From NCBI RefSeq assembly GCF_004765815.2, contig NZ_ML974127.1, positions 62,001-126,000 on the forward strand: a stretch of 64,000 bases of DNA, in the 5' to 3' direction. This stretch comes from Halorussus salinus (GTDB lineage Archaea > Halobacteriota > Halobacteria > Halobacteriales > Haladaptataceae). The notes beneath the pieces are model-generated. The model saw only the letters and a program-made list of their open reading frames with translations, did not search any database and had not been told where the DNA came from. Made by a program: the position numbers and the translations under genes. The stretch's first letter is position 1. Every line of letters starts with the position of its first letter. Positions 1-64,000 of the stretch are shown here, in pieces.

Positions 1-694
1 GTTCGGTCGCCGTCGTCGCCGTGACGACCACGTTCGCACCGGAGACGGCGGCTTCCGGACTCTCGGCGGTCTCGACGGAAACGTTTCTCTCCTCGAACTC
101 CTCGCGGAGGTCGGCGGCGCAGGACTCCTTGGAGTCGCTGGGCGAGTAGACCTGGACGGACCGGAGGTCGGTCGCGGCCGCGATTGCGCGGGCCTGCCAG
201 CGCGCCTGCGTGCCCGCGCCGACGAGCGCGAGCGCGAGACCGTCCGTCTCTTGGGGACCTGCGCCCGCGGCCAACTCGGCGGCCGCGAGTCCGCCGATAC
301 ACCCCGTGCGGGCGTTGGTGATTCGGGTCCCTGCGAGGTAGCCCGCCGGAAGCCCGGTCTCGGCCTCGGTCAGCGCGATTTGGGCGTTGACCGTCGGGAG
401 GCCGCGCTCGGCGTTGCCCTCGTGGACGCCGACGAGTTTCGTCGCGTAGAAGCGCGCGCCGTGGAGGTACGCGGGCATGACGAGGCCGGTTCCGGCGGGG
501 TCGCCACCGTCGCTCGCGTCGTCCGCCGCGGTCGAATCTCGGCCGCCGAGACCGATGCCGACCGGGAAGTGCGGGCGGTCGGGGCGTTCGACCTCGTCGC
601 GGCCCTGCTTGCGGAAAGCGTCGCGGACTACCGGCAGGAGGTCGGCGAGGTCGAGGCAGTCGGCCACGTCACCGTCGGAGCAAACTCTGACCAT
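1..694 (-). CDS. Ornithine cyclodeaminase / mu-crystallin family protein (3' end outside window)
   Basis: About 231 N-terminal residues of a protein from the ornithine cyclodeaminase/archaeal alanine dehydrogenase family; family members are usually about 320-330 residues, so the C-terminus lies beyond position 1. The substrate-binding Lys region (YATKLVGVHEGN, about residue 85) and the NAD-binding turn (VGAGTQARWQARA, about residue 157) are visible. Family members act on ornithine, alanine or other amino or imino acids with NAD(P)H, and sequence alone does not separate these substrates. The start is the ATG at 692-694; the reading frame has typical haloarchaeal GC-rich third positions. Confidence 0.85.
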   Translation of the reverse strand, partial: MVRVCSDGDVADCLDLADLLPVVRDAFRKQGRDEVERPDRPHFPVGIGLGGRDSTAADDASDGGDPAGTGLVMPAYLHGARFYATKLVGVHEGNAERGLPTVNAQIALTEAETGLPAGYLAGTRITNARTGCIGGLAAAELAAGAGPQETDGLALALVGAGTQARWQARAIAAATDLRSVQVYSPSDSKESCAADLREEFEERNVSVETAESPEAAVSGANVVVTATTATE

Positions 695-748
695 GCCCGG
701 CGCTTGGAGCGCGGGGGCGTTAGCGTTTCCCCCGGCGAACGCGGAGCC

Positions 749-1060
749 TCAGAACGATTCGTCGGTGTTCTCGCCCTCGTTTCCGGCACCGCGGTCGGAG
801 TACCCCTCCCGACCCACCGCGTCGGCGCTGACCCGGTTGAGGATGGCCTGTTCGACCTCGTCGGCCGACTCGAAGGTCTCGTCGCCGCCCGTGACCATGA
901 CCTCCTCGAAGCTCTCCTCGCCGTCCGGCAGGCCGATTTCGTGGTCGCCGAACCGGTCCATCAGCTCCTCGGCGTCCATCGGGTAGTCGGCGTCCCGCAG
1001 GTCGTCTTTCAGGTCGCCGAGTTCGAGCCCCATCTCGCGGCTGTCGTCGGTGTCGCTCAT
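749..1060 (-). CDS. DUF5789 family protein
   Basis: A 103-residue acidic protein starting MSDTDDSREMGLELG, of the haloarchaeal DUF5789 family. The family core is visible: a DYPMDAEELMDRFGDHEI block followed by a GGDETFESADEVEQAI block. Its function is unknown. A longer upstream reading frame exists, but homologues in my memory begin near the chosen ATG (1058-1060), and the upstream residues look like non-coding GC-rich sequence. It lies just upstream of the ornithine cyclodeaminase-family gene on the same strand, 54 bp away, so co-transcription is possible. Confidence 0.8.
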   Translation of the reverse strand: MSDTDDSREMGLELGDLKDDLRDADYPMDAEELMDRFGDHEIGLPDGEESFEEVMVTGGDETFESADEVEQAILNRVSADAVGREGYSDRGAGNEGENTDESF

Positions 1061-1204
1061 AGCGTGGCTACGCCGCGAACTCGAATAAGGCGTGTGGCCC
1101 CGAGGAGTTCCGTCGGGCCGAATCGCGCGACTCGGCACCGGTAGCCGCGTTCCGGGCCTCCTCGGCCGACCACGGTTCCGCGTACCGTCACAATCCTCGG
1201 GTCC

Positions 1205-1395
1205 GCGAATATTCACGGCCTACAGGATGCGCCGTGGCCGCGCTCGCACGCCGCGGTTCCGCGCGAGCGCGGACGCACGCGGGGAGGTTCGGGGCGCGGT
1301 GCGGTGCCGGTGCGGGTCGATGCGGTACGGGCGGTTGCGGTCTTCATAGCAGTCGGCTTCGGGACGGTTCGCGGTGCTGTACGGTACAGTGGTGA
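1205..1395. repeat. Dispersed GC-rich intergenic element, copy A
   Basis: The 429-bp gap 1061-1489 has no convincing gene. It holds an element with an ACAGGATGCGCCG start, an inverted GC-rich stem around GGTTCCGCGC, a GCGGGGAGGTTCGGGGCGCG core and then GCGGTGC/GCGGTTGC iterations ending near a GCGGTGCTGTACGG. The same landmarks in the same order recur at about 3455-3590, and related iterations recur at 12.9, 39.0, 48.2 and 49.3 kb. Confidence 0.6.
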
Positions 1396-1489
1396 CGGCT
1401 CCCCATCCAACCCCCGAAAACCATCCGGTCCGGAATCCACCGCCGAGGAATCCACCGCCTACAAGTCCGCACGCGCCGACGCCACCGAC

Positions 1490-2227
1490 ATGGACCTCTT
1501 CGACTCGACGTGGACCGACGCCGACGCGGCCGCGACCGACCTCGCGCTCCTCCCGGTCGGGAGTACCGAACAGCACGGTCCCCACGCGCCCCTCGGGACC
1601 GACGTGCTGACGGCGGAGGCGGTCGCCGACGAGGCCGCCGCGACCTACGACGGCGAGGTCGTGGTCGCGCCAGCGATTCCGGTGGGGGTGGCCGAGGAGC
1701 ACCGCCAGTTCACCGGGACGCTGTGGGTCAGCGCGGACACCTTCCGGAGCTACGTCCGGGAGACGGTCGCCAGCCTCGCACACCACGGCTGGGACCGGGT
1801 GGTGCTGGTCAACGGCCACGGCGGGAACGTCGGCGCGCTCCGGGAGGTCGCGGCGACCATCGCGCGCCACGACGCGGCCTACGCGGTCCCGTTCACGTGG
1901 TTCGAGGCGGTCGGCGACCACAGCGACGACATGGGCCACGGCGGGCCGCTCGAAACCGCGATGCTCCGGCACGTCGCGCCCGACCTCGTGCGCGAGGAGC
2001 GCGTCGAGGAGGCCCGCGAGGGAGCCAGCGACGGCTGGGGCGAGTGGGTCAGCTATGCGAATCTGGCGGTCGATTCGGCGGAGTTCACGGAGAACGGCGT
2101 CGTCGGCGACCCCGCCGAGGGGTCGGTAGAACGCGGCGAGGAGTTGCTGGAACTGGCGGGCGAGGCGCTGGTGTCGCTGTTGGCGGCGGTCGAGTCGCGG
2201 GACGTGTCGCTCCCGCCGCACAAGTAG
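1490..2227 (+). CDS. Creatininase family protein
   Basis: A 245-residue metal-dependent amidohydrolase of the creatininase superfamily, the expected length. Metal-site motifs are visible: GSTEQHGPHAPLGTD at about residues 25-39 (Glu, His and Asp ligands), NGHGGN at about 107-112, and the Glu in GGPLETAMLRH. In archaea the family includes ArfB, the formylamino-pyrimidine deformylase of riboflavin/F420 synthesis, as well as creatininase and other amidases; the substrate cannot be assigned from sequence here. The start is ATG 1490, because the frame is open upstream through repeat element A, which does not look coding. Confidence 0.85.
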   Translation: MDLFDSTWTDADAAATDLALLPVGSTEQHGPHAPLGTDVLTAEAVADEAAATYDGEVVVAPAIPVGVAEEHRQFTGTLWVSADTFRSYVRETVASLAHHGWDRVVLVNGHGGNVGALREVAATIARHDAAYAVPFTWFEAVGDHSDDMGHGGPLETAMLRHVAPDLVREERVEEAREGASDGWGEWVSYANLAVDSAEFTENGVVGDPAEGSVERGEELLELAGEALVSLLAAVESRDVSLPPHK

Positions 2228-2284
2228 CGCGGTCGAGTGACGGACGTTCGCGCGGTCCGGCGCGTTTCGCGGTACTTCGAGTCG

Positions 2285-2791
2285 CTACTCGGCGGCCTCG
2301 GCTTCTTCGGCGTCCTCGTCGTCGGTCTGGGCCTCGTCGGACTCCTCGTCGGTGTCGGCATCCGCCGCGGCGTCCGCTTCGTCGTCGGCCTCCTCGTCGT
2401 CGGCCTGTAGTTCTTCGAGGGTGTTCTTCACCCCCGGAATCGTGCTGGTGAGGTCGCCGACCTGTTCTTTGGCGTCCTCGATGTCCTCGATGGCCTCCTC
2501 GACGCGGCCGATTTCGGCTTCGAGGTCGTCGGCCTCCTCGAACGCGTCGGCGCGCTCGCCCATCGTGTACCACTTCTTGGCGTCCCGGAGGTGGTCGGCG
2601 GCGTCGCCGGTGTCGAGCGCGGACCGGAGCGCGTTCAGCGCGCCGAGGGTGTTGTCGGCCTCGACGTTCCAGATGTCGTCGGTGTCGGGGAGCGAATCGC
2701 TGGCCTGTTCGAGGCTGGCCTCCACGTCCTCGCGGACCTCGCTGGCCGCCTCGCCGAACAGCTCGTCCTCGTCGAGTGTCGATTGGCTCAT
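2285..2791 (-). CDS. DUF5790 family protein
   Basis: A 168-residue haloarchaeal protein. The N-terminal 120 residues match the DUF5790 family as I know it: MSQSTLDEDELFGEA opening, DIWNVEADNTLGALNALRS, then LRDAKKWYTMGERADAFEEA. The last 45 residues are almost entirely Asp, Glu and Ala, a disordered acidic tail. No enzymatic motif is visible and the function is unknown. It is transcribed convergently with the creatininase gene (57 bp between stops) and divergently from the CBS protein. Confidence 0.82.
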   Translation of the reverse strand: MSQSTLDEDELFGEAASEVREDVEASLEQASDSLPDTDDIWNVEADNTLGALNALRSALDTGDAADHLRDAKKWYTMGERADAFEEADDLEAEIGRVEEAIEDIEDAKEQVGDLTSTIPGVKNTLEELQADDEEADDEADAAADADTDEESDEAQTDDEDAEEAEAAE

Positions 2792-2973
2792 ACGTTTCCG
2801 TTCGGCGCGATGCCTTTTAAACCCACGCCCGAAACCGAAAGTGAAACCCGGTCACTGGTCGGCGACCGGTCGGGTCGAACCGAAAGCGACGACGCGAATG
2901 GGGAGCGCGACTCCTCGGTCGGGCGGCACTCCTCGGCCGAATATTTATCAGCGGTCGGGAGAAAGACGAACGT

Positions 2974-3378
2974 ATGGAGGACATTTTCGTCGGACGACTC
3001 ATGTCGTCGCCCGTGAAGACGGTCTCGCCCGACACGAAGGCACACGTCGCCGCCGAGACGATGCTGGACGAAGGTATCGGTTCCGTGGTCGTCACCGACG
3101 ACGACGGCCAGTTGCTCGGCATCCTCACCGCGACGGACTTCGTTCACATCGCGGCCGAACAGCGGTGGGCCACCGACGCGACGGTCGAGAACTACATGAC
3201 GACCGACGTGACGACGACCGACGCGAACGCGGAGGTCCGGGACATCGCCGACCTGATGATAGAGGAGGGCTTCCACCACGTCCCGGTCGTGGACGACGAC
3301 GAGGGCGTCGTCGGCATGGTCACGACGACCGACATCACGGCCTACATGTCCCACGTCCAGACGCCCAGTCCGTCGTAA
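2974..3378 (+). CDS. CBS domain-pair protein
   Basis: A 134-residue protein made only of two CBS motifs (about residues 8-62 and 72-128), with the typical MSSPVKTVSPDT start of CBS1 and a YMTTDVTTTDANA start of CBS2. Such stand-alone Bateman modules bind adenine nucleotides or related ligands and regulate partners; the partner is unknown. A TATA-like AATATTTATC lies at about 2940-2949, roughly 30 bp before ATG 2974, which suggests a leaderless or nearly leaderless transcript. Confidence 0.9.
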   Translation: MEDIFVGRLMSSPVKTVSPDTKAHVAAETMLDEGIGSVVVTDDDGQLLGILTATDFVHIAAEQRWATDATVENYMTTDVTTTDANAEVRDIADLMIEEGFHHVPVVDDDEGVVGMVTTTDITAYMSHVQTPSPS

Positions 3379-3454
3379 GCGGACGATTCTGCGGATTTGC
3401 CGCTTTTTCGAGTGTAACGGTCAGCTACCGCATCGCGCGAATTTTCACCGACCA

Positions 3455-3760
3455 CAGGATGCGCCGCACGCTCGGCCGCGCATGCGGTTCCGCGCGGCCG
3501 AGCGCGCAGGCGGGGAGGTTCGGGGCGCGGTCTGCGGTGCGGTAGCGGTGCTGTGCGTAGTGGTGCTGTGCGTAGCGGTTGCGGTCTGATTGGCGTCGGC
3601 GATAGGTCGCCGCGCCGTCGCGGTGCTGTCACGGGACCGTTCATTTTGGTGCTGTCACGGGACCGTTCAGTTTCGGTGCTGTCACGAGACCGTTCAGTTT
3701 CGGTGCTGTCACGGGACCGTTCATTTTGGTGCTGTCACGGGACCGTTCAGTTTCGGTGCC
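3455..3760. repeat. Dispersed GC-rich element, copy B, ending in 26/27-bp tandem array
   Basis: The gap 3379-3840 has no supported gene. Its first half repeats the landmarks of copy A (CACAGGATGCGCCG, GCGGTTCCGCGC, GCGGGGAGGTTCGGGGCGCG). From 3623 to 3755 come five tandem units of 26-27 bp beginning GTGCTGTCACGGGACCGTTC (starts 3623, 3649, 3676, 3703, 3729), alternating ATTTTG and AGTTTCG ends. The mixed unit length argues against a coding repeat. AT-rich sequence follows (3781-3835), between the convergent stops of the CBS gene and mptD. Confidence 0.8.
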
Positions 3761-3840
3761 GCCGCGGCCCGACACGAACTGACTAGGGATTTCTATAGCC
3801 ACTTCAAAAATATCTAGACAATGCTAAAGAAATGCCATAC

Positions 3841-4191
3841 CTATGCTACAGACTCGACTCTCATCAGCGGGTAGCCGTCCTCCATCTCCATCCGGGTGAC
3901 GACGGAGACGCCCTCGTAGTCCACGACGACTTCGACCTCCATGAACCGACCCGTGAGTTCGGTGTACCCGCCGGTCATCTCGTCTCGGAGCTTGTCGGTC
4001 AGAATCTCGACGCTCACCGAGTCGGCGAACGGTTGGTTCTCGATGGACTCCTCGATGGCGGTTTCGAGGCTCGGCGCGCTCTCGGGGCTGACGGGCGTCC
4101 CGGCGAACTGGTGGTAGAGCGCGCCGAACTTGATGCCCGCCTCGAAGCAGGCCTCCTCGGCGTCGGTGGGGTCGGAATCGGTCGTCTCCAT
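3841..4191 (-). CDS. mptD: Dihydroneopterin aldolase, archaeal MptD family
   Basis: A 116-residue protein matching the archaeal dihydroneopterin aldolase (MptD, formerly DUF381) family, which cleaves 7,8-dihydroneopterin (or its tetrahydromethanopterin-pathway equivalent) to the hydroxymethyl pterin and glycolaldehyde. Family blocks visible are EACFEAGIKFGALYHQFAGT near residues 12-31, the ENQPFADSVSVEI block, and the MEMEDGYPLMRV C-terminus. The start is ATG 4189-4191. The frame continues upstream but would then overlap the divergent aIF2-beta gene. It is divergent from aIF2-beta, with about 170 bp between them. Confidence 0.85.
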   Translation of the reverse strand: METTDSDPTDAEEACFEAGIKFGALYHQFAGTPVSPESAPSLETAIEESIENQPFADSVSVEILTDKLRDEMTGGYTELTGRFMEVEVVVDYEGVSVVTRMEMEDGYPLMRVESVA

Positions 4192-4220
4192 GCTCGAAGG
4201 CCTCGCGGGCAATCCGTTAA

Positions 4221-4285
4221 AGTCGCCCGGTCTGCGTGCCGGTCCAATCGCCCGGACTGTGTGCCGGTCCAGTCGCCCGGCCGGA
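4221..4285. repeat. Short 25-bp tandem repeat between mptD and aIF2-beta
   Basis: Two 25-bp units starting GTGCCGGTCCA(A/G)TCGCCCGG at 4236 and 4261, preceded by a partial AGTCGCCCGG at 4221, sit in the divergent promoter region. A TATA-like ATACCTATC lies at about 4330, about 30 bp before the aIF2-beta ATG. No gene is seen here. Confidence 0.6.
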
Positions 4286-4362
4286 GCGTCGGCCCGACGC
4301 AGACCCGTCCCTGCGCCGGTCCAACACAGAATACCTATCAGTCTCCGACACCTGCCGTACCC

Positions 4363-4971
4363 ATGGACTACGCATCTAACCTCGACAGAGCCATGGACGC
4401 GACGCCCGACTTCGAGGGCCAGAGCGAGCGATTCAGCTACCCCGACGCCAACGCGCAGAAGGACGGCGCGTTCACCCGACTCACCAACCTGAGCGACGTT
4501 GCCGACGCACTCGGCCGGGACCCCGAACACATCCACAGCGCGCTCCAGCGCGAACTCGGTACCAACGGGAAACTCGAAGACGGCCGCGCGCGCTACAACG
4601 GGACCTTCTCCGGGTCGGACTTCGACGCCGCCTTGGAGAGCTACGTCCAAGAGTTCGTCCTCTGTTCGGAGTGTGGCCTGCCGGACACCCGCCTCGTCCG
4701 CGAGAACCGCAACCTGATGCTGCGCTGTGACGCCTGTGGTGCGTTCCGCCCCGTGACGAAGCGTTCGACCTCCTCGCAGAACCAGAACCGCGAAGCGGTC
4801 GAGGAGGGCGCGACCTACGAGGTCAAAATCACCGGCACGGGTCGCAAGGGCGACGGCGTGGCCGAGAAGGGCAAGTACACCATCTTCGTGCCCGGTGCCC
4901 AAGAGGGCGACGTGGTGCAGATCTACATCAAGAACATCAGCGGGAATCTGGCGTTCGCGCGACTCGCCTAA
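4363..4971 (+). CDS. Translation initiation factor aIF2 subunit beta with C-terminal TRAM domain
   Basis: A 202-residue protein. Residues 1-140 are the aIF2-beta/eIF5-type fold with a C4 zinc ribbon (CSEC near residue 103, CDAC near 125); residues about 146-202 are a TRAM domain (EVKITGTGRKGDGVAEKGKY and IKNISGNLAFARLA). aIF2-beta works with the alpha and gamma subunits in delivering initiator tRNA. Haloarchaeal versions are known to carry this TRAM extension, which probably adds RNA binding. The start is ATG 4363, preceded by a TATA-like box at about 4330. Confidence 0.92.
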   Translation: MDYASNLDRAMDATPDFEGQSERFSYPDANAQKDGAFTRLTNLSDVADALGRDPEHIHSALQRELGTNGKLEDGRARYNGTFSGSDFDAALESYVQEFVLCSECGLPDTRLVRENRNLMLRCDACGAFRPVTKRSTSSQNQNREAVEEGATYEVKITGTGRKGDGVAEKGKYTIFVPGAQEGDVVQIYIKNISGNLAFARLA

Positions 4972-5022
4972 CCGCTCTACGGTTTCTCTCGGGACTTCTC
5001 CTCTCTCTGAATCTCCCGGTTC

Positions 5023-5250
5023 TCACTCGGTCAGTGGCATCACGACGCCGAACACCAGCGGCGAGAGCAACGCGCCGAGCGTCCCCAGTATCTCGAAGTT
5101 CACGAACAGCGCGTTCTCCCACGCCGGGAGCGTGAGGTGCATCGCCGCCGCGGCGAGTTCGCCGCCCGCCCCGACCGCGAACAGTGCGAGACTGCACAGG
5201 AATCCAGTTTTGGCCAGCCACTGGTAGTTCAGGTCTCCGTATCGTCCCAT
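5023..5250 (-). CDS. Small haloarchaeal membrane protein
   Basis: A 75-residue protein beginning MGRYGDLNYQWLAKTGF with two predicted transmembrane helices (about residues 14-37 and 50-72). It resembles a conserved haloarchaeal small membrane family (I believe DUF7860), but no biochemical role is known to me. It is convergent with aIF2-beta, 51 bp away, and divergent from the small membrane gene at 5341. Codon use is like the neighbours. Confidence 0.75.
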   Translation of the reverse strand: MGRYGDLNYQWLAKTGFLCSLALFAVGAGGELAAAAMHLTLPAWENALFVNFEILGTLGALLSPLVFGVVMPLTE

Positions 5251-5340
5251 GCGTTCGGGTCCGCCGAGAGGCCGGAAAAACGTTGTCGTTCTTCACGTAT
5301 CACAAAACACGTTTATGCGTCTAGGTTCTCGGTCGTCGTA

Positions 5341-5577
5341 ATGTACGAACTACTGACCGAACTCGGGACCGAGGCGTTCGCGGTCGTCGCGTACGCACTG
5401 GGGACGGTCGCGCTGTCGTTGTTCGGACTCGCCGCGGAGTACAACAGCCTCCAGCGATTCGTCGGCGGGGAGACGCTCCTCGCCGGGTGGTTCGCGGTCA
5501 TGGGCCTCGTGGCGCTGGCGTTCGCGGTGCAACTCGGCCGCGAGCGGCTCCTGCCACGACTCGCCGCCGACAACTGA
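5341..5577 (+). CDS. Small haloarchaeal membrane protein
   Basis: A 78-residue protein starting at ATG 5341, MYELLTELGTEAFAVVAYAL, with two hydrophobic helices (about residues 12-35 and 47-66) separated by a short polar loop, and a charged C-terminus. A TATA-like ACGTTTATGCG at about 5308-5318 precedes it, consistent with a leaderless transcript. It is a conserved-type haloarchaeal hypothetical without visible catalytic motifs, and it may be co-transcribed with the dehydrogenase 52 bp downstream. Confidence 0.7.
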   Translation: MYELLTELGTEAFAVVAYALGTVALSLFGLAAEYNSLQRFVGGETLLAGWFAVMGLVALAFAVQLGRERLLPRLAADN

Positions 5578-5629
5578 CTCCGCACCGAATCGTACCTTAC
5601 TTATCATCCGATTCCCTCTCTCCACCTGA

Positions 5630-6385
5630 ATGGACGACCCAGTCCTGCTAACGGGCGCGGAGGGCCGCGTCGGGCAGGCCATCCTCTCGGACCTCTCGGC
5701 TGAGTACGAGTGGCGACTCCTCGACCGGGACCCACCGACCCACGACACGAACCACGAGTTCGTCGTCGCCGACATCACCGACGAGGAGGCCGTCCGCGAG
5801 GCCGCCGAGGGCGTCGGGGCCATCGTTCACCTCGCGGGCGACCCCCGTCCCGAAGCGCCGTGGAACAGCGTGCTGAACAACAACATCGACGGCACCCGGA
5901 ACGTCTTGGAGGCCGCCGTCGCGGAGGGCGTCGAGAAGGTCGTGTTCGCCTCGTCGAACCACGCCGTCGGGGCCTACGAGACCGACGAGCGCACGCCCGA
6001 CATGTACCGACCGAGCGACGACTACCAACTCGACGGCACGGAACTGCCTCGCCCCTCGAACCTCTACGGCGTCAGCAAGGCGACCGGCGAGGTCTTGGGT
6101 CGGTACTACCACGACGAACACGGTCTGAGCGTGGTCTGCGTCCGCATCGGCAACCTGACGAAGAACCACCCGCCGAGAGACTACGAGCGCGGGCAGGCGA
6201 TGTGGCTCTCGCACAGCGACTGCGCGCACCTGTTCGACCGGTGCATTCAGGCCGATTACGACTACGAAATCGTCTACGGCATCTCGGACAACGACCGGAA
6301 GTACTACTCCATCGAGAACGCCCGCGAGGTGCTGGGCTACGAACCCAAAGACAACTCCGCCGAGTTCGCCAACGCCGAGTGCTGA
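5630..6385 (+). CDS. azf: NAD-dependent glucose-6-phosphate dehydrogenase-like extended SDR (Azf)
   Basis: A 251-residue extended short-chain dehydrogenase. The Rossmann motif GAEGRVGQ lies at about residues 9-16, an acidic residue at the end of strand 2 (LLDRD) favours NAD over NADP, SSN lies near residue 107, and the catalytic YxxxK (YGVSK) near 146-150. The sequence around these motifs matches the haloarchaeal archaeal zwischenferment, Azf, which oxidises glucose-6-phosphate in the oxidative pentose phosphate pathway. Gene order supports this: the H. volcanii azf locus also lies a few genes from rpa2, histone and hdaI, as here. Assignment is from memory of the family. Confidence 0.75.
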   Translation: MDDPVLLTGAEGRVGQAILSDLSAEYEWRLLDRDPPTHDTNHEFVVADITDEEAVREAAEGVGAIVHLAGDPRPEAPWNSVLNNNIDGTRNVLEAAVAEGVEKVVFASSNHAVGAYETDERTPDMYRPSDDYQLDGTELPRPSNLYGVSKATGEVLGRYYHDEHGLSVVCVRIGNLTKNHPPRDYERGQAMWLSHSDCAHLFDRCIQADYDYEIVYGISDNDRKYYSIENAREVLGYEPKDNSAEFANAEC

Positions 6386-6406
6386 ATCCGGCTCGACGGT
6401 CGCGTT

Positions 6407-7069
6407 CTAATCGAACAGTCCCTCTACGTCCTCTTCTTCGTGTCTTCGTTTCCCCACCGCACCCTCCAATCGCTGGAAGATTATCCCGCGGTTCGCCGCG
6501 TCGCGCGCGAAGTCCATCACGAACGTCACGAACTGGCTGGTCGCCTTCCCGCCGTCCAAGTCCGCCAGAGCGTACTCGATTGCCTTCTCGACCACGCTCT
6601 CGTCGTAGCCGTACTCCTCGGCCACCACCTCGGCGACGACCGCGCTGGCCTCGAAGCGCAGGTCCTCGGGTCGGAGCGGGACCTCCTCGTGAGTCAGGTC
6701 GGGGGGCGCGACGCGCTCTACGTGTTCGGGGTCGCTGGCGACCGCCCGGAGATAGTTCCGCACGTCGCCGACGTTCACGCCTCGGTAGTCGGCCGGGAGG
6801 TCCGCGAGGTAGCCCGCGCCGCTCTCGGCGAGACCCCGGACGCCCGCCCAGTTCGCGCCGTAGGCGTGGTGGACCGCCGCGGTGAACTGGATGAGTCCGT
6901 GGAGGAGTCGCTCGTCGTCGCTCCCCGCCGCCAAGTCGAGCCAGCGGTCCTCCCACGCGTCGTGGGCCGCGTGGAACTCGCCGTCGTTGTAGATGGCGAC
7001 CCCGGCCCGGAGGTGGTCGGCCATCTCACTCCGGTCGTCGCTCGTGTTGCCCCGGTAGTCGTCGTTCAT
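6407..7069 (-). CDS. DUF309 domain-containing protein
   Basis: A 220-residue protein whose N-terminal half carries the DUF309 signature: GVAIYNDGEFHAAHDAWEDRW at about residues 23-43, followed by LLHGLIQFTAAVHHAYGANW. DUF309 is a small helical family of unknown role found in bacteria, archaea and plastids. The C-terminal half is a haloarchaeal extension. The start is ATG 7067-7069; a very long upstream frame through the neighbouring lipoprotein gene is spurious. It is divergent from the beta-propeller lipoprotein gene. Confidence 0.85.
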   Translation of the reverse strand: MNDDYRGNTSDDRSEMADHLRAGVAIYNDGEFHAAHDAWEDRWLDLAAGSDDERLLHGLIQFTAAVHHAYGANWAGVRGLAESGAGYLADLPADYRGVNVGDVRNYLRAVASDPEHVERVAPPDLTHEEVPLRPEDLRFEASAVVAEVVAEEYGYDESVVEKAIEYALADLDGGKATSQFVTFVMDFARDAANRGIIFQRLEGAVGKRRHEEEDVEGLFD

Positions 7070-7146
7070 GCGCCCCGTTGGGCGTCGGCGAGCAAGTGCG
7101 TTCGGACTCGAAAGCGTCAACTTCCCGGCGCGAATCTGTCGGCCCG

Positions 7147-8511
7147 ATGCACCGCCGCCACCTCCTCGCGACCCTCGGCGGCGTCGCCCTGTTCGGCACC
7201 GCCGGATGCGCGACGAACGCCTGTTCGCCCTCCCCGACGACCGAGTTCGACCCGCCCCGGACGGCGTGGCCCCGGCCGCGCTTCGGCCCGACGAACGTCG
7301 CCGCGGCCGACGCCTCCGGAGTCGATGCCCCCGCGGACGGACCGACGGCGCGCGGACCGACGGCACGTGGCCCGTCCGACGACCCCGCGACCGCGTGGAC
7401 CTGCGACCTGCCCGACGACGCGCGCGACGACGGCGCGACCAGCGCGCCGGTCGTCGCCGACGGCACCGTCTACGTCGCCACCGGTCTCCCCGGCCGATTC
7501 GCCGAGGAAGGGAGCGACGGCTCCCTGCTCGCAATCGACGCCGCGACCGGAGAGACGCGCTGGTCGAGCCGCCTCCCCGAGGGCGCGACCGGGCCGCCGA
7601 CGGTCGCGGACGGGACCCTCCTCGTCGGCGCGAGAGACGGCACGCTCCGAGGATTCGACTTCGAGGGCACCCGAAAATGGTCGGTCGGCTTCGACGCGCC
7701 GCCCAACACTCCGACAGTGGTCGGCGACGCGGCTTACCTGACGACGGCGCAGGGGTCCGTGAAGGCCGTCGCGCTCCCGAGCGGCGACGCTTGCTGGACG
7801 GTCTCACAAAAGCGACCCCGCGACCACCTCGGCTTCGGCCGGGCGTACCACTCGGCCGCGAAACCGGCGGTCGCCGACGGCACGGTCTACGCTCCGACCG
7901 CGACGGCCGACGGCGAGGAGGGCCACAGTATCCGGCAGGGGCGACTCCTCGCCATCGACGCCGAGTCGGGCGAGCGACGCTGGCAGTACCGGTTCGAAAC
8001 CGACGAACTGCCCCGCGCGCCCGCAGTCCGCGACGGGACTGTCTACGTCGCTGGCGGCGACGCGCTCCACGCCGTCGCGGCGGAGTCGGGCGAGCGTCGC
8101 TGGTCGTTCGCCACCGGCTACGACGAGAGTAGCGCCCCGGCGGTCGCCGACGGAACGGTGTACGTCTCCTCGAAGAACGTCTACGCGCTCGACGCCGAGA
8201 CCGGCGACGAGCGGTGGCGACACGTCAATCTGGCCACGTCCGGGTCGATTACTCACGACGACCAGACTGCGCTCACCGACTCGCCCGCGGTCGCCGACGG
8301 GGCGGTCTACGTCGCGGTCGGCGCGCTCGACGCCGAGACGGGCACGGAGCGGTGGGGCGAGTTCGGCAACCGGCCCGACAGCGAGTACTTCTATCCGACG
8401 GACCGCGACGACGTGGCCGCTGGCGGCCCCGCGCTCGCGGACGGCGCGGCCTACGTCGCGACGACGTACGGTGTGATTCACAAGTTCGCTGGCGGAGGTG
8501 ATGGCGCGTGA
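7147..8511 (+). CDS. PQQ-like beta-propeller repeat lipoprotein (first of pair)
   Basis: A 454-residue secreted protein. The N-terminus has an RR-containing signal (HRRHLLATLGGVALFGTAGC) with a lipobox Cys at about residue 21, implying Tat export and lipid anchoring outside the membrane. The rest is built of about 35-45-residue PQQ-binding-like repeats recognisable by VADGTVYVA and A(I/L)DAETGERRW motifs, forming a beta-propeller. Such haloarchaeal proteins usually lack quinoprotein active sites; the ligand is unknown. The stop overlaps the GTG start of the next paralogous gene, so the two are translationally coupled. Confidence 0.88.
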   Translation: MHRRHLLATLGGVALFGTAGCATNACSPSPTTEFDPPRTAWPRPRFGPTNVAAADASGVDAPADGPTARGPTARGPSDDPATAWTCDLPDDARDDGATSAPVVADGTVYVATGLPGRFAEEGSDGSLLAIDAATGETRWSSRLPEGATGPPTVADGTLLVGARDGTLRGFDFEGTRKWSVGFDAPPNTPTVVGDAAYLTTAQGSVKAVALPSGDACWTVSQKRPRDHLGFGRAYHSAAKPAVADGTVYAPTATADGEEGHSIRQGRLLAIDAESGERRWQYRFETDELPRAPAVRDGTVYVAGGDALHAVAAESGERRWSFATGYDESSAPAVADGTVYVSSKNVYALDAETGDERWRHVNLATSGSITHDDQTALTDSPAVADGAVYVAVGALDAETGTERWGEFGNRPDSEYFYPTDRDDVAAGGPALADGAAYVATTYGVIHKFAGGGDGA

Positions 8512-9707
8512 AGCGTCGGGCGCTCCTCGCGGCCTGCGGCGCGACGCTCTCGGCTGGCTGTGCGGGCTGGAGTCCGCTCGGCGGGCCGGTCGGTTCGGGC
8601 TGTGAACTCGCCGAGGAGGTACCGGGCGACGCCGAGTGGGGCGCGCCGAGGGGTGGCCCGCGGAACACCGCCTCGGCACCGGCGAACCGAACGCCAGCAC
8701 CGCCGCTGTCGGTTTCGTGGACGTTTTCGATACCGGGCGTGATGGGGACGCCGACGCCGACCGTGGTAGACGGGACGGCGTTCGTCACTGACTTGGATGG
8801 GAGCGCCTTCGCAATCGACGCTGAGACGGGCGACCGACAGTGGCGAACCGCTGTCGCGGAGATCGAGAGCGGCGTCACGGTCGGCGACGGTCTCGCGGTC
8901 GTCACGAGCGACGAGGGCGTGGTCGCGCTCGACGCCGACGACGGGACCGAGCGGTGGGTCGCGGCGGTCTCGCCCGCCTACGAGGCGACGCCGGTCGTCG
9001 CCGACGACAGCGTCTACGTGCCGTCTGACCTCGGAATCGTCGCGCTCGACGCCGCCGACGGAACCGAGCGGTGGCGATACGTGACCGGCCTGCGGACGAA
9101 GGCATCGCCAGCGGTGGCCGACGGCACGGTCTTCGTGGGGAACGACGACGCCTACGTCTACGCGCTCGACGCCGCGACCGGCGACCCACGGTGGCGGTTC
9201 AAGACCCGCGGAGAGGTGGCCTGCTCCCCGGCGTTCGCCGGTGGAACGGTCTACGCGGGGTCCCGAGAGGGACGAGTCTACGCGCTCGACGCCGAGACGG
9301 GCAAACGGCGCTGGTCCCGCGCCGTCACGCGATCCGTCGAAGGGGTCGAGGACCTCGCGGTCGGTCACGGGAACGTCTACGTCGGTGCCGACGAGCGACT
9401 GCACGCTGTCGGACGCGAGTCCGGCGAGCAGTGCTGGCGCTCGGGGCGCTACGTCAGCCGGTACTCCGGTGGTCCGGCGGTTGGTGACGGACGCGTGTAC
9501 GCCCCGACGGACCGCGGGGGCGGCGACATCGACCTGCGCGAGACGAGCATCGGCGGGTTCGACGCCGGAACCGGCGAACTCGTCTGGCGGCTCGACGCGG
9601 GCGACGACCGGCGGATGGATATCGCCCCCGCGATAGCCGACGGGGCGCTCTTCGCCGGAGGCAACGTAGCCGGGTCGCTCGCAGTCGCGCGACTCGACCC
9701 GCGATGA
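8508..9707 (+). CDS. PQQ-like beta-propeller repeat lipoprotein (second of pair)
   Basis: A 399-residue paralogue of the upstream gene. It starts with GTG at 8508 inside a GTGA that also contains the upstream TGA stop; an ATG at 8501 is out of frame. The N-terminus MKRRALLAACGATLSAGC is a short Tat-type lipoprotein signal. It has the same propeller repeat motifs (VVDGTAFVTD, AIDAETGDRQW, ALDADDGTERW and others), about eight copies. The tandem paralogy and coupling suggest a duplicated cell-surface module; no function is assignable. Confidence 0.88.
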   Translation: MKRRALLAACGATLSAGCAGWSPLGGPVGSGCELAEEVPGDAEWGAPRGGPRNTASAPANRTPAPPLSVSWTFSIPGVMGTPTPTVVDGTAFVTDLDGSAFAIDAETGDRQWRTAVAEIESGVTVGDGLAVVTSDEGVVALDADDGTERWVAAVSPAYEATPVVADDSVYVPSDLGIVALDAADGTERWRYVTGLRTKASPAVADGTVFVGNDDAYVYALDAATGDPRWRFKTRGEVACSPAFAGGTVYAGSREGRVYALDAETGKRRWSRAVTRSVEGVEDLAVGHGNVYVGADERLHAVGRESGEQCWRSGRYVSRYSGGPAVGDGRVYAPTDRGGGDIDLRETSIGGFDAGTGELVWRLDAGDDRRMDIAPAIADGALFAGGNVAGSLAVARLDPR

Positions 9708-9749
9708 GAACGGAGCGTTCGCTCCTCGGTTGGTTCGATAACTGAGATA

Positions 9750-9878
9750 CGGACGACTCGCTACGCTCGTCGTCGTTGCGTCGCGGCAGAAACGTCCTGA
9801 CGGAGTCCTCACGAGCGAAGCGAGTGAGGGCACGTCAGGTCGTGAACGAAGTGAACGTCCTGACGGAGATTTGAACTC
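9750..9878. repeat. 129-bp direct repeat, copy 1, carrying a tRNA-Arg 3'-end fragment
   Basis: Positions 9750-9878 repeat at 9966-10094 with one mismatch seen (GTCC versus GCCC). Each copy contains several small inverted repeats (CCTCAC...GTGAGG, CGTCAGG...CCTGACG) and ends in the T-arm and acceptor 3' half of the tRNA-Arg gene (AACGTCCTGACGGAGATTTG). Copy 1 is only the 3' fragment. The 87-bp spacer 9879-9965 carries an inverted CAAATCTCCG. Confidence 0.85.
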
Positions 9879-9965
9879 GCCGAGACGGTCCGGGCGTGCG
9901 GCCTTCGGCCGTTCCGGGCGTGCGACTCGTCTGCTCAAATCTCCGTAAATGGAGTTTCCGCGACG

Positions 9966-10094
9966 CGGACGACTCGCTACGCTCGTCGTCGTTGCGTCGC
10001 GGCAGAAACGCCCTGACGGAGTCCTCACGAGCGAAGCGAGTGAGGGCACGTCAGGTCGTGAACGAAGTGAACGTCCTGACGGAGATTTGAACTC
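9966..10094. repeat. 129-bp direct repeat, copy 2, overlapping the intact tRNA-Arg
   Basis: This is the second copy of the 9750-9878 repeat. Its end, from 10072 on, is the genuine 3' half of the minus-strand tRNA-Arg. Duplication of a tRNA 3' end is what tRNA-targeting integrases leave behind, but no integrase gene is present here. Confidence 0.85.
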
Positions 10095-10144
10095 CGGTCC
10101 CTGGCTCCGCAAGCCAAGAGGATAGTCCACTACCCTATCAGGAC
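10072..10144 (-). tRNA. tRNA-Arg, anticodon GCG
   Basis: A 73-nt tRNA read on the minus strand. The acceptor GTCCTGA pairs with TCAGGAC and is followed by discriminator G. The anticodon stem TTGGC/GCCAG encloses the loop TTGCGGA, giving anticodon GCG, which reads CGC. The T arm is CGGAG-TTCAAAT-CTCCG. No intron and no encoded CCA were seen. The D stem has a U-U opposition and a G-U pair, so it is imperfect but normal for archaeal tRNAs. Confidence 0.93.
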
Positions 10145-10167
10145 TCATCTCTACGTATGCCGGTTCT

Positions 10168-10176
10168 ACTTATAAG
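10168..10176 (-). promoter_or_regulatory. TATA-like box of tRNA-Arg
   Basis: ACTTATAAG (minus strand CTTATAAGT) is centred about 28 bp upstream of the tRNA 5' end at 10144, the usual archaeal TATA distance. Confidence 0.6.
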
Positions 10177-10271
10177 GGTCACGGTCTGATGGCGGCGTGA
10201 TACGGCGGCACACGCCACAAACCAATTTTTCCATCCGTGGGAACTATGAAAGGGGCCGTCGGACACTCCGT

Positions 10272-10877
10272 ATGGACAGACGGGAGCTACTCGGGCGGTT
10301 CGGCGGGCTCCTCGCGGTCGGCTCGTTCGGCGGCTGTCTCGCCCAATCCGGAGACGACACCGGAGCGGGCGGCGGAGCGACGACCCGCGAGACGACCGAA
10401 CGCCCGACGACCGTCACGGACCGGACGACCACCACCGAGGAGACGACCGACGGCGGGACCACCGGCGCGACGACCCGAACCACCGAGAGCGGCCCGACCA
10501 CCGACGAGGGCCGACCGGGCGCGATAGCCGCGACAGAACTCGAACTCCTCGGGGTGGAGTGTGGCGAGCCGACCAGCGAGGCCAGCGTCGCGTTCGCCGA
10601 CGGCGGGTCGTCGGTCGTCGTCTCCGGGACGATTCCGGGGTCGAACGGCTGTTATCTCGCCAAACTGGTCGAGGCGAGCTACGACTCCGAGACCCGGACT
10701 CTCGACGTGACGGTCTCCTCGGCGGCAAAAGAGGGGTCGCAGGTCTGCACTCAGTGCATCGTCAAGATAGACTACGAGGCGACCGTCTCGGTGTCCGGCG
10801 ACGGACCCGAGCGCGTGACCGTGACCCACTCGGCGATGGGCGAGTCGAAGACCGTCGCCACTGCCGACTCGTCCTGA
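10272..10877 (+). CDS. Tat-exported lipoprotein with Thr-rich linker
   Basis: A 201-residue protein starting MDRRELLGRFGGLLAVGSFG with a lipobox Cys at about residue 22. A 60-residue linker of TTRETTE-type Thr/Glu/Asp runs follows, probably O-glycosylated or simply an extended spacer. The C-terminal domain (about residues 83-201) has four Cys residues, including a CTQC pair in SQVCTQCIVKIDYE and others in GVECGE and NGCYLA, so metal or disulfide bonding is possible. No family was recognised. It is divergent from the tRNA-Arg gene. Confidence 0.8.
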   Translation: MDRRELLGRFGGLLAVGSFGGCLAQSGDDTGAGGGATTRETTERPTTVTDRTTTTEETTDGGTTGATTRTTESGPTTDEGRPGAIAATELELLGVECGEPTSEASVAFADGGSSVVVSGTIPGSNGCYLAKLVEASYDSETRTLDVTVSSAAKEGSQVCTQCIVKIDYEATVSVSGDGPERVTVTHSAMGESKTVATADSS

Positions 10878-11074
10878 GAGACCGACCCGAGCGGTCGAGC
10901 GAGCGAAGGTTTATATCCGGAGACGGGACCAACTCGGCCCGTGACTCACCGACCGCCGCGACCGAACGCCGGACCGACGGGGGCGCGACGACCGCCCGAC
11001 GAGAGCGCGACTGGTCGGCGCTCTCTGCAAAGACAATCCTTAAGCGCGGGCCACTCTTGCGATACGATACGATT

Positions 11075-12523
11075 ATGGGCGCGATAGAGGACGTTCACGC
11101 CGACCTCGACGCCGACGTATCTCTCGAGGAGTTCCGCGAGGCGGTCGAGGAGAAGGTCGAGCAGATGGGCGGTCTCGCCGACGAGGAGACGGCCGCGATG
11201 CTCATCGCCCACGAGTTGGACGAGGAGGGCGGGGAGGTCGAGACCGTCGCCGACATCGAACCGGGCATGGAGGAGGTCAAGTTCGTCGCCAAGGTCGTCG
11301 GGGTGGGCGACGTGCGGACCTTCGAGCGCGACGACGAGGACCGCGAGGACGGCCGGGTCCTGAACGTCGAAGTCGCCGACGAGACCGGGTCGATTCGCAT
11401 CACCTTCTGGGACCAGCAGGCCGACGCCGGAGAAGAGGAACTGGAACCCGGCGACGTGCTTCGCATCGCTGGCCGCCCCAAGGAGGGGTACAACGGCGTC
11501 GAGGTCAACGTCAACGACGCCGAACCAGACGCCGAGACCGACGTGGACGTGCAGGTTCAGGACACCTACCGCGTCGAAGACCTCTCGCTGGGCGTCTCGG
11601 ACGTGAACCTGCGCGGGAAGGTGCTGGACACCGACGCCGTCCGGACGTTCGACCGCGACGACGGTTCGGAGGGGAAGGTCGCCAACCTGAAACTCGGCGA
11701 CGAGACCGGCCGCATCCGGGTGACGCTCTGGGACGAGCGCACCGAGGCCGCCGAGCGACTCGACCCCGGCGTCTCCGTGGAGGTCGTGGACGGCTACGTC
11801 CGCGAACGCGACGGGAGTCTGGAACTTCACGTCGGCAACCGCGGCGCGGTCGAGGAGATTGACGACGACGTGTCCTACGAACCCGAGACCGCCGACATCG
11901 AGGCCCTCGAAATCGGCGACGAGGCTGACATCGGCGGTGTGGTCCGCGAGACCCAAGAGAAGCGCACGTTCGACCGCGACGACGGCTCGGAGGGCCAAGT
12001 CCGAAACATCCGGGTCCAAGACGGCACGGGCGACCTCCGGGTCGCGCTCTGGGGCGAGAAAGCAGACGTTGACGTGGCACCCGGCGACGAAATCCAACTC
12101 GCCGACGTGGAGATACAGGACGGCTGGCAGGACGACATCGAAGGCTCCGCCGGATGGCAGTCCACCGTCACCGTCCTCGGCGAGGCCGACCCCGGCGCGG
12201 GGTCGGCCGGAGCCAGCGGTGGCAGTACTGGCGGGAGCGGCGACGACTCGGGAAGCGACGGCACGGGTCTCGACGCCTTCGGCGGCGACGGCGCGAGCGC
12301 ATCGGCCGAGTCCGACACTGGCGGGAGCGCGGACGCCGGGAGTGCGGACGCCGAATCCGTGGAGTTCACCGGCACCGTCGTCCAAGCGGGCGACCCCATC
12401 ATTCTGGACGACGGCGAGGAGACCGTCAGCGTCGCGTCGAACGCCGACGTGACGCTGGGCGAGAAAGTGACCGCGCGCGGCGAGTTGCGCGACGGCACGC
12501 TCGACGCCGAAGACGTGTTCTGA
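11075..12523 (+). CDS. rpa2: Single-stranded DNA-binding protein, RPA family (Rpa2/RpaC type)
   Basis: A 482-residue protein with three similar OB folds (about residues 70-150, 168-250 and 270-360), each having a (V)RTFDRDDGSEGKV-like strand pair and a G(R/S)IR(V/I)T(L/F)W strand. After a Gly/Ser/Asp-rich linker (about 370-420) comes a small C-terminal nucleic-acid-binding strand region. The size and the location beside a doublet histone fit haloarchaeal Rpa2/RpaC, which is essential in H. volcanii and protects ssDNA in replication and repair. TATA-like sequence precedes it (TTTATATCC at about 10910, CCTTAAG at about 11038). The start is ATG 11075. Confidence 0.85.
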   Translation: MGAIEDVHADLDADVSLEEFREAVEEKVEQMGGLADEETAAMLIAHELDEEGGEVETVADIEPGMEEVKFVAKVVGVGDVRTFERDDEDREDGRVLNVEVADETGSIRITFWDQQADAGEEELEPGDVLRIAGRPKEGYNGVEVNVNDAEPDAETDVDVQVQDTYRVEDLSLGVSDVNLRGKVLDTDAVRTFDRDDGSEGKVANLKLGDETGRIRVTLWDERTEAAERLDPGVSVEVVDGYVRERDGSLELHVGNRGAVEEIDDDVSYEPETADIEALEIGDEADIGGVVRETQEKRTFDRDDGSEGQVRNIRVQDGTGDLRVALWGEKADVDVAPGDEIQLADVEIQDGWQDDIEGSAGWQSTVTVLGEADPGAGSAGASGGSTGGSGDDSGSDGTGLDAFGGDGASASAESDTGGSADAGSADAESVEFTGTVVQAGDPIILDDGEETVSVASNADVTLGEKVTARGELRDGTLDAEDVF

Positions 12524-12559
12524 ACGCGCGAGAAAAACTTCGACGGCCGGACGGCGGCG

Positions 12560-12778
12560 TCAGCTCTCGAACGGCTCGTCGTCGCGGTGGTTGTCCGCGT
12601 TCTCTTGGTCGCTGGCGGCCTCCTCGCGGGCCTCGTTCTCGTCCACGCGAGTTTCGTCTTCGAGTTCCTCCTCGCGGGCCTGCTCGACCTCGGCGGCCTC
12701 GTCCTCGGACTCCTCGCCCGGCGCTCGCTTCTCCTTGGCCATCTCCTCGTCTCGCTCGTGGGGATTGTCGTCGGACAT
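12560..12778 (-). CDS. Small highly charged acidic protein
   Basis: A 72-residue protein starting MSDDNPHERDEEMAKEKRAP. More than half of its residues are Asp, Glu, Lys or Arg, with no hydrophobic core, so it is probably disordered. It is convergent with rpa2 (36 bp). No family is recognised with certainty, and codon third positions look like real haloarchaeal coding sequence. The start is ATG 12776-12778; an upstream extension would lack this composition. Confidence 0.6.
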   Translation of the reverse strand: MSDDNPHERDEEMAKEKRAPGEESEDEAAEVEQAREEELEDETRVDENEAREEAASDQENADNHRDDEPFES

Positions 12779-12884
12779 GGCTCGTCTTTGCAGAGCGAGT
12801 AACTTCAGACTGCTGGCAGATTCGAAGCCGATACGTGGTGTCTCTGACGAGTCGGTCACACGGCGGTTTCCCCGTCACGGTTGC

Positions 12885-12985
12885 CCTACAGCACGGCACT
12901 GCCACGGTTGCCGACACCACGGAATCACCGCACGGCACCGCGACTGCACCGCGGCACAGTACCGGACCGAAGCGGAAGGAGTCGC
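12885..12985. repeat. Dispersed GC-rich intergenic element, copy C (minus orientation)
   Basis: The gap 12779-13084 has no gene. It carries CTACAGCACGGCACTGCC, GAATCACCGCACGGCACCGC and GACTGCACCGCGGCACAG, which on the minus strand read as the GCGGTGCCGTGCGGTGATTCC type of iteration seen in the other copies, here just upstream of the histone gene. Confidence 0.5.
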
Positions 12986-13084
12986 TTTCCGCTCGGTCGC
13001 CGAGGAGACCCGAAAGAGACGCCCGTAGGTTCCTCGAACAACGCTTTGGAAAGAACTAAGGGCGCAAGATTCGCGGCATTGGAT

Positions 13085-13516
13085 ATGAGCGTCGAGTTGC
13101 CGTTCGCACCGGTCGATACGATAATCAGACGGAACGCTGGCGACCTCCGGGTCAGCGCCGACGCCGCCGAGGAGCTAGCGCGTCGAATTCAACTCCACGG
13201 GGCCGACCTCGCCATCGACGCGGCCGAACACGCCACCGCCGACGGGCGCAAGACCCTGATGAGCGACGACTTCGGCGTCGAGCAGGTCGTGGACAAGGAG
13301 GACCTCGAACTCCCCGTCGCGCCCGTGGACCGCATCGCCCGCCTCGAAATCGACGACAGCTACCGGGTCGCGATGGACGCCCGCATCGCGCTGGCGGACA
13401 TCCTCGAAGACTACGCCGACAACGTCGCCAAGGCCGCCGCGGTCCTCGCGCGCCACGCCGACCGCCGGACCGTCAAGGCCGAGGACATCGAGACGTACTT
13501 CGAGCTGTTCGGCTGA
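13085..13516 (+). CDS. hstA: Archaeal doublet histone
   Basis: A 143-residue protein containing two fused histone folds: residues 1-67 (LPFAPVDTIIRRNAGDLRVS start) and 74-143 (LPVAPVDRIARLEIDDSYRV start, ending RTVKAEDIETYFELFG). End-to-end fused histones are typical of Halobacteria. Unlike methanogen histones, these are acidic and bind DNA weakly, acting more like a regulator. The neighbours are the ssDNA-binding protein upstream and the deacetylase family gene downstream, the same order as at the H. volcanii hstA locus. The start is ATG 13085; the upstream frame is open but runs into repeat C. Confidence 0.92.
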   Translation: MSVELPFAPVDTIIRRNAGDLRVSADAAEELARRIQLHGADLAIDAAEHATADGRKTLMSDDFGVEQVVDKEDLELPVAPVDRIARLEIDDSYRVAMDARIALADILEDYADNVAKAAAVLARHADRRTVKAEDIETYFELFG

Positions 13517-13731
13517 GTCTCGCCCCGCGAACTCGGACCCGACGAGACCCCCGGCCGCAACCGTCCGCGGTGCCGACCGGCGCAAATCGAGAGTCCGTAC
13601 GTATCCTCGATTCGAGCGCGGTCGAAATCTCCGCCGCGGTCGAAGCGGTTAAATTCCACTGTCCACGATTGTAACACGTGCTACCGACTACCGAATCCCA
13701 CGCGGTGGGAGGAGCGACCGACCAGTAATTC

Positions 13732-14751
13732 ATGAACTTCGGCTACAGCGAGGAGTGTCTCGCCCACGACACCGGCGAGCGCCACCCCGAGACCCCCGAC
13801 CGACTCCGCGCCATCAAAGAGCGACTCGCCCGCAAGCACGGCGTCGAGTACGTCGAATCGAGTCCCGCGACTAGCGACTGCGTCGAGGCGGTCCACGACG
13901 CCGACTACGTCTCGGAGTTCCGCGAGTTCTGCGAGACGGGCGGCGGCAACTGGGACCCCGACACAGTCGCGGTCGAGGCGACGTGGGACGCCGCGCTCCG
14001 GTCGGCCGGACTCGCCTGCTGGTCGGCCGAGACCGCCCTCGACGGCACCGACGGCCGCGACACGCCATTCTCGCTCGGGCGGCCGCCGGGCCACCACGCC
14101 GTCGAGGACGACGCGATGGGGTTCTGCTTCTTCAACAACGCCGCCGTCGCGGCCCGCCACGTCATCGAGAGCGACGACACGGACGCCGACAGCGTGGCCA
14201 TCTTCGATTGGGACGTGCATCACGGCAACGGCACCCAAGACATCTTCTACGACGCCGGAGACGTGTTCTACGCCTCGCTCCACGAGGACGGTCTCTACCC
14301 CGGCACGGGCGAGATAGACGAGACCGGCGAGGGCGAGGGCGCGGGCACGACGTTGAACCTCCCGCTCCCCGCGGGCGCGGGCGACCCGGAGTACCGCGAC
14401 GCCTTCGACGAATTGGTCACGCCCGCCTTCCGCGAGTTCGACCCGGACCTGCTGGTCGTGAGCGCGGGGTTCGACGCCCACCGCCACGACCCCATCTCCC
14501 GGATGCGGGTCTCGACGGAGGGGTACGGCATGCTGACCGACCGTGTCCGGAGCCTCGCCGACGACATCGACGCGGCGCTCGCGTTCGTCCTCGAAGGCGG
14601 CTACGGACTCGACACCCTCTCGGACAGCGTGGCGGAGGTCCACGAGACCTTCGACGGGAAGCGACCCCTGACCCCCGACGACGAGGCTAGCGACGACGTG
14701 CGGGCGCTAATCGACGAGATTCGAGCGTCGCATCCTGCACTGACGGAATAA
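13732..14751 (+). CDS. hdaI: Histone deacetylase family protein (HdaI-like)
   Basis: A 339-residue zinc hydrolase of the arginase/deacetylase superfamily. Key motifs are present: RPPGHHA (paired His, about residues 117-122), FDWDVHHGNGT (Asp and His zinc site, about 158-168), SAGFDAH (second Asp) and EGGYG near 288. It removes acetyl groups from protein lysine or polyamine-type substrates; the substrate is not set by sequence. Adjacency to the doublet histone is conserved with H. volcanii hdaI, which is essential there. TATA-like TTAAATT lies at about 13649. Confidence 0.9.
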   Translation: MNFGYSEECLAHDTGERHPETPDRLRAIKERLARKHGVEYVESSPATSDCVEAVHDADYVSEFREFCETGGGNWDPDTVAVEATWDAALRSAGLACWSAETALDGTDGRDTPFSLGRPPGHHAVEDDAMGFCFFNNAAVAARHVIESDDTDADSVAIFDWDVHHGNGTQDIFYDAGDVFYASLHEDGLYPGTGEIDETGEGEGAGTTLNLPLPAGAGDPEYRDAFDELVTPAFREFDPDLLVVSAGFDAHRHDPISRMRVSTEGYGMLTDRVRSLADDIDAALAFVLEGGYGLDTLSDSVAEVHETFDGKRPLTPDDEASDDVRALIDEIRASHPALTE

Positions 14752-14905
14752 ATTGGGAAGCTAGCGATCCGTCTAGCGAACACGAAATACCCCCCTGCTC
14801 CGGGGCGTTACCGTCGGGTAATAGAGTGAGGTATCACTGTCACCTTGCACGTGCTTCGATAGACCACGTAAATACATTTGGCAAACTGTATCTCCCCGAA
14901 ATACA

Positions 14906-14923
14906 TTTACGTGTACACGTAAA
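14906..14923. promoter_or_regulatory. Perfect 18-bp palindrome upstream of vapB, probable autoregulatory operator
   Basis: TTTACGTGTACACGTAAA is a perfect palindrome ending 10 bp before the vapB ATG. A half-related ACGTAAATACATTT lies at about 14867. VapBC complexes normally repress their own promoter through such palindromes; binding here is inferred. Confidence 0.65.
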
Positions 14924-14933
14924 CAACCGACGT

Positions 14934-15176
14934 ATGGCGACGAAGACACTCACGATTAGAGAAGACGTTTATGACCGTCTTAAGTCGATGAAACGCGACG
15001 ATGAAAGTTTTAGTGACTTGCTCGACCGTCTTTCTGGTGGCGAAGAGGACGTGATGAAAGGTTTTGGTGTGTTCTCGGGCGAAGAAGGTGAGGAGTTCGC
15101 CGCAGGTGTCGAGGAAGCCAGCGAGCGAATGGACCGCGATTTCAAGGAGCGAGCAGATGATCTATTTGGACAGTAG
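14934..15176 (+). CDS. vapB: Antitoxin, VapB family
   Basis: An 80-residue protein, MATKTLTIREDVYDRLKSMK, whose N-terminus is the ribbon-helix-helix-like strand and helix of archaeal VapB antitoxins; residues 45-80 are an acidic, flexible toxin-binding tail. It overlaps the PIN toxin gene by 20 bp. Base composition is more AT-rich than the neighbours and the codons are less biased (for example TTT, AGT, ATT), consistent with recent transfer. A palindromic operator candidate sits immediately upstream. Confidence 0.85.
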   Translation: MATKTLTIREDVYDRLKSMKRDDESFSDLLDRLSGGEEDVMKGFGVFSGEEGEEFAAGVEEASERMDRDFKERADDLFGQ

Positions 15177-15555
15177 CGTTCTCGCTGATTATCTTCGTGG
15201 TCGGCAGTACGTCGGTGAGTACGTCCAAAAACACGACTCTACAAAATTTCATACGTCGAGTATCATCATGTGGGAGTTGTTCTATGGGGCACTGAACCAC
15301 GACTCCTCGTCACGAACGATGGAAACCGTTGCAGAATCACTTTCGTGGCTCGAAGTGGTCCCGTTCACGTTCGAGGATGCCGCCGAAGCGGCCTCCGTCC
15401 GTGACGAACTTTACTCGAACGGGACGCCGATACAAGTCCCGGATATGCTCCTTGCAGGTACAGCACGGCAGGCCGGTGGAACAGTAGTAACCTGTGACAA
15501 GGACTTCGAACAGGTTCCGAACCTCTCGGTCGAACTCCTTGCTCCCGAAAAGTAG
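15157..15555 (+). CDS. vapC: Toxin, VapC-type PIN domain ribonuclease
   Basis: A 132-residue PIN domain, the usual length. Acidic active-site positions are visible: LDSSVLADYL (Asp5), E in MWELFYGA (about residue 43), D in VPDMLLAGTA (about 98) and D in TCDKDF (about 116). PIN toxins cut tRNA or rRNA with Mg2+; the target here is unknown. The start chosen is ATG 15157, inside the end of vapB, the normal coupled arrangement. The stop is followed two bases later by the convergent P-type ATPase stop. Confidence 0.88.
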   Translation: MIYLDSSVLADYLRGRQYVGEYVQKHDSTKFHTSSIIMWELFYGALNHDSSSRTMETVAESLSWLEVVPFTFEDAAEAASVRDELYSNGTPIQVPDMLLAGTARQAGGTVVTCDKDFEQVPNLSVELLAPEK

Positions 15556-15557
15556 GA

Positions 15558-18062
15558 TTAGTCTTCAGAGTCCGGGTCCACTCTCGCCAACCGCATCGCG
15601 TTACCCGTCACGCCCAGACTCATCCCCATGTCGCCGACGACGATGGCGACGGCGACCGAGACGAAGCCGAGGGGCGCGCCGACCGCCAGCACCGCCTTGA
15701 CCGCGAGGCTGGCCCAGATGTTCTGGCGGATGACGCGGTTGGCCTTCCGCGAGAGTCGGTAGAGGTACGGCACCTTCCGGAGGTCGTCGCCCAGCAGGGC
15801 GATGTCTGCGGTCTCGATGGCGGTGTCGGTCCCGGCCGCGCCCATCGCCACGCCGACCGTCGCGGCCGCCATCGCGGGCGCGTCGTTCACGCCGTCGCCG
15901 ACCATCGCCACCGAGTCGTAGCGGTCGGTCAACTCCTCGACGGCTTCGACCTTCTGCTCGGGCAGGAGTTCGGCCCGGAACTCGTCCACGCCGACCTCGT
16001 CGGCGACCGCGCGGGCGGTGCCCTCGTTGTCGCCGGTGAGCATCACCGTCTCGATGCCGAACTCTCGCAGGCGCGCGACCGTCTCCGCGGCGGCCGGGCG
16101 CACCTCGTCGGCGATGGCGAGGACGCCCTCCAGTTCGTCCTCGGTGCCGACGAGGACGACCGTCTTGCCCTCGCGTTGGAAGCGGGGCACCACGTCGGCC
16201 AGCAGGTCGAGGCAGTCCTCCCGGTCGTCGCACCGACTCTCGGCGGCCTCGGCGACGACCGCGCCGCCGTCGGTCGAGAGGTGGACGTGTTCCAAGTCGA
16301 AGCCCAACTCCGAGAACAGCGCGGGCTTCCCGGCGTAGTGGGTCACGCCGCCGAGGTCCGCGCGGACGCCCTTGCCGGTCAGGCTCTCGAAGTTCTCGAT
16401 GGGTCGGTCGCGGCCCGCCTCGTCGTGGGGGTCGCCGTGGTCGTGGGCATACTCCACGATGGCCTCCGCGAGTGGGTGTTCGCTCCGGCGTTCGAGGTCG
16501 TGAGCGCAGTGCAGGAGGTCGGCCTCGTCGTTGCCGTTGAGCGCCACTACGTCGGTCACGGCCAACTCGCCCGCGGTCAGCGTCCCGGTCTTGTCGAAGG
16601 CGACGGCCTCGACCGCGCCCATGGATTCGAGGTGCGGGCCGCCCTTCACGAGGACGCCGTTGCGGGCCGCGCTAGTGACACCCGAGACGACCGAGACCGG
16701 CGTCGAGATGACGAACGCGCAGGGGCAGGCCACGACGAGCAGGGTGAGGCCGCGGACGAACCACTCGCGGAAGGCACCGCCGAACAGGAGCGGCGGCACG
16801 AACGCGGTCAGCAGTGCGCCGACGACGATGATGGGCGTGTAGTAGGCGGCGAACCGCTCGATGAACTGCTCGCGGTCGGTCCGGTCACGTTGGGCGTCGC
16901 CGACCAACTCCACGACCTGCGAGAGGGTGGTCTCGTCTGCCTCGGCGGTCGCCTCGACTTCGAGGTAGCCCTCCTCGTTGACCGTCCCGGCGTAGACCTC
17001 CTCGCCGGGCGATTTGTCCACCGGGACGCTCTCGCCCGTGATGGGCGCTTGGTTCACCGCGCTCGCGCCCTCCACGACCTCGCCGTCCACCGGAATCTTC
17101 TCGCCCGGTCTGACGACGACGACCTCGCCGACCGCGACCTCCTCGACGGGGACGGTCGTTTCGCTTCCATCTCGGCGGACTGTCGCGGTGTCCGGCGAGA
17201 GTTCCATCAACTTCCGGACCGAGTTGCGCGCGCGGTCCATCGAGAAGCGTTCGAGGAGTTCCGCCACGCTGTACAGAACTGCGAGCGTCGCGGCCTCGAA
17301 GTAGAGGCCGACCGCCACCGCCGCGACGACGCCGGTCCCCATCAGCAGGTCGATGTCGAGACTCAGCGTCTTCGCGGAGTAGTAGCCGTTCCGCAGAATT
17401 GCTTGGCCAGCGATTCCGGCCGCGAGCAGGAGGAGGACCGACGAGAGGTGAAACTCGCGGCCCAGCGCGGTGAACAGCAGGGCGTCGGCGCTCGTCAGGA
17501 AGAATTCGAGGAGCAAGCCGACGACCATGAGCGCGCCCCCGGCCCACGTCTTGAGCGCGCGCGGACTCGTCCAGACCTCGCTGGGCGCGGCCACGTCCGG
17601 GCCGCCGTCGTCTTCCTCGGCGTTCGCGACCTCGTAGCCCGCGCCCTCTATCGCGGCGACGACCTCCTCGCGGTCGGCGTCGCCGGTCACGAGGACCTCA
17701 CCGGTCGCCGGACTGTTTTCGAAGGACTCGACGCTAGCGACCGCGTCGAGTGCGTTCTCGACCTTGCCCGCACAGGACGGGCAGTCCATCTCGGGGACGG
17801 AGAGGCGGAGTTCGCCGTCCGCGTCCGTACCGCCGGTGTCTTCGACCGCGTAGCCCGCGGCCTCGACGCGCTCGCGGACGGCCGCGGCGTCGGTCTCGTC
17901 GGCGTCGTAATCGACCCGGAGCGTTCCGGTCGTCGGTGCCGGGTCGGTCGCGCGCACGCCGTCGAGTCGCTCGACGCTCGCGGTCACTTTCCCGGCGCAG
18001 GACGGACAGTCCATCTCGGGGACCGAGATGCGGACCGTCCGTTCGCGCTCGTCGGTAGTCAT
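15558..18062 (-). CDS. Zn/Cd/Pb-type heavy-metal P1B ATPase
   Basis: An 834-residue inner-membrane exporter. Two N-terminal heavy-metal-associated domains each have MDCPSCAGKV (CxxC near residues 16 and 91). The metal-site motif is CPCAFVISTP (about residue 445), which is the ZntA/CadA type rather than the copper CPCALGLATP. The phosphorylation site DKTGTLT (about 488), the GDGVNDAP hinge and the C-terminal GMSLGVTGNAMRL helix agree. It pumps divalent soft metals out of the cell using ATP. Upstream, an AT-rich ATTAATTGC at about 18091-18099 (18063-18314 is otherwise without a recognised gene) may hold the promoter. Confidence 0.92.
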   Translation of the reverse strand: MTTDERERTVRISVPEMDCPSCAGKVTASVERLDGVRATDPAPTTGTLRVDYDADETDAAAVRERVEAAGYAVEDTGGTDADGELRLSVPEMDCPSCAGKVENALDAVASVESFENSPATGEVLVTGDADREEVVAAIEGAGYEVANAEEDDGGPDVAAPSEVWTSPRALKTWAGGALMVVGLLLEFFLTSADALLFTALGREFHLSSVLLLLAAGIAGQAILRNGYYSAKTLSLDIDLLMGTGVVAAVAVGLYFEAATLAVLYSVAELLERFSMDRARNSVRKLMELSPDTATVRRDGSETTVPVEEVAVGEVVVVRPGEKIPVDGEVVEGASAVNQAPITGESVPVDKSPGEEVYAGTVNEEGYLEVEATAEADETTLSQVVELVGDAQRDRTDREQFIERFAAYYTPIIVVGALLTAFVPPLLFGGAFREWFVRGLTLLVVACPCAFVISTPVSVVSGVTSAARNGVLVKGGPHLESMGAVEAVAFDKTGTLTAGELAVTDVVALNGNDEADLLHCAHDLERRSEHPLAEAIVEYAHDHGDPHDEAGRDRPIENFESLTGKGVRADLGGVTHYAGKPALFSELGFDLEHVHLSTDGGAVVAEAAESRCDDREDCLDLLADVVPRFQREGKTVVLVGTEDELEGVLAIADEVRPAAAETVARLREFGIETVMLTGDNEGTARAVADEVGVDEFRAELLPEQKVEAVEELTDRYDSVAMVGDGVNDAPAMAAATVGVAMGAAGTDTAIETADIALLGDDLRKVPYLYRLSRKANRVIRQNIWASLAVKAVLAVGAPLGFVSVAVAIVVGDMGMSLGVTGNAMRLARVDPDSED

Positions 18063-18314
18063 TGCTCGACAGTAGTCACCGGAGAGTTATTAATTGCACT
18101 GTCAGAAAACCCCGCCGAGATGAGTGAGATTGTTAATGAATCTGCTCCGAATTAATATCCGTGGCGCAAGCTCCGATTTACGTCGCGTCAAGTTCACGTT
18201 TCCGATACCGAGAAACCGTTCACGAGCGTTCATTGCGTTACGGACCGGCCGTAATCGCGAACGAACTCCAACTGTCTGTCCTGCTTATTGTGAATCGTCC
18301 ACAAACGTAAACCG

Positions 18315-18431
18315 ATGAGCGCCATCGAAGTGGGACTGGGAACGACCGCTCTGAAGATCGGGGCCGCGGTCACGGTACTCACGGCCGAGGTCATCGTCGC
18401 GCTCGCGGTCTTGATACTCGCGTTCGGGTGA
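18315..18431 (+). CDS. Hidden 38-residue membrane peptide
   Basis: ATG 18315 opens a 38-codon frame, MSAIEVGLGTTALKIGAAVT to ILAFG, ending with TGA 18429-18431. Residues about 11-36 form one strongly hydrophobic helix, and codon third positions are G/C in nearly every codon, as in real haloarchaeal genes, although the surrounding sequence is AT-rich. A CTTATTG box lies about 30 bp upstream. It ends about 35 bp before the 3' end of the convergent RNase P RNA. Function unknown; conservation was not checked. Confidence 0.5.
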   Translation: MSAIEVGLGTTALKIGAAVTVLTAEVIVALAVLILAFG

Positions 18432-18464
18432 CGAGAATCGACACCGGGGACGGCACGCTCCTCG

Positions 18465-18930
18465 TAGTCGAAGACGGCTGAGGGGAGTAAGCCCCCTTCT
18501 GTTCGTCCGAGTATTCGGCTGAGCGTCCGCGCCGTCGTTCGGGCTACCTTGACGACGCCCGGCGTCGAGACGCCGAGCGTCGCGGCGTGGACTTGCACCG
18601 GCGAGGATTCGCCGTTCCATCCGTTCTCTCCCGTCTCACGTAACGTGGCAAAGCCACGCCCTCGGCGGTATGCACCGCCTCACAACGTGGCAGAGCCACG
18701 CTAGCCCTCGGTGGGTCAACTCTCCGTTCCTTGCCGCGGCGCGAGCCGCTTCGGGTCGGGATTCGCGCACCTCATCGGTCGAGGAGAGGGGTCTCGTTTC
18801 TGTTCCAGAGCCAGTGGTCTCCCACTCCGGACTTGCGTCCGGTCGCCTGCCCGAACGGTGGGGGGACTTTCCTCACGGGGGCGCGCGAGCGCGCCCTCGC
18901 GGGAACTCGGCTCCCTCTGCCGAGCGAACG
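18465..18930 (-). ncRNA. rnpB: RNase P RNA
   Basis: Minus-strand sequence carries the universally conserved RNase P RNA blocks: GTGAGGAAAGTCCCCCC (CR-I, complement of about 18861-18876), a GGTGCAAGTCCACGCCG region, and CGAACAGAAGGGGGCTTAC (CR-V, complement of about 18488-18506), with many GC hairpins between, including one near the 5' end at about 18876-18895. Total length near 465 nt suits archaeal type A RNA, the catalytic core of tRNA 5' processing. A CCTTAAA box (complement of about 18946-18952) sits about 25 bp upstream. The exact ends are estimated. Confidence 0.85.
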
Positions 18931-19107
18931 TAGCGCCTCGCCGGGTTTAAGGAATTCGGTGCGACGCGCCTCGAAACCGGTCGTTACCCCACTCTCAGGC
19001 CGATGTTACCCCGTGATAACGCGACCCATATGAAACGTAGCGGGAGATTTCCGCGTTTAGTATTGAAGGGAAGACTTGAAGGTACTTCCTGCCCAATGAG
19101 TTTCTGT

Positions 19108-19710
19108 ATGGCACAGGCTCAGGCAGTAACTCTCTCCTACGAGGATGGCACGCGGGCCGTCGAACTCGCACGGGAATCCGTCGAATCCTACGTCATCAAC
19201 GGGCAACGCGAACAGCCCGGTAGCATGCGCGAAGCGTTCTACGCCCGGACGGGCGTGTTCGTTCGACTCTGCTCGACGCGAGGACGCGGCCGACTTCGGG
19301 GGTGTGATGGTGCCTACGAGGGCACCGACCAACTCGGTCATCTCATCGTAGATTCGGCCATCAGCGCGGCCAGCGACACCTCGTGTGGCTCCGAGGTCGA
19401 GGAGGCAGAGCTTCCGAACCTGAAAATCTCGGTCTGCGTGGTCCGGGACACCGAGTTCACCGAGGAGCCGGTCGAAGACATCGAACTCGGGACCCACGGC
19501 GTCGCGATAGAGGGGCGAGGCAACCAAGCGTGGATGTACCCGACGCTTCCCATCGAAAACGAGTGGAGCGTCTTCGAGTACTTGGACCGAACCTGCCGGA
19601 AGGCCGGTCTCCCGAAGGGGGCGTGGGAGGACGACGACGTGATGGTGACGCTGTTCGACGGACAGGTCTTCAGCGAGCGTGAACCGGAAGGAACCGTCGA
19701 AGAGCTGTAA
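19108..19710 (+). CDS. AMMECR1 domain (TIGR00296 family) protein
   Basis: A 200-residue protein of the AMMECR1/TIGR00296 family found in all domains, with the family's GxGxLRGCDGAY loop (RGRGRLRGC, about residues 57-65), the LGHLIVDSAISAA helix and the LKISVCVV strand. The family's reaction is unestablished. ATG 19096 (MSFCMAQ) is an alternative start four codons upstream; 19108 gives MAQAQAVTLSYEDG, which matches the usual N-terminus. A TTTAGTAT box at about 19055 is consistent with either. Confidence 0.88.
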   Translation: MAQAQAVTLSYEDGTRAVELARESVESYVINGQREQPGSMREAFYARTGVFVRLCSTRGRGRLRGCDGAYEGTDQLGHLIVDSAISAASDTSCGSEVEEAELPNLKISVCVVRDTEFTEEPVEDIELGTHGVAIEGRGNQAWMYPTLPIENEWSVFEYLDRTCRKAGLPKGAWEDDDVMVTLFDGQVFSEREPEGTVEEL

Positions 19711-19922
19711 GACGACCTTTTCCTGCGGTCGGCGCATAAACGCGCCTCCCTCGCAAAAGCTCGATTAAAAACACGTCGTCACCCCTTCACTCGTCTCTCG
19801 CTCCGCTCGGGTCTCGTTCGAGGGTTCCTCGGTCCGCTCTCTCGTCGCCGCGCTCCTCGTTCGCGGCGAGTGACCAGTGCGTACCGCTCCGCAACCGCGA
19901 GGGTCGCCGAACAGATGCGTCG

Positions 19923-21074
19923 TTACGCTTCGTCTCGGAACCCGACCGCCTCGGCGTCGGCCAGCGCGCGGTCGGCCGCCTCGTCCACGTCGAACTCCCG
20001 GACGAGTTCGCCGTCTCGAATCAGCGGTTCGAGCAACGCCTCGCCGCCCTCGGGGTCTGCGCGGTCGGCCAACCCGACGTGGTGGCCGCCGTCCGGCGTC
20101 CGGAACGCCTGCTTCTTCCCGGAGAGCTTGCCCCGCTTGGAGACCAACTCGCCGTCCAGTTCCACGATGTCGAGCGCGAAGTCCAGCGGGTCGGCGTTGC
20201 TGACGTGGCCGCCGACGCCGAATCCGTCGGCGAGGTCCCGGAGTTCTCGGAGGTCGGCGGGACCCAACCCGCCGCTGACGAATATCTCCACGTCGTCGTG
20301 ACCCCGCGCGTCGAGTTCCCACCGGACCTCCCGGACGATGTGTCGGAAGTCGCCGCGGCGCGAACTCGTCGTGTCGAGGCGCACGCCGTCGAGCGCGTCG
20401 CCGAGTGCTTCCGCGGCGCGGATGCTCTCGTCTTTCTCGTCGGAGTAGGTGTCACAGATTGCGATGCGTGGCACGTCGGGGTCCACCGTCTCGTCGAACG
20501 CCTCCCACGCCTCCTCTTGGTCGCCGAAGGCGATGACCAGCGCGTGTGGCATCGTGCCGCTGGCCTCCCTGCCCAGTACCTCGCCCGCCGCGACGTGCGA
20601 GAAGCCGTCGAGGCCACCGACGAGCGCGCCGCGCTCTATCATCGGCGCGATAGCGGGATGGACGTGGCGCGCGCCGAAACTCAGGACCGACGAGTCGGGC
20701 GCGGCCCGGCGGGCCTCCAACGCCGCGGTGGCGACGCCGCTCTGGTGGGAGAGAAAGCCAAGTAGCGAGGTCTCGTAGCGCGCGAAGTCGAGGTAGTCGC
20801 CCTCGATTCGCATCACGGGACCGCCGTCGAACAACTGCCCCTCGGCCATCGCGTCCACGTCGATGGGGAGTCCTTCCAGCAGGCGGGCCGCGTCTTTCAC
20901 GCCCGCCAGCAGGTCGAACTCGCCGGTCGGGAACTGGTCGCGCGTGACCTCCGCCACCACGCGGGGGTTGCGGTCGGCTCCTCGAAGGGTCTCCTCGGTC
21001 CGCAGGAAGTAGGCGTCGGTCGCCGTCCCGTCACGGATGGCCTCGTCGGACACCACGTCGAACCCGTCGCTCAT
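19923..21074 (-). CDS. Nicotinate phosphoribosyltransferase
   Basis: A 383-residue archaeal nicotinate phosphoribosyltransferase, which joins nicotinate and PRPP to give nicotinate mononucleotide in NAD salvage. Visible features are AYFLRTEETLRG near the start, SFGARHVHPAIAP (base-binding region), the GTMPHALVIAFG strand, LDTTSSRRGDF, and the phosphate-binding FVSGGLGPADLREL loop. ATG 21072-21074 is chosen; a GTG three codons upstream is possible. A nicotinamidase-like gene lies 1.8 kb away on the other strand. The gap 19711-19922 holds only GC-rich sequence and no gene I can support. Confidence 0.87.
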   Translation of the reverse strand: MSDGFDVVSDEAIRDGTATDAYFLRTEETLRGADRNPRVVAEVTRDQFPTGEFDLLAGVKDAARLLEGLPIDVDAMAEGQLFDGGPVMRIEGDYLDFARYETSLLGFLSHQSGVATAALEARRAAPDSSVLSFGARHVHPAIAPMIERGALVGGLDGFSHVAAGEVLGREASGTMPHALVIAFGDQEEAWEAFDETVDPDVPRIAICDTYSDEKDESIRAAEALGDALDGVRLDTTSSRRGDFRHIVREVRWELDARGHDDVEIFVSGGLGPADLRELRDLADGFGVGGHVSNADPLDFALDIVELDGELVSKRGKLSGKKQAFRTPDGGHHVGLADRADPEGGEALLEPLIRDGELVREFDVDEAADRALADAEAVGFRDEA

Positions 21075-21182
21075 CGCCGCCACCTCGGGAGATTCATGCT
21101 CGCACGTACCTCCGCCGGAGCGAAAAAGCTCCCGCTTGCCGGTCGTCGCTCGCGAGAAAAAACGAGACGCGTCGTCTCCCGT

Positions 21183-22703
21183 CTACGCCGCCGGTGCCGC
21201 ACCGGACCGGACGTTCGGGAGTTCCGAGACGGACGGAGCGTTCACGACGACGACGGTGTCGCCGGTCCGCTTGACGTAGAAGGCGTCGGCGAACCCGTTA
21301 CCGCTGGGGATTCGCCACGTGTTCTTGCGCGTATCGACCTTCTGTGCGCCGTTGTACTTCAGGACCTCCCGGTAGCCCGTGACGAACTCCGAGGCGTCCT
21401 GCTGGGAGTCCCAGACGGACTTCCAGACGTAGCCGGTCTCGTTGTCCTTCGCCGCGCCGTTGGTGTAGACCGCGAGTTTGTCGCCATCCCACCCGTTCGA
21501 GTAGGTGCTGTTGTAGTTCAGCGGGTCGATGGGGTCGAGTTGGCTCGAACCCTGCTGGCGGTTGAAGAAGTCCCGCGCGGGGACGATCTGGGTCTGCTGG
21601 TTGCTATCGTAGAAGGGGTACATGAACATCGCCATCATGCCCGCTTCGCCGACGCTCGCGTAGTTCGGCCGGTTCGAGAACGTCAGGCGCTCCCAGCCGT
21701 CGCTCGCGCTGTTCTCGACGGAGAACTCGGCGGGCGAGTCCTCGCCGTACTTGTCGGGGTGGATGACCTGCTCGGTACTCTCCGGCGGGTTCTCGTAGAG
21801 GTCGTTGACCGCTTCCCAGCCGCCCTCGTCTTTGACGTGCTTGACGAACGCCGGGCCGTCGCTGTAAGGCTGGAACTTCAGGAGGTACGGACCGATGTTG
21901 GCGAGGCCGCCGCTCGCGCTCGACCCCGAGGAGGCCTGCGGGGTCAGACAGTCGCCGTTCCACTCGTCCTGACACCGCTGGGAGTAGAGGTAATCGACGT
22001 AGTTGCCGTCGCCCTCGATGACGCCGTCCTTGGCGTTGTGGAGTTCACGCGTCGTCTGGTTGAACGACGAGAAGTTGAACTTCTGGTCCTGCAACGCGTG
22101 GAACAGCTCCTGAGAGAGGGTAATCTCGTCGAGTTGCGGCGTCGATTCGTTCTCCGAGATGACGACGATCTGTTGGTTCGTGGGGTCGTAGTAGCCGCCG
22201 ACCGACGACCCGGAGTTGCTGTTCTGGACTCCGAGCGAGTCGGTGGACTCGTTTATCATGAACAGCGACTCGTACTTCGCGTTGTCGAACGTCCGGCGAG
22301 CCTCGGGGGTCCCGTCGCTCGACTGGTTCGCGCGGAACTGTTCGCGGGTCTTTATCTCGACCGGCACTTGCTCCTCGAATTCGAGCTTCCGGATTCGCTC
22401 GACGCGAGCCATCGCGCGAGCGACCGTCTTGTCGAGTTCGGTCTCGTTCAGGCCGTCGTTGGGGTTCACGTCGATGGTCTCGTTGTACCAGAGGCCGGAC
22501 TCCCAGCCGAGAACGTCGGTCTCGGGGTCGTCGGGTTTGACGACTGCGTCCTGCTGGCCGGTCGTCGTGTCCGCCCCGGAACCGGGCTGGGTCGTCGCCT
22601 CGGTCGTTCCGTCCATGTCGGTCGTCGTGCCCGCGCCGGGGGCCTGCGAACAGCCCGCGACGACGAGCATCAACACGACCGCGATTGCGATTGTCGTGCG
22701 CAT
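21183..22703 (-). CDS. Hvo_1808-type surface lipoprotein
   Basis: A 506-residue exported protein. MRTTIAIAVVLMLVVAGC is a Sec-type lipoprotein signal with Cys18, followed by a Thr/Gly/Asp linker. The mature part resembles the haloarchaeal Hvo_1808 family of surface proteins. It contains LSQELFHALQDQKF, reminiscent of a metalloprotease helix but lacking the second His of HExxH, so enzymatic activity is doubtful. There are many N-x-S/T sites. It lies between the two NAD-salvage genes, but this looks like chance adjacency. Confidence 0.8.
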   Translation of the reverse strand: MRTTIAIAVVLMLVVAGCSQAPGAGTTTDMDGTTEATTQPGSGADTTTGQQDAVVKPDDPETDVLGWESGLWYNETIDVNPNDGLNETELDKTVARAMARVERIRKLEFEEQVPVEIKTREQFRANQSSDGTPEARRTFDNAKYESLFMINESTDSLGVQNSNSGSSVGGYYDPTNQQIVVISENESTPQLDEITLSQELFHALQDQKFNFSSFNQTTRELHNAKDGVIEGDGNYVDYLYSQRCQDEWNGDCLTPQASSGSSASGGLANIGPYLLKFQPYSDGPAFVKHVKDEGGWEAVNDLYENPPESTEQVIHPDKYGEDSPAEFSVENSASDGWERLTFSNRPNYASVGEAGMMAMFMYPFYDSNQQTQIVPARDFFNRQQGSSQLDPIDPLNYNSTYSNGWDGDKLAVYTNGAAKDNETGYVWKSVWDSQQDASEFVTGYREVLKYNGAQKVDTRKNTWRIPSGNGFADAFYVKRTGDTVVVVNAPSVSELPNVRSGAAPAA

Positions 22704-22851
22704 TTCCTGTGACCACAACGTAGGACTACACCGACAAAAACCTCTTGAATGACTGCTGAAAAAAGTCGGGACGGAACCGAACGGGCGAAAAGACCGGTGC
22801 AGCGCCGAGCGTCGGAAAAACGTTTTCGGCGGCGAGCGAGTAGGTTCGACC

Positions 22852-23424
22852 ATGAGCTTCGACCCGGATTCGACCGCAGTCGTCGTCGTGGACATGCAGA
22901 ACGGCTTCTGTCACCCCGAGGGAAGCCTCTACGCGCCCGCCAGCGAGGAGGCCCTCGCGGACGTGTCGGCGGTCGTCGCCGCCGGGCGTGACGCGGGCGC
23001 GTCGGTCGTCTACACCCGCGACGTGCATCCGCCCGAGCAGTTCGAGGACAGCCACTACTACGACGAGTTCGAGCGGTGGGGCGAACACGTCCTCGAAGGC
23101 TCGTGGGAGGCCGAACTCCACGACGACCTCGACGTGCGCGAGGAGGACCACGTTGTCGAGAAGCACACCTACGACGCCTTCTACCGGACCGACTTGGAGG
23201 GGTATCTCGACACCCACGGGATAGACGACTTGCTCCTCTGTGGAACGCTGGCGAACGTCTGCGTCCTCCACACCGCCGGGAGCGCCGGGCTTCGGGACTA
23301 CCGACCCGTGTTGGTCGAGGACGCGCTGGGGTACATCGAGGAGGACCACAAGGAGTACGCCGTCGAACACTCGGAGTTCCTGTTCGGCGAAGTGACGACG
23401 AAGGACGCCGTCGAGTTCGCGTAG
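22852..23424 (+). CDS. Isochorismatase-family cysteine hydrolase, probable nicotinamidase
   Basis: A 190-residue cysteine hydrolase. The catalytic triad is visible: Asp in VVDMQNGFC (about residue 14), Lys in VEKHTYDAFY (about 104) and Cys in NVCVLHTA (about 140), with the cis-peptide GTLAN just before it. Nicotinamidases use this fold to make nicotinate from nicotinamide. The nearby nicotinate phosphoribosyltransferase supports that role, but the family also has isochorismatases and ureidoacrylate hydrolases. TATA-like sequence upstream is weak. Confidence 0.83.
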   Translation: MSFDPDSTAVVVVDMQNGFCHPEGSLYAPASEEALADVSAVVAAGRDAGASVVYTRDVHPPEQFEDSHYYDEFERWGEHVLEGSWEAELHDDLDVREEDHVVEKHTYDAFYRTDLEGYLDTHGIDDLLLCGTLANVCVLHTAGSAGLRDYRPVLVEDALGYIEEDHKEYAVEHSEFLFGEVTTKDAVEFA

Positions 23425-23525
23425 GGCGACCGGCCGAGCGCCTCGCACCTGTGGTTCGAAATTTTAACTTCTGGCGATTATGACTCCTAATTTTTATATC
23501 GCGCAGGTGTGAGAATCGGACACGT

Positions 23526-24971
23526 ATGTCATCGGCTTCCGGCGGTACGGCGATACAACGACTGGGCGCACGGATTTCCGAACACGTGGAGCGGTGGATG
23601 CCGAGTCCGTTCCTGTTTGCCATCATCCTCTCGTACGTGGTGTTCGGGGGTGGACTCTCGCTCGGAAACGGTCCGGCGGAGATGGTCGGGTTCTGGTACG
23701 ACGGCTTCTGGAGCCTACTCACCTTCGCCATGCAGATGGTACTCATCCTCGTGACGGGGTACGCGCTGGCGTACCACCCGTGGGTCCAGCGCGCTATCGG
23801 TTGGCTCACGAGCCTCCCGAACGACGGCAAGCAGGCGGTCGTCCTCGTCGGCGTCCTCTCGATGGTCGTCGCGTGGATTCACTGGGGACTGGGCCTCATC
23901 GCCGGTGCGGTAATCGCCCGCGAGATGGGTCGCCAAGCCCACGAACGCGACATCTCGGTCCACTACCCCCTGCTCTGCGTCGCGGGCTACATGGGCATGG
24001 GGCTGACGTGGCACTGGGGGCTGGCGGCGTCCGCGCCCCTGCTGATGAACACCGAGGGCAACGTCTTCGTCGAGGAGGGCGTGGTGAGCGGACTCATCCC
24101 GCCGTCTCAGACCATCTTCCACCCCTACACCCTCGCGTTGACTGTCCTCGGAATCGCCTACGCCGCGGTGGTACTCTACCTCCTCGCGCCGCCGAAGTCC
24201 GAGACCGACGGTATCACCGAGTACGTCCCCGAGAACGAACTGTTCGGCCGCGAGGACGAGGCGGCGACCGACGGCGGCGAACTCGACGCCGCGACCGAGG
24301 CGGACGCCGCCGACACGACCGCCGACGAGGCCGCCGACCCGACGATAGGCGAGCGAATCGACCACAGTAACCTCCTCGGCGGTCTCATCGCGCTGGGCGG
24401 CGTCCTCTACGTCGGGGGCGTGTTCGTCACGGACGGACTCGACGCGCTCAGTCTCGACACGATGAACTTCGCGTTCCTGTTCCTCGGCCTCCTGCTGTAC
24501 ACCGCGCCCAAGGAGTACCAAGAGCAGTTCTACGAAGCGGTCTCCTCGACCGGCGGTATCATCCTCCAGTTCCCGCTGTACGCGGGCATTATGGGCATGA
24601 TGAACTCGTCTGGCCTCTCGGAGGTGCTGGCCGAGACGCTCGTCTCCGTCTCGACGCCCGCGACGTTCCCGGCGGTTGCGTGGATGACCGCTGGCATCGT
24701 CAACGTCTTCGTCCCCTCGGGCGGCGGCGAGTGGACGGTCATCGGCCCCATCGTCATCGACGCGGCGCAGGACCTCGGGGTTCCGCTCGGCCAGACCACG
24801 GTCGCCTACGCGGTGGGCGACGCTCACACGAACCTCCTCCAGCCGTTCTGGGCGCTCCCCCTGCTCGGCATCACCGGCATGCGCGCTCGGGACATGTTCG
24901 GCTACGCGGTGACGATGCTCCTGTTGCTCGTCCCGTTCCTCGCCATCGCGCTGACCGTCATCCCGTACTGA
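23526..24971 (+). CDS. Short-chain fatty acid transporter, AtoE family
   Basis: A 481-residue integral membrane protein with about 11-12 hydrophobic segments, matching the AtoE/TIGR00366 short-chain fatty acid permease family: IHWGLGLIAGAVIAREMGR near residue 118, TWHWGLAASAPLL, and the C-terminal VFVPSGGGEWTVIGPI and GDAHTNLLQPFWALP motifs. A haloarchaeal insertion rich in Asp, Ala and Thr (about residues 225-275) forms a cytoplasmic or external loop. A strong TTTTTATATCG TATA box at about 23490-23500, 25-30 bp before the ATG, implies a leaderless transcript. Confidence 0.9.
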   Translation: MSSASGGTAIQRLGARISEHVERWMPSPFLFAIILSYVVFGGGLSLGNGPAEMVGFWYDGFWSLLTFAMQMVLILVTGYALAYHPWVQRAIGWLTSLPNDGKQAVVLVGVLSMVVAWIHWGLGLIAGAVIAREMGRQAHERDISVHYPLLCVAGYMGMGLTWHWGLAASAPLLMNTEGNVFVEEGVVSGLIPPSQTIFHPYTLALTVLGIAYAAVVLYLLAPPKSETDGITEYVPENELFGREDEAATDGGELDAATEADAADTTADEAADPTIGERIDHSNLLGGLIALGGVLYVGGVFVTDGLDALSLDTMNFAFLFLGLLLYTAPKEYQEQFYEAVSSTGGIILQFPLYAGIMGMMNSSGLSEVLAETLVSVSTPATFPAVAWMTAGIVNVFVPSGGGEWTVIGPIVIDAAQDLGVPLGQTTVAYAVGDAHTNLLQPFWALPLLGITGMRARDMFGYAVTMLLLLVPFLAIALTVIPY

Positions 24972-24996
24972 ACGGGCCGGTCGGCCGCTCGGCGCG

Positions 24997-25506
24997 CTAC
25001 TCCTCGCGCTCGAAGTGGACGTACTGGAGCGCCTGCCGGATGCAGAAGTCCTTCTCAACGGGGTCGTCGGCCGCGAGCGCGTCCGAGAGGTGTTCGAGAG
25101 CGCCGGGGCCAGCGGCCGTGGTCACCGACTTCGCGTCGGCGTCCGGGTCGGCGCGACCGAGCAAATCCGAGACGAGTTCCGACCCGACGTAGCGGACCGT
25201 CTCGGTTCGGGGGTCGTACTCGATAACGTCGGCCTCGTCCAGTTTCGACACGTCCTTGTGGTGGAGCGCGACCGCGACCGACTCGAACTCGTCGTCCCGC
25301 CTGTCGGCAACGTAACCAGCGAGGTCCGTGACCGTGGCCACGTCGTCCGACGAGCGCAGGAAGTACTGCACGACGAGGCGTCGCCGCGGGTCGGCCAGCG
25401 CACCGAAGAGGTCGTCCAGTCGTGACGCCCCGACCGGTGTCTCCGCCCGTCGTTCCCCGTCGTTCGTCTCGCCGTTTACTGTATGGGTGGAACCTTCCCC
25501 TTTCAC
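24997..25506 (-). CDS. Winged-helix DNA-binding regulator (DUF7344-type)
   Basis: A 169-residue protein with a haloarchaeal winged-helix core: LDDLFGALADPRRRLVVQYF (residues about 30-49), a recognition region ending SVAVALHHKDVSKLDEADVI and a wing with IEYDPRTETVRY. This matches the DUF7344 class of putative transcription regulators common in Halobacteria. The start is GTG 25504-25506, as no ATG precedes the domain. It is convergent with the AtoE transporter gene (25 bp), so it does not clearly regulate it. Confidence 0.78.
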   Translation of the reverse strand: MKGEGSTHTVNGETNDGERRAETPVGASRLDDLFGALADPRRRLVVQYFLRSSDDVATVTDLAGYVADRRDDEFESVAVALHHKDVSKLDEADVIEYDPRTETVRYVGSELVSDLLGRADPDADAKSVTTAAGPGALEHLSDALAADDPVEKDFCIRQALQYVHFEREE

Positions 25507-25684
25507 ACTCGGATAGACGAAAACGCGGAGGTTGTACTTTCGCCCTCGAAACGAAGGCTAGGGAAACTGATTCGTCGCACGTCGCTCACGTCCTCGCCCC
25601 ACCGACGACGCTCCACCGCTCTGCGCTCGACCGCGAGCGAACGCGCGGTTTCCCTCGACGGAAATCCCGCCGCGGGCGTCGGGG

Positions 25685-26635
25685 TCAGCGCGTCAGGCGC
25701 ACCGCGACCTCCTCGCCGACCGCGAAGTCGGTCTCCGGGCAGACGAGTTTCGCGCCGAGCGCCTCGCGCGCGAAGCAAAACGAGAGGCCCGTGACGGGCG
25801 TCCCGTTGGCCACCACGGTCACGTCGTCCCACGTGACGGTCCGCGAGTCGGTCGCTCCGACTCGTTGCCCGGCGAGCGAGACCGACGCGACCGATTCGTT
25901 CGCGCCGCTCTCGGCCCGCCCGCCTCCGATTTCGGAGACGCCGCCGTCCCCCGAGGAGTCGGCGGCGACGACGCCGCCGCCCTCGTAGTGGGGGAGGCCG
26001 CCGTCTAAAATTCCACCACCGTCGCCGTTCTCGCCGTCCGGCGCGATACCGGCGAACAGTTCGCCCGGCGCGGGGTGGTCGGGTGCGTCGAGAATCGCGT
26101 AGGTGTCGCCCGCCGCCACGACCGTCCCGCGGCCGTCCCACGGGACTGCCGCGAGTTCGACCTCGGGGGCCAGTTCGACGGGGAGCGACCCCGAGGCCCG
26201 GAAGGGGTCGGCGTCGTGGTCTCGGAATCCGAGATGGACGTGGTTGTCCACCCACGGTGCGAAAAAGCCCGAGCGAATCATCTCGCCCAGCGACTCTCCT
26301 CGGGCTATCTCGTCGCCGGGTTCGACCGCCGGTTCGACGTGGAGCATCCGCGCGAGGTACTCGCCCGTGTCCACGACGACGAGGTGGTCGTCCGGTCCCG
26401 CGTACTCCTTGGGCGGGGCCGAGACCGTTCGGGTGGCGACGACTTCGCCCGAGACGGGACTCGGCGCGGCGGTCTCGCGTTCGTCGTTGGCTTCCCTGCG
26501 CTCGCTCCCCTCGCGCCAGTCGCCCTCGTGGGGGTAGAGGTCGATGGCACACCCCTCGTCGTGGGCGGCGTACGGCGAGTTGTACAGCGAGAATCGCGGG
26601 AAATCGTCCAGTAGTTCCGGGCCGACCGTGACCAT
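25685..26635 (-). CDS. M23/LytM-like protein of unknown function
   Basis: A 316-residue protein. Residues about 25-140 look like a LytM/M23 beta fold: AHDEGCAIDLYPHEGDW, SPVSGEVVATRTVSAPP, VEPAVEPGDEIARGESLGE and NHVHLGFRD, the last a HxH as in M23 zinc sites. The first site has three extra residues between His and Asp, so catalysis is unsure, and archaea lack murein. The C-terminal part has a Gly/Asp-rich loop and no known domain. ATG 26635 is chosen, since the earlier ATG at 26690-26692 overlaps the divergent gene. Confidence 0.65.
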   Translation of the reverse strand: MVTVGPELLDDFPRFSLYNSPYAAHDEGCAIDLYPHEGDWREGSERREANDERETAAPSPVSGEVVATRTVSAPPKEYAGPDDHLVVVDTGEYLARMLHVEPAVEPGDEIARGESLGEMIRSGFFAPWVDNHVHLGFRDHDADPFRASGSLPVELAPEVELAAVPWDGRGTVVAAGDTYAILDAPDHPAPGELFAGIAPDGENGDGGGILDGGLPHYEGGGVVAADSSGDGGVSEIGGGRAESGANESVASVSLAGQRVGATDSRTVTWDDVTVVANGTPVTGLSFCFAREALGAKLVCPETDFAVGEEVAVRLTR

Positions 26636-26690
26636 CGGTCGCCTCTCGGAGACGCGAGGGTTTAGGTACTCCGGATGTGAAAGTGCGGAC

Positions 26691-27392
26691 ATGCGCGTAC
26701 TCCGCGGCCGGGCGGCGAGTCGGGACGCCGACCGCGAAGTCGTCGCGGCGATGCTCGAACGGGCGGCCGAGACCGCCGAGGAGTCCGTCCGGGTGTGGCG
26801 GCCCCACCGCCAACTCGCGTTCGGGCGGCGCGACTCGCGGGCCGACGACTACGAGGTGGCGACGAAGGTGGCCGACGCCTGCGAGTTCCCGCCGGTCGAG
26901 CGGTCGGTCGGCGGGCGAGCGGTCGCCTACACGGGCAACACCGTCGCGTTCGCCAAGGTCGTCCCCTTGGCCGACATGCGAATCGGGATGGACGACCGCT
27001 ACGACGAGACCACCCGCGCGGTCCAGCGCGCCCTCTGGCGACTCGGCGCTCCGGCCTCGCGGGGCGAACCCGAGGGGAGTTTCTGTCCGGGCGACTACTC
27101 GCTCCAGCAGGACGGCAAATTGGTCGGAGTCGCCCAGCGCGTCCGGAAGAACGCCGCGCTCGTCTCGGGGGTCGTCGTCGTCTGCGACCACGACGAGATA
27201 GCCGAAGTCCTCGACCCCGTGTACGCCGCCCTCGACGTGCCCTTCGACCCGGAATCGGTCGGAAGCGTCGCCAAGGCGGGCGGGACCGACGACCCCGAGC
27301 GCGTCGCTCGGACCGTCGAGAATCTGCTCGTGGGCGGCGCGACGACGCAAGTCGAACAGGTCGGTGACTCCTCGGACGCCGCGGCCGACTGA
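26691..27392 (+). CDS. Lipoate-protein ligase family protein
   Basis: A 233-residue member of the biotin/lipoate ligase fold. It has the WRPHRQLAFGRRDSRADDY segment near residue 38 and the GNTVAFAKV strand, plus CPGDYSLQQDGKLVGVAQRV, where the conserved Lys of lipoate ligases (GKxxGxAQR) is seen at about residue 142. These enzymes attach lipoate or octanoate to 2-oxoacid dehydrogenase or GcvH lipoyl domains. The start ATG 26691 overlaps, head to head, a possible start of the divergent gene. TTTAGGTA at about 26661 is a TATA candidate. Confidence 0.8.
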   Translation: MRVLRGRAASRDADREVVAAMLERAAETAEESVRVWRPHRQLAFGRRDSRADDYEVATKVADACEFPPVERSVGGRAVAYTGNTVAFAKVVPLADMRIGMDDRYDETTRAVQRALWRLGAPASRGEPEGSFCPGDYSLQQDGKLVGVAQRVRKNAALVSGVVVVCDHDEIAEVLDPVYAALDVPFDPESVGSVAKAGGTDDPERVARTVENLLVGGATTQVEQVGDSSDAAAD

Positions 27393-27452
27393 GCCGGTTC
27401 CGCTCGGTCGTGCGAAGAGTATATGGGGGTTCTTGGTTAGTTTCGAACACGA

Positions 27453-27896
27453 ATGTCCCCGTCGCTCGTCCCGACCTCCTCGTCGGCGTGGCGACTCGCG
27501 CTCGTCGGCGCAGTCGCTTCTCTCCCCGTCACGGCACTTCTGAACCGACTCCCGGATTCCGGCGCGACCCTCGGCGGTGGCATCATGGTCGTCGGCGCGT
27601 TCGTCGCGGGCGTCGCGGCCGCGATACGCTCGGCGGACTCCGACGTTGCGATAGACTCGGGCGACGCCGGACTCCGTGCCGGTCTCCTCGGTGGCGTCGC
27701 CGGAATACTCGCGCCCACGCTGACGGCGGACGGTCCGTCCATCGAGGCGCTGGTAGCGTGGCCCTCGCCGCTCAGACTGGTCGGGTTCGTCGTGGTCGCA
27801 CTCGCTCTCGCCTCGATGTTCGGCTTGGCGTTCGGTCGAATCGGCGGCTGGGTGGCGACTACCGTCACGACTCGGTGGTCCCCGTCTCCGTCGTAA
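27453..27896 (+). CDS. Four-TM membrane protein (DUF5518-like)
   Basis: A 147-residue integral membrane protein with four hydrophobic helices (about residues 12-32, 40-59, 73-92 and 105-135). Gly-rich pairs in GGGIMVVGAFVAGVAA and AGLLGGVAGILAPTL resemble the DUF5518 haloarchaeal membrane family, with moderate certainty. No charged residues lie in the membrane. It sits between lipoate ligase and pyrC on the same strand but with gaps of 60 and 135 bp. Confidence 0.7.
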   Translation: MSPSLVPTSSSAWRLALVGAVASLPVTALLNRLPDSGATLGGGIMVVGAFVAGVAAAIRSADSDVAIDSGDAGLRAGLLGGVAGILAPTLTADGPSIEALVAWPSPLRLVGFVVVALALASMFGLAFGRIGGWVATTVTTRWSPSPS

Positions 27897-28031
27897 CCGC
27901 GAGTTCGGGCGAACTCTCGTCCGGTCGCGTGACGGACCGAGCCGATACCGGTCGCTGATCTCTGCGACGCCACGAGTCCGAATCGCGAATCGGGACGCTT
28001 AGGACGGGGACCCCCCAATCCACCGACCAGC

Positions 28032-29342
28032 ATGCTCACCATCCGGAACGCCACGCTCGCCGACGGCCGCGAGGTAGACGTGCGCATCGACCCCGACGCG
28101 GGCCGCATCGCGGGCGTCGGCTCGACGCTGACTCACTCGGGCGACTCCATCGACGCCAGCGGGAAGCTCCTCTTGCCGGGGATGATAGACGCTCACGTTC
28201 ACTTCCGCGAACCCGGCTTCTCCCACAAGGAGACGTGGGAGACCGGCAGTCGCTCGGCCGCGGCGGGCGGCGTGACGACCGTCGTGGACCAGCCAAACAC
28301 CGACCCGCCGACCGTGGACGGCGAGTCGTTCGACCGGAAGGCCGCCCTCGCGGACTCCTCGTACGTCGATTACGGCATCAACGGCGGCGTCACCGGCGAG
28401 TGGAACCCCGAGGAGCTGTTCGACCGGCCGACGCTGGCGCTCGGCGAGGTGTTCCTCGCGGACTCGACCGGCGACATGGGCATCGACGAGGAGTTGTTCC
28501 GCGAGGCGGTCGCGGCGGCGACCGACGAGTACCGCGTCGTCACCGTCCACGCCGAGGACGCCGACCTGTTCGACGACGACGCGAAAGACCGACCGGACGA
28601 CGACTACGATGCGTGGAGCGCCTACCGGACCGCCGAAGCGGAGGCCGCCGCGGTCGAGCGCGCTTGCGAAATCGGGGATGAACTGGATGCGCTGGTCCAC
28701 ATCGCGCACACCAGTACGCCGGAAGGTGTGGACACGGCGAGCGAGTGGGGCGCGACCTGCGAGGTGACGCCCCACCACTTGCTCCTCTCGCGCGAGGACT
28801 ACGACGAGTTGGGCACCTTCGGGCGGATGAACCCGCCGCTCCGGAGCGAACAGCGCCGCGAGGCCGTCTTCGAGCGCGTCGCGGACGGGACCGTAGACAT
28901 CGTGGCGACCGACCACGCGCCCCACACCCGCGACGAGAAGGACGCGAGCGTCTGGGATGCCCCCAGCGGCGTGCCCGGCGTCGAGACCGCCCTCCCGCTT
29001 CTGCTCGAAGAAGCTCGGAAGGAGAACCTGAGCTACGAGCGCGTTCGGGACTTGACCGCCGCGAACCCCGCCGACGTGTTCGGTCTCACGCGAAAGGGCA
29101 AGGTCGAGCAGGGCTTGATGGCCGACCTCGTGTTGGTAGACCCCGACGCGAGCCGCGAGATTCGCGGCGAAGACCTCCACTCGAAGTGCGACTGGACGCC
29201 CTTCGAGGGCATGCGGGGCGTGTTCCCCGAGTTGACGATGGTCCGCGGAAACGTGGTGTACCGAAGCGAATCCGCCGAGTTCGAGGGCGTGGACGCCGAC
29301 GGCGAGTTCGGCGAACCGGTCGGCGAGAACGTCCGCGGATAG
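28032..29342 (+). CDS. pyrC: Dihydroorotase
   Basis: A 436-residue amidohydrolase catalysing the cyclisation of carbamoyl aspartate to dihydroorotate in pyrimidine synthesis. The binuclear-metal motifs are seen: DAHVHFREPG (about residues 53-62), VHAEDAD (about 175), HIAHTST (about 224) and TDHAPHTRDEK (about 293-303, including the catalytic Asp). Length and motifs fit class I dihydroorotases; related allantoinases share the fold, but the FREPG and NxD-type core favours PyrC. The start is ATG 28032, after a GC-rich leader. Confidence 0.92.
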   Translation: MLTIRNATLADGREVDVRIDPDAGRIAGVGSTLTHSGDSIDASGKLLLPGMIDAHVHFREPGFSHKETWETGSRSAAAGGVTTVVDQPNTDPPTVDGESFDRKAALADSSYVDYGINGGVTGEWNPEELFDRPTLALGEVFLADSTGDMGIDEELFREAVAAATDEYRVVTVHAEDADLFDDDAKDRPDDDYDAWSAYRTAEAEAAAVERACEIGDELDALVHIAHTSTPEGVDTASEWGATCEVTPHHLLLSREDYDELGTFGRMNPPLRSEQRREAVFERVADGTVDIVATDHAPHTRDEKDASVWDAPSGVPGVETALPLLLEEARKENLSYERVRDLTAANPADVFGLTRKGKVEQGLMADLVLVDPDASREIRGEDLHSKCDWTPFEGMRGVFPELTMVRGNVVYRSESAEFEGVDADGEFGEPVGENVRG

Positions 29343-29607
29343 GGACCGAGACGGTCTCCGGACGAGAACCGGACAAACCGCAAGTCGGCGGCTGGCGAGG
29401 AGACCGTATGAGTGATACTCTAGAAATTTAGCGCGTATTCCGAGAACGTTCGTCTGCTTTTTCCGGAAAGAGATGAAAGAGTTGCCCAAAAGAGCGCAGT
29501 TATGTGTATATATCGCATAGGATGTATCGTCGGCGCGCTCCCGCCGACTGATGCACTGTCAACCGACTAGAAGGGTACTCGTCCGCCGACGTACTCGACG
29601 CAGGCGC

Positions 29608-29685
29608 CTACTCGGACGCCTCCGTCATCCACTTTTGCCGTGCGATGTCGATAATCGAGCGGGACTCCTCGGGGTACGGACTGCC
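29608..29685 (-). pseudogene. Possible gene remnant (25-codon C-terminal fragment)
   Basis: In the gap 29343-29796, otherwise AT-rich (TGTATATATCGC at about 29504) and without a gene, one minus frame reads SPYPEESRSIIDIARQKWM followed by TEASE and TAG, and is preceded directly by an in-frame TAG. It looks like the tail of a real protein cut off by a stop, but the parent family was not recognised. Confidence 0.3.
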
Positions 29686-29796
29686 CTATCGACTTCCGTA
29701 GCCACGCCCGAGGAGAACCGGAGTTTCGACCGACGGGGCCTCCTCGGCGGGAAAATACCGTTCGAGACGCGAGCGTCCCCGGACTCCTCGCGCGGT

Positions 29797-29958
29797 TCAG
29801 TCGGCGATACCGTCGCGGAGGACCGGGGCGAAGGCGTAGCCGACCGCGACGAGTGCCAGCACGACCGCGAACAGCCGACCGGGGTCTTGGTTGGCCTGCC
29901 AGACGACGAACGCGAGTCCGAGACCGACGGCGAGAGCGAGGCGCGTAGTCCGATTCAT
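29797..29958 (-). CDS. Small two-helix membrane protein
   Basis: A 53-residue protein, MNRTTRLALAVGLGLAFVVW start at ATG 29956-29958, with two hydrophobic helices (about residues 5-22 and 28-45) and an acidic end. TTTTAAG (complement of about 29983-29989) lies about 28 bp upstream. The type is common in haloarchaea. A seven-residue longer start is possible but would run into the promoter. No function is known. Confidence 0.65.
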   Translation of the reverse strand: MNRTTRLALAVGLGLAFVVWQANQDPGRLFAVVLALVAVGYAFAPVLRDGIAD

Positions 29959-30007
29959 GCCCGGACGTACGAAGTCCACGACTTAAAACCGGCTTACTTC
30001 GGCGGTG

Positions 30008-30376
30008 CTACGCGAGGCCCCCGACGACCAGCGTCGCCGCCATCGCGCCGACCATCCCGCCGAGACCGACGCTGCCGAGGAGCGCCATCGCCTGCCGGGA
30101 GTCCGCTTCCGACCAGTCGGAGCGGCCGCCGATGTGTCGCTGGAAGTTCTCGATGCCCTTGCCCGCGAACACCGACCCCGACCAGCCCAGAATCGAGAAG
30201 CCGAAGACGAGCGCGCCGACCGCGAACACCTTCTCGCTGGCGAACACCAGCGTCTCGCCCGAGAGGACGAGCAGCGGCACGGCGAGAGCCGCCAGAACCC
30301 CGCCGAGCAAGAGCGCGCGCCCGAGTCGCGCCGCGCGTTCCCGGACGGTGGGGTCGGTCGAATCGCCCGAGACCAT
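30008..30376 (-). CDS. Membrane protein (DUF7268-like), last gene of ABC operon
   Basis: A 122-residue membrane protein with helices at about 20-42, 47-64 and 98-120 and a FGFSILGWSGSVFAGKGIE motif, resembling a haloarchaeal family I know as DUF7268. Its ATG is only 2 bp from the stop of the upstream ABC permease, so it is probably co-transcribed with the peptide transporter, but no transport role is evident. Confidence 0.7.
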   Translation of the reverse strand: MVSGDSTDPTVRERAARLGRALLLGGVLAALAVPLLVLSGETLVFASEKVFAVGALVFGFSILGWSGSVFAGKGIENFQRHIGGRSDWSEADSRQAMALLGSVGLGGMVGAMAATLVVGGLA

Positions 30377-30378
30377 CG

Positions 30379-31335
30379 CTAATCGACGGTCTCGCGCATC
30401 CGCGGGTCGAGCGCGTCGCGCATCCCGTCACCCAGCAGATTGAACCCGAGGACGGTGATGGCGAGGAACAGACCGGGGAAGAAGGACCACCACCAGTCGC
30501 CGGTCAGCAGGCCCTGATTCACGCCGTTCGACAGCATCAGTCCCCACGATGGCGTCCCCGCCTCGGCACCGAACCCGAGGAAGGATAGCGCGGCGATGTC
30601 GATGATGGCCAGTCCGAAGTTGAGCGTGGACTGGACCGTGATGGGCGCGAGGCAGTTGGGCAGGATGTGGCGGACGATGACGCGGGGGTCTTTCGCCCCC
30701 AGCGCCTCCGTCGCCTCGATGTACTCGTCTTCCAGCACCTTCAGCGCGGCCCCGCGGACGACGCGAGCGAACCGCGGCGTGTAGACGAGCGTCAGCGCGA
30801 TGACGACCTTCCAGAGGCCCGTGCCGAAGATGGCGACCAGCGCGAGCGCGAGCAGGAGGCTCGGGAACGCCAACAGCACGTCCATGGTCCGCATGATGAC
30901 GTTGTCGGTCACGTCGTCGTAGTAGGCCGCCATGATGCCGAGTCCGACGCCCAGCACCGTCGAGGCACCGACCGTGATGGTGCCGTACTTCATCGCGAGC
31001 CACGCGCCGTACAGCACGCGCTCGAAGATGTCCCGCGACTGGATGTCCGTGCCGAAGGGGTACGCGAACGCGCCGTACTCGCCGACGATGGCGGTCTTCT
31101 TCGAGAGCCAACTCGGCGGCGCGAGGTTGGGGTTGGTCCCGATTTGGCTCTGGGTGACCGACGTGAGGTCGATGAACAGGCGCGCGTACAGCGCGATGGC
31201 CACCATCGCGAAGATGATGGTCAGACCCGCGACGGCGAGGCGGTTCGACAGCAGTTCGGAGAGGAACGGGGACGCGCGGAGTCGCTCCACGACGCCGCGT
31301 TGGCCCACGTCCTCGCGTTGTGTTTCTGTACTCAT
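30379..31335 (-). CDS. Peptide/nickel-type ABC transporter permease, DppC family
   Basis: A 318-residue inner-membrane permease. After an N-terminal cytoplasmic stretch and TM1 come a variable external loop and the BPD permease core of five helices, with the EAA-type coupling motif EATEALGAKDPRVIVRHILP at about residues 205-224. The RDIFERVLYGAWLAMKYG segment is typical of DppC/OppC. It partners the DppB-type permease encoded 2 bp upstream. The substrate is unknown; peptide or other small solutes are possible. Confidence 0.9.
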   Translation of the reverse strand: MSTETQREDVGQRGVVERLRASPFLSELLSNRLAVAGLTIIFAMVAIALYARLFIDLTSVTQSQIGTNPNLAPPSWLSKKTAIVGEYGAFAYPFGTDIQSRDIFERVLYGAWLAMKYGTITVGASTVLGVGLGIMAAYYDDVTDNVIMRTMDVLLAFPSLLLALALVAIFGTGLWKVVIALTLVYTPRFARVVRGAALKVLEDEYIEATEALGAKDPRVIVRHILPNCLAPITVQSTLNFGLAIIDIAALSFLGFGAEAGTPSWGLMLSNGVNQGLLTGDWWWSFFPGLFLAITVLGFNLLGDGMRDALDPRMRETVD

Positions 31336-31337
31336 CG

Positions 31338-32351
31338 TTATTGGTCGATTCGCGGGTCGAGATACGAGTAGGTCACGTCCACGAGGAGATTGACCAGCGT
31401 GAACAGGAACGCGAAGGTGAGGACGGTGCCCTGCACGACCGGGTAGTCACCGACCTGAATCGCGCTCACCAGCAGGGTGCCGATGCCGGGAATGCCGAAG
31501 ACGGTCTCGGTCAGGACCGCGCCGCCCAGTAGCGTGCCGAACTGGATGCCGATGACCGTCACGACCGGGATGAGCGCGTTCTGGAATCCGTGTTTCATGA
31601 CCGTAATCCTCGAGCCTTGGCCCTTCGCGCGGGCGGTCCGCATGTAGTCCTGCCGGATGACCTCCAGCATCGACGACCGCATCATCCGGGAGACCAGCGC
31701 CATCGAGTAGATGCCGATGACGACCGACGGCAGGAACAGGTGCATCGCCGCAGACTGGAACGCCGCGAAGTTCCCCTGTACGAGCGTGTCGAAGGTGATG
31801 ATGCCCGTGATGGGCGTGATGCTGAACTCCGAGGCGATGCGGCCGCTCGCGGGGAACCAGCCGAGAATCTGGGCGAACAGCAGGATGAGGAGCGGACCGC
31901 TCCAGTAAATCGGGACGCTGATGCCGGTCAGCGCGCCGATGCGGGTCACGTGGTCGCTCAGCGCGTCCTGCTTGACCGCCCCGAGGAGACCGATGGGGAT
32001 GCCGAAGAGGATGCCGAGGAACTGTCCGAACAGCGCCATCTCAAGCGTGACCGGCAGTTTGAATCGAAGCACCTGCTTGACCGGCGTCCCCTTCTGAATC
32101 TGGTAGGAGTTACCGAAGTCGAACTGTGCCGCTTCGAGCAGGAACCTGCCGTACTGTACCCAGATGGGGTCGTTCAGCCCGAGTTCCGTCCGGACCTGCT
32201 GGACGAACTGCTCGGACGCCCGCTGGCCCGCGATGACGCGGGCGGGGTCGCCCGGTGCCAGATGCAGGATGGCGAACACGAACGTCGCCACCCCGAACAG
32301 CACCGGGACCAACAGCAGGAGGCGTTTGACAACGAACCGCTTGGAAATCAT
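31338..32351 (-). CDS. Peptide/nickel-type ABC transporter permease, DppB family
   Basis: A 337-residue permease with six helices. The N-terminus (VKRLLLLVPVLFGVATFVF, then LAPGDPARVIAGQRAS) is the DppB/OppB signature, and the EAA-type motif is MRTARAKGQGSRITVMKHGF at about residues 227-246. It starts at ATG 32349-32351, 122 bp after the first substrate-binding gene, and is coupled to the DppC gene. Confidence 0.9.
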   Translation of the reverse strand: MISKRFVVKRLLLLVPVLFGVATFVFAILHLAPGDPARVIAGQRASEQFVQQVRTELGLNDPIWVQYGRFLLEAAQFDFGNSYQIQKGTPVKQVLRFKLPVTLEMALFGQFLGILFGIPIGLLGAVKQDALSDHVTRIGALTGISVPIYWSGPLLILLFAQILGWFPASGRIASEFSITPITGIITFDTLVQGNFAAFQSAAMHLFLPSVVIGIYSMALVSRMMRSSMLEVIRQDYMRTARAKGQGSRITVMKHGFQNALIPVVTVIGIQFGTLLGGAVLTETVFGIPGIGTLLVSAIQVGDYPVVQGTVLTFAFLFTLVNLLVDVTYSYLDPRIDQ

Positions 32352-32473
32352 TCACTCGCAAGATTGACCGCGAGGGTCAAAAAAGACTCGCTACGGCGGT
32401 GCCCTCACCCGGCGTCGGAAAGTCGCCGAGGACGACGGCCCGCCCGACTGCTGTCGATGGCGTTACGCGCGGC

Positions 32474-34219
32474 CTACTCGCTTAGCGAGACCTGATTGAG
32501 GAACGGGCCGCCGATGGGCGCGATTTCGAAGCCGCTGACGCGCGAGGAGACCCCGCGCATCGTCTTGGTGTGGTCCAGCGCCACCCACGGCTGCTCTTCG
32601 TGGAATATCTCGCCCGCTTTCTGGTACTTGGGCTTGCGCTTGCCCGTCTCGTAGGAGGTCTGGGCCTCCTCGGTGAGCTTCATGAACTCGGTGTTGGCCC
32701 ACGCCGCGGCGTTGAGCGTGCTGAAGTCGTCGTGCTTGCTCGGGTCCGCCCAGTCCTGTCCCTCGGGCACGGCGTCGGTCGAGATGCCGGGGTGCAGCAG
32801 CGCGTAGTAGAAGTTGTCCGGGTCGCCGTTGTCGGTCATCCACCCGAGGAAACACGCGTCGTGCTTGTAGTTCTCGGTGTAGGTGAGGTAGGACTTCCAC
32901 GGCATCGTGTTGAGTTCGACCGAGACGCCGACTTCACCGAGGTTCGACTTGATGAGTTGGGCGGCCTGCCGCGGCGAGGGGAGGTAGGGCCGCGGGTTCT
33001 TCATGATGGATAGCTCGAAGCTCATCCCGTCGTATCCGGCCTCTTTCAGCATCTTCTGGGCCTTGTCGGGGTCGTAGGGGTACGGGTCGAGGTCCGGGTT
33101 GTACCCCATCACGCTCTCGGGGATGGGCTGGCTGGCTTGCGAGGCGATACCTTTGAAGATGGTGTTGACCATCGACTCCGTGTCGATGGCGTAGCTGACG
33201 GCCTGCCGAACCTTCTTGTTCCGGAAGGCTTCGACGCGCGCCATGTTGAACGCCATGTAGCCGACGTTGATGCCGGGTATCGAGACGAGTTCGGCCTTGT
33301 TCGACCCCTCGATAATCTTCGAGGACTGGGCACCCAGTCCGTCCACGATGTCCGCGCCGCCCGAGACGAGCGTCTGGGCGCGCGTCGAGTTCTTGCCGAC
33401 CGTAGTGAACACGAGTTCGCCGACCTGCGCCTTCTGTTCGCCCCAGTAATCGTCGTTTTTCGTCAGGCGGATGCGCTCGTTGCCCTTGTCCCAGTTGTCG
33501 AACTGGAACGGTCCGGTCCCGACCGGATTGCTCTTGAGTTCCTTGCCGTACTCCTTGATGGCCTCTAGGGAGTGGACCTTCGAGCAGAACATCGCGAGGT
33601 TCGGCAGGATGGGCGCGTACTGCTGGTTGAGGGTGATCGTAACCGAGTACTCCCCGTCGCTCTCGACGGAGTCGATCCAGCTACCGAGCGAGTACGGGCC
33701 GTAGGACGACGCGTAGGAACCGCCGGGGTAGTACTCGTAGTCCTCGTCCACGAACCGGCGATACGTCGCCACGAAGTCCTCGGCGGTGAACTCCTCGCCG
33801 TTGTGGAACATCACGCCCTCCCGGAGGGTCATGCTGATGGTCTTGCCGTCGACGTTCCACTCGGTCGCGAGTCCGGCCTTCAGCGAAGTCTCGCCGGGTT
33901 CGAACTCGATGAGGCTGTCGTAAATCTGGTTGGTGACCTTCGCGACCTCGCCGCTGGTCGTGTTCTGGAAGTCGAGGGTCGCCGAGTCGGACCCGCGGGC
34001 GTAGGTCAGCGTCCCGCCGGAACTCCCCGCGTCCTCCTCGGTGGTCGTCTCGTCGGTCTCCTCGCCGCCGGACGTGGTGTCGGTCTCGTCGGTCTCGTCG
34101 GTGGTCGTGGCCTCGCCGTCGCCGCCGCCACCGGTACACCCGGCGAGCGTCGCCGCCGCCGTCGCACCGCCTGCCGCCTTCAAGAAACTACGCCGCTTCA
34201 AACTATCATCTGTCGCCAT
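32474..34219 (-). CDS. ABC transporter substrate-binding lipoprotein (SBP family 5), copy 1
   Basis: A 581-residue extracytoplasmic binding protein. KRRSFLKAAGGATAAATLAG followed by Cys is a Tat lipoprotein signal, then an acidic Thr/Asp/Glu linker (about residues 29-65). The SBP_bac_5 core follows, with the TLTYARGSDSATLDFQ start, AEFNGE-type peptide-binding segments such as REGVMFHNGEEFTAEDF, and VRQAVSYAIDTESMV. It delivers substrate, probably peptides, to the permeases just downstream. CATACTTATGTGG (complement, near 34246) suggests its own promoter. Confidence 0.9.
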   Translation of the reverse strand: MATDDSLKRRSFLKAAGGATAAATLAGCTGGGGDGEATTTDETDETDTTSGGEETDETTTEEDAGSSGGTLTYARGSDSATLDFQNTTSGEVAKVTNQIYDSLIEFEPGETSLKAGLATEWNVDGKTISMTLREGVMFHNGEEFTAEDFVATYRRFVDEDYEYYPGGSYASSYGPYSLGSWIDSVESDGEYSVTITLNQQYAPILPNLAMFCSKVHSLEAIKEYGKELKSNPVGTGPFQFDNWDKGNERIRLTKNDDYWGEQKAQVGELVFTTVGKNSTRAQTLVSGGADIVDGLGAQSSKIIEGSNKAELVSIPGINVGYMAFNMARVEAFRNKKVRQAVSYAIDTESMVNTIFKGIASQASQPIPESVMGYNPDLDPYPYDPDKAQKMLKEAGYDGMSFELSIMKNPRPYLPSPRQAAQLIKSNLGEVGVSVELNTMPWKSYLTYTENYKHDACFLGWMTDNGDPDNFYYALLHPGISTDAVPEGQDWADPSKHDDFSTLNAAAWANTEFMKLTEEAQTSYETGKRKPKYQKAGEIFHEEQPWVALDHTKTMRGVSSRVSGFEIAPIGGPFLNQVSLSE

Positions 34220-34341
34220 AGGGCACCATGCTCACACCGTCCACATAAGTATGCCGAACCAGAGGGATGAGAAAAATAGGACAATTACTCGCTATTGAGT
34301 TGTATTTTTGCGAAACGTCGAAAGATGGAAGAATGTCGATG

Positions 34342-36021
34342 TCAGTTCGAGAGGCTGACCTGCTTGAGGAACGGCCCGCCGATGGGCGCGACGACGAAGT
34401 TCTCGACGTTCGGCCCGATTCCCCGAAGCTCCTTGGCGTGGTCCATGAACACCCACGGGACCTCCTCGTGGGCGATTTCGGCGGCCTGTCTGTACAGGTC
34501 CGCGCGCTCCTGTCGGTTGTACGTCCGCTGGGCCTGCTCGGTCACGTCCATGAAATCGGTGTTGGCCCACGCCGCCACGTCAAGCGTGTTGAGGCCTTCC
34601 GTATCCCAACTCACCCAGTCTTGGCCCTGTGGCACTTGGTCCTGCGAGATGCCGGGATGGAGCAACGCGTAGTAGAAGTTGTCGGGGTCGGCGTTGTCGG
34701 TCATCCACCCGAGGAAACACGCGTCGTGCTTCCCGGAACTGGTGTAGTTCAGGAAGGGGTTGAACGGCTGTTGGTTGATGTTGACCGTGACGCCGACCTG
34801 CTCCAGATTCGACTTGACCGTCTGGGCCGCCTGAATCGGCGACGGGTTGTACGCCCGCGGGTTCTGGAACGTCGCCAACTCGAAGGTGAACCCGTCACCG
34901 TACCCCGCGTCGTTCAGCAGTTGTTGGGCCTGCTGGGGGTCGTGTGGGTACGGGTCTAGCTCCTCGTTGTAGCCGAAGACATTCGACGGAATCGGTTGGC
35001 TCGCCTGCACCGCGATGCCGCGGAAGATGGTGTTGACGATGGCTTCGGTGTTGATGGCGTAGCTGATGGCCTTCCGGACGCGCTTGTCGCGGAACGCTTC
35101 GACGCGCGCCATGTTGAACGCCAGATAGCCGATGTTGATGCCCTGCTTCTCCAGCAACTCGGCGTTCTGAGACTGGTCCACGATTTGGGCGGCCTGCGCG
35201 CCCAACCCGTCGATGATGTTCGCGCCGCCAGAGACGAGCGTCTGGGCGCGGGTCGTGTTCGACCCGATGGCCGTGAACACGACCTCGTTCACGCTCGGCA
35301 CCTGCCCCCAGTAGTTCTGATTCGCCGAGAGGCGGATGCGCTGGTTGCCGGTGTCCCAGTTCTCGAAGACGAACGGGCCGGTTCCCATCGGATTCGTGCT
35401 GAGGTCCGTGCCCCGCTCCTGAATCGCCCGCTCGGACAGGACGCTGGACGCGAACATCGCGAGGTTCCGGAGGAACGGCGCGTACCGCTGTTCCAACTGG
35501 ATGGTCATCTCGTAGTCGCCGTTCTTCTCGACGCCGCTGACCCAGTTGCCCAGCGTGAACGGGCCGTACGACGAGACGTACTCGTCGCCCGGATAGTACT
35601 CGTAGTTCGAGTCGGTGAACCGGCGATACGTCGCGATGAAGTCGTCTACGGTACACTCGTCGCCGTTGTGGAAGGTCGCGCCCTCCCGCATCGTGACCGT
35701 GGCCTGCTGGCCGTCGAGCGACCACTCGGTCGCCAATCCTTCGATGAGCGAGGACTGTCCCGGCTCGAACTCGATGAGTCGGTCGTATATCTGGTTGGTG
35801 ACCTTCACGTCCTCGCCGCTGGTCGTGTTCTGCGGGTCGAGCGTCCCGGAGTCGTTCCCGCGCGCGTACGTGAGCGTCCCGCCGCCCTGTTGTCCGTCCC
35901 CTTGCTGTACGTCCTCCGCGCTCCCGGTATCGACGTAGCCCGCCACCGAGGCCGACGCCGCCGCCCCACCGGCCGCCTTGAGCAAGCTCCGCCGCGAAAC
36001 GGATGTGTCGTTTGAAGTCAT
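34342..36021 (-). CDS. ABC transporter substrate-binding protein (SBP family 5), copy 2, lipobox Cys missing
   Basis: A 559-residue paralogue of the next gene, sharing long blocks (GTLTYARG, REGATFHNGDECTVDDFIAT, VRKAISYAINTEAIVNTIF, DACFLGWMTDNADPDNFYYA). The twin-arginine signal SRRSLLKAAGGAAASASVAG is present, but the lipobox Cys of copy 1 is replaced by Tyr (VAGYVDTG), so it is predicted to be released or held by other means. Its own TATA (TTCTTATATCCC, complement of about 36046-36057) is about 30 bp upstream. It probably feeds the same permeases with a different specificity. Confidence 0.9.
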   Translation of the reverse strand: MTSNDTSVSRRSLLKAAGGAAASASVAGYVDTGSAEDVQQGDGQQGGGTLTYARGNDSGTLDPQNTTSGEDVKVTNQIYDRLIEFEPGQSSLIEGLATEWSLDGQQATVTMREGATFHNGDECTVDDFIATYRRFTDSNYEYYPGDEYVSSYGPFTLGNWVSGVEKNGDYEMTIQLEQRYAPFLRNLAMFASSVLSERAIQERGTDLSTNPMGTGPFVFENWDTGNQRIRLSANQNYWGQVPSVNEVVFTAIGSNTTRAQTLVSGGANIIDGLGAQAAQIVDQSQNAELLEKQGINIGYLAFNMARVEAFRDKRVRKAISYAINTEAIVNTIFRGIAVQASQPIPSNVFGYNEELDPYPHDPQQAQQLLNDAGYGDGFTFELATFQNPRAYNPSPIQAAQTVKSNLEQVGVTVNINQQPFNPFLNYTSSGKHDACFLGWMTDNADPDNFYYALLHPGISQDQVPQGQDWVSWDTEGLNTLDVAAWANTDFMDVTEQAQRTYNRQERADLYRQAAEIAHEEVPWVFMDHAKELRGIGPNVENFVVAPIGGPFLKQVSLSN

Positions 36022-36260
36022 CCAACGATACCAATCAATGATTCGGGATATAAGAATACGGGACCACATTGAACCACAGTCGGATTAGTTCAAAACTCCT
36101 ACCGGTGTGCAACCAGTTCCGTCCGCTGTCACGAACGGGCGGTAGCGGACGACTGCGACGCTCTCGCCCGAGGAGACCGCGACGCTCTCCGGCGAGGCTC
36201 CCTCGCGGTTCCCCGCCCGAGGAGCGCGACGGACCGTCGCCGGAGCGGAAAAAGAAGAGG

Positions 36261-38756
36261 CTACTGCGGTTGGTCGTAGAGGTGGCAGGCCGACGGGTGG
36301 GCCTCGTCCTGTAGCACCGGGTCCTCGCGCTCACAGACGCTCTCGAAGTGGTCGGCCAGTAGCGACTCGGCGGATTCCCAGTCGCCCGACGCGAGGTGGT
36401 CGAACGACTCGGCGACGAGTTCGCGGGGCCGACCGTCGGGTTCCGCGTCGAACAGGCGGTCCCAGAGGACCGTCTTGAACGCGGCGGGCGAGGCGTCCGG
36501 TCGCCCGCCGTCGGCCGCGGTCGCCGTCTCGGTCCGGGCGGCGTCGCCGTCCGCGGCCTCGTCCCACACCGCGTCGAGGTCGATGGCGCGCTCCTCGACG
36601 CGTTCGCGGTAGTTCATGATTTGGCGGTAGGCGTCCTGTTCCACGTCGAGGTCGTCCGGCGGGATAATCTGGGGACACCGCGTCCGGAAGTGACACCCCG
36701 ACGGCGGGTCGATGGGCGAGGGCACGTCGCCTTCGAGGATGACCCTATCCGCGGTGTCGGTACGCGGGTCGGGTTCCGGAATCGCCGAGAGGAGCGCCTG
36801 CGTGTAGGGGTGTTTCGGGTCGGCGAACAGTTCGTCGGTGTCGGCGACCTCCACGATTTCGCCCAGATACATCACCGCGATGCGGTCGCAGATGTGGCGG
36901 ACCACGCTCAGGTCGTGGGCGATGAACAGGTAGGTCAGTCCGAACTCGTCTTGGAGGTCTTCGAGCAGGTTCAGAATCTGGGCCTGCACGGACACGTCGA
37001 GCGCCGACACTGGTTCGTCGGCGACGATGAAGTCCGGGTCCACGGCGAGGGCGCGAGCGATGCCCACGCGCTGGCGCTGGCCGCCCGAAATCTCGTGGGG
37101 GTAGCGGTCGTACTGGCCCTCTTCGAGACCGACCGCCTCCATCAGTTCCGCGACGCGGTTCCGGCGCTGTTGTTTCTTGGACGTGTCCCCCTCGGGAGCC
37201 TCCTCGGGAAGGCCGTGAATTTTGAGGGGTTCGGCGATGATCTGACCCACCGTCATCCGCGGGTCGAGGCTGGACAGCGGGTCTTGGAAGATCATCTGCA
37301 TGTCCTTGCGCTTGTCGCGCAACTCCTCGCGGTCGAGGTCCGAGAGGTCGGTGCCTTGGAACACGATGCGGCCGTCGGTCGGCTCTTCGAGGTGGAGCAG
37401 GGTCCGACCCGCGGTGGACTTGCCACACCCCGACTCGCCGACGAGTCCGACCGTCTCACCCTCGTAGATGTCGAAGTTCACGCCGTCGACGGCTTTGACG
37501 CTCTCCACCTCGTCGGCGAGCCACTCGTCCAGCAGGCCGTCGGCCCGCGAGAAGTGCTTTTTCATCCCCTCGACTTCGAGGAGTTGCTCGCCCACCTCGT
37601 GGTCGCGGGTCGTCATCGTCTCGAACTCCTCGCCGTACTGGCTCTCGTCGAAGTCTTCGAGGACGCACTTCGCGCGGTGGTCCACGTTCTCCGGCCCGTG
37701 CTGGAGGTTCGGAATCTCGCCCTCGGTACACTCCGGTTGGGCCCACGGACACCGCGGCGCGAAGTGACAGCCTTGGGGCATGTCGATGAGGTCCGGGACG
37801 TTGCCCTCGATTGGCGTCAGGCGCTCCTTGTCCTCCTGCGGGATAGATTCGAGCAGGGCGTAGGTGTAGGGGTGGCTCGGGTTGTGGAATATCTCGTCCA
37901 CGGGACCGACCTCCACGATGTCCCCGGCGTACATCACGGCCACGCGGTCGCAGGTCTCGGCGACGACGCCGAGGTCGTGGGTGATGAAGAACACGGACAT
38001 GCCGAGCTCGTCCTGCAAGTCGTTGATGAGGTCGAGAATCTGGGCCTGAATCGTCACGTCGAGCGCGGTGGTCGGCTCGTCGGCCACCAGCAGTTTCGGC
38101 TGGCAGGCCAGCGCGATGGCGATGAGAACCCGCTGGCGCATCCCGCCCGAAAACTCGTGGGGGTACTCCTCGACGCGCTCGGTGGGTTCGGGGATGCCGA
38201 CCTCTTCGAGCATGTCGATAGTGTCTTCGAGTATCTCCTCGTCAATCTCTTTCCCGCCGAGACTCGGCGCTATCTCCCGGACCGCGTTCCACCACGAGTC
38301 CTTCCGACGGCCACCGTACTGGTGGAGTCGCAGGCTCTCGGCGACCTGTTCGCCCACGGTCAGCGCGGGGTTGAGCGAGGTCATCGGGTCTTGGAAGATC
38401 ATGCTCACCTCGCCGCCCCGAATCTCGCGCATCGGGTCCTCGGGCGTCGAGAGGAGGTCTATGTACCCCTCGTCGGGGAACACGAAGTCCCCGACTCCCG
38501 AGGGGTATCGCTCGGCGAAGTCGGCGGCTAGCTCCTCGTGGTGGAAGGCGGCCTCGCCGTCCGCGATTTCGCCGGGGTTGTCCACCAACTGCATCAGCGA
38601 GAGCGCGCTGACGCTCTTGCCCGACCCGGACTCGCCGACGAGACCGACGGTCTCACCCTCCCGAATCGTGAGGTCGAAGTCGTCTACCGCCTCGACCACA
38701 CCGCGTTCGGTGTTGAACTGCGTCCGCAGATTCGAGATTGACAGTAAGTCACTCAC
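36261..38756 (-). CDS. Fused OppD-OppF type ABC transporter ATPase
   Basis: An 831-residue protein with two complete ABC ATPases. Domain 1 has Walker A GESGSGKS (about residue 40), signature FSGGMRQRV and [10 protein letters not shown]; domain 2 has GESGCGKS (about 439), ISGGQRQRV and [10 protein letters not shown]. Each ends in the oligopeptide-type Cys motif ([24 protein letters not shown]). A C-terminal tail of about 100 residues is unusual. It powers the permeases downstream. The start is GTG 38754-38756 ([14 protein letters not shown]); no ATG fits. A 239-bp gap separates it from copy 2 of the binding protein. Confidence 0.9.
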
Positions 38757-38931
38757 AATTACGCGAACGTGGTGCGTCCGCGGGCAAATACCTTTCCACT
38801 TTTCTACCGGACTCGGCCGACGAAACGCGGCCGAATCGCCGTAGGGGCCTCGGAAATAACGGCTCGCTCCGATTCGCAAAAATGGCCACGGAAGCCAGCC
38901 TGATGCTTCCTTCCGGCGCGCGCGAACTTCG

Positions 38932-38970
38932 TTACGTCTTCATCCATATAGACTTACGTCTTCATCCATA
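38932..38970. repeat. 17-bp direct repeat, 22-bp period
   Basis: TTACGTCTTCATCCATA occurs at 38932-38948 and 38954-38970. It lies in the 576-bp gene-free stretch 38757-39332 between the divergent ATPase gene and usp. This could be a regulator site pair on one helical face (22 bp is about two turns). Confidence 0.6.
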
Positions 38971-39029
38971 CAGACCGGCGCGTGCGGGCGCGGCGCGTTC
39001 ACGCGCCGCGCCATCTCGCGCGAGGGATG

Positions 39030-39180
39030 AGTAGCGCAGGCCTTTGGTCGAGCAACGCAATCGGTTGGGGAGGCGTGTGGCCTGCTGTCGCGGTGCGGCG
39101 CGGTGGCGTCTGTGGTGCAGTGCTGTGCTGTTGCAGTGCTGTGCGGTCGCGGTGACTCCTGTGTTCAAGCCTGAAGCTAG
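39030..39180. repeat. Dispersed GC-rich intergenic element, copy D
   Basis: It shows the GTTGGGGAGGCGTG landmark, then GCGGTGCGGCGCGG and repeated CAGTGCTGTGC, then GCGGTCGCGGTGACTCCTG and TCAAGCCTGAAGCTA. The last phrase also ends the minus-strand copy at 49.27 kb (TCAAGCCTGAGGCTA), so the unit has a definable edge. Confidence 0.6.
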
Positions 39181-39332
39181 GTCACTATACTCGGCCGCGC
39201 TCACGGCCGTCGTCGGTCGTCCGGTCGTTCAATCGGCTCTCTTCCAGTTGAATAGTCTCAACGTCCGAAACGCGACTTCCTCGAAGCGCGAACCCACCGA
39301 AGTTTAAGAGGCGTCCGACAGTAGGTCCCGCC

Positions 39333-39764
39333 ATGATAGACACCGTCGTCATCGCCACGGACGGGTCCGAGAGCGTCACCCGCGCGGTCCGGGTCGCCCT
39401 CGACCTCGCCGAGCGGTTCGACGCCGCGGTCCACGCCCTCTACGTCGTAGACGAGGGAGAGGTAGACTCCTCGCCCGAGGAGTTACGCGACGAACTCCGA
39501 GACGCGCTCGAATCCCAAGGGGCCGACGCCCTCGACGCCGTGCGCGACCACGCCGACCGAGACGTGACGACCGCGGTCCGCGAGGGTCGCCCGGCCGCCG
39601 AGATAACCGAGTACGCCCGCGAGGAGGACGCCGATATGGTGGCGACCGGGACGCGGGGCCGCCACGGCGAGAACCGCTTTCTCATCGGGAGCGTGGCCGA
39701 GCGCGTCGTCCGGTCGTGTCCCGTGCCGGTACTGACTGTTCGGCAACTCGAAAGCGACGAGTAG
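39333..39764 (+). CDS. Universal stress protein, UspA family
   Basis: A 143-residue alpha/beta Rossmann-like Usp domain. VVIATDGSESVTRAV opens the fold, and the ATP-binding signature is GTRGRHGENRFLIGSVAERV (G-2x-G-9x-G-S) near residues 105-125, followed by CPVPVLTVR. This pattern predicts the ATP-binding Usp subtype. AGTTTAAGAG at 39301-39310 is a TATA candidate about 28 bp upstream of the ATG. It is divergent from the ABC ATPase and the role is a general stress response. Confidence 0.92.
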   Translation: MIDTVVIATDGSESVTRAVRVALDLAERFDAAVHALYVVDEGEVDSSPEELRDELRDALESQGADALDAVRDHADRDVTTAVREGRPAAEITEYAREEDADMVATGTRGRHGENRFLIGSVAERVVRSCPVPVLTVRQLESDE

Positions 39765-39873
39765 CGTCCGCGAGCGACCGCGGGTGGCGAGCGTCGAACG
39801 GTCTCCTCGCGGTCGCTGGCCCGTACCCCGTTCTAGCCCAAGCCGTTTTTTCGCTCACGCTCGCAGGACCGGC

Positions 39874-40152
39874 ATGGACGACTACGAGCGCGTGCCAATC
39901 GAGGACTGGACCGCCGTCGCCGACCACCTCCGGGAGTTCGCCGCCGACGGCGCGGTAGACGAGAGCGACGAGGGCATCGAGGTGACCGTCGGGAGCGCGA
40001 CCTTCTTCGTCACCAAGGACGGTCGCGTCGCGGCCGGGATGCCCCTCCACGACTTCGAGGACGGCGGCGTCGATGCGCTCTACTTCGACCACGACACCGA
40101 GGCCATCCGCGTCGAGGGCGGCGACGTGTCCTACGAGTTCCGGAAACCGTAG
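39874..40152 (+). CDS. Conserved-type haloarchaeal hypothetical protein
   Basis: A 92-residue acidic protein, MDDYERVPIEDWTAVADHLR, with alternating beta strands (IEVTVGSATFFVTKDGRV, VDALYFDHDTEAIRVEG) suggesting a small alpha-plus-beta fold. No motif or family was recognised. The start is ATG 39874 after a GC-rich leader. It lies between usp and the PfkB kinase, on the same strand with gaps of 109 and 68 bp. Confidence 0.65.
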   Translation: MDDYERVPIEDWTAVADHLREFAADGAVDESDEGIEVTVGSATFFVTKDGRVAAGMPLHDFEDGGVDALYFDHDTEAIRVEGGDVSYEFRKP

Positions 40153-40220
40153 CCCGTAGTGGGTGAGGTGGCCCGCCCGCGTCGTAAGCGGTTTCACCCG
40201 GTAGTGCCTCGGTCACGGCG

Positions 40221-41237
40221 ATGAGCGATTTCGACAGCGAGGGCGCGGCGGGCGACGACCGCCCCGACCTCGACAGCGAGGGCGCGGCTGAAAGCCTCTC
40301 TCTGGACGCGGTGGCGGTCGGGAGCGCGGTCGAAGACCGCATCTACGGCCTGACCAACCTGCCGGAACCCGACGGCGGAGCCTTCGTCCGCGACGAGGAG
40401 ACCGCGGCGGGCGGCGTGGCCGCGAACGTCGCGGCCGGACTCGCCAGACTGGGCCGCGAGGCGGGCGTCGTCTCCCGACTCGGCGACGACGAGGCCGCCG
40501 ACCGCGTCCTGTCGGACCTCCGCGAGCGGGGCATCGACGCCCGCCGAGTCCGCCGCGGCGACGCCGACGAGCGCACCACCTACTCGCTGATTTTGCGCGA
40601 CCCCGACGGCGAGCGCATGATAGTCAACGGCGGCGAGGCCGTGCCGAACCTCCGACTCGACTCCGCGGACCGCGAGTACGTCCGGGAGGCCGACCTCGCG
40701 TTCACCAGCGCGTACGCGCCCGACCCGGTGGTCTCGGACCTCGTGAGCGCGAAAAGGGAAACCGCCGACTTCCCGCCGCTGGTCTTCGACCTCGCGGGTC
40801 CCCTCTCGGAACTCGAAAATCGCGCCACGCGCCCGGAGACGCTCGACGCGCTTCTGCCGGTCTGCGACTGCTTCCTCGCCAACGAAGTCTCCGCTCGGTC
40901 GTATCTCGGCGAGGAGCCCCGCGGCGCAATCGAGAGCCTGCGCGACCGAGGAGTCCGCCGGGCCGCAGTCACCCGCGGGACCGACGGCGCGCTCCTGCTG
41001 ACCGAGGAGGACGCTATCCTCGAACTCCCCGCGTTCGCGGTCGAGACGGCCGACACGACCGGCGCGGGCGACGCCTTCACCGCGGGGCTGGTTCACGCGT
41101 GGCTCCTCGGAAATCGACCGCCCCGAGAGGCCGGGCGCTTCGCCGCGGCGACCGCGGCGCTCAACTGTACCGCCGAGACCGCGAGAGGCGGCTTGCCGAC
41201 CGCGGAAGAAGTAGAGCGTTTCTTGGACGCGCGTTAG
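40221..41237 (+). CDS. PfkB-family carbohydrate/nucleoside kinase
   Basis: A 338-residue ribokinase-fold kinase. GGVAANVAAGLARLG (PfkB signature 1 region, about residues 64-78) and DTTGAGDAFTAGL (signature 2, about 274-286, with the catalytic Asp) are intact. The substrate may be a sugar, nucleoside or sugar phosphate. Its first 25 residues repeat a DFDSEGAA / DLDSEGAA block. It converges on the BtpA gene with the two stops overlapping by 4 bp. Confidence 0.85.
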   Translation: MSDFDSEGAAGDDRPDLDSEGAAESLSLDAVAVGSAVEDRIYGLTNLPEPDGGAFVRDEETAAGGVAANVAAGLARLGREAGVVSRLGDDEAADRVLSDLRERGIDARRVRRGDADERTTYSLILRDPDGERMIVNGGEAVPNLRLDSADREYVREADLAFTSAYAPDPVVSDLVSAKRETADFPPLVFDLAGPLSELENRATRPETLDALLPVCDCFLANEVSARSYLGEEPRGAIESLRDRGVRRAAVTRGTDGALLLTEEDAILELPAFAVETADTTGAGDAFTAGLVHAWLLGNRPPREAGRFAAATAALNCTAETARGGLPTAEEVERFLDAR

Positions 41238-42043
41238 CGGACGCTTTCGACGGCCGCGACGACCTCCTCGACGCGCTCGACCGAGACGGGATTCGTCGTC
41301 TCGCCGCCCTCCTTCAGCGCGGTGCCGACGATGGCTCCGTCCGCGACCGAGAGAATGTCGCCCGCGTTCTCGGCGGTCACGCCGCTTCCGACGAACACGG
41401 GCGCGTCGAGTCCTGCCTCGTCGCGGGCCGCCGCGACCGCTCGGAGGTGGTCGCCGCCGACCTCGTGGCCCGTGCCAGCGCCCGAGACGACGACGCCCGC
41501 CGCGAGGCCGCGCTGGACGGGTTCGGCGACCGCCTCGGCGTCGATGGGTCGCTCGGCGAGCGGCGCGGAGTGTTTCACGTCCAAATCCGCGAGGAGGGCC
41601 ACCTCCGAGTCGAGGCGGTCGCGCAGGCGGACCGTCTCGTGGGCCTGCCCCTCCACGATGCCTTGGTCGGTCACGCGCGACCCGACGTGGACGTTCACGC
41701 GGACGAGCGCGGCCTCGACCGCGGCGGCGACTGAGAGCGCGGCCGTGGCGTCGTTGCGCAGGACGTTGATTCCAATCGGGAGGTCCACTTCGTCCCGAAC
41801 GTCCGCGGCGACGCGGGTCATCGAAGCGACGACGTGTTTGGGCACGTCGTCGGGGTAGAACGGCGCGTCGCCGAAGTTTTCGAGCATCAGCGCGTCCACG
41901 CCGCCCGCTTCGAGTCGCCGAGCGTCGCGCAGTGCGGTCTCGCGGACCTGCTGGAAGTCGCCCGAGAACTTTGGCGCGCCCGGAAGCGGTGGGAGGTGAA
42001 CCATGCCGACAAGTGGCTTCTCCGCGTCGATGGGGAGAGTCAT
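41234..42043 (-). CDS. BtpA/SgcQ family protein
   Basis: A 269-residue TIM-barrel protein of the BtpA/SgcQ family, with LVGMVHLPPLPGAP at the start, ALMLENFGDAPFYP near residue 52, NVHVGSRVTDQGIV near 115, and a phosphate-binding GSGVTAENAG near 221. BtpA affects photosystem I stability in cyanobacteria; archaeal roles are unknown, and links to pentose or nucleoside metabolism have been suggested from context. Here it lies end to end with a PfkB kinase. Confidence 0.85.
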   Translation of the reverse strand: MTLPIDAEKPLVGMVHLPPLPGAPKFSGDFQQVRETALRDARRLEAGGVDALMLENFGDAPFYPDDVPKHVVASMTRVAADVRDEVDLPIGINVLRNDATAALSVAAAVEAALVRVNVHVGSRVTDQGIVEGQAHETVRLRDRLDSEVALLADLDVKHSAPLAERPIDAEAVAEPVQRGLAAGVVVSGAGTGHEVGGDHLRAVAAARDEAGLDAPVFVGSGVTAENAGDILSVADGAIVGTALKEGGETTNPVSVERVEEVVAAVESVR

Positions 42044-42100
42044 ACCTCCGAAGTCGAGCGGTCTCGGGTTAAGCGGTTCGTTCGCGCCGAGCGGCGATAG

Positions 42101-42148
42101 GTCACTCGCGTCGAGCGACGACGGGTCACTCGCGTCGAGCGACGGCGG
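42101..42148. repeat. 24-bp tandem repeat in btpA / membrane-module promoter region
   Basis: GTCACTCGCGTCGAGCGACG(A/G)CGG occurs twice head to tail (42101-42124 and 42125-42148). Each unit contains a small inverted repeat, TCGC...GCGA. It lies between the divergent btpA (starts 42043) and the membrane-protein gene (42197), just upstream of a TTCAAAT box near 42170, a position suited to a regulator. Confidence 0.6.
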
Positions 42149-42196
42149 GTCTTGGTTCCCCGACGTTCAAATGCGATGGCGCGGAACGCCGGGGCC

Positions 42197-42820
42197 ATGA
42201 GCAGTCGGTCAGATACGTCGGACGCGCTCCCGGCCGAGACCTCGGCGACCGAGGCGCTGGCCAACGCCGTCGAGGAGTCCCGCCGCGAGTACGACAAGAA
42301 GGTCGAGACGATGGAGGAGATAGACGACAAGGCGATGCGGAGCGTCAGGACTGCGGTGATTCTGGCCGGGTTGGTGATTTCCGCAGTGGGTATCAGCGAC
42401 CCGAGTGTCGTCGGAGCGACGACGGTGCTTCCGGCGGTCGTCGGCACGCTCGGTGTCGGAACACTCACGACTTCTATCGTCTACGGACTCGGAGCGTACT
42501 CCGCGACACAGTATCCGACAGGTATCGGACAGCTACACCGAAACGACGTGATTTCCGGCGGGTACAGCCACGACGAGTGGCTGGTCAACGTACTGGACGA
42601 GTACGGCGAATGGTCGAACGAAATTGCCGGAGAGCTATCGAAGAGTGCGAGATACCTCCAAATCGTCCAGTTCTGTCTTTCGTTCGGTATCGTCGCGTTG
42701 CTTATCGCGGCGAGCATGGTCGTCATGAACCGTACGTACGGGATTCGACCATCGATTACCTTCGTCGCCACACTCTCGTCTCTCTTCGTCGTCCGAACTT
42801 TGATAGGTAAGGCCGACTAA
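42197..42820 (+). CDS. Four-TM membrane protein with IDDK motif (module copy 1, gene 1)
   Basis: A 207-residue membrane protein. A charged, probably helical N-terminus (residues 19-45, EESRREYDKKVETMEEIDDK) leads into TM1 (about 50-66) and TM2 (about 71-97); then come a 50-residue cytoplasmic segment, TM3 (about 152-174) and TM4 (about 183-200). The EIDDKA motif before TM1 and the 2+2 topology recur in the gene at 55832, and recall SLATT or PycTM (DUF5706) membrane effectors; that link is inferred by eye. TTCAAAT near 42170 would give a leaderless mRNA. A tiny gene follows after 9 bp. Confidence 0.75.
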   Translation: MSSRSDTSDALPAETSATEALANAVEESRREYDKKVETMEEIDDKAMRSVRTAVILAGLVISAVGISDPSVVGATTVLPAVVGTLGVGTLTTSIVYGLGAYSATQYPTGIGQLHRNDVISGGYSHDEWLVNVLDEYGEWSNEIAGELSKSARYLQIVQFCLSFGIVALLIAASMVVMNRTYGIRPSITFVATLSSLFVVRTLIGKAD

Positions 42821-42829
42821 CAATCGACT

Positions 42830-42970
42830 ATGGGTAAGTCACGGAAAACCGGACGAGAACTTGAACCGGCCCGAATTCAGAAGGGGACGCCACTCGCCCG
42901 GAAGTTCTTCGCCAAACTCGGCATCACCTCCGCGCGGTACGAGCGCCAGCGAGAGTCCGACGACGAATAG
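42830..42970 (+). CDS. Small charged protein (module copy 1, gene 2)
   Basis: A 46-residue basic protein starting at ATG 42830, MGKSRKTGRELEPARIQKGT, then a TPLARKFFAKLGITSARYER segment and an acidic end. It lies 9 bp after the membrane-protein stop, so the two are one operon. A second module at 55832-56700 has the same order, and its small protein also begins MG-SRK. Amphipathic helix potential is visible at residues 21-40. There is no known family; a ligand, regulator or antidote of the membrane protein is possible. Confidence 0.65.
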   Translation: MGKSRKTGRELEPARIQKGTPLARKFFAKLGITSARYERQRESDDE

Positions 42971-44116
42971 TCAGTTGCTCTCGTCGCTCTCGGCTTCTTC
43001 TATTTCGCCCTCGTCCAGTTCCTCGTCGGCCGCCGCGGTCTCGGCCTCCACGTCCCGCGAGACGTGCCAGAACGCCTCGACGATGACTTGCTTGGCGGTC
43101 GCGCCGCGGGTCGTCCAGTGGTGGGCGTAGTCGAGCATGTCGTCGTAGATGCGGGGCTTACAGCCCGCGGCCTTCGGGTGGCCGCCGCCGTTGACCTGCC
43201 GGGCGACCTCGTGACATCGCTCGAACTCGTCGGTGCCGCGAATCGACGCGCTCCCGGAGGGCTTGACGATGACGGCGGCGTCGGTGCCCTGCTGGCGTAG
43301 CTCCTCGGCGACCTCGTTCTGGGAACACCGGCCGTAGGTCACGCCGACGGTCCACGGGCCGATCTCCTCGATGTCGGCGCGGGCGACCGCCTTCTCGATG
43401 AGGGCGTCCTTCTCGACGCGCATCTCCGCGAGGAACTCCCGCACGTCCTCGGGGAGGTCCGCGCCGTGTTCGGCGACCGTTTCGATGTACTCCTCGGGGT
43501 CGGCCCAGTAGGAGTAGTCCGCGAGGTCGTCGCTTCGCTCGTCGTCGCGAATCCAGAGGTCGTGGTCGCGCGTGACCGCCGCGAGTTCCGCGAGGTAGTC
43601 CGGGAAGTCGTAGTCCAGCGACCGGAGCGCCACGTCGGCGGTACACTCCTCGTCGCTGTCGCCGACGACCAACTCGATGCCGGCGTCCCGGACCGCCTCG
43701 GCCACGGTGTCGGTCCACTGGTGGTGGTCGAACCACCGGACCTCGCCAGCCTGCTCGACCAGCGCCTCCAGCGACCGGCCGACCTCGTCGTAGCTGTCGG
43801 GACAGAGGTCGCAGACGAAAATCTGCGCGCCCGGTTCGCTGTAGTCGGCGACGCGTTCGAGGGCGTCTTCGAGGTCGTGCGGCCCGGCGTCGATGAGCGC
43901 CGCGTCCCCGTAGACCTCCCGGACTAGTGCGGTGCAGGCCAGTCCGTCGGCGTCGGGGTCGGCCACGACCGCGACCTCCGCGCCGGTCAGCGCGGCCTCG
44001 GCCTCGGCCTCCTCTTTGGCCTCCTCGAAGGAATCCGGGACGAAAAAGCCCTCGCCGGGCAGGATTGACTTGCGTTCGAGAGAGAGATTGTCGTCGTCGA
44101 TGACCCAGTCTTTCAT
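42971..44116 (-). CDS. DHH-family phosphoesterase
   Basis: A 381-residue protein with the DHH-DHHA1 layout: VVADPDADGLACTALV (about residues 50-65), VCDLCPDS, WFDHHQWTD (the DHH motif, about 126-134), TRDHDLW and, near the C-terminus, the DHHA1 loop NGGGHPKAAGCK. Haloarchaeal members are single-strand-specific nucleases or oligonucleotide phosphatases of the RecJ/NrnA type; the precise substrate is unknown. The start ATG 44114-44116 (MKDWVIDDDNLSLE) is the family-like start. Its stop abuts the stop of the small module protein. Confidence 0.88.
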   Translation of the reverse strand: MKDWVIDDDNLSLERKSILPGEGFFVPDSFEEAKEEAEAEAALTGAEVAVVADPDADGLACTALVREVYGDAALIDAGPHDLEDALERVADYSEPGAQIFVCDLCPDSYDEVGRSLEALVEQAGEVRWFDHHQWTDTVAEAVRDAGIELVVGDSDEECTADVALRSLDYDFPDYLAELAAVTRDHDLWIRDDERSDDLADYSYWADPEEYIETVAEHGADLPEDVREFLAEMRVEKDALIEKAVARADIEEIGPWTVGVTYGRCSQNEVAEELRQQGTDAAVIVKPSGSASIRGTDEFERCHEVARQVNGGGHPKAAGCKPRIYDDMLDYAHHWTTRGATAKQVIVEAFWHVSRDVEAETAAADEELDEGEIEEAESDESN

Positions 44117-44280
44117 GCCTTTCCGTGGGGGACCAGCGCGGAAGAATCCTCGGTTGTCGGGCGATAGTGCGACGACGGATGTGGTATCTGGTGGCACAAG
44201 AAGTAGCGGACGCTCGGTGAGACAGATGACGGGATGCGCTCGGTGACACGAACCGCAGTTTGGGTGGACTGAAAGGGGCC

Positions 44281-44372
44281 GCCCGCTCGCGTTCGCGTGG
44301 TCGTCTCTGCGGGCTACTATCCGGAGCGAACGAAGTGAGCGGAGGATATCCCGCAGAGCGACCGCGAGCGGG
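44281..44372. other. Long imperfect hairpin in 343-bp intergenic region
   Basis: The gene-free stretch 44117-44459 contains CCCGCTCGCG with GGTCGTCTCTGCGGG (44282-44313), matched in reverse by CCCGCAGAGCGACC and GCGAGCGGG (44350-44372), with a nested TATCC/GGATA pair. An ACTGAAAGGGGCC phrase precedes it. It may be a terminator, a structured RNA or a remnant of a miniature element; no coding frame is convincing. Confidence 0.6.
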
Positions 44373-44459
44373 CGGGGGCTTTCTACAACCTCGACTCCGA
44401 CTCGGGAAAACGACAGCGACAGCTCCGACCGCTAACTACCTACACGACGCCAAAACCGC

Positions 44460-44882
44460 CTACGTCTCGCCGTCCGTGACCCACTTCTCGGAGTACGCGG
44501 TCCCGCACTCGCAGTAGCCGTAGGCGTGGATTACGTCGCCCTCGGCGTAGAGGTCGCCGACCTCGTCGTTTTGCTCCTCGGCGAACGCGAAGACGAACTC
44601 CGCCTCGCCGTCGCACTCGGGGCAGTCCCCGCCCGAGAGGTCCCGCGCAATCCCGCCGTCGGTGCCCATCGCCTGCTTGGCGAAGCCCATCGCGTCCATG
44701 CCCGTCGCGGTCTTGAACACGCTCCGGCCTTGGTCGCCCTCGACGACGAGGATGACGCCGTTCTCGACCGATTCGCCGTGTTTCGCCAGTCCGTCGCCTT
44801 CGCCGTCCACGAACGACTCCGAGAGGTACAGCGCCACGTCCTCGGGCCGCTCGCCGCTGAGGAACTCCTCGCGTTTGCTCAT
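44460..44882 (-). CDS. DUF5807 family protein
   Basis: A 140-residue haloarchaeal protein with the DUF5807 pattern as I recall it: MSKREEFLSGERPEDVALYL start, GESVENGVILVVEGDQGRS, TGMDAMGFAKQAMGTDGGI, and a C-terminal part with two Cys pairs (GDCPECDGEAEF and YGYCECGTAY) that would make a zinc site. The function is unknown. It is divergent from the DUF1684 gene at 45065 across an AT-rich gap of 182 bp with several TATA-like boxes. Confidence 0.82.
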   Translation of the reverse strand: MSKREEFLSGERPEDVALYLSESFVDGEGDGLAKHGESVENGVILVVEGDQGRSVFKTATGMDAMGFAKQAMGTDGGIARDLSGGDCPECDGEAEFVFAFAEEQNDEVGDLYAEGDVIHAYGYCECGTAYSEKWVTDGET

Positions 44883-45064
44883 GCCGCCCGGTAGGGCGAG
44901 CGAGGGGAAAAGGCCCGCGTTCTCGGTAGGTCGGGACGAGAACGTATATAGGCGTGTTTTAGATACTTATAGATATACTTAAGAAATCTATATAATTGTC
45001 TATACTGGCTAGACCACCGACAACGATGAGAAGGGTTACCCGGCGCGAACGACTACGACCGGCC

Positions 45065-45643
45065 ATGACCGAGGAGACCCCGGAAACCGATTTCGACGCC
45101 GAGGAGTGGCGCGAGCAACTCAGCGCCCACCGCGCCGAGAAGGACGATTTCTTCGCCGACCACCCTCAGTCGCCGATTCCGCCCAAGGAGCGCGACGACT
45201 TCGAATCGCTCGACTACTTCGACCCGGACGCCGACTACCGCGTCACCGCGACCGTCGAGGTCCACGACCAGCCCGAGCCGGTGGAGATGGAGGTCAGCGA
45301 CGGACCGCCACAGCGGTATCTCCGGGTCGCCACGCTCCGTTTCGAGTTGGGCGAGGGCGACGACGCGGAGTCGTACGAACTCGCGGGCTACCGCCAGCAA
45401 GAGGACGACGACGGCCTGTTCGTCCTGTTCCGCGACAAGACGACCGGTCAGCAGACGTACCGCGACGGCCGATACATGGAGTTCGAGACCGAGGAGTTGG
45501 CCGACGGCGCGGAGATGGTGCTGGATTTCAACCTCGCGTACTCGCCGTTCTGCGCGTACAGCGAGACGTTCGCGTGCCCGCTCCCGCCCGAGGAGAACTG
45601 GCTCGACGCGGAGGTTCGCGCTGGCGAGCAGTTCGACCGGTGA
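45065..45643 (+). CDS. DUF1684 domain-containing protein
   Basis: A 192-residue protein matching DUF1684: residues 15-45 contain EWREQLSAHRAEKDDFFADH and SPIPPKERDDF, and the C-terminal half contains GRYMEFET and LDFNLAYSPFCAYSETFACP-type residues (N-x-A-Y-x-P-x-C) ahead of LPPEENWL. This family of small cytosolic proteins has no proven reaction. The start is ATG 45065 (MTEETPE). The stop overlaps a possible GTG start of the following frame (GTGA at 45640). Confidence 0.85.
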   Translation: MTEETPETDFDAEEWREQLSAHRAEKDDFFADHPQSPIPPKERDDFESLDYFDPDADYRVTATVEVHDQPEPVEMEVSDGPPQRYLRVATLRFELGEGDDAESYELAGYRQQEDDDGLFVLFRDKTTGQQTYRDGRYMEFETEELADGAEMVLDFNLAYSPFCAYSETFACPLPPEENWLDAEVRAGEQFDR

Positions 45644-45651
45644 TAGCTGGC

Positions 45652-45813
45652 GGATTCGACCGCGACAGCACCGGCACCGCTTCGATTGGCGACGACACCG
45701 ATACGGCTTCGACCGGCGACGGCACCGATACGGCTTCGATTGGCGACGACACCGACACTGCTTCGATTGGCGACGACACCGATACCGCCTCGACCAGCGA
45801 CAGCACTGATACG
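45652..45813. repeat. Six 27-bp tandem units
   Basis: Units start at 45652, 45679, 45706, 45733, 45760 and 45787, each close to GCTTCGATTGGCGACGACAC. They keep the frame of the downstream gene, encoding a DTASIGDDT-like nonapeptide, and the frame has a GTG at 45640 coupled to the DUF1684 stop. So this is either spacer DNA like the other arrays or an acidic N-terminal extension of the next protein. Confidence 0.85.
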
Positions 45814-45843
45814 GCTCTACGTCGAAGTCTCTATGGGGGAGCC

Positions 45844-46065
45844 ATGGCCGGAAATCTCAAACAGCGCATCCGAACCGTCGTCGCCGACCAGCGCGCCGAG
45901 ACCGGCGCGGAGGGCGTGAGCGAAGCGACCGTCAAGGCCGTCTTCAGCGGGAACGCGGGCGTCGAACCCCGCGACGTGGAGGACGCGCTCGCGGAACTCG
46001 TCGCGGACGGAACGCTCGTGGAGACCGACGAGGGGTACCGGCTCGTGGACGAGAACGGCGAGTGA
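45844..46065 (+). CDS. Small winged-helix-like protein
   Basis: A 73-residue protein starting at ATG 45844, MAGNLKQRIRTVVADQRAET, followed by EGVSEATVKAVFSGNAGVEP, a DVEDALAELVADGTLVETD helix and GYRLVD. That helix-helix-strand pattern looks like a small winged helix, as in haloarchaeal DNA-binding or protein-interaction modules. A longer form from GTG 45640 (141 residues) would include the 27-bp repeat as an acidic tail. Partner and function are unknown. Confidence 0.68.
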   Translation: MAGNLKQRIRTVVADQRAETGAEGVSEATVKAVFSGNAGVEPRDVEDALAELVADGTLVETDEGYRLVDENGE

Positions 46066-46097
46066 CCGGACGATTCCCGGAAGTACGAAACCCTAGG

Positions 46098-46778
46098 TCA
46101 GGGAGCGACGCCGACCGTCAACAGCGTCCCGAACTCCCGGTAGCGTTCGACCATCGCCTCGCGCGTGTCCCAGTTCTCTGTCGGGAACTCGCTGTCGTCG
46201 GGAATCTCGGTCTCGCGGTCGGGCACGTTGTCCTGCTCGGCGACGTGGAGGCCCGCGTCGCGGAACGCCTCGCGGTACTCCCGAGCGGACCAGCGGGTCA
46301 TCTCGACTTCGATGTTGTCCTGCCACGCGTGGGAGTGGACGTTCTCCTCGTAGTAGTTGACCGCGCAGAAGAAGGTCCCGCCGGGCCGGAGGACCCGCGC
46401 GATTTCCCGGAGGGCTTGGTGGGGGTCGTTGGCGTAGTAGAACGCTTCCATCGTGAACACGTGGTCCACGCTGTCGTCGGCGAACGGCAGGTCGTCGAAG
46501 TCGCCGACGAGAAAGCCCACCTGCGGGTCGTCGGTGTAGCCGGTCGCGTTACGCGCCATCTCCGGCGAGCCGTCGAGTCCGTAGGCCCGACCCGCGCCCT
46601 TGGTGTCCCGGAGCGCGCGGACGGCGTACCCGCTCCCGGTTCCGAGGTCCAGCACGGTGTCGCCCTCCTCGACGGGCATCCGCGCCAGCACGTTCTTGGC
46701 GGTGTTCCAGTGGCGGTCCTCCATTCCCTTGTCGCGGCCGTCGGCCGCCCAATCGTCGAACTCCTCGCGGACGCTCAT
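46098..46778 (-). CDS. Class I SAM-dependent methyltransferase
   Basis: A 226-residue methyltransferase. Motif I is VLDLGTGSGYAVRAL (about residues 43-57), the acidic loop that contacts SAM is YGLDGSPEM (about 66-74), motif II is GDFDDLPFADDSVDHVF, and IARVLRPGGTFFCAVNYY is motif III and the following strand. The C-terminal part varies between families, so the substrate is unknown. The start is ATG 46776-46778. It is convergent with the small winged-helix gene. Confidence 0.85.
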   Translation of the reverse strand: MSVREEFDDWAADGRDKGMEDRHWNTAKNVLARMPVEEGDTVLDLGTGSGYAVRALRDTKGAGRAYGLDGSPEMARNATGYTDDPQVGFLVGDFDDLPFADDSVDHVFTMEAFYYANDPHQALREIARVLRPGGTFFCAVNYYEENVHSHAWQDNIEVEMTRWSAREYREAFRDAGLHVAEQDNVPDRETEIPDDSEFPTENWDTREAMVERYREFGTLLTVGVAP

Positions 46779-46913
46779 GCGAGACGGGAGACGCGGGAGC
46801 GACAAAACGGATTCGGAACGAGGCGGTACCGGGACCGCTCGCCGCGGCCGCGGCCCCGCCGGAACGGCGAGGAGGGCGCGGGGCTTTTCCCTTCGCGGTG
46901 TGTCACGTCGCGT

Positions 46914-47354
46914 ATGGTCGGACGAAAGAAGCGGTACGCGCTGGCCGACTCCGCCCAGCAGATCGTCGGCGGGTTCCTGCTGGCGGGGCCGTTCGTCGTC
47001 ACCGCGGAGGTGTGGGAACTCGCCGCGAACATGTCGAACCTCCAAGGGGCGCTCGCGGTCGTCATCGTCTTCCTCATCGGCTACGGTGCGCTCTACAAGG
47101 CAGACGACGACCGCGACCCCGACCGCGAGTCCGAGGTCGCGGGCGTCCCCGCGCGGTTCATCTCGCTCATGCTCGTCTCGTTCGGGTCGGTCGCCATCCT
47201 CGCGTTCGTCTTCGCGGCCCCCGAGACGTTCCTCGGCGGCCTCTCTCCGGCGGGCGAGGTCTCGATGAACCGCCTCGTGGTCACGCTGAAGGCCATCTCG
47301 GTCGGGGCCATCTTCAGCGTCGTCGGCGCGGCCACCGCCGACAGCGTGTTCTGA
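46914..47354 (+). CDS. DUF2391 family membrane protein
   Basis: A 146-residue integral membrane protein with four helices (about 14-36, 41-60, 78-100, 120-142), matching the DUF2391/TIGR02587 family: SAQQIVGGFLLAGPFVVTAE near the start and KAISVGAIFSVVGAATADS at the end. The function is unknown. The start is ATG 46914. It is divergent from the methyltransferase gene. Confidence 0.75.
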   Translation: MVGRKKRYALADSAQQIVGGFLLAGPFVVTAEVWELAANMSNLQGALAVVIVFLIGYGALYKADDDRDPDRESEVAGVPARFISLMLVSFGSVAILAFVFAAPETFLGGLSPAGEVSMNRLVVTLKAISVGAIFSVVGAATADSVF

Positions 47355-47462
47355 GGACGCCCGCGAACCGACTCCGAAATCGGGGTCGGCTCCGCGGTCG
47401 GTGACCGCTTCCCGGACGACGGACCCGCATTCTTAAGTCGCCTGCACGTATTATCCGTGGAT

Positions 47463-48050
47463 ATGGATTATCAACTCGCCATCGAAAACACGCCCGAGAC
47501 GATACCCGGTGGCACTGGCGTCCTCCTCCTGCATCCGAGTACTGGTGAAACCGACCGCATCGACACCGACTTCCTGAAGACCGACACCGACCACTTTCTG
47601 GTCATCTCGACGCGAACGACCGCCCGCGAGGTCAAGCAGAAACTCGACCACTACGACGTAGACGAGAGCAAAGCCGAGATTCTGGACACCCTGAGCATCG
47701 AACGTGGCTACTCCCGCCGCAGTACGGAGAACGTCCACTACGTCTCCTCGCCCGACGACTTGGACGGCGTCCTCGACATCACCCGCGAGTTCCTCGAATC
47801 GACCGACGGCAAGCGCCGCATCAGCCTCGACTCCATCACCGAGATGGCCTACTACGCCGACGAGTCGCGGGTCCGGGACGTGATTCGACAAATCTTGGGC
47901 CTCCTGCGCGAACACGACGCCGTCGGCCTCTTTCACCTCTCGAAGGGCGTCCACGACGAGGAACACGTCGAGAAGTTCATGGGCCTGTTCGACGCCATCA
48001 TCGACTTGGACCGCGACGGCAACGTGAACAGCGACTTCGAGAACGTCTAA
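47463..48050 (+). CDS. RAD55-like / HTR-like protein of RecA fold
   Basis: A 195-residue protein of the haloarchaeal RAD55-type ATPase-like family (DUF7090 type in my recollection). It has LLLHPSTGETDRIDTDFLK at about residues 21-39, where the P-loop is degenerate (no GxxxxGK), VISTRTTAREVKQKLDHYDV, and a Walker B-like AIIDLDRDG at the C-terminus. Such degenerate RecA folds may regulate DNA or signalling proteins. ATG 47463 is chosen over GTG 47457. CTTAAG at about 47432 is a TATA candidate. Confidence 0.7.
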   Translation: MDYQLAIENTPETIPGGTGVLLLHPSTGETDRIDTDFLKTDTDHFLVISTRTTAREVKQKLDHYDVDESKAEILDTLSIERGYSRRSTENVHYVSSPDDLDGVLDITREFLESTDGKRRISLDSITEMAYYADESRVRDVIRQILGLLREHDAVGLFHLSKGVHDEEHVEKFMGLFDAIIDLDRDGNVNSDFENV

Positions 48051-48209
48051 CTTCTCCTCGGGCGCTTTTTCCCGACCCGACCACGAGCGCCGAGCCGCTT
48101 CTCCCCCGATTTCGCTCCCGCCCCGCCGACGAAGGACTCTTCTCCGACTCGGCGCGCGCTGGCGTGGTCTCCCCCCGGCGCGCACTGGCGGACTCCTCGT
48201 GGGTCCGCC

Positions 48210-48440
48210 ATCGGTGCGCGAGGGCCGAGGACCGCAGGCGGTTGGGGAGGACGAGGTGCGGTCGCGGCGCGGTGCCGTGCGGTCGCGGTGCGGTGCCGTG
48301 CGGTCGCGGCGCGGGTGCGGTGACTCCTTGGAGTCGGCGATAGACTGTGTTGCTGTCGTGGTTGCGGTCACGCTATGGTCGAGTGCGGTCGCGGTCACGC
48401 TATGGTCGAGTGCGGTTGCGGTCACGCTGTCGTCAGCAGT
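48210..48440. repeat. Dispersed GC-rich element, copy F, with 21- and 27-bp tandem arrays
   Basis: The gap 48051-48520 has no gene. GTTGGGGAGGACGAG (about 48241) is followed by three 21-bp units starting GTGCGGTCGCGG(C/T)GCGGTG (48256, 48277, 48298), then GGTGACTCCTTGGAGTCGG. Two full and one broken 27-bp units start GT(T/C)GCGGTCACGCTATGG at 48361, 48388 and 48415. Confidence 0.85.
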
Positions 48441-48520
48441 AGCTACTTCCGACAAACCAGACACCACAGACCAACCGAAATCCGAACGGAAAACGACCCA
48501 CAGAATCCGAACTCGAAAGC

Positions 48521-49141
48521 CTAGGAGAAGAACTTCAGCAGGTCGTCGCGCTTGGCCTCGTGGAGGTGGTCCTTGACCGCCTCGTTCAGCGCCTCGACGT
48601 TCCCGCGTTTCGCGCTAATCGGCGCGATGGTCTCCTGCCACTGCTTCCACGGGGGATGCAAGCCCAACCGGTCGCACAACTCGTCCAGTCGCTCGTCCTC
48701 GTCGTCTACCTTGTCCATCTTGTTGACCGCGACGACGGTCGGGATGCCAACGTCCCGGAGGAAGTAGAACATCTCCACGTCGTAGGGCACCTCGTCCTCG
48801 CCGGAGTGGCGGTCGATGATGTCCACCGCGCTCTTGCCGTCCACCACGAGGACGCCCACGAGGATGTCGTCGGCGTTGTCCTCGATGTACCGGACGATGT
48901 TGGTCTTTATCTGCTCGCGTTGCTCCTCGGGAACGCCGGACATGAACCCGAAGCCCGGCAGGTCGGTCAGCACGAAGTCCTCGCTGGCCCAGTCGTAGTG
49001 GTTCGGCGAGCGCGTGACGCCGGGCTTGCTTCCCGTGTCGAACGTGTGACCGGTTATCTCGCGCATCAGCGTGGACTTGCCGACGTTCGACCGGCCGACG
49101 AAGATGACCTCGGCTCCTCGGTCCGGGCGACTCTCGAACAT
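48521..49141 (-). CDS. engB: GTP-binding protein EngB
   Basis: A 206-residue TRAFAC GTPase of the EngB/YihA family. The motifs are G1 GRSNVGKST (about residues 16-24), G3 [11 protein letters not shown]4 NKMD (about 139) and G5 SAKRG. It is a ribosome-assembly GTPase in bacteria, with a presumed equivalent role in archaea. The short N-terminus and start ATG 49139-49141 match the family. It is divergent from the DUF389 locus, with 396 bp between. Confidence 0.9.
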
Positions 49142-49264
49142 ACCGACCCTTGCGTGTGGCGGGATTTAACCGTGTGGTTCCGTGGAGTCGGAATTCGAGT
49201 GTTTCCGCCGACGAAGTAGCCGACTCGAATCTCGCGTAACGATTCGCGTAGACGGAGAGAGAGG

Positions 49265-49345
49265 GCGATAGCCTCAGGCTTGAGTAAATCAGACCGCCAC
49301 AGCACCACGACCGCACAGCGCCGCGACTGCGCCCCCATACCTCCT
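49265..49345. repeat. Dispersed GC-rich intergenic element, copy G (minus orientation)
   Basis: On the minus strand it reads GCAGTCGCGGCGCTGTGCGG, then TCGTGGTGCTGTGGCGG and TCAAGCCTGAGGCTA, which correspond to the end of copy D. It lies in the 396-bp gap between engB and the first DUF389 gene. Confidence 0.55.
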
Positions 49346-49368
49346 CGCGTGCATCCCGTGTCTGTGAG

Positions 49369-49435
49369 GATGCACGATTATTGTGGTCGGTGAAGATGCA
49401 CGATTATCGTGGTCGTCGAAGATGCGCGATTCCCG
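49369..49435. repeat. 26-bp tandem repeat upstream of DUF389 gene
   Basis: Two units start GATGCACGATTAT(T/C)GTGGTC at 49369 and 49395, with a third partial GATGCGCGATTCCCG at 49421. They lie upstream of the CTTATTTACCCC TATA candidate at about 49505. They might be operator copies or spacer sequence. Confidence 0.65.
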
Positions 49436-49537
49436 TCCCCTCGCCGTCTCACGATTCCGGGGCTCCACGAGCGCCATCGAACCACCGTCGTCCGCGTGCC
49501 ACGGCTTATTTACCCCTTCCGTGCAATCTCCGAACGT

Positions 49538-50842
49538 ATGCGGCTCGTGCAGGTTTCGATTCCGGCGGGCAAGCGAGAGTTGGTCGCCGACGTTCTCGAA
49601 GAGGAGGGCGTCGATTACATGCTGACCGACGAGACCAGCGGCCGGGAGTACACCGCCATCGCGTACTTCCCGTTGCCGACCAGCGCGGTCCAGCCGATTC
49701 TCGACAAGTTGCAGGACGCTGGACTGGGCGAGGACCCCCACGCGGTCATCATCGACGCCGAGACCGACACCTCCCGCCAGTATCAGGAACTCGAAGCGCG
49801 GTTCGCCGAGGAGAACGACGACCCCTCGACCATCGCCCGCGAGGAGATTCGGACCGAGGCCCGCGAGATGACTCCGGAGTTCCCGACGTTCGTGGCGATG
49901 ACCGTCATCAGCGCGGTCGTCGCCACCGCCGGAATGCTGTTGGACTCCCCGGCGGTCGTCGTCGGGTCGATGGTCATCGCACCGCTCATCGGCCCGGCGA
50001 TGGGCGCGAGCGTCGGCACCGTCCTCGGCGACCGGCAACTGTTCCGGCGCGGGGTAAAGTACCAGTTCATCGGCGGTTTCGCCGCTATCGCGGCGGCGAC
50101 GGTGTTCGCGGTCCTCGTGCGCTACGGACTGCTCGTCCCGCCGGGGACCGACATCCTCGGCATCTCGCAGGTCAGCGGCAGGCTGACGCCCGACTTCCTC
50201 TCGCTTGCGGTCGCCATCGGCGCGGGCGCGGCGGGCGTCCTGAGCCTCGCGTCGGGCGTCTCGGTCGCCATCGTCGGCGTCATGATCGCCGCGGCGTTGG
50301 TCCCGCCCGCCGCCGCCGTGGGCATCGCCGTGGCGTGGCAACAGCCGCTCGCGGCGGTCAGTTCGCTGGTCCTCGTGTTGGTCAACATCCTCTCTATCAA
50401 CCTCGCGGGACTGGTCGTCCTCTGGTATCTGGGCTACCGGCCGAAGAACTGGTTCGACCGCAACGAGACCCGGACGGCCCTGTTCAAGCGTATCGGCGTC
50501 CTCGTCGTCGCCATCGGCCTCCTCTCGCTGTTTCTCGGCGGCGTCACCTACACCAGCATCCAGAACGCGACCTTCCAGAACCAAGCCCAAGACGAGGTGC
50601 AGGGCGTCCTCGGCGAGGAGGGAACCCCCTACGAGCAGGCCCGCCTCTTCGGGATGGAGTTCCGGCAGGGCGGTCGCCTCCCCTTCGACCAGTCCGGACA
50701 GGTCGTCGTCACCGTCGGGCGGCCGCCGGGCGAGCAGTACCCAGACCTCGCCGACGTGCTGAGCAGGCGCATCAACCGCAACACGGGCCACGACGTGGAC
50801 GTGCAGGTGCGGTACGTCGAGTACGACGAGCGCGAATCGTAG
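49538..50842 (+). CDS. DUF389 (TIGR00341) membrane protein, copy 1
   Basis: A 434-residue membrane protein. Residues 1-90 form an ACT-like soluble domain (MRLVQVSIPAGKRELVADVL). The DUF389 core of about six helices follows, with the family motif SPAVVVGSMVIAPLIGP (about residues 148-164), MIAAALVPPAAAVGIA and NLAGLVVLWYLGYRP. Its ion or solute is unknown. TATA CTTATTTACC at about 49505-49514 suggests a leaderless transcript. A SIMPL lipoprotein and a second DUF389 gene follow. Confidence 0.88.
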   Translation: MRLVQVSIPAGKRELVADVLEEEGVDYMLTDETSGREYTAIAYFPLPTSAVQPILDKLQDAGLGEDPHAVIIDAETDTSRQYQELEARFAEENDDPSTIAREEIRTEAREMTPEFPTFVAMTVISAVVATAGMLLDSPAVVVGSMVIAPLIGPAMGASVGTVLGDRQLFRRGVKYQFIGGFAAIAAATVFAVLVRYGLLVPPGTDILGISQVSGRLTPDFLSLAVAIGAGAAGVLSLASGVSVAIVGVMIAAALVPPAAAVGIAVAWQQPLAAVSSLVLVLVNILSINLAGLVVLWYLGYRPKNWFDRNETRTALFKRIGVLVVAIGLLSLFLGGVTYTSIQNATFQNQAQDEVQGVLGEEGTPYEQARLFGMEFRQGGRLPFDQSGQVVVTVGRPPGEQYPDLADVLSRRINRNTGHDVDVQVRYVEYDERES

Positions 50843-50926
50843 GCCGCGACCGGTACCGCGGATAACTCAAACCGGCCTTTCACTTTAGGAGACGTTTTTG
50901 ACGACCGGCGTCGTACCGACGATGCG

Positions 50927-51676
50927 ATGTCGAGGAGACTACTCGCGACGGTGGGGGTCGCGCTCCTGCTGGTGACGGCCGGGTGTGCCGGAGGCCTGAA
51001 CCCAGCGGCGAGCGCGAACGCACAGACCGACCAGACGAACCAGAGCGACAACGGGGGCGAGAGCATCAGCGTCTCGGCGTCCGGACAGGCCGAGGCCGAC
51101 CCCGACCAAGCCGTGTTGCAGGTCGCGGTGCTGGCCAGCGGCGACGACGCGAACGCGGTCCGCGAGCGACTCGCGGAGAACGCGACGCGGATGCGCGAGG
51201 CACTCCGGAACGCGGGCGTCACCGACGACCGAGTCCGGACGGTCCAGTACAGCATCGACCAGCAGTACCGCGAGGAGAACGGCGAGCGGCGACCCGCCGG
51301 GTTCCGGGGGATTCACGCCTTCGAGATAACGCTCTCGAACGTGGACCGCACCGGACCCGTCATCGACGCGGCGGTGTCGAACGGAGCCGCCCAAGTCCAG
51401 AGCGTCGAGTTGACCCTCTCCGAGGAGCGCCGCCGCGAGGTCCGGGCCGACGCGCTCCGGAACGCGATGGACAACGCTCGCGCCGACGCGGACGTTATCG
51501 CCGAGAGTGCGAACCTGTCAGTCTCGGGCGTCCACACCGTCTCGACCGGTGACGTGGGCTTCAGCCCCGTCCGGGCCGAGGCGCTGACCGCGCAGGCCGA
51601 CGCCGGAACGCAGATAGCGTCCGGACCGGTCACCGTCACCGCGCAGGTGTCGGTGACGTACAACGCGACCGGATAA
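50927..51676 (+). CDS. SIMPL-domain (DUF541) lipoprotein
   Basis: A 249-residue exported protein. MSRRLLATVGVALLLVTAGC is a signal with lipobox Cys20, then a Gln/Asn-rich linker. The SIMPL/DUF541 domain (about residues 47-249) begins SISVSASGQAEADPDQAVLQ and has VRTVQYSIDQQYREENGERR and the usual Ala/Arg-rich helices. SIMPL proteins are periplasmic or surface stress-linked proteins forming oligomers. It lies between two DUF389 genes. The 3' end of the gene, including the stop, is partly duplicated just downstream. Confidence 0.87.
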   Translation: MSRRLLATVGVALLLVTAGCAGGLNPAASANAQTDQTNQSDNGGESISVSASGQAEADPDQAVLQVAVLASGDDANAVRERLAENATRMREALRNAGVTDDRVRTVQYSIDQQYREENGERRPAGFRGIHAFEITLSNVDRTGPVIDAAVSNGAAQVQSVELTLSEERRREVRADALRNAMDNARADADVIAESANLSVSGVHTVSTGDVGFSPVRAEALTAQADAGTQIASGPVTVTAQVSVTYNATG

Positions 51677-51703
51677 GGTTCCGGTGACGTACAACGCGAC
51701 CGG
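51651..51703. repeat. 31-bp tandem duplication of SIMPL gene 3' end
   Basis: CGGTGACGTACAACGCGACC occurs at 51651 (inside the gene, before its TAA) and again at 51682, 31 bp later, now followed by GGGTAGGG. The second copy has an in-frame-looking stop and no coding role. Confidence 0.8.
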
Positions 51704-51819
51704 GTAGGGAGTCCGTCGCGCGAGCGACCGCGCCGTGCCGTCGCTCGCACCGCGCTACCACGCGACACGTCGCGCGTCGCGGCCTGAACCCTTTTCTCTC
51801 ACAATCCCGTGGCTCCCGT

Positions 51820-53145
51820 GTGCGCCTCATCCACGTCCTGATTCCGGCCGAGCGCCGCGGTCCGATTCTCGGTGCGCTCGACTCGAAGGAGATAGACTAC
51901 GCCGTCCTCGAAACCGACGAGCGGACGAGCGAGGAGGTGATGGTCGAGTTTCCGCTCCCGAGCGACGGCGTCGGCGACGTGATGGATGCGCTCCGGGACG
52001 CCGGACTCGAAGAAGACGAGTACACCGTCATGGGGAACGCCGAGACCGCCTCGACGCCGAACATGGAACGGTTGCAGAACCGATACGCTGGTGACTTCGA
52101 CCCGCTGACTCGGAAGGAACTTCGGTCGAAGGTGCGGGACATGGCCCACGACCGCAACTCGTTCGTCTGGATGATATTCCTGAGCGCCATCATCGCGACG
52201 GCGGGGCTACTGCTCGACTCCCCGGCCATCGTCGTCGGGTCGATGGTCATCGCGCCGATGGTCGGGCCGGTCCTGACCGCGAGCGCCGGAGCGGTCACGG
52301 GCGACCGGCGGATGCTCGTGGACAGCATCAAGTTACAGGCGCTCGGGCTGGCGGTCGCGGTCGTCAGCTCGCTTGCGTTCGGCTACCTGCTCAAGTCGTT
52401 CTCGTTCGTGCCGCAGTTGCAGATTACCGCGCTCGGCCAGATTAGCTCTCGGGTCGCGCCGAGTCTCCTGACCGTGGCGGTCGGACTCGCCGCCGGGAGC
52501 GCCTCGGCGTTCGGCGTGACGACGAAGGGGCCGACCTCGCTCATCGGCGTGATGATAGCCGCGGCGCTGATTCCCGCGGCCGCGACGACCGGCATCGCTG
52601 TCATCTGGGGGTTCCCCGTGGTCGCGGCCGGGTCGCTGGTCCTCCTTCTGGTCTCGCTGGTCGCCATCAACGTCGCCGCGCTCGTCACGCTCTGGTATCT
52701 GGGCTACCGACCGAACGGGTTCGATCGGCGAGTACTCGCGGCCGACGGCCGTCGGCAGGCGGCGATTCTCGCAGTCGCCGTCCTCGCCGTCGCCGTCGTC
52801 GTCGCCGGGGCGGGATTTGCAACGTACCAGCAGATAACCTACGAGCGAACCGTCAACCAGCAGGTGAGTTCCGTCCTCGACAATCCGGCGTACACGAACC
52901 TCACCTACGTCTCGACCAACACCGAGTACGCCTTCACCGGCAACTGGTTCTCCTCGGAGACGGTCACGGTCACCATCAGTCGCACCTCCGACCGCGAGTA
53001 CCCGCGACTGGCGACCCGGCTTCAGCGCCGCATCGACGCCGCGACCAGCCAGAATCCGTCGGTTCGGGTTCACTTCGTGGACTACGCGGTGGCGAACTCG
53101 ACGCAGGTGTCGCTCTCAGGGCCGCGCGGCGAAGCGATTGCCTGA
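51820..53145 (+). CDS. DUF389 (TIGR00341) membrane protein, copy 2
   Basis: A 441-residue paralogue of copy 1. It starts with GTG 51820 (MRLIHVLIPAERRGPILGAL), and no ATG precedes the ACT-like domain. The SPAIVVGSMVIAPMVGP motif, MIAAALIPAAATTGIA and VTLWYLGYRPNGFD correspond to copy 1. The C-terminal soluble domain has VTVTISRTSDREYPRL. The paralogous pair around a SIMPL gene suggests an envelope-associated locus. Confidence 0.86.
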   Translation: MRLIHVLIPAERRGPILGALDSKEIDYAVLETDERTSEEVMVEFPLPSDGVGDVMDALRDAGLEEDEYTVMGNAETASTPNMERLQNRYAGDFDPLTRKELRSKVRDMAHDRNSFVWMIFLSAIIATAGLLLDSPAIVVGSMVIAPMVGPVLTASAGAVTGDRRMLVDSIKLQALGLAVAVVSSLAFGYLLKSFSFVPQLQITALGQISSRVAPSLLTVAVGLAAGSASAFGVTTKGPTSLIGVMIAAALIPAAATTGIAVIWGFPVVAAGSLVLLLVSLVAINVAALVTLWYLGYRPNGFDRRVLAADGRRQAAILAVAVLAVAVVVAGAGFATYQQITYERTVNQQVSSVLDNPAYTNLTYVSTNTEYAFTGNWFSSETVTVTISRTSDREYPRLATRLQRRIDAATSQNPSVRVHFVDYAVANSTQVSLSGPRGEAIA

Positions 53146-53260
53146 CGCATCTCTCGTCCGAAACACGAATCGACGAAGTCGATGCAAAACGGCGTTGTCG
53201 TTGCGAATAGCGCCCGAAAACAGCTTTTCGACCGGCCGCGCGACGAAATTCGACCCGTCC

Positions 53261-54226
53261 CTATTCGCGGTCCTCGAACGGCAGCTCCGGTTCGTAACCG
53301 GTCGCGTCCACCGCGGCGTCCAGCACCGAATCGACGTTCTCGCCGTTCTCGACGCTCATGTAGGCGTCCGCGTCCACGTCTTTCGAGAGGTCGGACTTGT
53401 TACAGACCGTCAGGACCGACACGTCGCCGAAGCGGTCGGCGAGCGCGTCCCGCAGTTCCAGTTGCGCGTCGAGCGGGTAGCCACAGTACCCGCTGGCGTC
53501 CACGACGAAGACGATGGCGTCCGCGAGATGTGTGAGGGCAGAGACCGCCTGATTCTCGATGTCGTTGCGCTCGTCCTCCGGCCGGTCCAACAGGCCGGGC
53601 GTGTCCACGATTTGGTACCGGATGTGGTCCTTCTCGAAGTGGCCGACGCGGACGCCCTTCGTCGTGAAGGGGTACTCCGCGATCTCGTTCCGGGCGTTCG
53701 TGACCGCGTTGACGAACGACGACTTGCCGACGTTGGGGTAGCCCGCGACCACGATGGTCGGCTCGTCGGGGTCGATGTCGGGGAGCCGCCGGAGGTCTTG
53801 GTGGGCGTCGTTGACCCGCTGGAGGTCGGCCTCGACCTCCTCGACGATGTCCGCGAGGCGGGCGAACCCCTGCTTTCGAATCTTGCGGTCGGCGTCGGCG
53901 TCGCCCGTGAGCTTCCCTTGGTACTCCCGGCCGAGATTGTGGGTCTTGCGACTCGCCCACTGAATCTCCGAGAGGCTCTGGCGCAACTCGTCTACGTCCA
54001 CGATGGCGTCGGCGAGTTCGTAGTAGAAGGGGTCTATCACGTCGAAGTCGGGCCACTCGGCCGCGACGTTCTGGAGGTTGTCGCTCAGGATGTTGGTCGC
54101 GGTCTGGAGCATCGACTGCTGGGCCTCCGCGCCGCTCTTGGCCCGACCCGCTCGCGCGGCCCGCGAGAACGCCTTGTCGATGAGCTCCTCCGACGTAGGT
54201 GTCGTCGGCAGGCTCTCGAAAATCAT
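53261..54226 (-). CDS. NOG1-like GTPase
   Basis: A 321-residue GTPase of the NOG1/Obg-HflX group. The first 160 residues form a helical NOG1-type N-terminal domain (EELIDKAFSRAARAGRA, FYYELADAIVDVDELRQSLS). The G domain has GYPNVGKSSFVNAV (G1, about residues 168-181), a PFTTKGV switch, DTPGLLDRP (G3) and NKSD (G4). NOG1 proteins act in large-subunit ribosome assembly. The start is ATG 54224-54226 (MIFESLPTTPT). Confidence 0.88.
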   Translation of the reverse strand: MIFESLPTTPTSEELIDKAFSRAARAGRAKSGAEAQQSMLQTATNILSDNLQNVAAEWPDFDVIDPFYYELADAIVDVDELRQSLSEIQWASRKTHNLGREYQGKLTGDADADRKIRKQGFARLADIVEEVEADLQRVNDAHQDLRRLPDIDPDEPTIVVAGYPNVGKSSFVNAVTNARNEIAEYPFTTKGVRVGHFEKDHIRYQIVDTPGLLDRPEDERNDIENQAVSALTHLADAIVFVVDASGYCGYPLDAQLELRDALADRFGDVSVLTVCNKSDLSKDVDADAYMSVENGENVDSVLDAAVDATGYEPELPFEDRE

Positions 54227-54367
54227 AGGCGTAGATAGGGTCACGCGGCCTTAAAAGGGCGTCCATACGGCGGTGACAGATTCGACGCCGGTCGAAAGCC
54301 CCGACGACCGCTACGGACGACGGTCCGTCGCCGAGGAGCCTCGGACCGACCCCCGGATTGAAGTACC

Positions 54368-54387
54368 ATCGAGTTTTACCACTCGAT
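54368..54387. promoter_or_regulatory. Inverted repeat overlapping thiDN promoter
   Basis: ATCGAGT-TTTACC-ACTCGAT: perfect 7-bp arms around a 6-bp centre that includes the TATA-like TTTTACC, ending 1 bp before the ATG at 54389. A repressor bound here would block initiation. The regulator, perhaps a ThiN-containing ThiR, is inferred. Confidence 0.6.
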
Positions 54388-54388
54388 A

Positions 54389-55777
54389 ATGGCCAGCGAA
54401 GACGCCCTCTATTCGGTCGATACTCGCCGTCCCGCCCCGGTCGAGAAACCGGTCGCGCTCACCGTCGCCGGGAGCGACTCCGGAGGAGGTGCGGGCGTGC
54501 AGGCCGACTGCAAGACCATCGAAGCCCACGACGCCTTCGGGACGAGTGCCGTGACGGCCGTTACCGCACAGCACACCCGCGGCGTCGAGTCCACGCACGT
54601 CCTGCCTCCCGAGGAGGTCGCGGCCCAACTCGACGCCGTGACCGGCGACTTCGACGTGCGGGCCGCCAAGACCGGGATGCTCGCCACCGCGGATATCGTG
54701 GACTGCGTGGCCGAGCGCGTGGCCGACGCCGAGTTCCCGGTCGTCGTGGACCCCGTGATGGTCGCCACCTCGGGCGACCGACTCCTCGACGCCGCGGCCG
54801 AGGATGCCTACGAGGACCTACTCACGGAGGCCGCGCTCGTGACGCCCAACGCCGACGAGGCCGAGGTGTTGACCGGCGCGACCGTCGAGGGAGAGGAGTC
54901 GGCGAGAGCGGCGGGCGAGGCGTTGCTGGCGATGGGTGCCGACGCCGCGCTCGTCACCGGCGGACATCTCCCCGGCGACGCCGTGGAAGACGTGTTGGTG
55001 ACTGAGGACGGCGTCGAGACGTTCCGCCGCCCCCGCGTCGAGACCGCGGCGACCCACGGGTCGGGATGCACGCTCTCGGCCGCGATTGCGGCCCGGTTGG
55101 CCCGCGGCGAGTCGCTTCACGATGCGGTCGAAGCGAGCGCCGCGTTCGTCGCGCGGGCCGTCCGGTACCTCCTCGACGTGGGCGAGGGTCCCGGCGCGGT
55201 GCATCACGCCGTCGAGTTGCGAAACCGCGCCGCCCGCGAGGAGACCGCCGAGGAGGTCCGTGAGGTCGTCCGGGCGTTCGTGGACCGAGACGTGTCGCTC
55301 CTCGTGCCCGAGGTCGGGATGAACGTCGTCGGCGCGACGCCCTACGCCGAGGAGACCGACGAGACCGCGGCCGTCGAGGGGCGAATCACCCGGACGTTCT
55401 CCGGCGTGAAACCCAACCGCGGCGTGCGATTCGGCGCGTCGAGTCACGTCGCGCGCTTCCTGCTTTCCTGCCGGGAGTTCGACCCCGACCTGCGATTCGC
55501 GGCGAACTGTCGGTTCGATTCGGACGTGGCGGCCGCGCTCGACTCGCTGGACTGGGCGGTCGCCGAGTACGACCGGAGCGCGGAACCGGAGGGCGTGAAA
55601 TCGAAGGAGGGGTCTACGATGCAGTGGGGCGCGCGGCGGGCTTTCGAGTCGGTCGCGGGGACGCCGGTCGCGGTCGTGGACCGTGGCGAGGTCGGCAAGG
55701 AGGCGATGACGAAAGTCCTCGCGCGGGACGGCGAGGAGTTGACCGAGCGCGTAGTGACGCTATTGGATTGCCGGTGA
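54389..55777 (+). CDS. thiDN: ThiDN: HMP/HMP-P kinase fused to ThiN thiamine phosphate synthase
   Basis: A 462-residue bifunctional thiamine enzyme. Residues about 20-275 are ThiD, with [20 protein letters not shown] (HMP site), [24 protein letters not shown] and a [13 protein letters not shown] nucleotide/anion loop with catalytic Cys. Residues about 285-462 are ThiN ([40 protein letters not shown]), which replaces ThiE in archaea to join HMP-PP and thiazole phosphate. No TPP riboswitch is visible upstream; a palindrome overlaps the promoter. Confidence 0.92.
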
Positions 55778-55813
55778 CCCTCGGGGAGAATATCGAAAGT
55801 TACATACACATTC

Positions 55814-55829
55814 TAGTCAAAATTGACTA
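55814..55829. promoter_or_regulatory. Inverted repeat upstream of membrane-module copy 2
   Basis: TAGTCAA-AA-TTGACTA, perfect 7-bp arms, ends 2 bp before ATG 55832 and so spans the expected start site of a leaderless transcript; GTTACATACACA at about 55799-55810 is the TATA candidate. It is a likely repressor operator. Confidence 0.6.
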
Positions 55830-55831
55830 CA

Positions 55832-56533
55832 ATGCGGCGGCGAAGCGGGAACAGACGGAGATACGACCGGGACGGAAACGACCCTACGGGAGAGTTGGTA
55901 TCCGACCGCATCGACCCTCGGCAAGATGCCATCGATAGATTCGAGCGAATGCTCGACGTGCAAGTTTCGACTCTGAACGGAATCGACGACAAGTCTGCTC
56001 GTCTCATCAGTTTCGTCGGGGTCCTTCTAGGCGTGATTGCGACGGTTGCTCGAATCGTGCCGAGGATGGCAGACGGGGATAGCTTCATCGACTCCGGCAC
56101 GGTCGCTGGCGGGGTTGCGCTCGTCGTGGGCGTCGCCGGTCTCCTCGTCGCACTCGTCTACGCGACGATAACGTATCTGAGCACGCAGTTCGACTATGGG
56201 CTGAGTGCCGACGTTGCAGACGCGCTGGCACGAGAAGACGAGGTTCGGCCCGAAACGTATCGGACTATCGTCCTCCGGGCGTACGCGGACTCGATACGGG
56301 AGAACAAACCGATAATAAGCCGAAACGCGAAGCGGTTCCGTTACGCGCTCGCCGCGCTCGTCGGCGCGCTCTTCTCGTTGATGTTCTCGGTCGGCTACTA
56401 TCTCGTCCGCCTTCCCGATTCGGTCGAGTTGCTGACGCTCGCTTGCGGAGCGACCGTTGTCGGATTTCTCTGTATCTATATCCGCGACGAAGCCTATTTA
56501 ACGACGGCGGCTGAAAAACTGGGAAGGAAGTAA
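55832..56533 (+). CDS. Four-TM membrane protein with IDDK motif (module copy 2, gene 1)
   Basis: A 233-residue membrane protein. A very basic N-terminus (MRRRSGNRRRYDRDG) and an amphipathic helix (about residues 29-50) lead to NGIDDKSARLISF (motif at 51-54), TM1 (58-76), TM2 (92-115), a 50-residue charged segment, TM3 (170-192) and TM4 (199-217). Layout and motif match the gene at 42197, although overall identity is low. The DKSA/DKxA motif before TM1 is reminiscent of PycTM and SLATT effectors. The start is ATG 55832 right after a palindrome; a TTG at 55823 is less likely. Moderately lower GC than the neighbours. Confidence 0.78.
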   Translation: MRRRSGNRRRYDRDGNDPTGELVSDRIDPRQDAIDRFERMLDVQVSTLNGIDDKSARLISFVGVLLGVIATVARIVPRMADGDSFIDSGTVAGGVALVVGVAGLLVALVYATITYLSTQFDYGLSADVADALAREDEVRPETYRTIVLRAYADSIRENKPIISRNAKRFRYALAALVGALFSLMFSVGYYLVRLPDSVELLTLACGATVVGFLCIYIRDEAYLTTAAEKLGRK

Positions 56534-56535
56534 CT

Positions 56536-56700
56536 ATGGGTAGTCGAAAGAACAAAACGGACGACACCGACCTCAACTCGTTCGAGAAGCGAGTCCGCGA
56601 CCTGCTCGGTGACGCTGGTTCTTATTACGTCGAGGACGGCGAGGTGCGGCCGACGAGGGAACGACTGAGCAAAAGCGGTGGCGACGACGAACGCAACTGA
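56536..56700 (+). CDS. Small charged protein (module copy 2, gene 2)
   Basis: A 54-residue hydrophilic protein, MGSRKNKTDDTDLNSFEKRV, then RDLLGDAGSYYVEDGEV and an Arg/Lys/Asp tail. Its ATG is 2 bp after the membrane-protein stop, implying translational coupling. Like the 46-residue protein at 42830 it begins MG followed by SRK, and it has a short central amphipathic helix. No known family is recognised. Its last codons overlap the possible GTG start of the next gene. Confidence 0.68.
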   Translation: MGSRKNKTDDTDLNSFEKRVRDLLGDAGSYYVEDGEVRPTRERLSKSGGDDERN

Positions 56701-56992
56701 TTCTACTTTGAAAGATTCCGACGACCTCTCCTCGCTCGTCGCGGACCTGCACGCTCACCTCGAAGCGACCGCCGAACTCCCCGTCGAGACCCGCGCGAGC
56801 CAGTGGCTCGGCGAGGCAGAGGCGGTCTGCGAGGACGCACTCGGACCCGAGACTCCCGAGTCCGTCGTGGAGAAGCGCGTCGAACAGGTCCGGATGCTCC
56901 TCTCGAACGTCGAGGAGACCGGAAGCGACGCCGCGGACGAACACGTCGCGGCGGCGCTCGAACTGGTCGAAGAAATCGAGTCGCGGCTGTAG
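56678..56992 (+). CDS. Haloarchaeal helical hypothetical protein
   Basis: A 104-residue acidic, all-helical protein with VADLHAHLEATAELPVETRA, WLGEAEAVCEDAL and EKRVEQVRMLLSNVEETGSD helices, resembling a conserved haloarchaeal family (I think DUF8152). It has no ATG; GTG 56678 gives MATTNATDSTLKDSD and overlaps the preceding small gene by 23 bp, while a TTG at 56705 would give a shorter form. It may be cotranscribed with module copy 2 without being part of it. Confidence 0.68.
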   Translation: MATTNATDSTLKDSDDLSSLVADLHAHLEATAELPVETRASQWLGEAEAVCEDALGPETPESVVEKRVEQVRMLLSNVEETGSDAADEHVAAALELVEEIESRL

Positions 56993-57008
56993 CGTTCGAG
57001 GCTCGTCT

Positions 57009-57359
57009 CTACGCCGACCGTTGCATCATCTCGCGGCAGGTCTCGGCGCACTCCTCGACCACGTCGGCGCAGGTCTGGCAGTGGTCGTGGTCGTGACGGC
57101 GACACTCCTCGGCGCACTCCTCGGCGGCCCCGGCGGTCGCCTCGGCGAGTTCGACGCTGTAGTTGGAGCTACGCGCCATGAACCGGGCGTGCTGGCTCGC
57201 GAGATCCGCCACGTCCCGGCAGAGCCGGATACACTTGGCCATGTCCATCTCCTCGTCGAGACACTCGTCGGCGCAGTACTCGCAGGCTTGCACGGCTTCG
57301 AAGCAGTTGTCGATGCACTGGTCTTCGAGGTCGTTGGTGTCGAGTTCGGAAAGTGCCAT
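57009..57359 (-). CDS. Four-helix-bundle Cys-rich copper-binding protein (Csp/DUF326-like)
   Basis: A 116-residue helical protein with 13 Cys residues spaced along the helices: QCIDNCFEAVQACEYCADEC, KCIRLCRDVADL, ECAEECRRHDHDHCQTCADV and ECAETCREMM. This pattern matches the copper storage protein (Csp)/DUF326 fold, in which the Cys residues line the core and bind many Cu(I) ions. No signal peptide is seen, so it is cytosolic. A DUF4396 membrane protein and a CopZ-like HMA protein lie next to it. Confidence 0.88.
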   Translation of the reverse strand: MALSELDTNDLEDQCIDNCFEAVQACEYCADECLDEEMDMAKCIRLCRDVADLASQHARFMARSSNYSVELAEATAGAAEECAEECRRHDHDHCQTCADVVEECAETCREMMQRSA

Positions 57360-57462
57360 CGCATAGGATAACAGGCCAGCGAACGCCTTAGACTCGGTGG
57401 CTAAAAATCCGAGGCGACGGTGCGGCGTTTCGGGCCGGAACGAGGAGACGACCGAAAAGCTC

Positions 57463-58140
57463 TCACGCTCCCATCTCGGTCCCCATCTTCGCGGGGTTCA
57501 TCATCCCCTCTTTGACGCCGAAGTGGATGAGCAGGAGGTTGACCGGATACGCCGCGAGGAGTCCCACCGTCAGCGAGAAGACGAGGCTGGTCCAAAACAG
57601 CACGTCTCCGAGTCCGGCCTCGGCCGCCAGCCAGATGTCGGTGCTGATGGCGACGACCTCCATCACGGTGATGCTCGCGGTCTCCGAGTAGAACGCGTCC
57701 CACAGGGCCTCGCGCAGGCCGACGCCCTCCTGCATCAGCGGTCCGACCGTCATCAGGTAGCCGAAGAAGTACGCCAGCGAGAACGTCAGGACGACCGTGC
57801 CGGTCGTCTTGAATGCGAACAGTCCGACCGCCATCGAGACGCCCAGCACCTCGCCGGTGCCACACCCCGAGTAACAGTGGCTCACCGACCGGAACCCCTT
57901 GCGCCAGAACGAGTCGTGATCGATCTGAGTCCGGCCCGAGTACCAGTAGCCCAAGAGTCCGAGCGGCCCGGAGTACAGCACCGTGAAGCCCCAGACGAAC
58001 TTCATGAGGCTCTTCAGTTCCGAGTTGTTCCGCCAGAGGTCCCAGCCGAGAATCCCGAGCGAGAGGGCGACCAGTAGACCCCACGCTGTGAGGTAGGTGG
58101 GGTTCGTCAGCACGTTCTGTAGCGCCTGCTGAATTCCCAT
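57463..58140 (-). CDS. DUF4396 membrane protein
   Basis: A 225-residue integral membrane protein with about six helices (from residue 14 to 205), matching DUF4396. It has VSHCYSGCGTGEVLGVSMAV, with two Cys and a His in the membrane-proximal motif, and FYSETASITVMEVVAI. The conserved Cys/His and Met-rich C-terminus (KEGMMNPAKMGTEMG) suit copper or other soft metals, and it is flanked by copper-binding proteins, so a role in metal traffic is inferred. Confidence 0.82.
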   Translation of the reverse strand: MGIQQALQNVLTNPTYLTAWGLLVALSLGILGWDLWRNNSELKSLMKFVWGFTVLYSGPLGLLGYWYSGRTQIDHDSFWRKGFRSVSHCYSGCGTGEVLGVSMAVGLFAFKTTGTVVLTFSLAYFFGYLMTVGPLMQEGVGLREALWDAFYSETASITVMEVVAISTDIWLAAEAGLGDVLFWTSLVFSLTVGLLAAYPVNLLLIHFGVKEGMMNPAKMGTEMGA

Positions 58141-58324
58141 GCAGGACGGTACGGGCTTCGGACTTTACGGGATTGTGGCTAAGATGCAAGCCCGGTCTCG
58201 CGCCGACGAGCCGCCGGTTCCCGGCGTCCGTGCGCTCGCCGACCTTGGTTTCGAAAGGTATCGGCGAAACGAACTCGGATTCGAAGGGGAAAGTCCGAAA
58301 AGGCCCACGCACTAAGTAGAGAGT

Positions 58325-58522
58325 ATGGCGAGACAGATTACCGTCGAAGGCATGAGCTGTGGCGGCTGCGAGGAGAACGTCGAGAACGCGCTCCGGGACG
58401 TACCGGGCGTCGAAGACGCGACCGCGGACAACGAGTCCGACAGCGTGACCGTCGAGGGCGACGCCAGCGACGAGGACCTCGCGGCGGCCGTCGAGGATGC
58501 TGGTTACACTGCGAAAGTCTGA
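58325..58522 (+). CDS. Heavy-metal-associated (CopZ-like) protein
   Basis: A 65-residue single HMA domain: VEGMSCGGCEENVENAL with the metal-binding CxxC (Cys12 and Cys15), then the VTVEGDASDEDLAAAVEDAG half. It is a cytosolic Cu(I) chaperone delivering metal to P-type ATPases; GMSCGGCE is the copper-type loop. The Cys-rich storage protein and DUF4396 protein are divergent neighbours. Confidence 0.9.
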   Translation: MARQITVEGMSCGGCEENVENALRDVPGVEDATADNESDSVTVEGDASDEDLAAAVEDAGYTAKV

Positions 58523-58793
58523 GCCGCGACGAGGTTACCCCTTTCTTTCAGAAAAACAAAACTCGTATCGTCCTGATTTATAAGATTAATATGGGTAATA
58601 AAATATAGGGGCTTCCGTAGTAGTGTCTACACCCTCTCGTCGTCTATTCACACCAAAATAGCTGATTTCCCAAAACTTTATCACTCATCCTCGTCCTATC
58701 TCCGATTGTCGGTAGACGACGACTAGGCTTCGACCGCAACCGATGGTAGCAGACGTTCACGCGTATGCTATAAAAAGGAGATCGGTTGGAAGT
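58523..58793. other. AT-rich intergenic region
   Basis: This 271-bp region is clearly AT-richer than the neighbours, with TTATAAGATTAATATGGG at about 58579. No gene, known RNA or clear repeat was seen. It follows copZ and lies at the 3' side of the hidden minus-strand peptide gene. Confidence 0.5.
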
Positions 58794-58919
58794 CTATTCC
58801 ATCAAGGCCATTACAATCCCGGCAACGAACAGCGGCCAACCCAATGGCATGTCAGTGCCGATAAGGGTGCAACCGCCAACGATGAACGCGGCCGGGATTT
58901 CGTTTTCAGTTCGTTTCAT
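58794..58919 (-). CDS. Hidden 41-residue membrane peptide
   Basis: A minus-strand frame from ATG 58917-58919 to TAG at 58794-58796, beginning MKRTENEIPAAFIVGGCTLI and ending VAGIVMALME. Two short hydrophobic helices (about residues 8-20 and 26-40) are joined by GTDMPLGWP. The GxxxxPLGWPLF loop and balanced composition look like a real small membrane protein, but codon bias is weaker than in core genes. No function or family was recognised. Confidence 0.5.
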   Translation of the reverse strand: MKRTENEIPAAFIVGGCTLIGTDMPLGWPLFVAGIVMALME

Positions 58920-59171
58920 TTCTCGGTAGGCAGAGGTTTTCTGCACGCGACGGTGTCCAGCGTCGCGTGCTACGTGAAACCAGTAATCCGCCCCGGATAG
59001 TCTTTATCGTCTATAATCCTGCTAGGGATTTCGGTGTCTAGCTCGGCAGTTGTATCCGAAACAGTGGCACGTCACGAATCACGACCATTTTCACCCCGAA
59101 CCCGCACCGTTTTAGTCGCCGACGCCCCTCCGAACCGACTATGACTCTACTCGCGCGGACGTGCCGAGGAG

Positions 59172-61994
59172 GTGGCCGACGTGTCCCAATCTGACGGCGA
59201 GGTCGGGGGTATCGTCGGGGAGTTCTTCTCGCTCAAGGACGAGACCGACGCCGACTATCTGGTGATGCAGGTCGGGGATTTCTACGAGTTCTTCGGCGAC
59301 GACGCCGAGGAGGTCTCGGACCTCCTCGACCTCAAAGTCTCCCAGAAGTCGTCTCACGGCTCGAACTACCCGATGGCCGGGGTTCCGGTGGACAAGCTCA
59401 CGCCCCACCTCAAGCAGTTGGTCGAGCGCGGCTACCGGGTCGCGGTGGCCGACCAACACGAGACCGCCGACGGCCACGCCCGCGAAATCACTCGCGTCGT
59501 GACCCCCGGCACCCTGCTGGAGACGACCGACTCCGACGCCCAGTACCTCGCCGGAGTCGTCCGAGGAGACGACGACCGGTACGGCCTCGCGTTCGCCGAC
59601 GTGACCACGGGCCGGTTCATGGTCACGGAAGTCGCCGGACCTGACCCCGAGGCGGCCGCGGACCGCGCGTTCACCGAACTCTACCGGTTCGACCCCGCGG
59701 AGGTTCTGCCGGGACCCGAGGTCCGCAACGACGACGCCTTCGTGGAGCGAGTCCGCGAGCGCACCGACGCGACGCTCACGCTCCACCGCGCCGACGCCTT
59801 CGCCCCCGGTCGGGCGACCCACGCGACGAAAGAGCAGTTCGGCGACGAGACGCTGGCGAGCATCGGCTTGGCGGAGGACGGCGGAAGTCGCGGTGCGGGC
59901 GGTGGGTCCGGGCGCGGGACCCGGAGCAACGGCCGCGACGACCGCCCGCAGATTCAGGCCGCGGGCGCGCTCCTCTCGTACGTCGAGGAGACCGGCACGG
60001 GCGTCAGGGCCTCGATGACGCGACTCCAGAACTACGAGGGCGACGACCACGTCTCGCTCGACGCGACGACCCAGCGCAACCTCGAACTCACCGAGACGAT
60101 GCAGGGCGACCGGGGCGGGTCGCTCTTTGCTATCATCGACCACACCGCGACGAGTCCGGGCAAGCGCCTGCTGAAAGAGTGGCTCCAGCGCCCCCGCCGG
60201 GACCTGCCGACGCTCCGCCAGCGGGCCGACGGGGTGGCCGCGTTCGCCGACACCGCGCTGGCCCGTGAGACGGTCCGCGAGACCCTGAACGACGCCTACG
60301 ACCTCGAACGACTGGCGAGCAAGGCGGCCCACGGGAGCGCCGACGCCCGCGACCTCCTGCGGGTCCGGGAGACCGTGGCGCTCCTGCCGGCGGTCGCCGA
60401 GGCCATCGACAACGACCCTCGACTGGCCGACTCACCGCTCGCGGACATCGTCGCCCGGCCCGACCCCGAGGAGGCCGCCGCGCTCCGCGACGAGTTGGAC
60501 GCGCTCGCCGACGACCCGCCGGGCACCGTCACCGAGGGCGGTCTGTTCGAGCGCGGTCACGACGACGAGTTAGACGACCTCATCGACCGCCACGACGAGG
60601 CCGAACAGTGGCTCGACACGCTGGACGACCGCGAGAAGCGCGAGACCGGCATCACCCACCTCACCGTGGACCGCAACAAGACCGACGGCTACTACATCCA
60701 AGTCGGCAACTCCGAGACCGACGCGGTGCCCGACCGCTACGACCGTCTCAAGAGTCTCAAGAACTCCGAGCGATACACCACCGACGAGTTGAACGAGCGC
60801 GAACGCCAGATATTCCGACTCGAAGAGCGCCGCGGGGAACTGGAGTACGACCTGTTCACGGAACTGCGCGAGCGGGTCGCGGCGCGGGCGGACCTCCTGC
60901 AGTCGGTGGGCCGCTGTCTCGCGGAACTCGACGCGCTCGCTAGCCTCGCGGTCCACGCAGTCGAAAACGACTGGGTGCGCCCCGAACTGCACGAGTCGGG
61001 CGACCTCGACATCGAGGAGGGCCGCCACCCGGTCGTGGAGCAGACCACCCAGTTCGTCCCCAACGACCTCCGGATGGACGGGGACCGTCACTTTCTGGTC
61101 GTCACCGGGCCGAACATGTCGGGCAAATCGACCTACATGCGGCAGGTCGCGCTCATTACCCTGCTGGCACAAATCGGGAGCTTCGTCCCCGCCAAATCTG
61201 CCAGCATCGGCGTCGTGGACGGTATCTACACCCGCGTCGGTGCGCTGGACGAACTCGCGCAGGGGCGCTCGACGTTCATGGTCGAGATGCAGGAGTTGAG
61301 CAACATCCTCCACTCCGCGACCGACGAGTCGCTGGTCATTCTGGACGAGGTGGGCCGCGGGACCGCGACTTACGACGGGATTTCCATCGCGTGGGCCGCG
61401 ACGGAGTATCTCCACAACGAAATCCGAGCCAAGACACTCTTTGCCACTCACTACCACGAACTGACGACGCTGGCCGACCACCTCGACCGCGTGGAGAACG
61501 TCCACGTCGCCGTCGACGGCGAACCGCCCTCCTCCGGCGGAACGGGGACCCGCTCGGCCGACGACTCGGCGGGCGACGTGACGTTCCTCCGGACCATCGA
61601 GGAGGGACCGACCGACCGCTCCTACGGCATCCACGTCGCAAACCTCGCGGGCGTGCCCGACCCCGTGGTCGAACGCTCGCGCGGCGTGCTGGAGAAACTG
61701 CGCCAAGAGAAAGCCATTGAGGCGAAGGGCGGAAGCGAGCGGTCCGGCGAGACGAAGCAGGTCGTCTTCGACGTGGGGAGCGGCGAGCTAAAGACCGGGG
61801 AACCAGAGAGCGGGGCGAAGGATGAGAGCGCGAACGAGACCGAGCGCGCCGACGACTCGGCGGCCGTCCGCGACGAGTTCGGCGACGACGCCGACGAGAT
61901 ACTACGCGAGATTGCGGACCTCGAAGTGAGCGACACCGCGCCGATAGAACTGTTGAATCGAGCGCAGGAGTGGCAGGAGCGACTCGATACGTAG
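59172..61994 (+). CDS. mutS: DNA mismatch repair protein MutS
   Basis: A 940-residue MutS1-type protein. The mismatch-reading domain I motif is GDFYEFFGDDA (Phe-x-Glu, about residues 36-46); the ATPase has GPNMSGKSTYMRQVAL (about 646-661), the ST-rich LAQGRSTFMVEM and LVILDEVGRGTATYDG (Walker B). A Gly/Ser/Arg insertion (about 235-255) and an acidic C-terminal linker before the last helices are haloarchaeal additions. MutS1 recognises mispairs and recruits MutL. The start is GTG 59172; GTG 59181 is possible. No mutL is adjacent in the window. A 17-codon ATG frame at 59141 is not considered coding. Confidence 0.92.
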   Translation: MADVSQSDGEVGGIVGEFFSLKDETDADYLVMQVGDFYEFFGDDAEEVSDLLDLKVSQKSSHGSNYPMAGVPVDKLTPHLKQLVERGYRVAVADQHETADGHAREITRVVTPGTLLETTDSDAQYLAGVVRGDDDRYGLAFADVTTGRFMVTEVAGPDPEAAADRAFTELYRFDPAEVLPGPEVRNDDAFVERVRERTDATLTLHRADAFAPGRATHATKEQFGDETLASIGLAEDGGSRGAGGGSGRGTRSNGRDDRPQIQAAGALLSYVEETGTGVRASMTRLQNYEGDDHVSLDATTQRNLELTETMQGDRGGSLFAIIDHTATSPGKRLLKEWLQRPRRDLPTLRQRADGVAAFADTALARETVRETLNDAYDLERLASKAAHGSADARDLLRVRETVALLPAVAEAIDNDPRLADSPLADIVARPDPEEAAALRDELDALADDPPGTVTEGGLFERGHDDELDDLIDRHDEAEQWLDTLDDREKRETGITHLTVDRNKTDGYYIQVGNSETDAVPDRYDRLKSLKNSERYTTDELNERERQIFRLEERRGELEYDLFTELRERVAARADLLQSVGRCLAELDALASLAVHAVENDWVRPELHESGDLDIEEGRHPVVEQTTQFVPNDLRMDGDRHFLVVTGPNMSGKSTYMRQVALITLLAQIGSFVPAKSASIGVVDGIYTRVGALDELAQGRSTFMVEMQELSNILHSATDESLVILDEVGRGTATYDGISIAWAATEYLHNEIRAKTLFATHYHELTTLADHLDRVENVHVAVDGEPPSSGGTGTRSADDSAGDVTFLRTIEEGPTDRSYGIHVANLAGVPDPVVERSRGVLEKLRQEKAIEAKGGSERSGETKQVVFDVGSGELKTGEPESGAKDESANETERADDSAAVRDEFGDDADEILREIADLEVSDTAPIELLNRAQEWQERLDT

Positions 61995-62101
61995 CCCTCG
62001 ATTCGGCCTCGTTCCGACCCCGACCGGACCGCTCTACCGTCCGACCGCGAGCGTCCGGCGAGGCGAACGATTTTTCCCTATTTGCGCGAAATTCGAGACG
62101 A

Positions 62102-64000
62102 ATGGTCGAAGGCAGTCCCGACGAGACGCCCCGCGAGCGCGAGTGGGTGGACCCGCCCGAGGAGTTCGTCGCGCAGGCGAACGTCACGGCGGCCGACCGC
62201 GACGCGTTCCGGGGAGCGGGGTGGCCCGAGTGCTGGCGGCAGGCGGCCGACCTGCTGGAATGGGACCGCGATTTCGACGCGGTGCTGGCGGGCGGCGCGA
62301 GCGCCGGGAGCGGCGACGGTGATGCCGCCGGGGAATCCCCGGCGTCGGAACCGATTCGGTGGTTCCCCGACGGGCGACTCAACGCCGCGCACAACTGCGT
62401 GGACCGCCACGTCGAGGCGGGCCGGGGCGACGAGACGGCAGTCGCGTGGGAGGGGAAACTCGGCGAGACGCGCAGTTACACCTACCGGGAGTTGCGCGAC
62501 GAGGTGAACGCGTTCGCGGCCGCCCTGCGGGAGTTGGGCGTCGGCGAGGACGACGTGGTGACCCTCTACTTACCGATGATTCCGGAGCTACCGGTCGCGA
62601 TGCTGGCCTGCGCGCGCATCGGCGCGCCCCACTCGGTCGTGTTCGCCGGGTTTTCCGCCGACGCGCTGGCGACCCGCCTCTCCGGCGCGGACTCGGAGTT
62701 TCTCGTGACCTGCGACGGCTACTACCGGCGCGGGGCGGCGCTCGACTTGAAGCGTCGCGCGGACAACGCCTGCGTCTCGGTCGAGCATTCCGTCGAGCAG
62801 GTGGTCGTCGATCGCTTGGACGACGACCGGCCCGCGGGCGACTACCACGCCTACGCCGACCTCGTGGCGGAACACGAGGGCGAGACGGTCGAACCGGTCT
62901 CGCGCGAGAGCGACGACCTCCTCTTTCTCATCTACACCTCCGGCACGACCGGCGAACCGACGCTGGTCCGCCACACCACCGGGGGCTACCTGACTCACGT
63001 CGCGTGGACCAGCCACGCGGTCCTCGACTTGGGTCCCGACGACACCCACTGGTGTTCTGCGGACGTGGGGTGGATTACCGGACACTCCTACGCGGTCTAC
63101 GGTCCTTTGGCGCTCGGCGCGACGACGGTGCTGTACGAGGGGACGCCCGACCACCCCGAGACCGACCGGCTCTGGGAGATTATCGAGCGCAACGAGGTGG
63201 ACGTGTTCTACACCGCGCCCACGTCCATCCGAGCGTTCATGAAGTGGGGCGAGGAGCATCCCGCGAGCCACGACCTGTCGAGTCTGCGCCTGCTAGGGAG
63301 CGTCGGCGAACCGATAGACGAGACGGCGTGGCACTGGTACCGCGACCACGTCGGCGACGGCGACGCGCCGGTCGTGGACACGTGGTGGCAGACCGAGACC
63401 GGCGGCATCGTTCTCTCGACGCTCCCCGGCGTGGACCGGATGCGTCCCGGCGCGGTCGGCAAGAGCCTGCCGGGCATCGAGACCGCCGTCGTGGACGAGA
63501 CGGGCCGCCGCGTCGCCCCCGGCGAGGCGGGCCAACTCGTCGTCACGCGCCCGTGGCCGGGGATGGCCCGGTCGCTCTGCGACGAGTCCGGATGGGGTGC
63601 GCGCCGGACGCGCCGAGTCGAGGGCGAGTGGCAGTACGCCACCGGCGACAACGCGGTCCGCGACGACGAGGAGTACCTCCACCTCCTCGGGCGGGCCGAC
63701 GACGTGGTGAAGGTCTCGGACCGGCGACTCAGCACCGCCGAAATCGAGTCGGCCATCGTCGGCGTCGAAGGCGTCGCCGAGGCCGCGGTAGTCGTCGGCG
63801 CGGACGACGAGGCGGCCCACCGCTCGGAGATTCACGCCTTCGTCAGTCCGGCGTCGAACGTCGCGGGCGACGACGCGCTCCGCGAGCGCGTCGGCGAGGG
63901 CGTCGAGGAGGCCATCGGTTCCATCGCGGTCCCCGACGCCGTGACGTTCGCGCCCTCGCTCCCGAAGACCCGTTCGGGGAAGGTCGTCCGGCGCTATCTG
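62102..64000 (+). CDS. Acetyl-CoA synthetase-like AMP-forming ligase (3' end outside window)
   Basis: 633 codons of an acetate-CoA ligase-type protein with the C-terminus cut off. Recognisable are the Acs-type NAAHNCVDRHV, VFAGFSADALATRL, DVGWITGHSYAVYGPL, the WWQTETGG motif (about residue 425, a Trp that selects short acyl chains) and PKTRSGK with the catalytic Lys near 623. The ATP-binding motif reads YTSGTTGEPTLVRHTTGGYL, where Acs normally has GKPKGV, so two basic residues are lost. GRADDVVKVSDRRLSTAEIE also departs from the usual GH pair. The product may be another acyl-CoA. Confidence 0.87.
   Translation, partial: MVEGSPDETPREREWVDPPEEFVAQANVTAADRDAFRGAGWPECWRQAADLLEWDRDFDAVLAGGASAGSGDGDAAGESPASEPIRWFPDGRLNAAHNCVDRHVEAGRGDETAVAWEGKLGETRSYTYRELRDEVNAFAAALRELGVGEDDVVTLYLPMIPELPVAMLACARIGAPHSVVFAGFSADALATRLSGADSEFLVTCDGYYRRGAALDLKRRADNACVSVEHSVEQVVVDRLDDDRPAGDYHAYADLVAEHEGETVEPVSRESDDLLFLIYTSGTTGEPTLVRHTTGGYLTHVAWTSHAVLDLGPDDTHWCSADVGWITGHSYAVYGPLALGATTVLYEGTPDHPETDRLWEIIERNEVDVFYTAPTSIRAFMKWGEEHPASHDLSSLRLLGSVGEPIDETAWHWYRDHVGDGDAPVVDTWWQTETGGIVLSTLPGVDRMRPGAVGKSLPGIETAVVDETGRRVAPGEAGQLVVTRPWPGMARSLCDESGWGARRTRRVEGEWQYATGDNAVRDDEEYLHLLGRADDVVKVSDRRLSTAEIESAIVGVEGVAEAAVVVGADDEAAHRSEIHAFVSPASNVAGDDALRERVGEGVEEAIGSIAVPDAVTFAPSLPKTRSGKVVRRYL

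Follow-up and report, generated by a model that had tools for sequence, protein, structure and literature searches.

Why is the 3' end of a tRNA-Arg(GCG) gene present twice in a short stretch of Halorussus salinus DNA? The gene lies in the window analysed here, a stretch of 64,000 nucleotides. An earlier note, made from the sequence alone, had read the duplication as the scar of a tRNA-targeting integrase, or as a decayed or miniature element. The second suggestion comes close to what is found, since the DNA between the two tRNA ends is a dispersed hairpin, a mini-element of a kind. The integrase-type scar fares less well because the window contains no integrase.

The tRNA-Arg locus

The tRNA gene is encoded on the minus strand (Table 1). 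Its tail, taken from the T-loop to the last base before the discriminator, occupies positions 10073-10091. The claim that a 129-bp block occurs twice, 216 bp apart and with one mismatch, is accurate: 128 of 129 nucleotides are identical, and the sole difference is a T at 9795 where 10011 has a C. A direct repeat this long at near-identity far exceeds chance. Because the tRNA gene runs from 10144 down to 10072 on the minus strand, each block consists of 23 nt reaching to the tRNA 3' end (10072-10094 in block 1) and 106 bp of downstream sequence. Block 2, at lower coordinates, is therefore downstream of the gene. The short repeated pieces and inverted repeats that had been described are present as well, with GTCCTGACGGAG at 9794-9805, 9857-9868, 10010-10021 and 10073-10084, and the inverted piece TCAAATCTCCGT at 9935-9946.

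Table 1. Features of the tRNA-Arg(GCG) locus, in window coordinates
Feature	Position	Strand	Basis or remark
tRNA-Arg(GCG) gene	10072..10144	-	ARAGORN and Rfam RF00005
Block 1 of direct repeat: tRNA tail and 106 bp of downstream flank	9966..10094	-	
Block 2 of direct repeat: tail copy (9857-9875) and same flank as block 1	9750..9878	-	
Whole hairpin element, made up of the inverted tail piece, the P2 stem, the variable P3 and the tail copy	9858..9946	-	
Inverted T-loop/tail piece ACGGAGATTTGA, the 5' arm of P1	9935..9946	-	
Conserved core AGTCGCACGCCCGGA...CCCGGACCGTCT	9883..9927	-	
P3 hairpin CGGCC-GAA-GGCCG, with C-GNA-G apex	9899..9911	-	
Exact 19-nt copy of the tRNA-Arg tail	9857..9875	-	
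Flank hairpin F, formed by pairing of 9994-10008 with 9955-9966 on either side of GACGACGAGCGTAGCGAGTCGTC (9968-9990)	9955..10008	-	
Second, shorter inverted-tail hairpin (CCTGACG ... CTCCGTCAGGGC)	10010..10055	-	Repeated at 9794-9839

The earlier note did not recognize that the 87-bp spacer between the blocks corresponds to a conserved hairpin element, which is also found downstream of many other tRNA genes. The spacer holds no gene. Read along the tRNA strand, the element passes from the inverted tail piece through the core AGTCGC...CGTCT to the 19-nt tail, and its stem (AGTCG...CGTCT) encloses a variable hairpin. The segment 9860-9950 folds better than 200 of 200 shuffled versions, with z scores of -4.7 as DNA and -4.1 as RNA. 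Membership in a known Rfam RNA family was rejected, as the only match in the hairpin region to reach its gathering score is the tRNA, and all others are weak and fall below this threshold.

Two further features deserve mention. The shorter inverted-tail hairpin type recurs behind two different tRNAs (loci L110 and L122), which have the core TCGCAAA(C/T)AAACCGCGTTTGCT in common. Elsewhere in the window, an archaeal RNase P RNA gene occupies 18476-18921 on the minus strand (Rfam RF00373).

A family of hairpins behind tRNA genes

A blastn search with the locus returns ten further places in its own genome. Six of the seven loci retrieved adjoin a tRNA gene recognized by ARAGORN, the seventh is at an intron-bearing tRNA-Lys, and each of the copies found in this way has its own tRNA's tail at its end. 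A strict sequence pattern matches nine times in this genome, compared to none for its reversed control, and has matches in 28 of 392 genomes of the order (control 0 among the matches listed). Removal of three bacterial chance matches (L084, L100 and L101) from the 67 pattern matches leaves 64 archaeal ones, 61 of which are preceded by a same-strand tRNA gene at a distance of no more than 700 bp.

A covariance model built from the element, R1, finds matches in 345 of 384 Halobacteriales genomes and in 84 of 93 genera, at a rough E-value of 0.001 or less and with at most 13 candidates scored per genome. The family appears to be confined to this order: 48 genomes match in a phylum sample of 294, and all 48 are within Halobacteriales, with none outside. 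In the window's genome (G000), all 19 R1 matches follow a tRNA gene and 16 of the 45 tRNA genes are served. Match lists from four of the six genomes searched at E <= 0.01, all from Halorussus (G000, G003, G004 and G013), contain 71 matches. Sixty of these have a tRNA gene on their strand no more than 1 kb upstream, in 48 cases at a distance of 36-96 bp. The other 11 include one behind a tRNA-Pro missed by the RF00005 search, one behind a decayed tRNA-Glu, one behind a protein gene, five with the core in other palindromes, two with a partial core and, apparently, one chance match in coding sequence. The arrangement is similar in other genera, where 39 of 40 loci, a non-random set hand-picked from the phylum-sample list to include strong and weak scores, have a same-strand tRNA gene 32-447 bp upstream. 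In 38 of these 39, the 3' side shares 15-19 of the 19 positions of the cognate tail.

Some members depart from the usual layout. At L184 (G363), the core is fused straight onto the T-loop of a decayed tRNA-Gly and the usual spacer is missing. A hairpin module, TTCCGAAAGACGC..., takes the place of the tail copy at L056, L086 and L256.

Base pairs in the stem of the element covary. In an alignment of 66 elements, 91.7% of cells are paired compared to 79.6% after shuffling. There are 88 double-change cells versus 22, and the covariation score is 0.236 versus 0.075; none of these three values is reached in 500 shuffles, which ignore relatedness. When the named structure is slid along the alignment, pairing drops to 29-46%. 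Of the 240 cells for the two outer pairs of P2, 220 are Watson-Crick, 6 are G-T and 14 are mismatched. A C-GNA-G apex is present in 108 of 124 cores (shuffled mean 38.9), and loops of this type form unusually stable DNA minihairpins. Together, the few G-T pairs in P2 and the C-GNA-G loops lean toward a hairpin that acts at the level of DNA rather than RNA.

In the window's genome, nineteen cognate copies (up to 3 mismatches, within 600 bp downstream) are found behind 17 of 45 tRNA genes, the nearest copy lying 101-196 bp downstream, and none of the 45 genes has one within 280 bp upstream. The arm of the cognate tRNA is a better fit to the 3' copy than 95% of other arms in 124 of 132 elements, and in 82 the copy is identical across 19 nt. 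For isoacceptors that vary from one genome to another, 92 of 101 copies resemble the tRNA of their own genome most closely, with 6 ties and 3 cases against. Past the T-loop, the inverted 5' arm matches its cognate only weakly (mean score 4.64 versus 3.74). Because the 3' copy is strongly cognate and the inverted arm weakly so, the conserved feature is the tail sequence itself, and less so its pairing with the inverted arm. A general rule of long inverted triplication, in the order tail-flank, inverted, tail-flank, was dropped, since only 7 of 71 loci show strong similarity between the flank that follows the copy and the one that follows the tRNA.

Inheritance, mobility and competing explanations

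Within 650 bp of the tRNA-Arg gene, 15 of 18 Halorussus genomes carry the hairpin or a variant of it, one has a remnant and two have none. No islands are inserted at this tRNA in the stretches read. The earlier note held that a double block with no islands in all related genomes would indicate local duplication only. This view is too narrow, given how many unlinked loci have the core.

Cores from 58 Halorussus elements are most alike when they come from the same tRNA in different genomes (0.793), and for this reason the family is old at its sites in Halorussus. The outer arms behave in the same way (0.803 for the same tRNA in different genomes versus 0.576). Recent transposition inside Halorussus is unsupported, since cores that share a genome but belong to different tRNAs (0.739) resemble one another no more than cores across genomes do (0.769).

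Candidate mobilizing enzymes were sought through integrases in the genome and Y1_Tnp presence across the order, and none was found for the element. The integrase family PF00589 has nine matches in the whole genome and none in the window, just as had been noted from the sequence. One integrase gene (G000:C1:1500386-1500820) is located about 1 kb downstream of tRNA-Glu(CTC) (1501832-1501906), which has no tail copy within 600 bp; it is possible that this gene marks a true integrated element. Y1_Tnp genes are found in 254 of 384 genomes of the order. Of the 18 Halorussus genomes, 8 lack this family (PF01797), including the hairpin-rich G001, G003 and G004, and a Y1 or RAYT driver was rejected because Y1_Tnp presence does not track the hairpin. 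Exact-pattern scans of viral collections, which could miss diverged copies, gave no matches, and blastn against plasmids and phages gave none at a limit of 1e-5, at which diverged copies could also escape.

Sites without a tRNA are informative about what attracts the core. One locus in G004 has the usual layout behind a protein gene, whose 3' end includes the T-loop-like sequence GGGTTTAAAATCC; the target itself is a T-loop-like GGTTCAAA. Orthologs from 14 of 18 genomes were aligned, with L275, L277 and L280 left out for having no target-pattern match and L281 (G009) for a weak one. A T-loop-like target, differing from the pattern at no more than 4 positions, is present in all 14. Four have the element, in full (G004), shortened (G007), as a variant (G014) or truncated after the first arm (G006), while G010 has the inverted arm only and nine have none. 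These copies may share a single old event as their origin. The core also resides in intergenic palindromes, 18 of 20 such loci having no tRNA upstream on that strand in a set hand-picked mostly from places without a known tRNA. The protein-gene site and the palindromes thus argue that the core is drawn to sequence or to hairpins, and not to tRNA function. A second dispersed palindromic repeat, ...GACTGAAAGGGGCCG ... CGGGGGCTTTC..., occurs at Halorussus intergenic loci L284-L303. It contains nested mini-hairpins and often includes the AGTCGC...CGTCT core.

The favored explanation, at a probability of about 0.5, is that the element is a haloarchaea-wide, non-coding, REP-like hairpin that landed at T-loop-like DNA with duplication of the target's tail. 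The family as observed has a core that folds, a stem that covaries, a same-strand position downstream of tRNAs and an end formed by the cognate tail. The module may have reached its targets as a single-stranded DNA hairpin, brought there by some enzyme or by template switching during replication. The 3' part of the target would have been duplicated on arrival, such that the gene stayed intact. Copies would then have been passed on mostly vertically, with direct-repeat recombination or selection keeping the tail copy like its tRNA. Tandem units and the few longer duplications, such as the 129-bp block, probably formed later by recombination between tails.

Alternatively, the hairpin could function as RNA, within the 3' trailer of the tRNA. 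It would be co-transcribed with the tRNA, and the tail copy would mimic the tRNA 3' end for RNase Z or CCA processing, termination or regulation, a situation resembling that of the rtT repeats behind E. coli tyrT. A covarying stem with invariant loop bases, tight spacing behind the tRNA, long persistence at the same tRNAs with vertical inheritance, and tail copies that are so often identical over 19 nt (82 of 132) speak for such an RNA, and this role is a tentative possibility. It does not readily explain why only 16 of 45 tRNAs in one genome bear the hairpin, why the core also occurs at a protein gene and in tRNA-free intergenic palindromes, or why G-T pairs are scarce in P2 and pairing of the tail copy with the inverted arm is weakly maintained.

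A bolder version of the landing hairpin can be imagined, in which single-stranded DNA hairpins target T-loops throughout the order, with the help of an unrecognized enzyme, and give tRNA genes a spare 3' tail that is continually homogenized. This tail could be a repair donor, or a decoy att site against tRNA-targeting integrases; such a role is doubtful. A purely mutational origin, with no mobile unit, is improbable. If template switching took place again and again at the T-arms of tRNAs and at mini-hairpins, palindromes would become nested within one another, in keeping with the nested hairpins with GNA apices, the near-perfect Watson-Crick stems and the two sizes of inverted tail pieces at the Arg locus, but a core shared by 84 of 93 genera needs inter-locus copying, or descent with constraint, beyond local errors. 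Most improbable are scars or decayed remnants of integrase-driven proviruses or plasmids that use tRNA 3' ends: the tail copies resemble att sites and haloarchaeal proviruses leave short 3' tRNA copies (portions of PMC7911831 and PMC3119063), but one core accompanies many different tRNAs with cognate tails, a pattern that integration of one element through one att site would not produce, the window has no PF00589 match, and viral, phage and plasmid collections have no match at the sensitivities used.

Relation to known repeats

If the landing-hairpin reading is right, most haloarchaea bear a repeat family that has so far escaped description, is linked to tRNA genes and evolves together with them. 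No published description or name for the element was found in the open-access literature, outside of which most subscription papers lie. The family would offer a direct test of how short palindromes persist without their own transposase, a question that is also open for CGTC REPs, and might be relevant to tRNA 3' processing and to tRNA genes as integration sites. There is a practical risk for annotation, as tail copies and trailing hairpins can pass for provirus scars. Like the element, haloarchaeal proviruses that target tRNAs leave the gene intact and are accompanied by a short direct repeat of its 3' end on the downstream side. However, kilobases of DNA and an integrase separate the copies of a provirus, whereas 87 bp without a gene separate those of the Arg locus, and no integrase lies between or near them in the window.

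The closest parallels are with bacterial REP, BIME and REPIN sequences. These are also short, non-coding, dispersed palindromes with a conserved foot and a variable stem-loop that form dimers and clusters, and the haloarchaeal element is likewise a short dispersed hairpin with conserved ends and a covarying stem. The CGTC-tagged REPs have no dedicated transposase (PMC3733652), and no dedicated enzyme was found for the element either. That paper lists bacterial phyla, and no archaeal family was found in its main text. In contrast to REPs and REPINs, the hairpin is tied to T-loop-like sites and bears the tail of its target. It ends in this T-loop and tail copy instead of an unpaired GTAG or CGTC tag; its own CGTC pairs within P2, whereas that of REPs is an unpaired tag. 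Nor, to judge from genome content, does it appear to have an associated Y1 (RAYT) transposase, given the 8 of 18 Halorussus genomes, hairpin-rich ones included, that lack PF01797.

A different parallel is provided by rtT, which consists of tandem units of about 170-180 bp behind E. coli tyrT, each opening with the tRNA 3' end. Both rtT and the haloarchaeal element are repeats behind a tRNA gene that carry the 3' end of the tRNA. However, rtT belongs to one enterobacterial tRNA locus, whereas the hairpin element, with its conserved core, is found at many types of tRNA across the haloarchaea.
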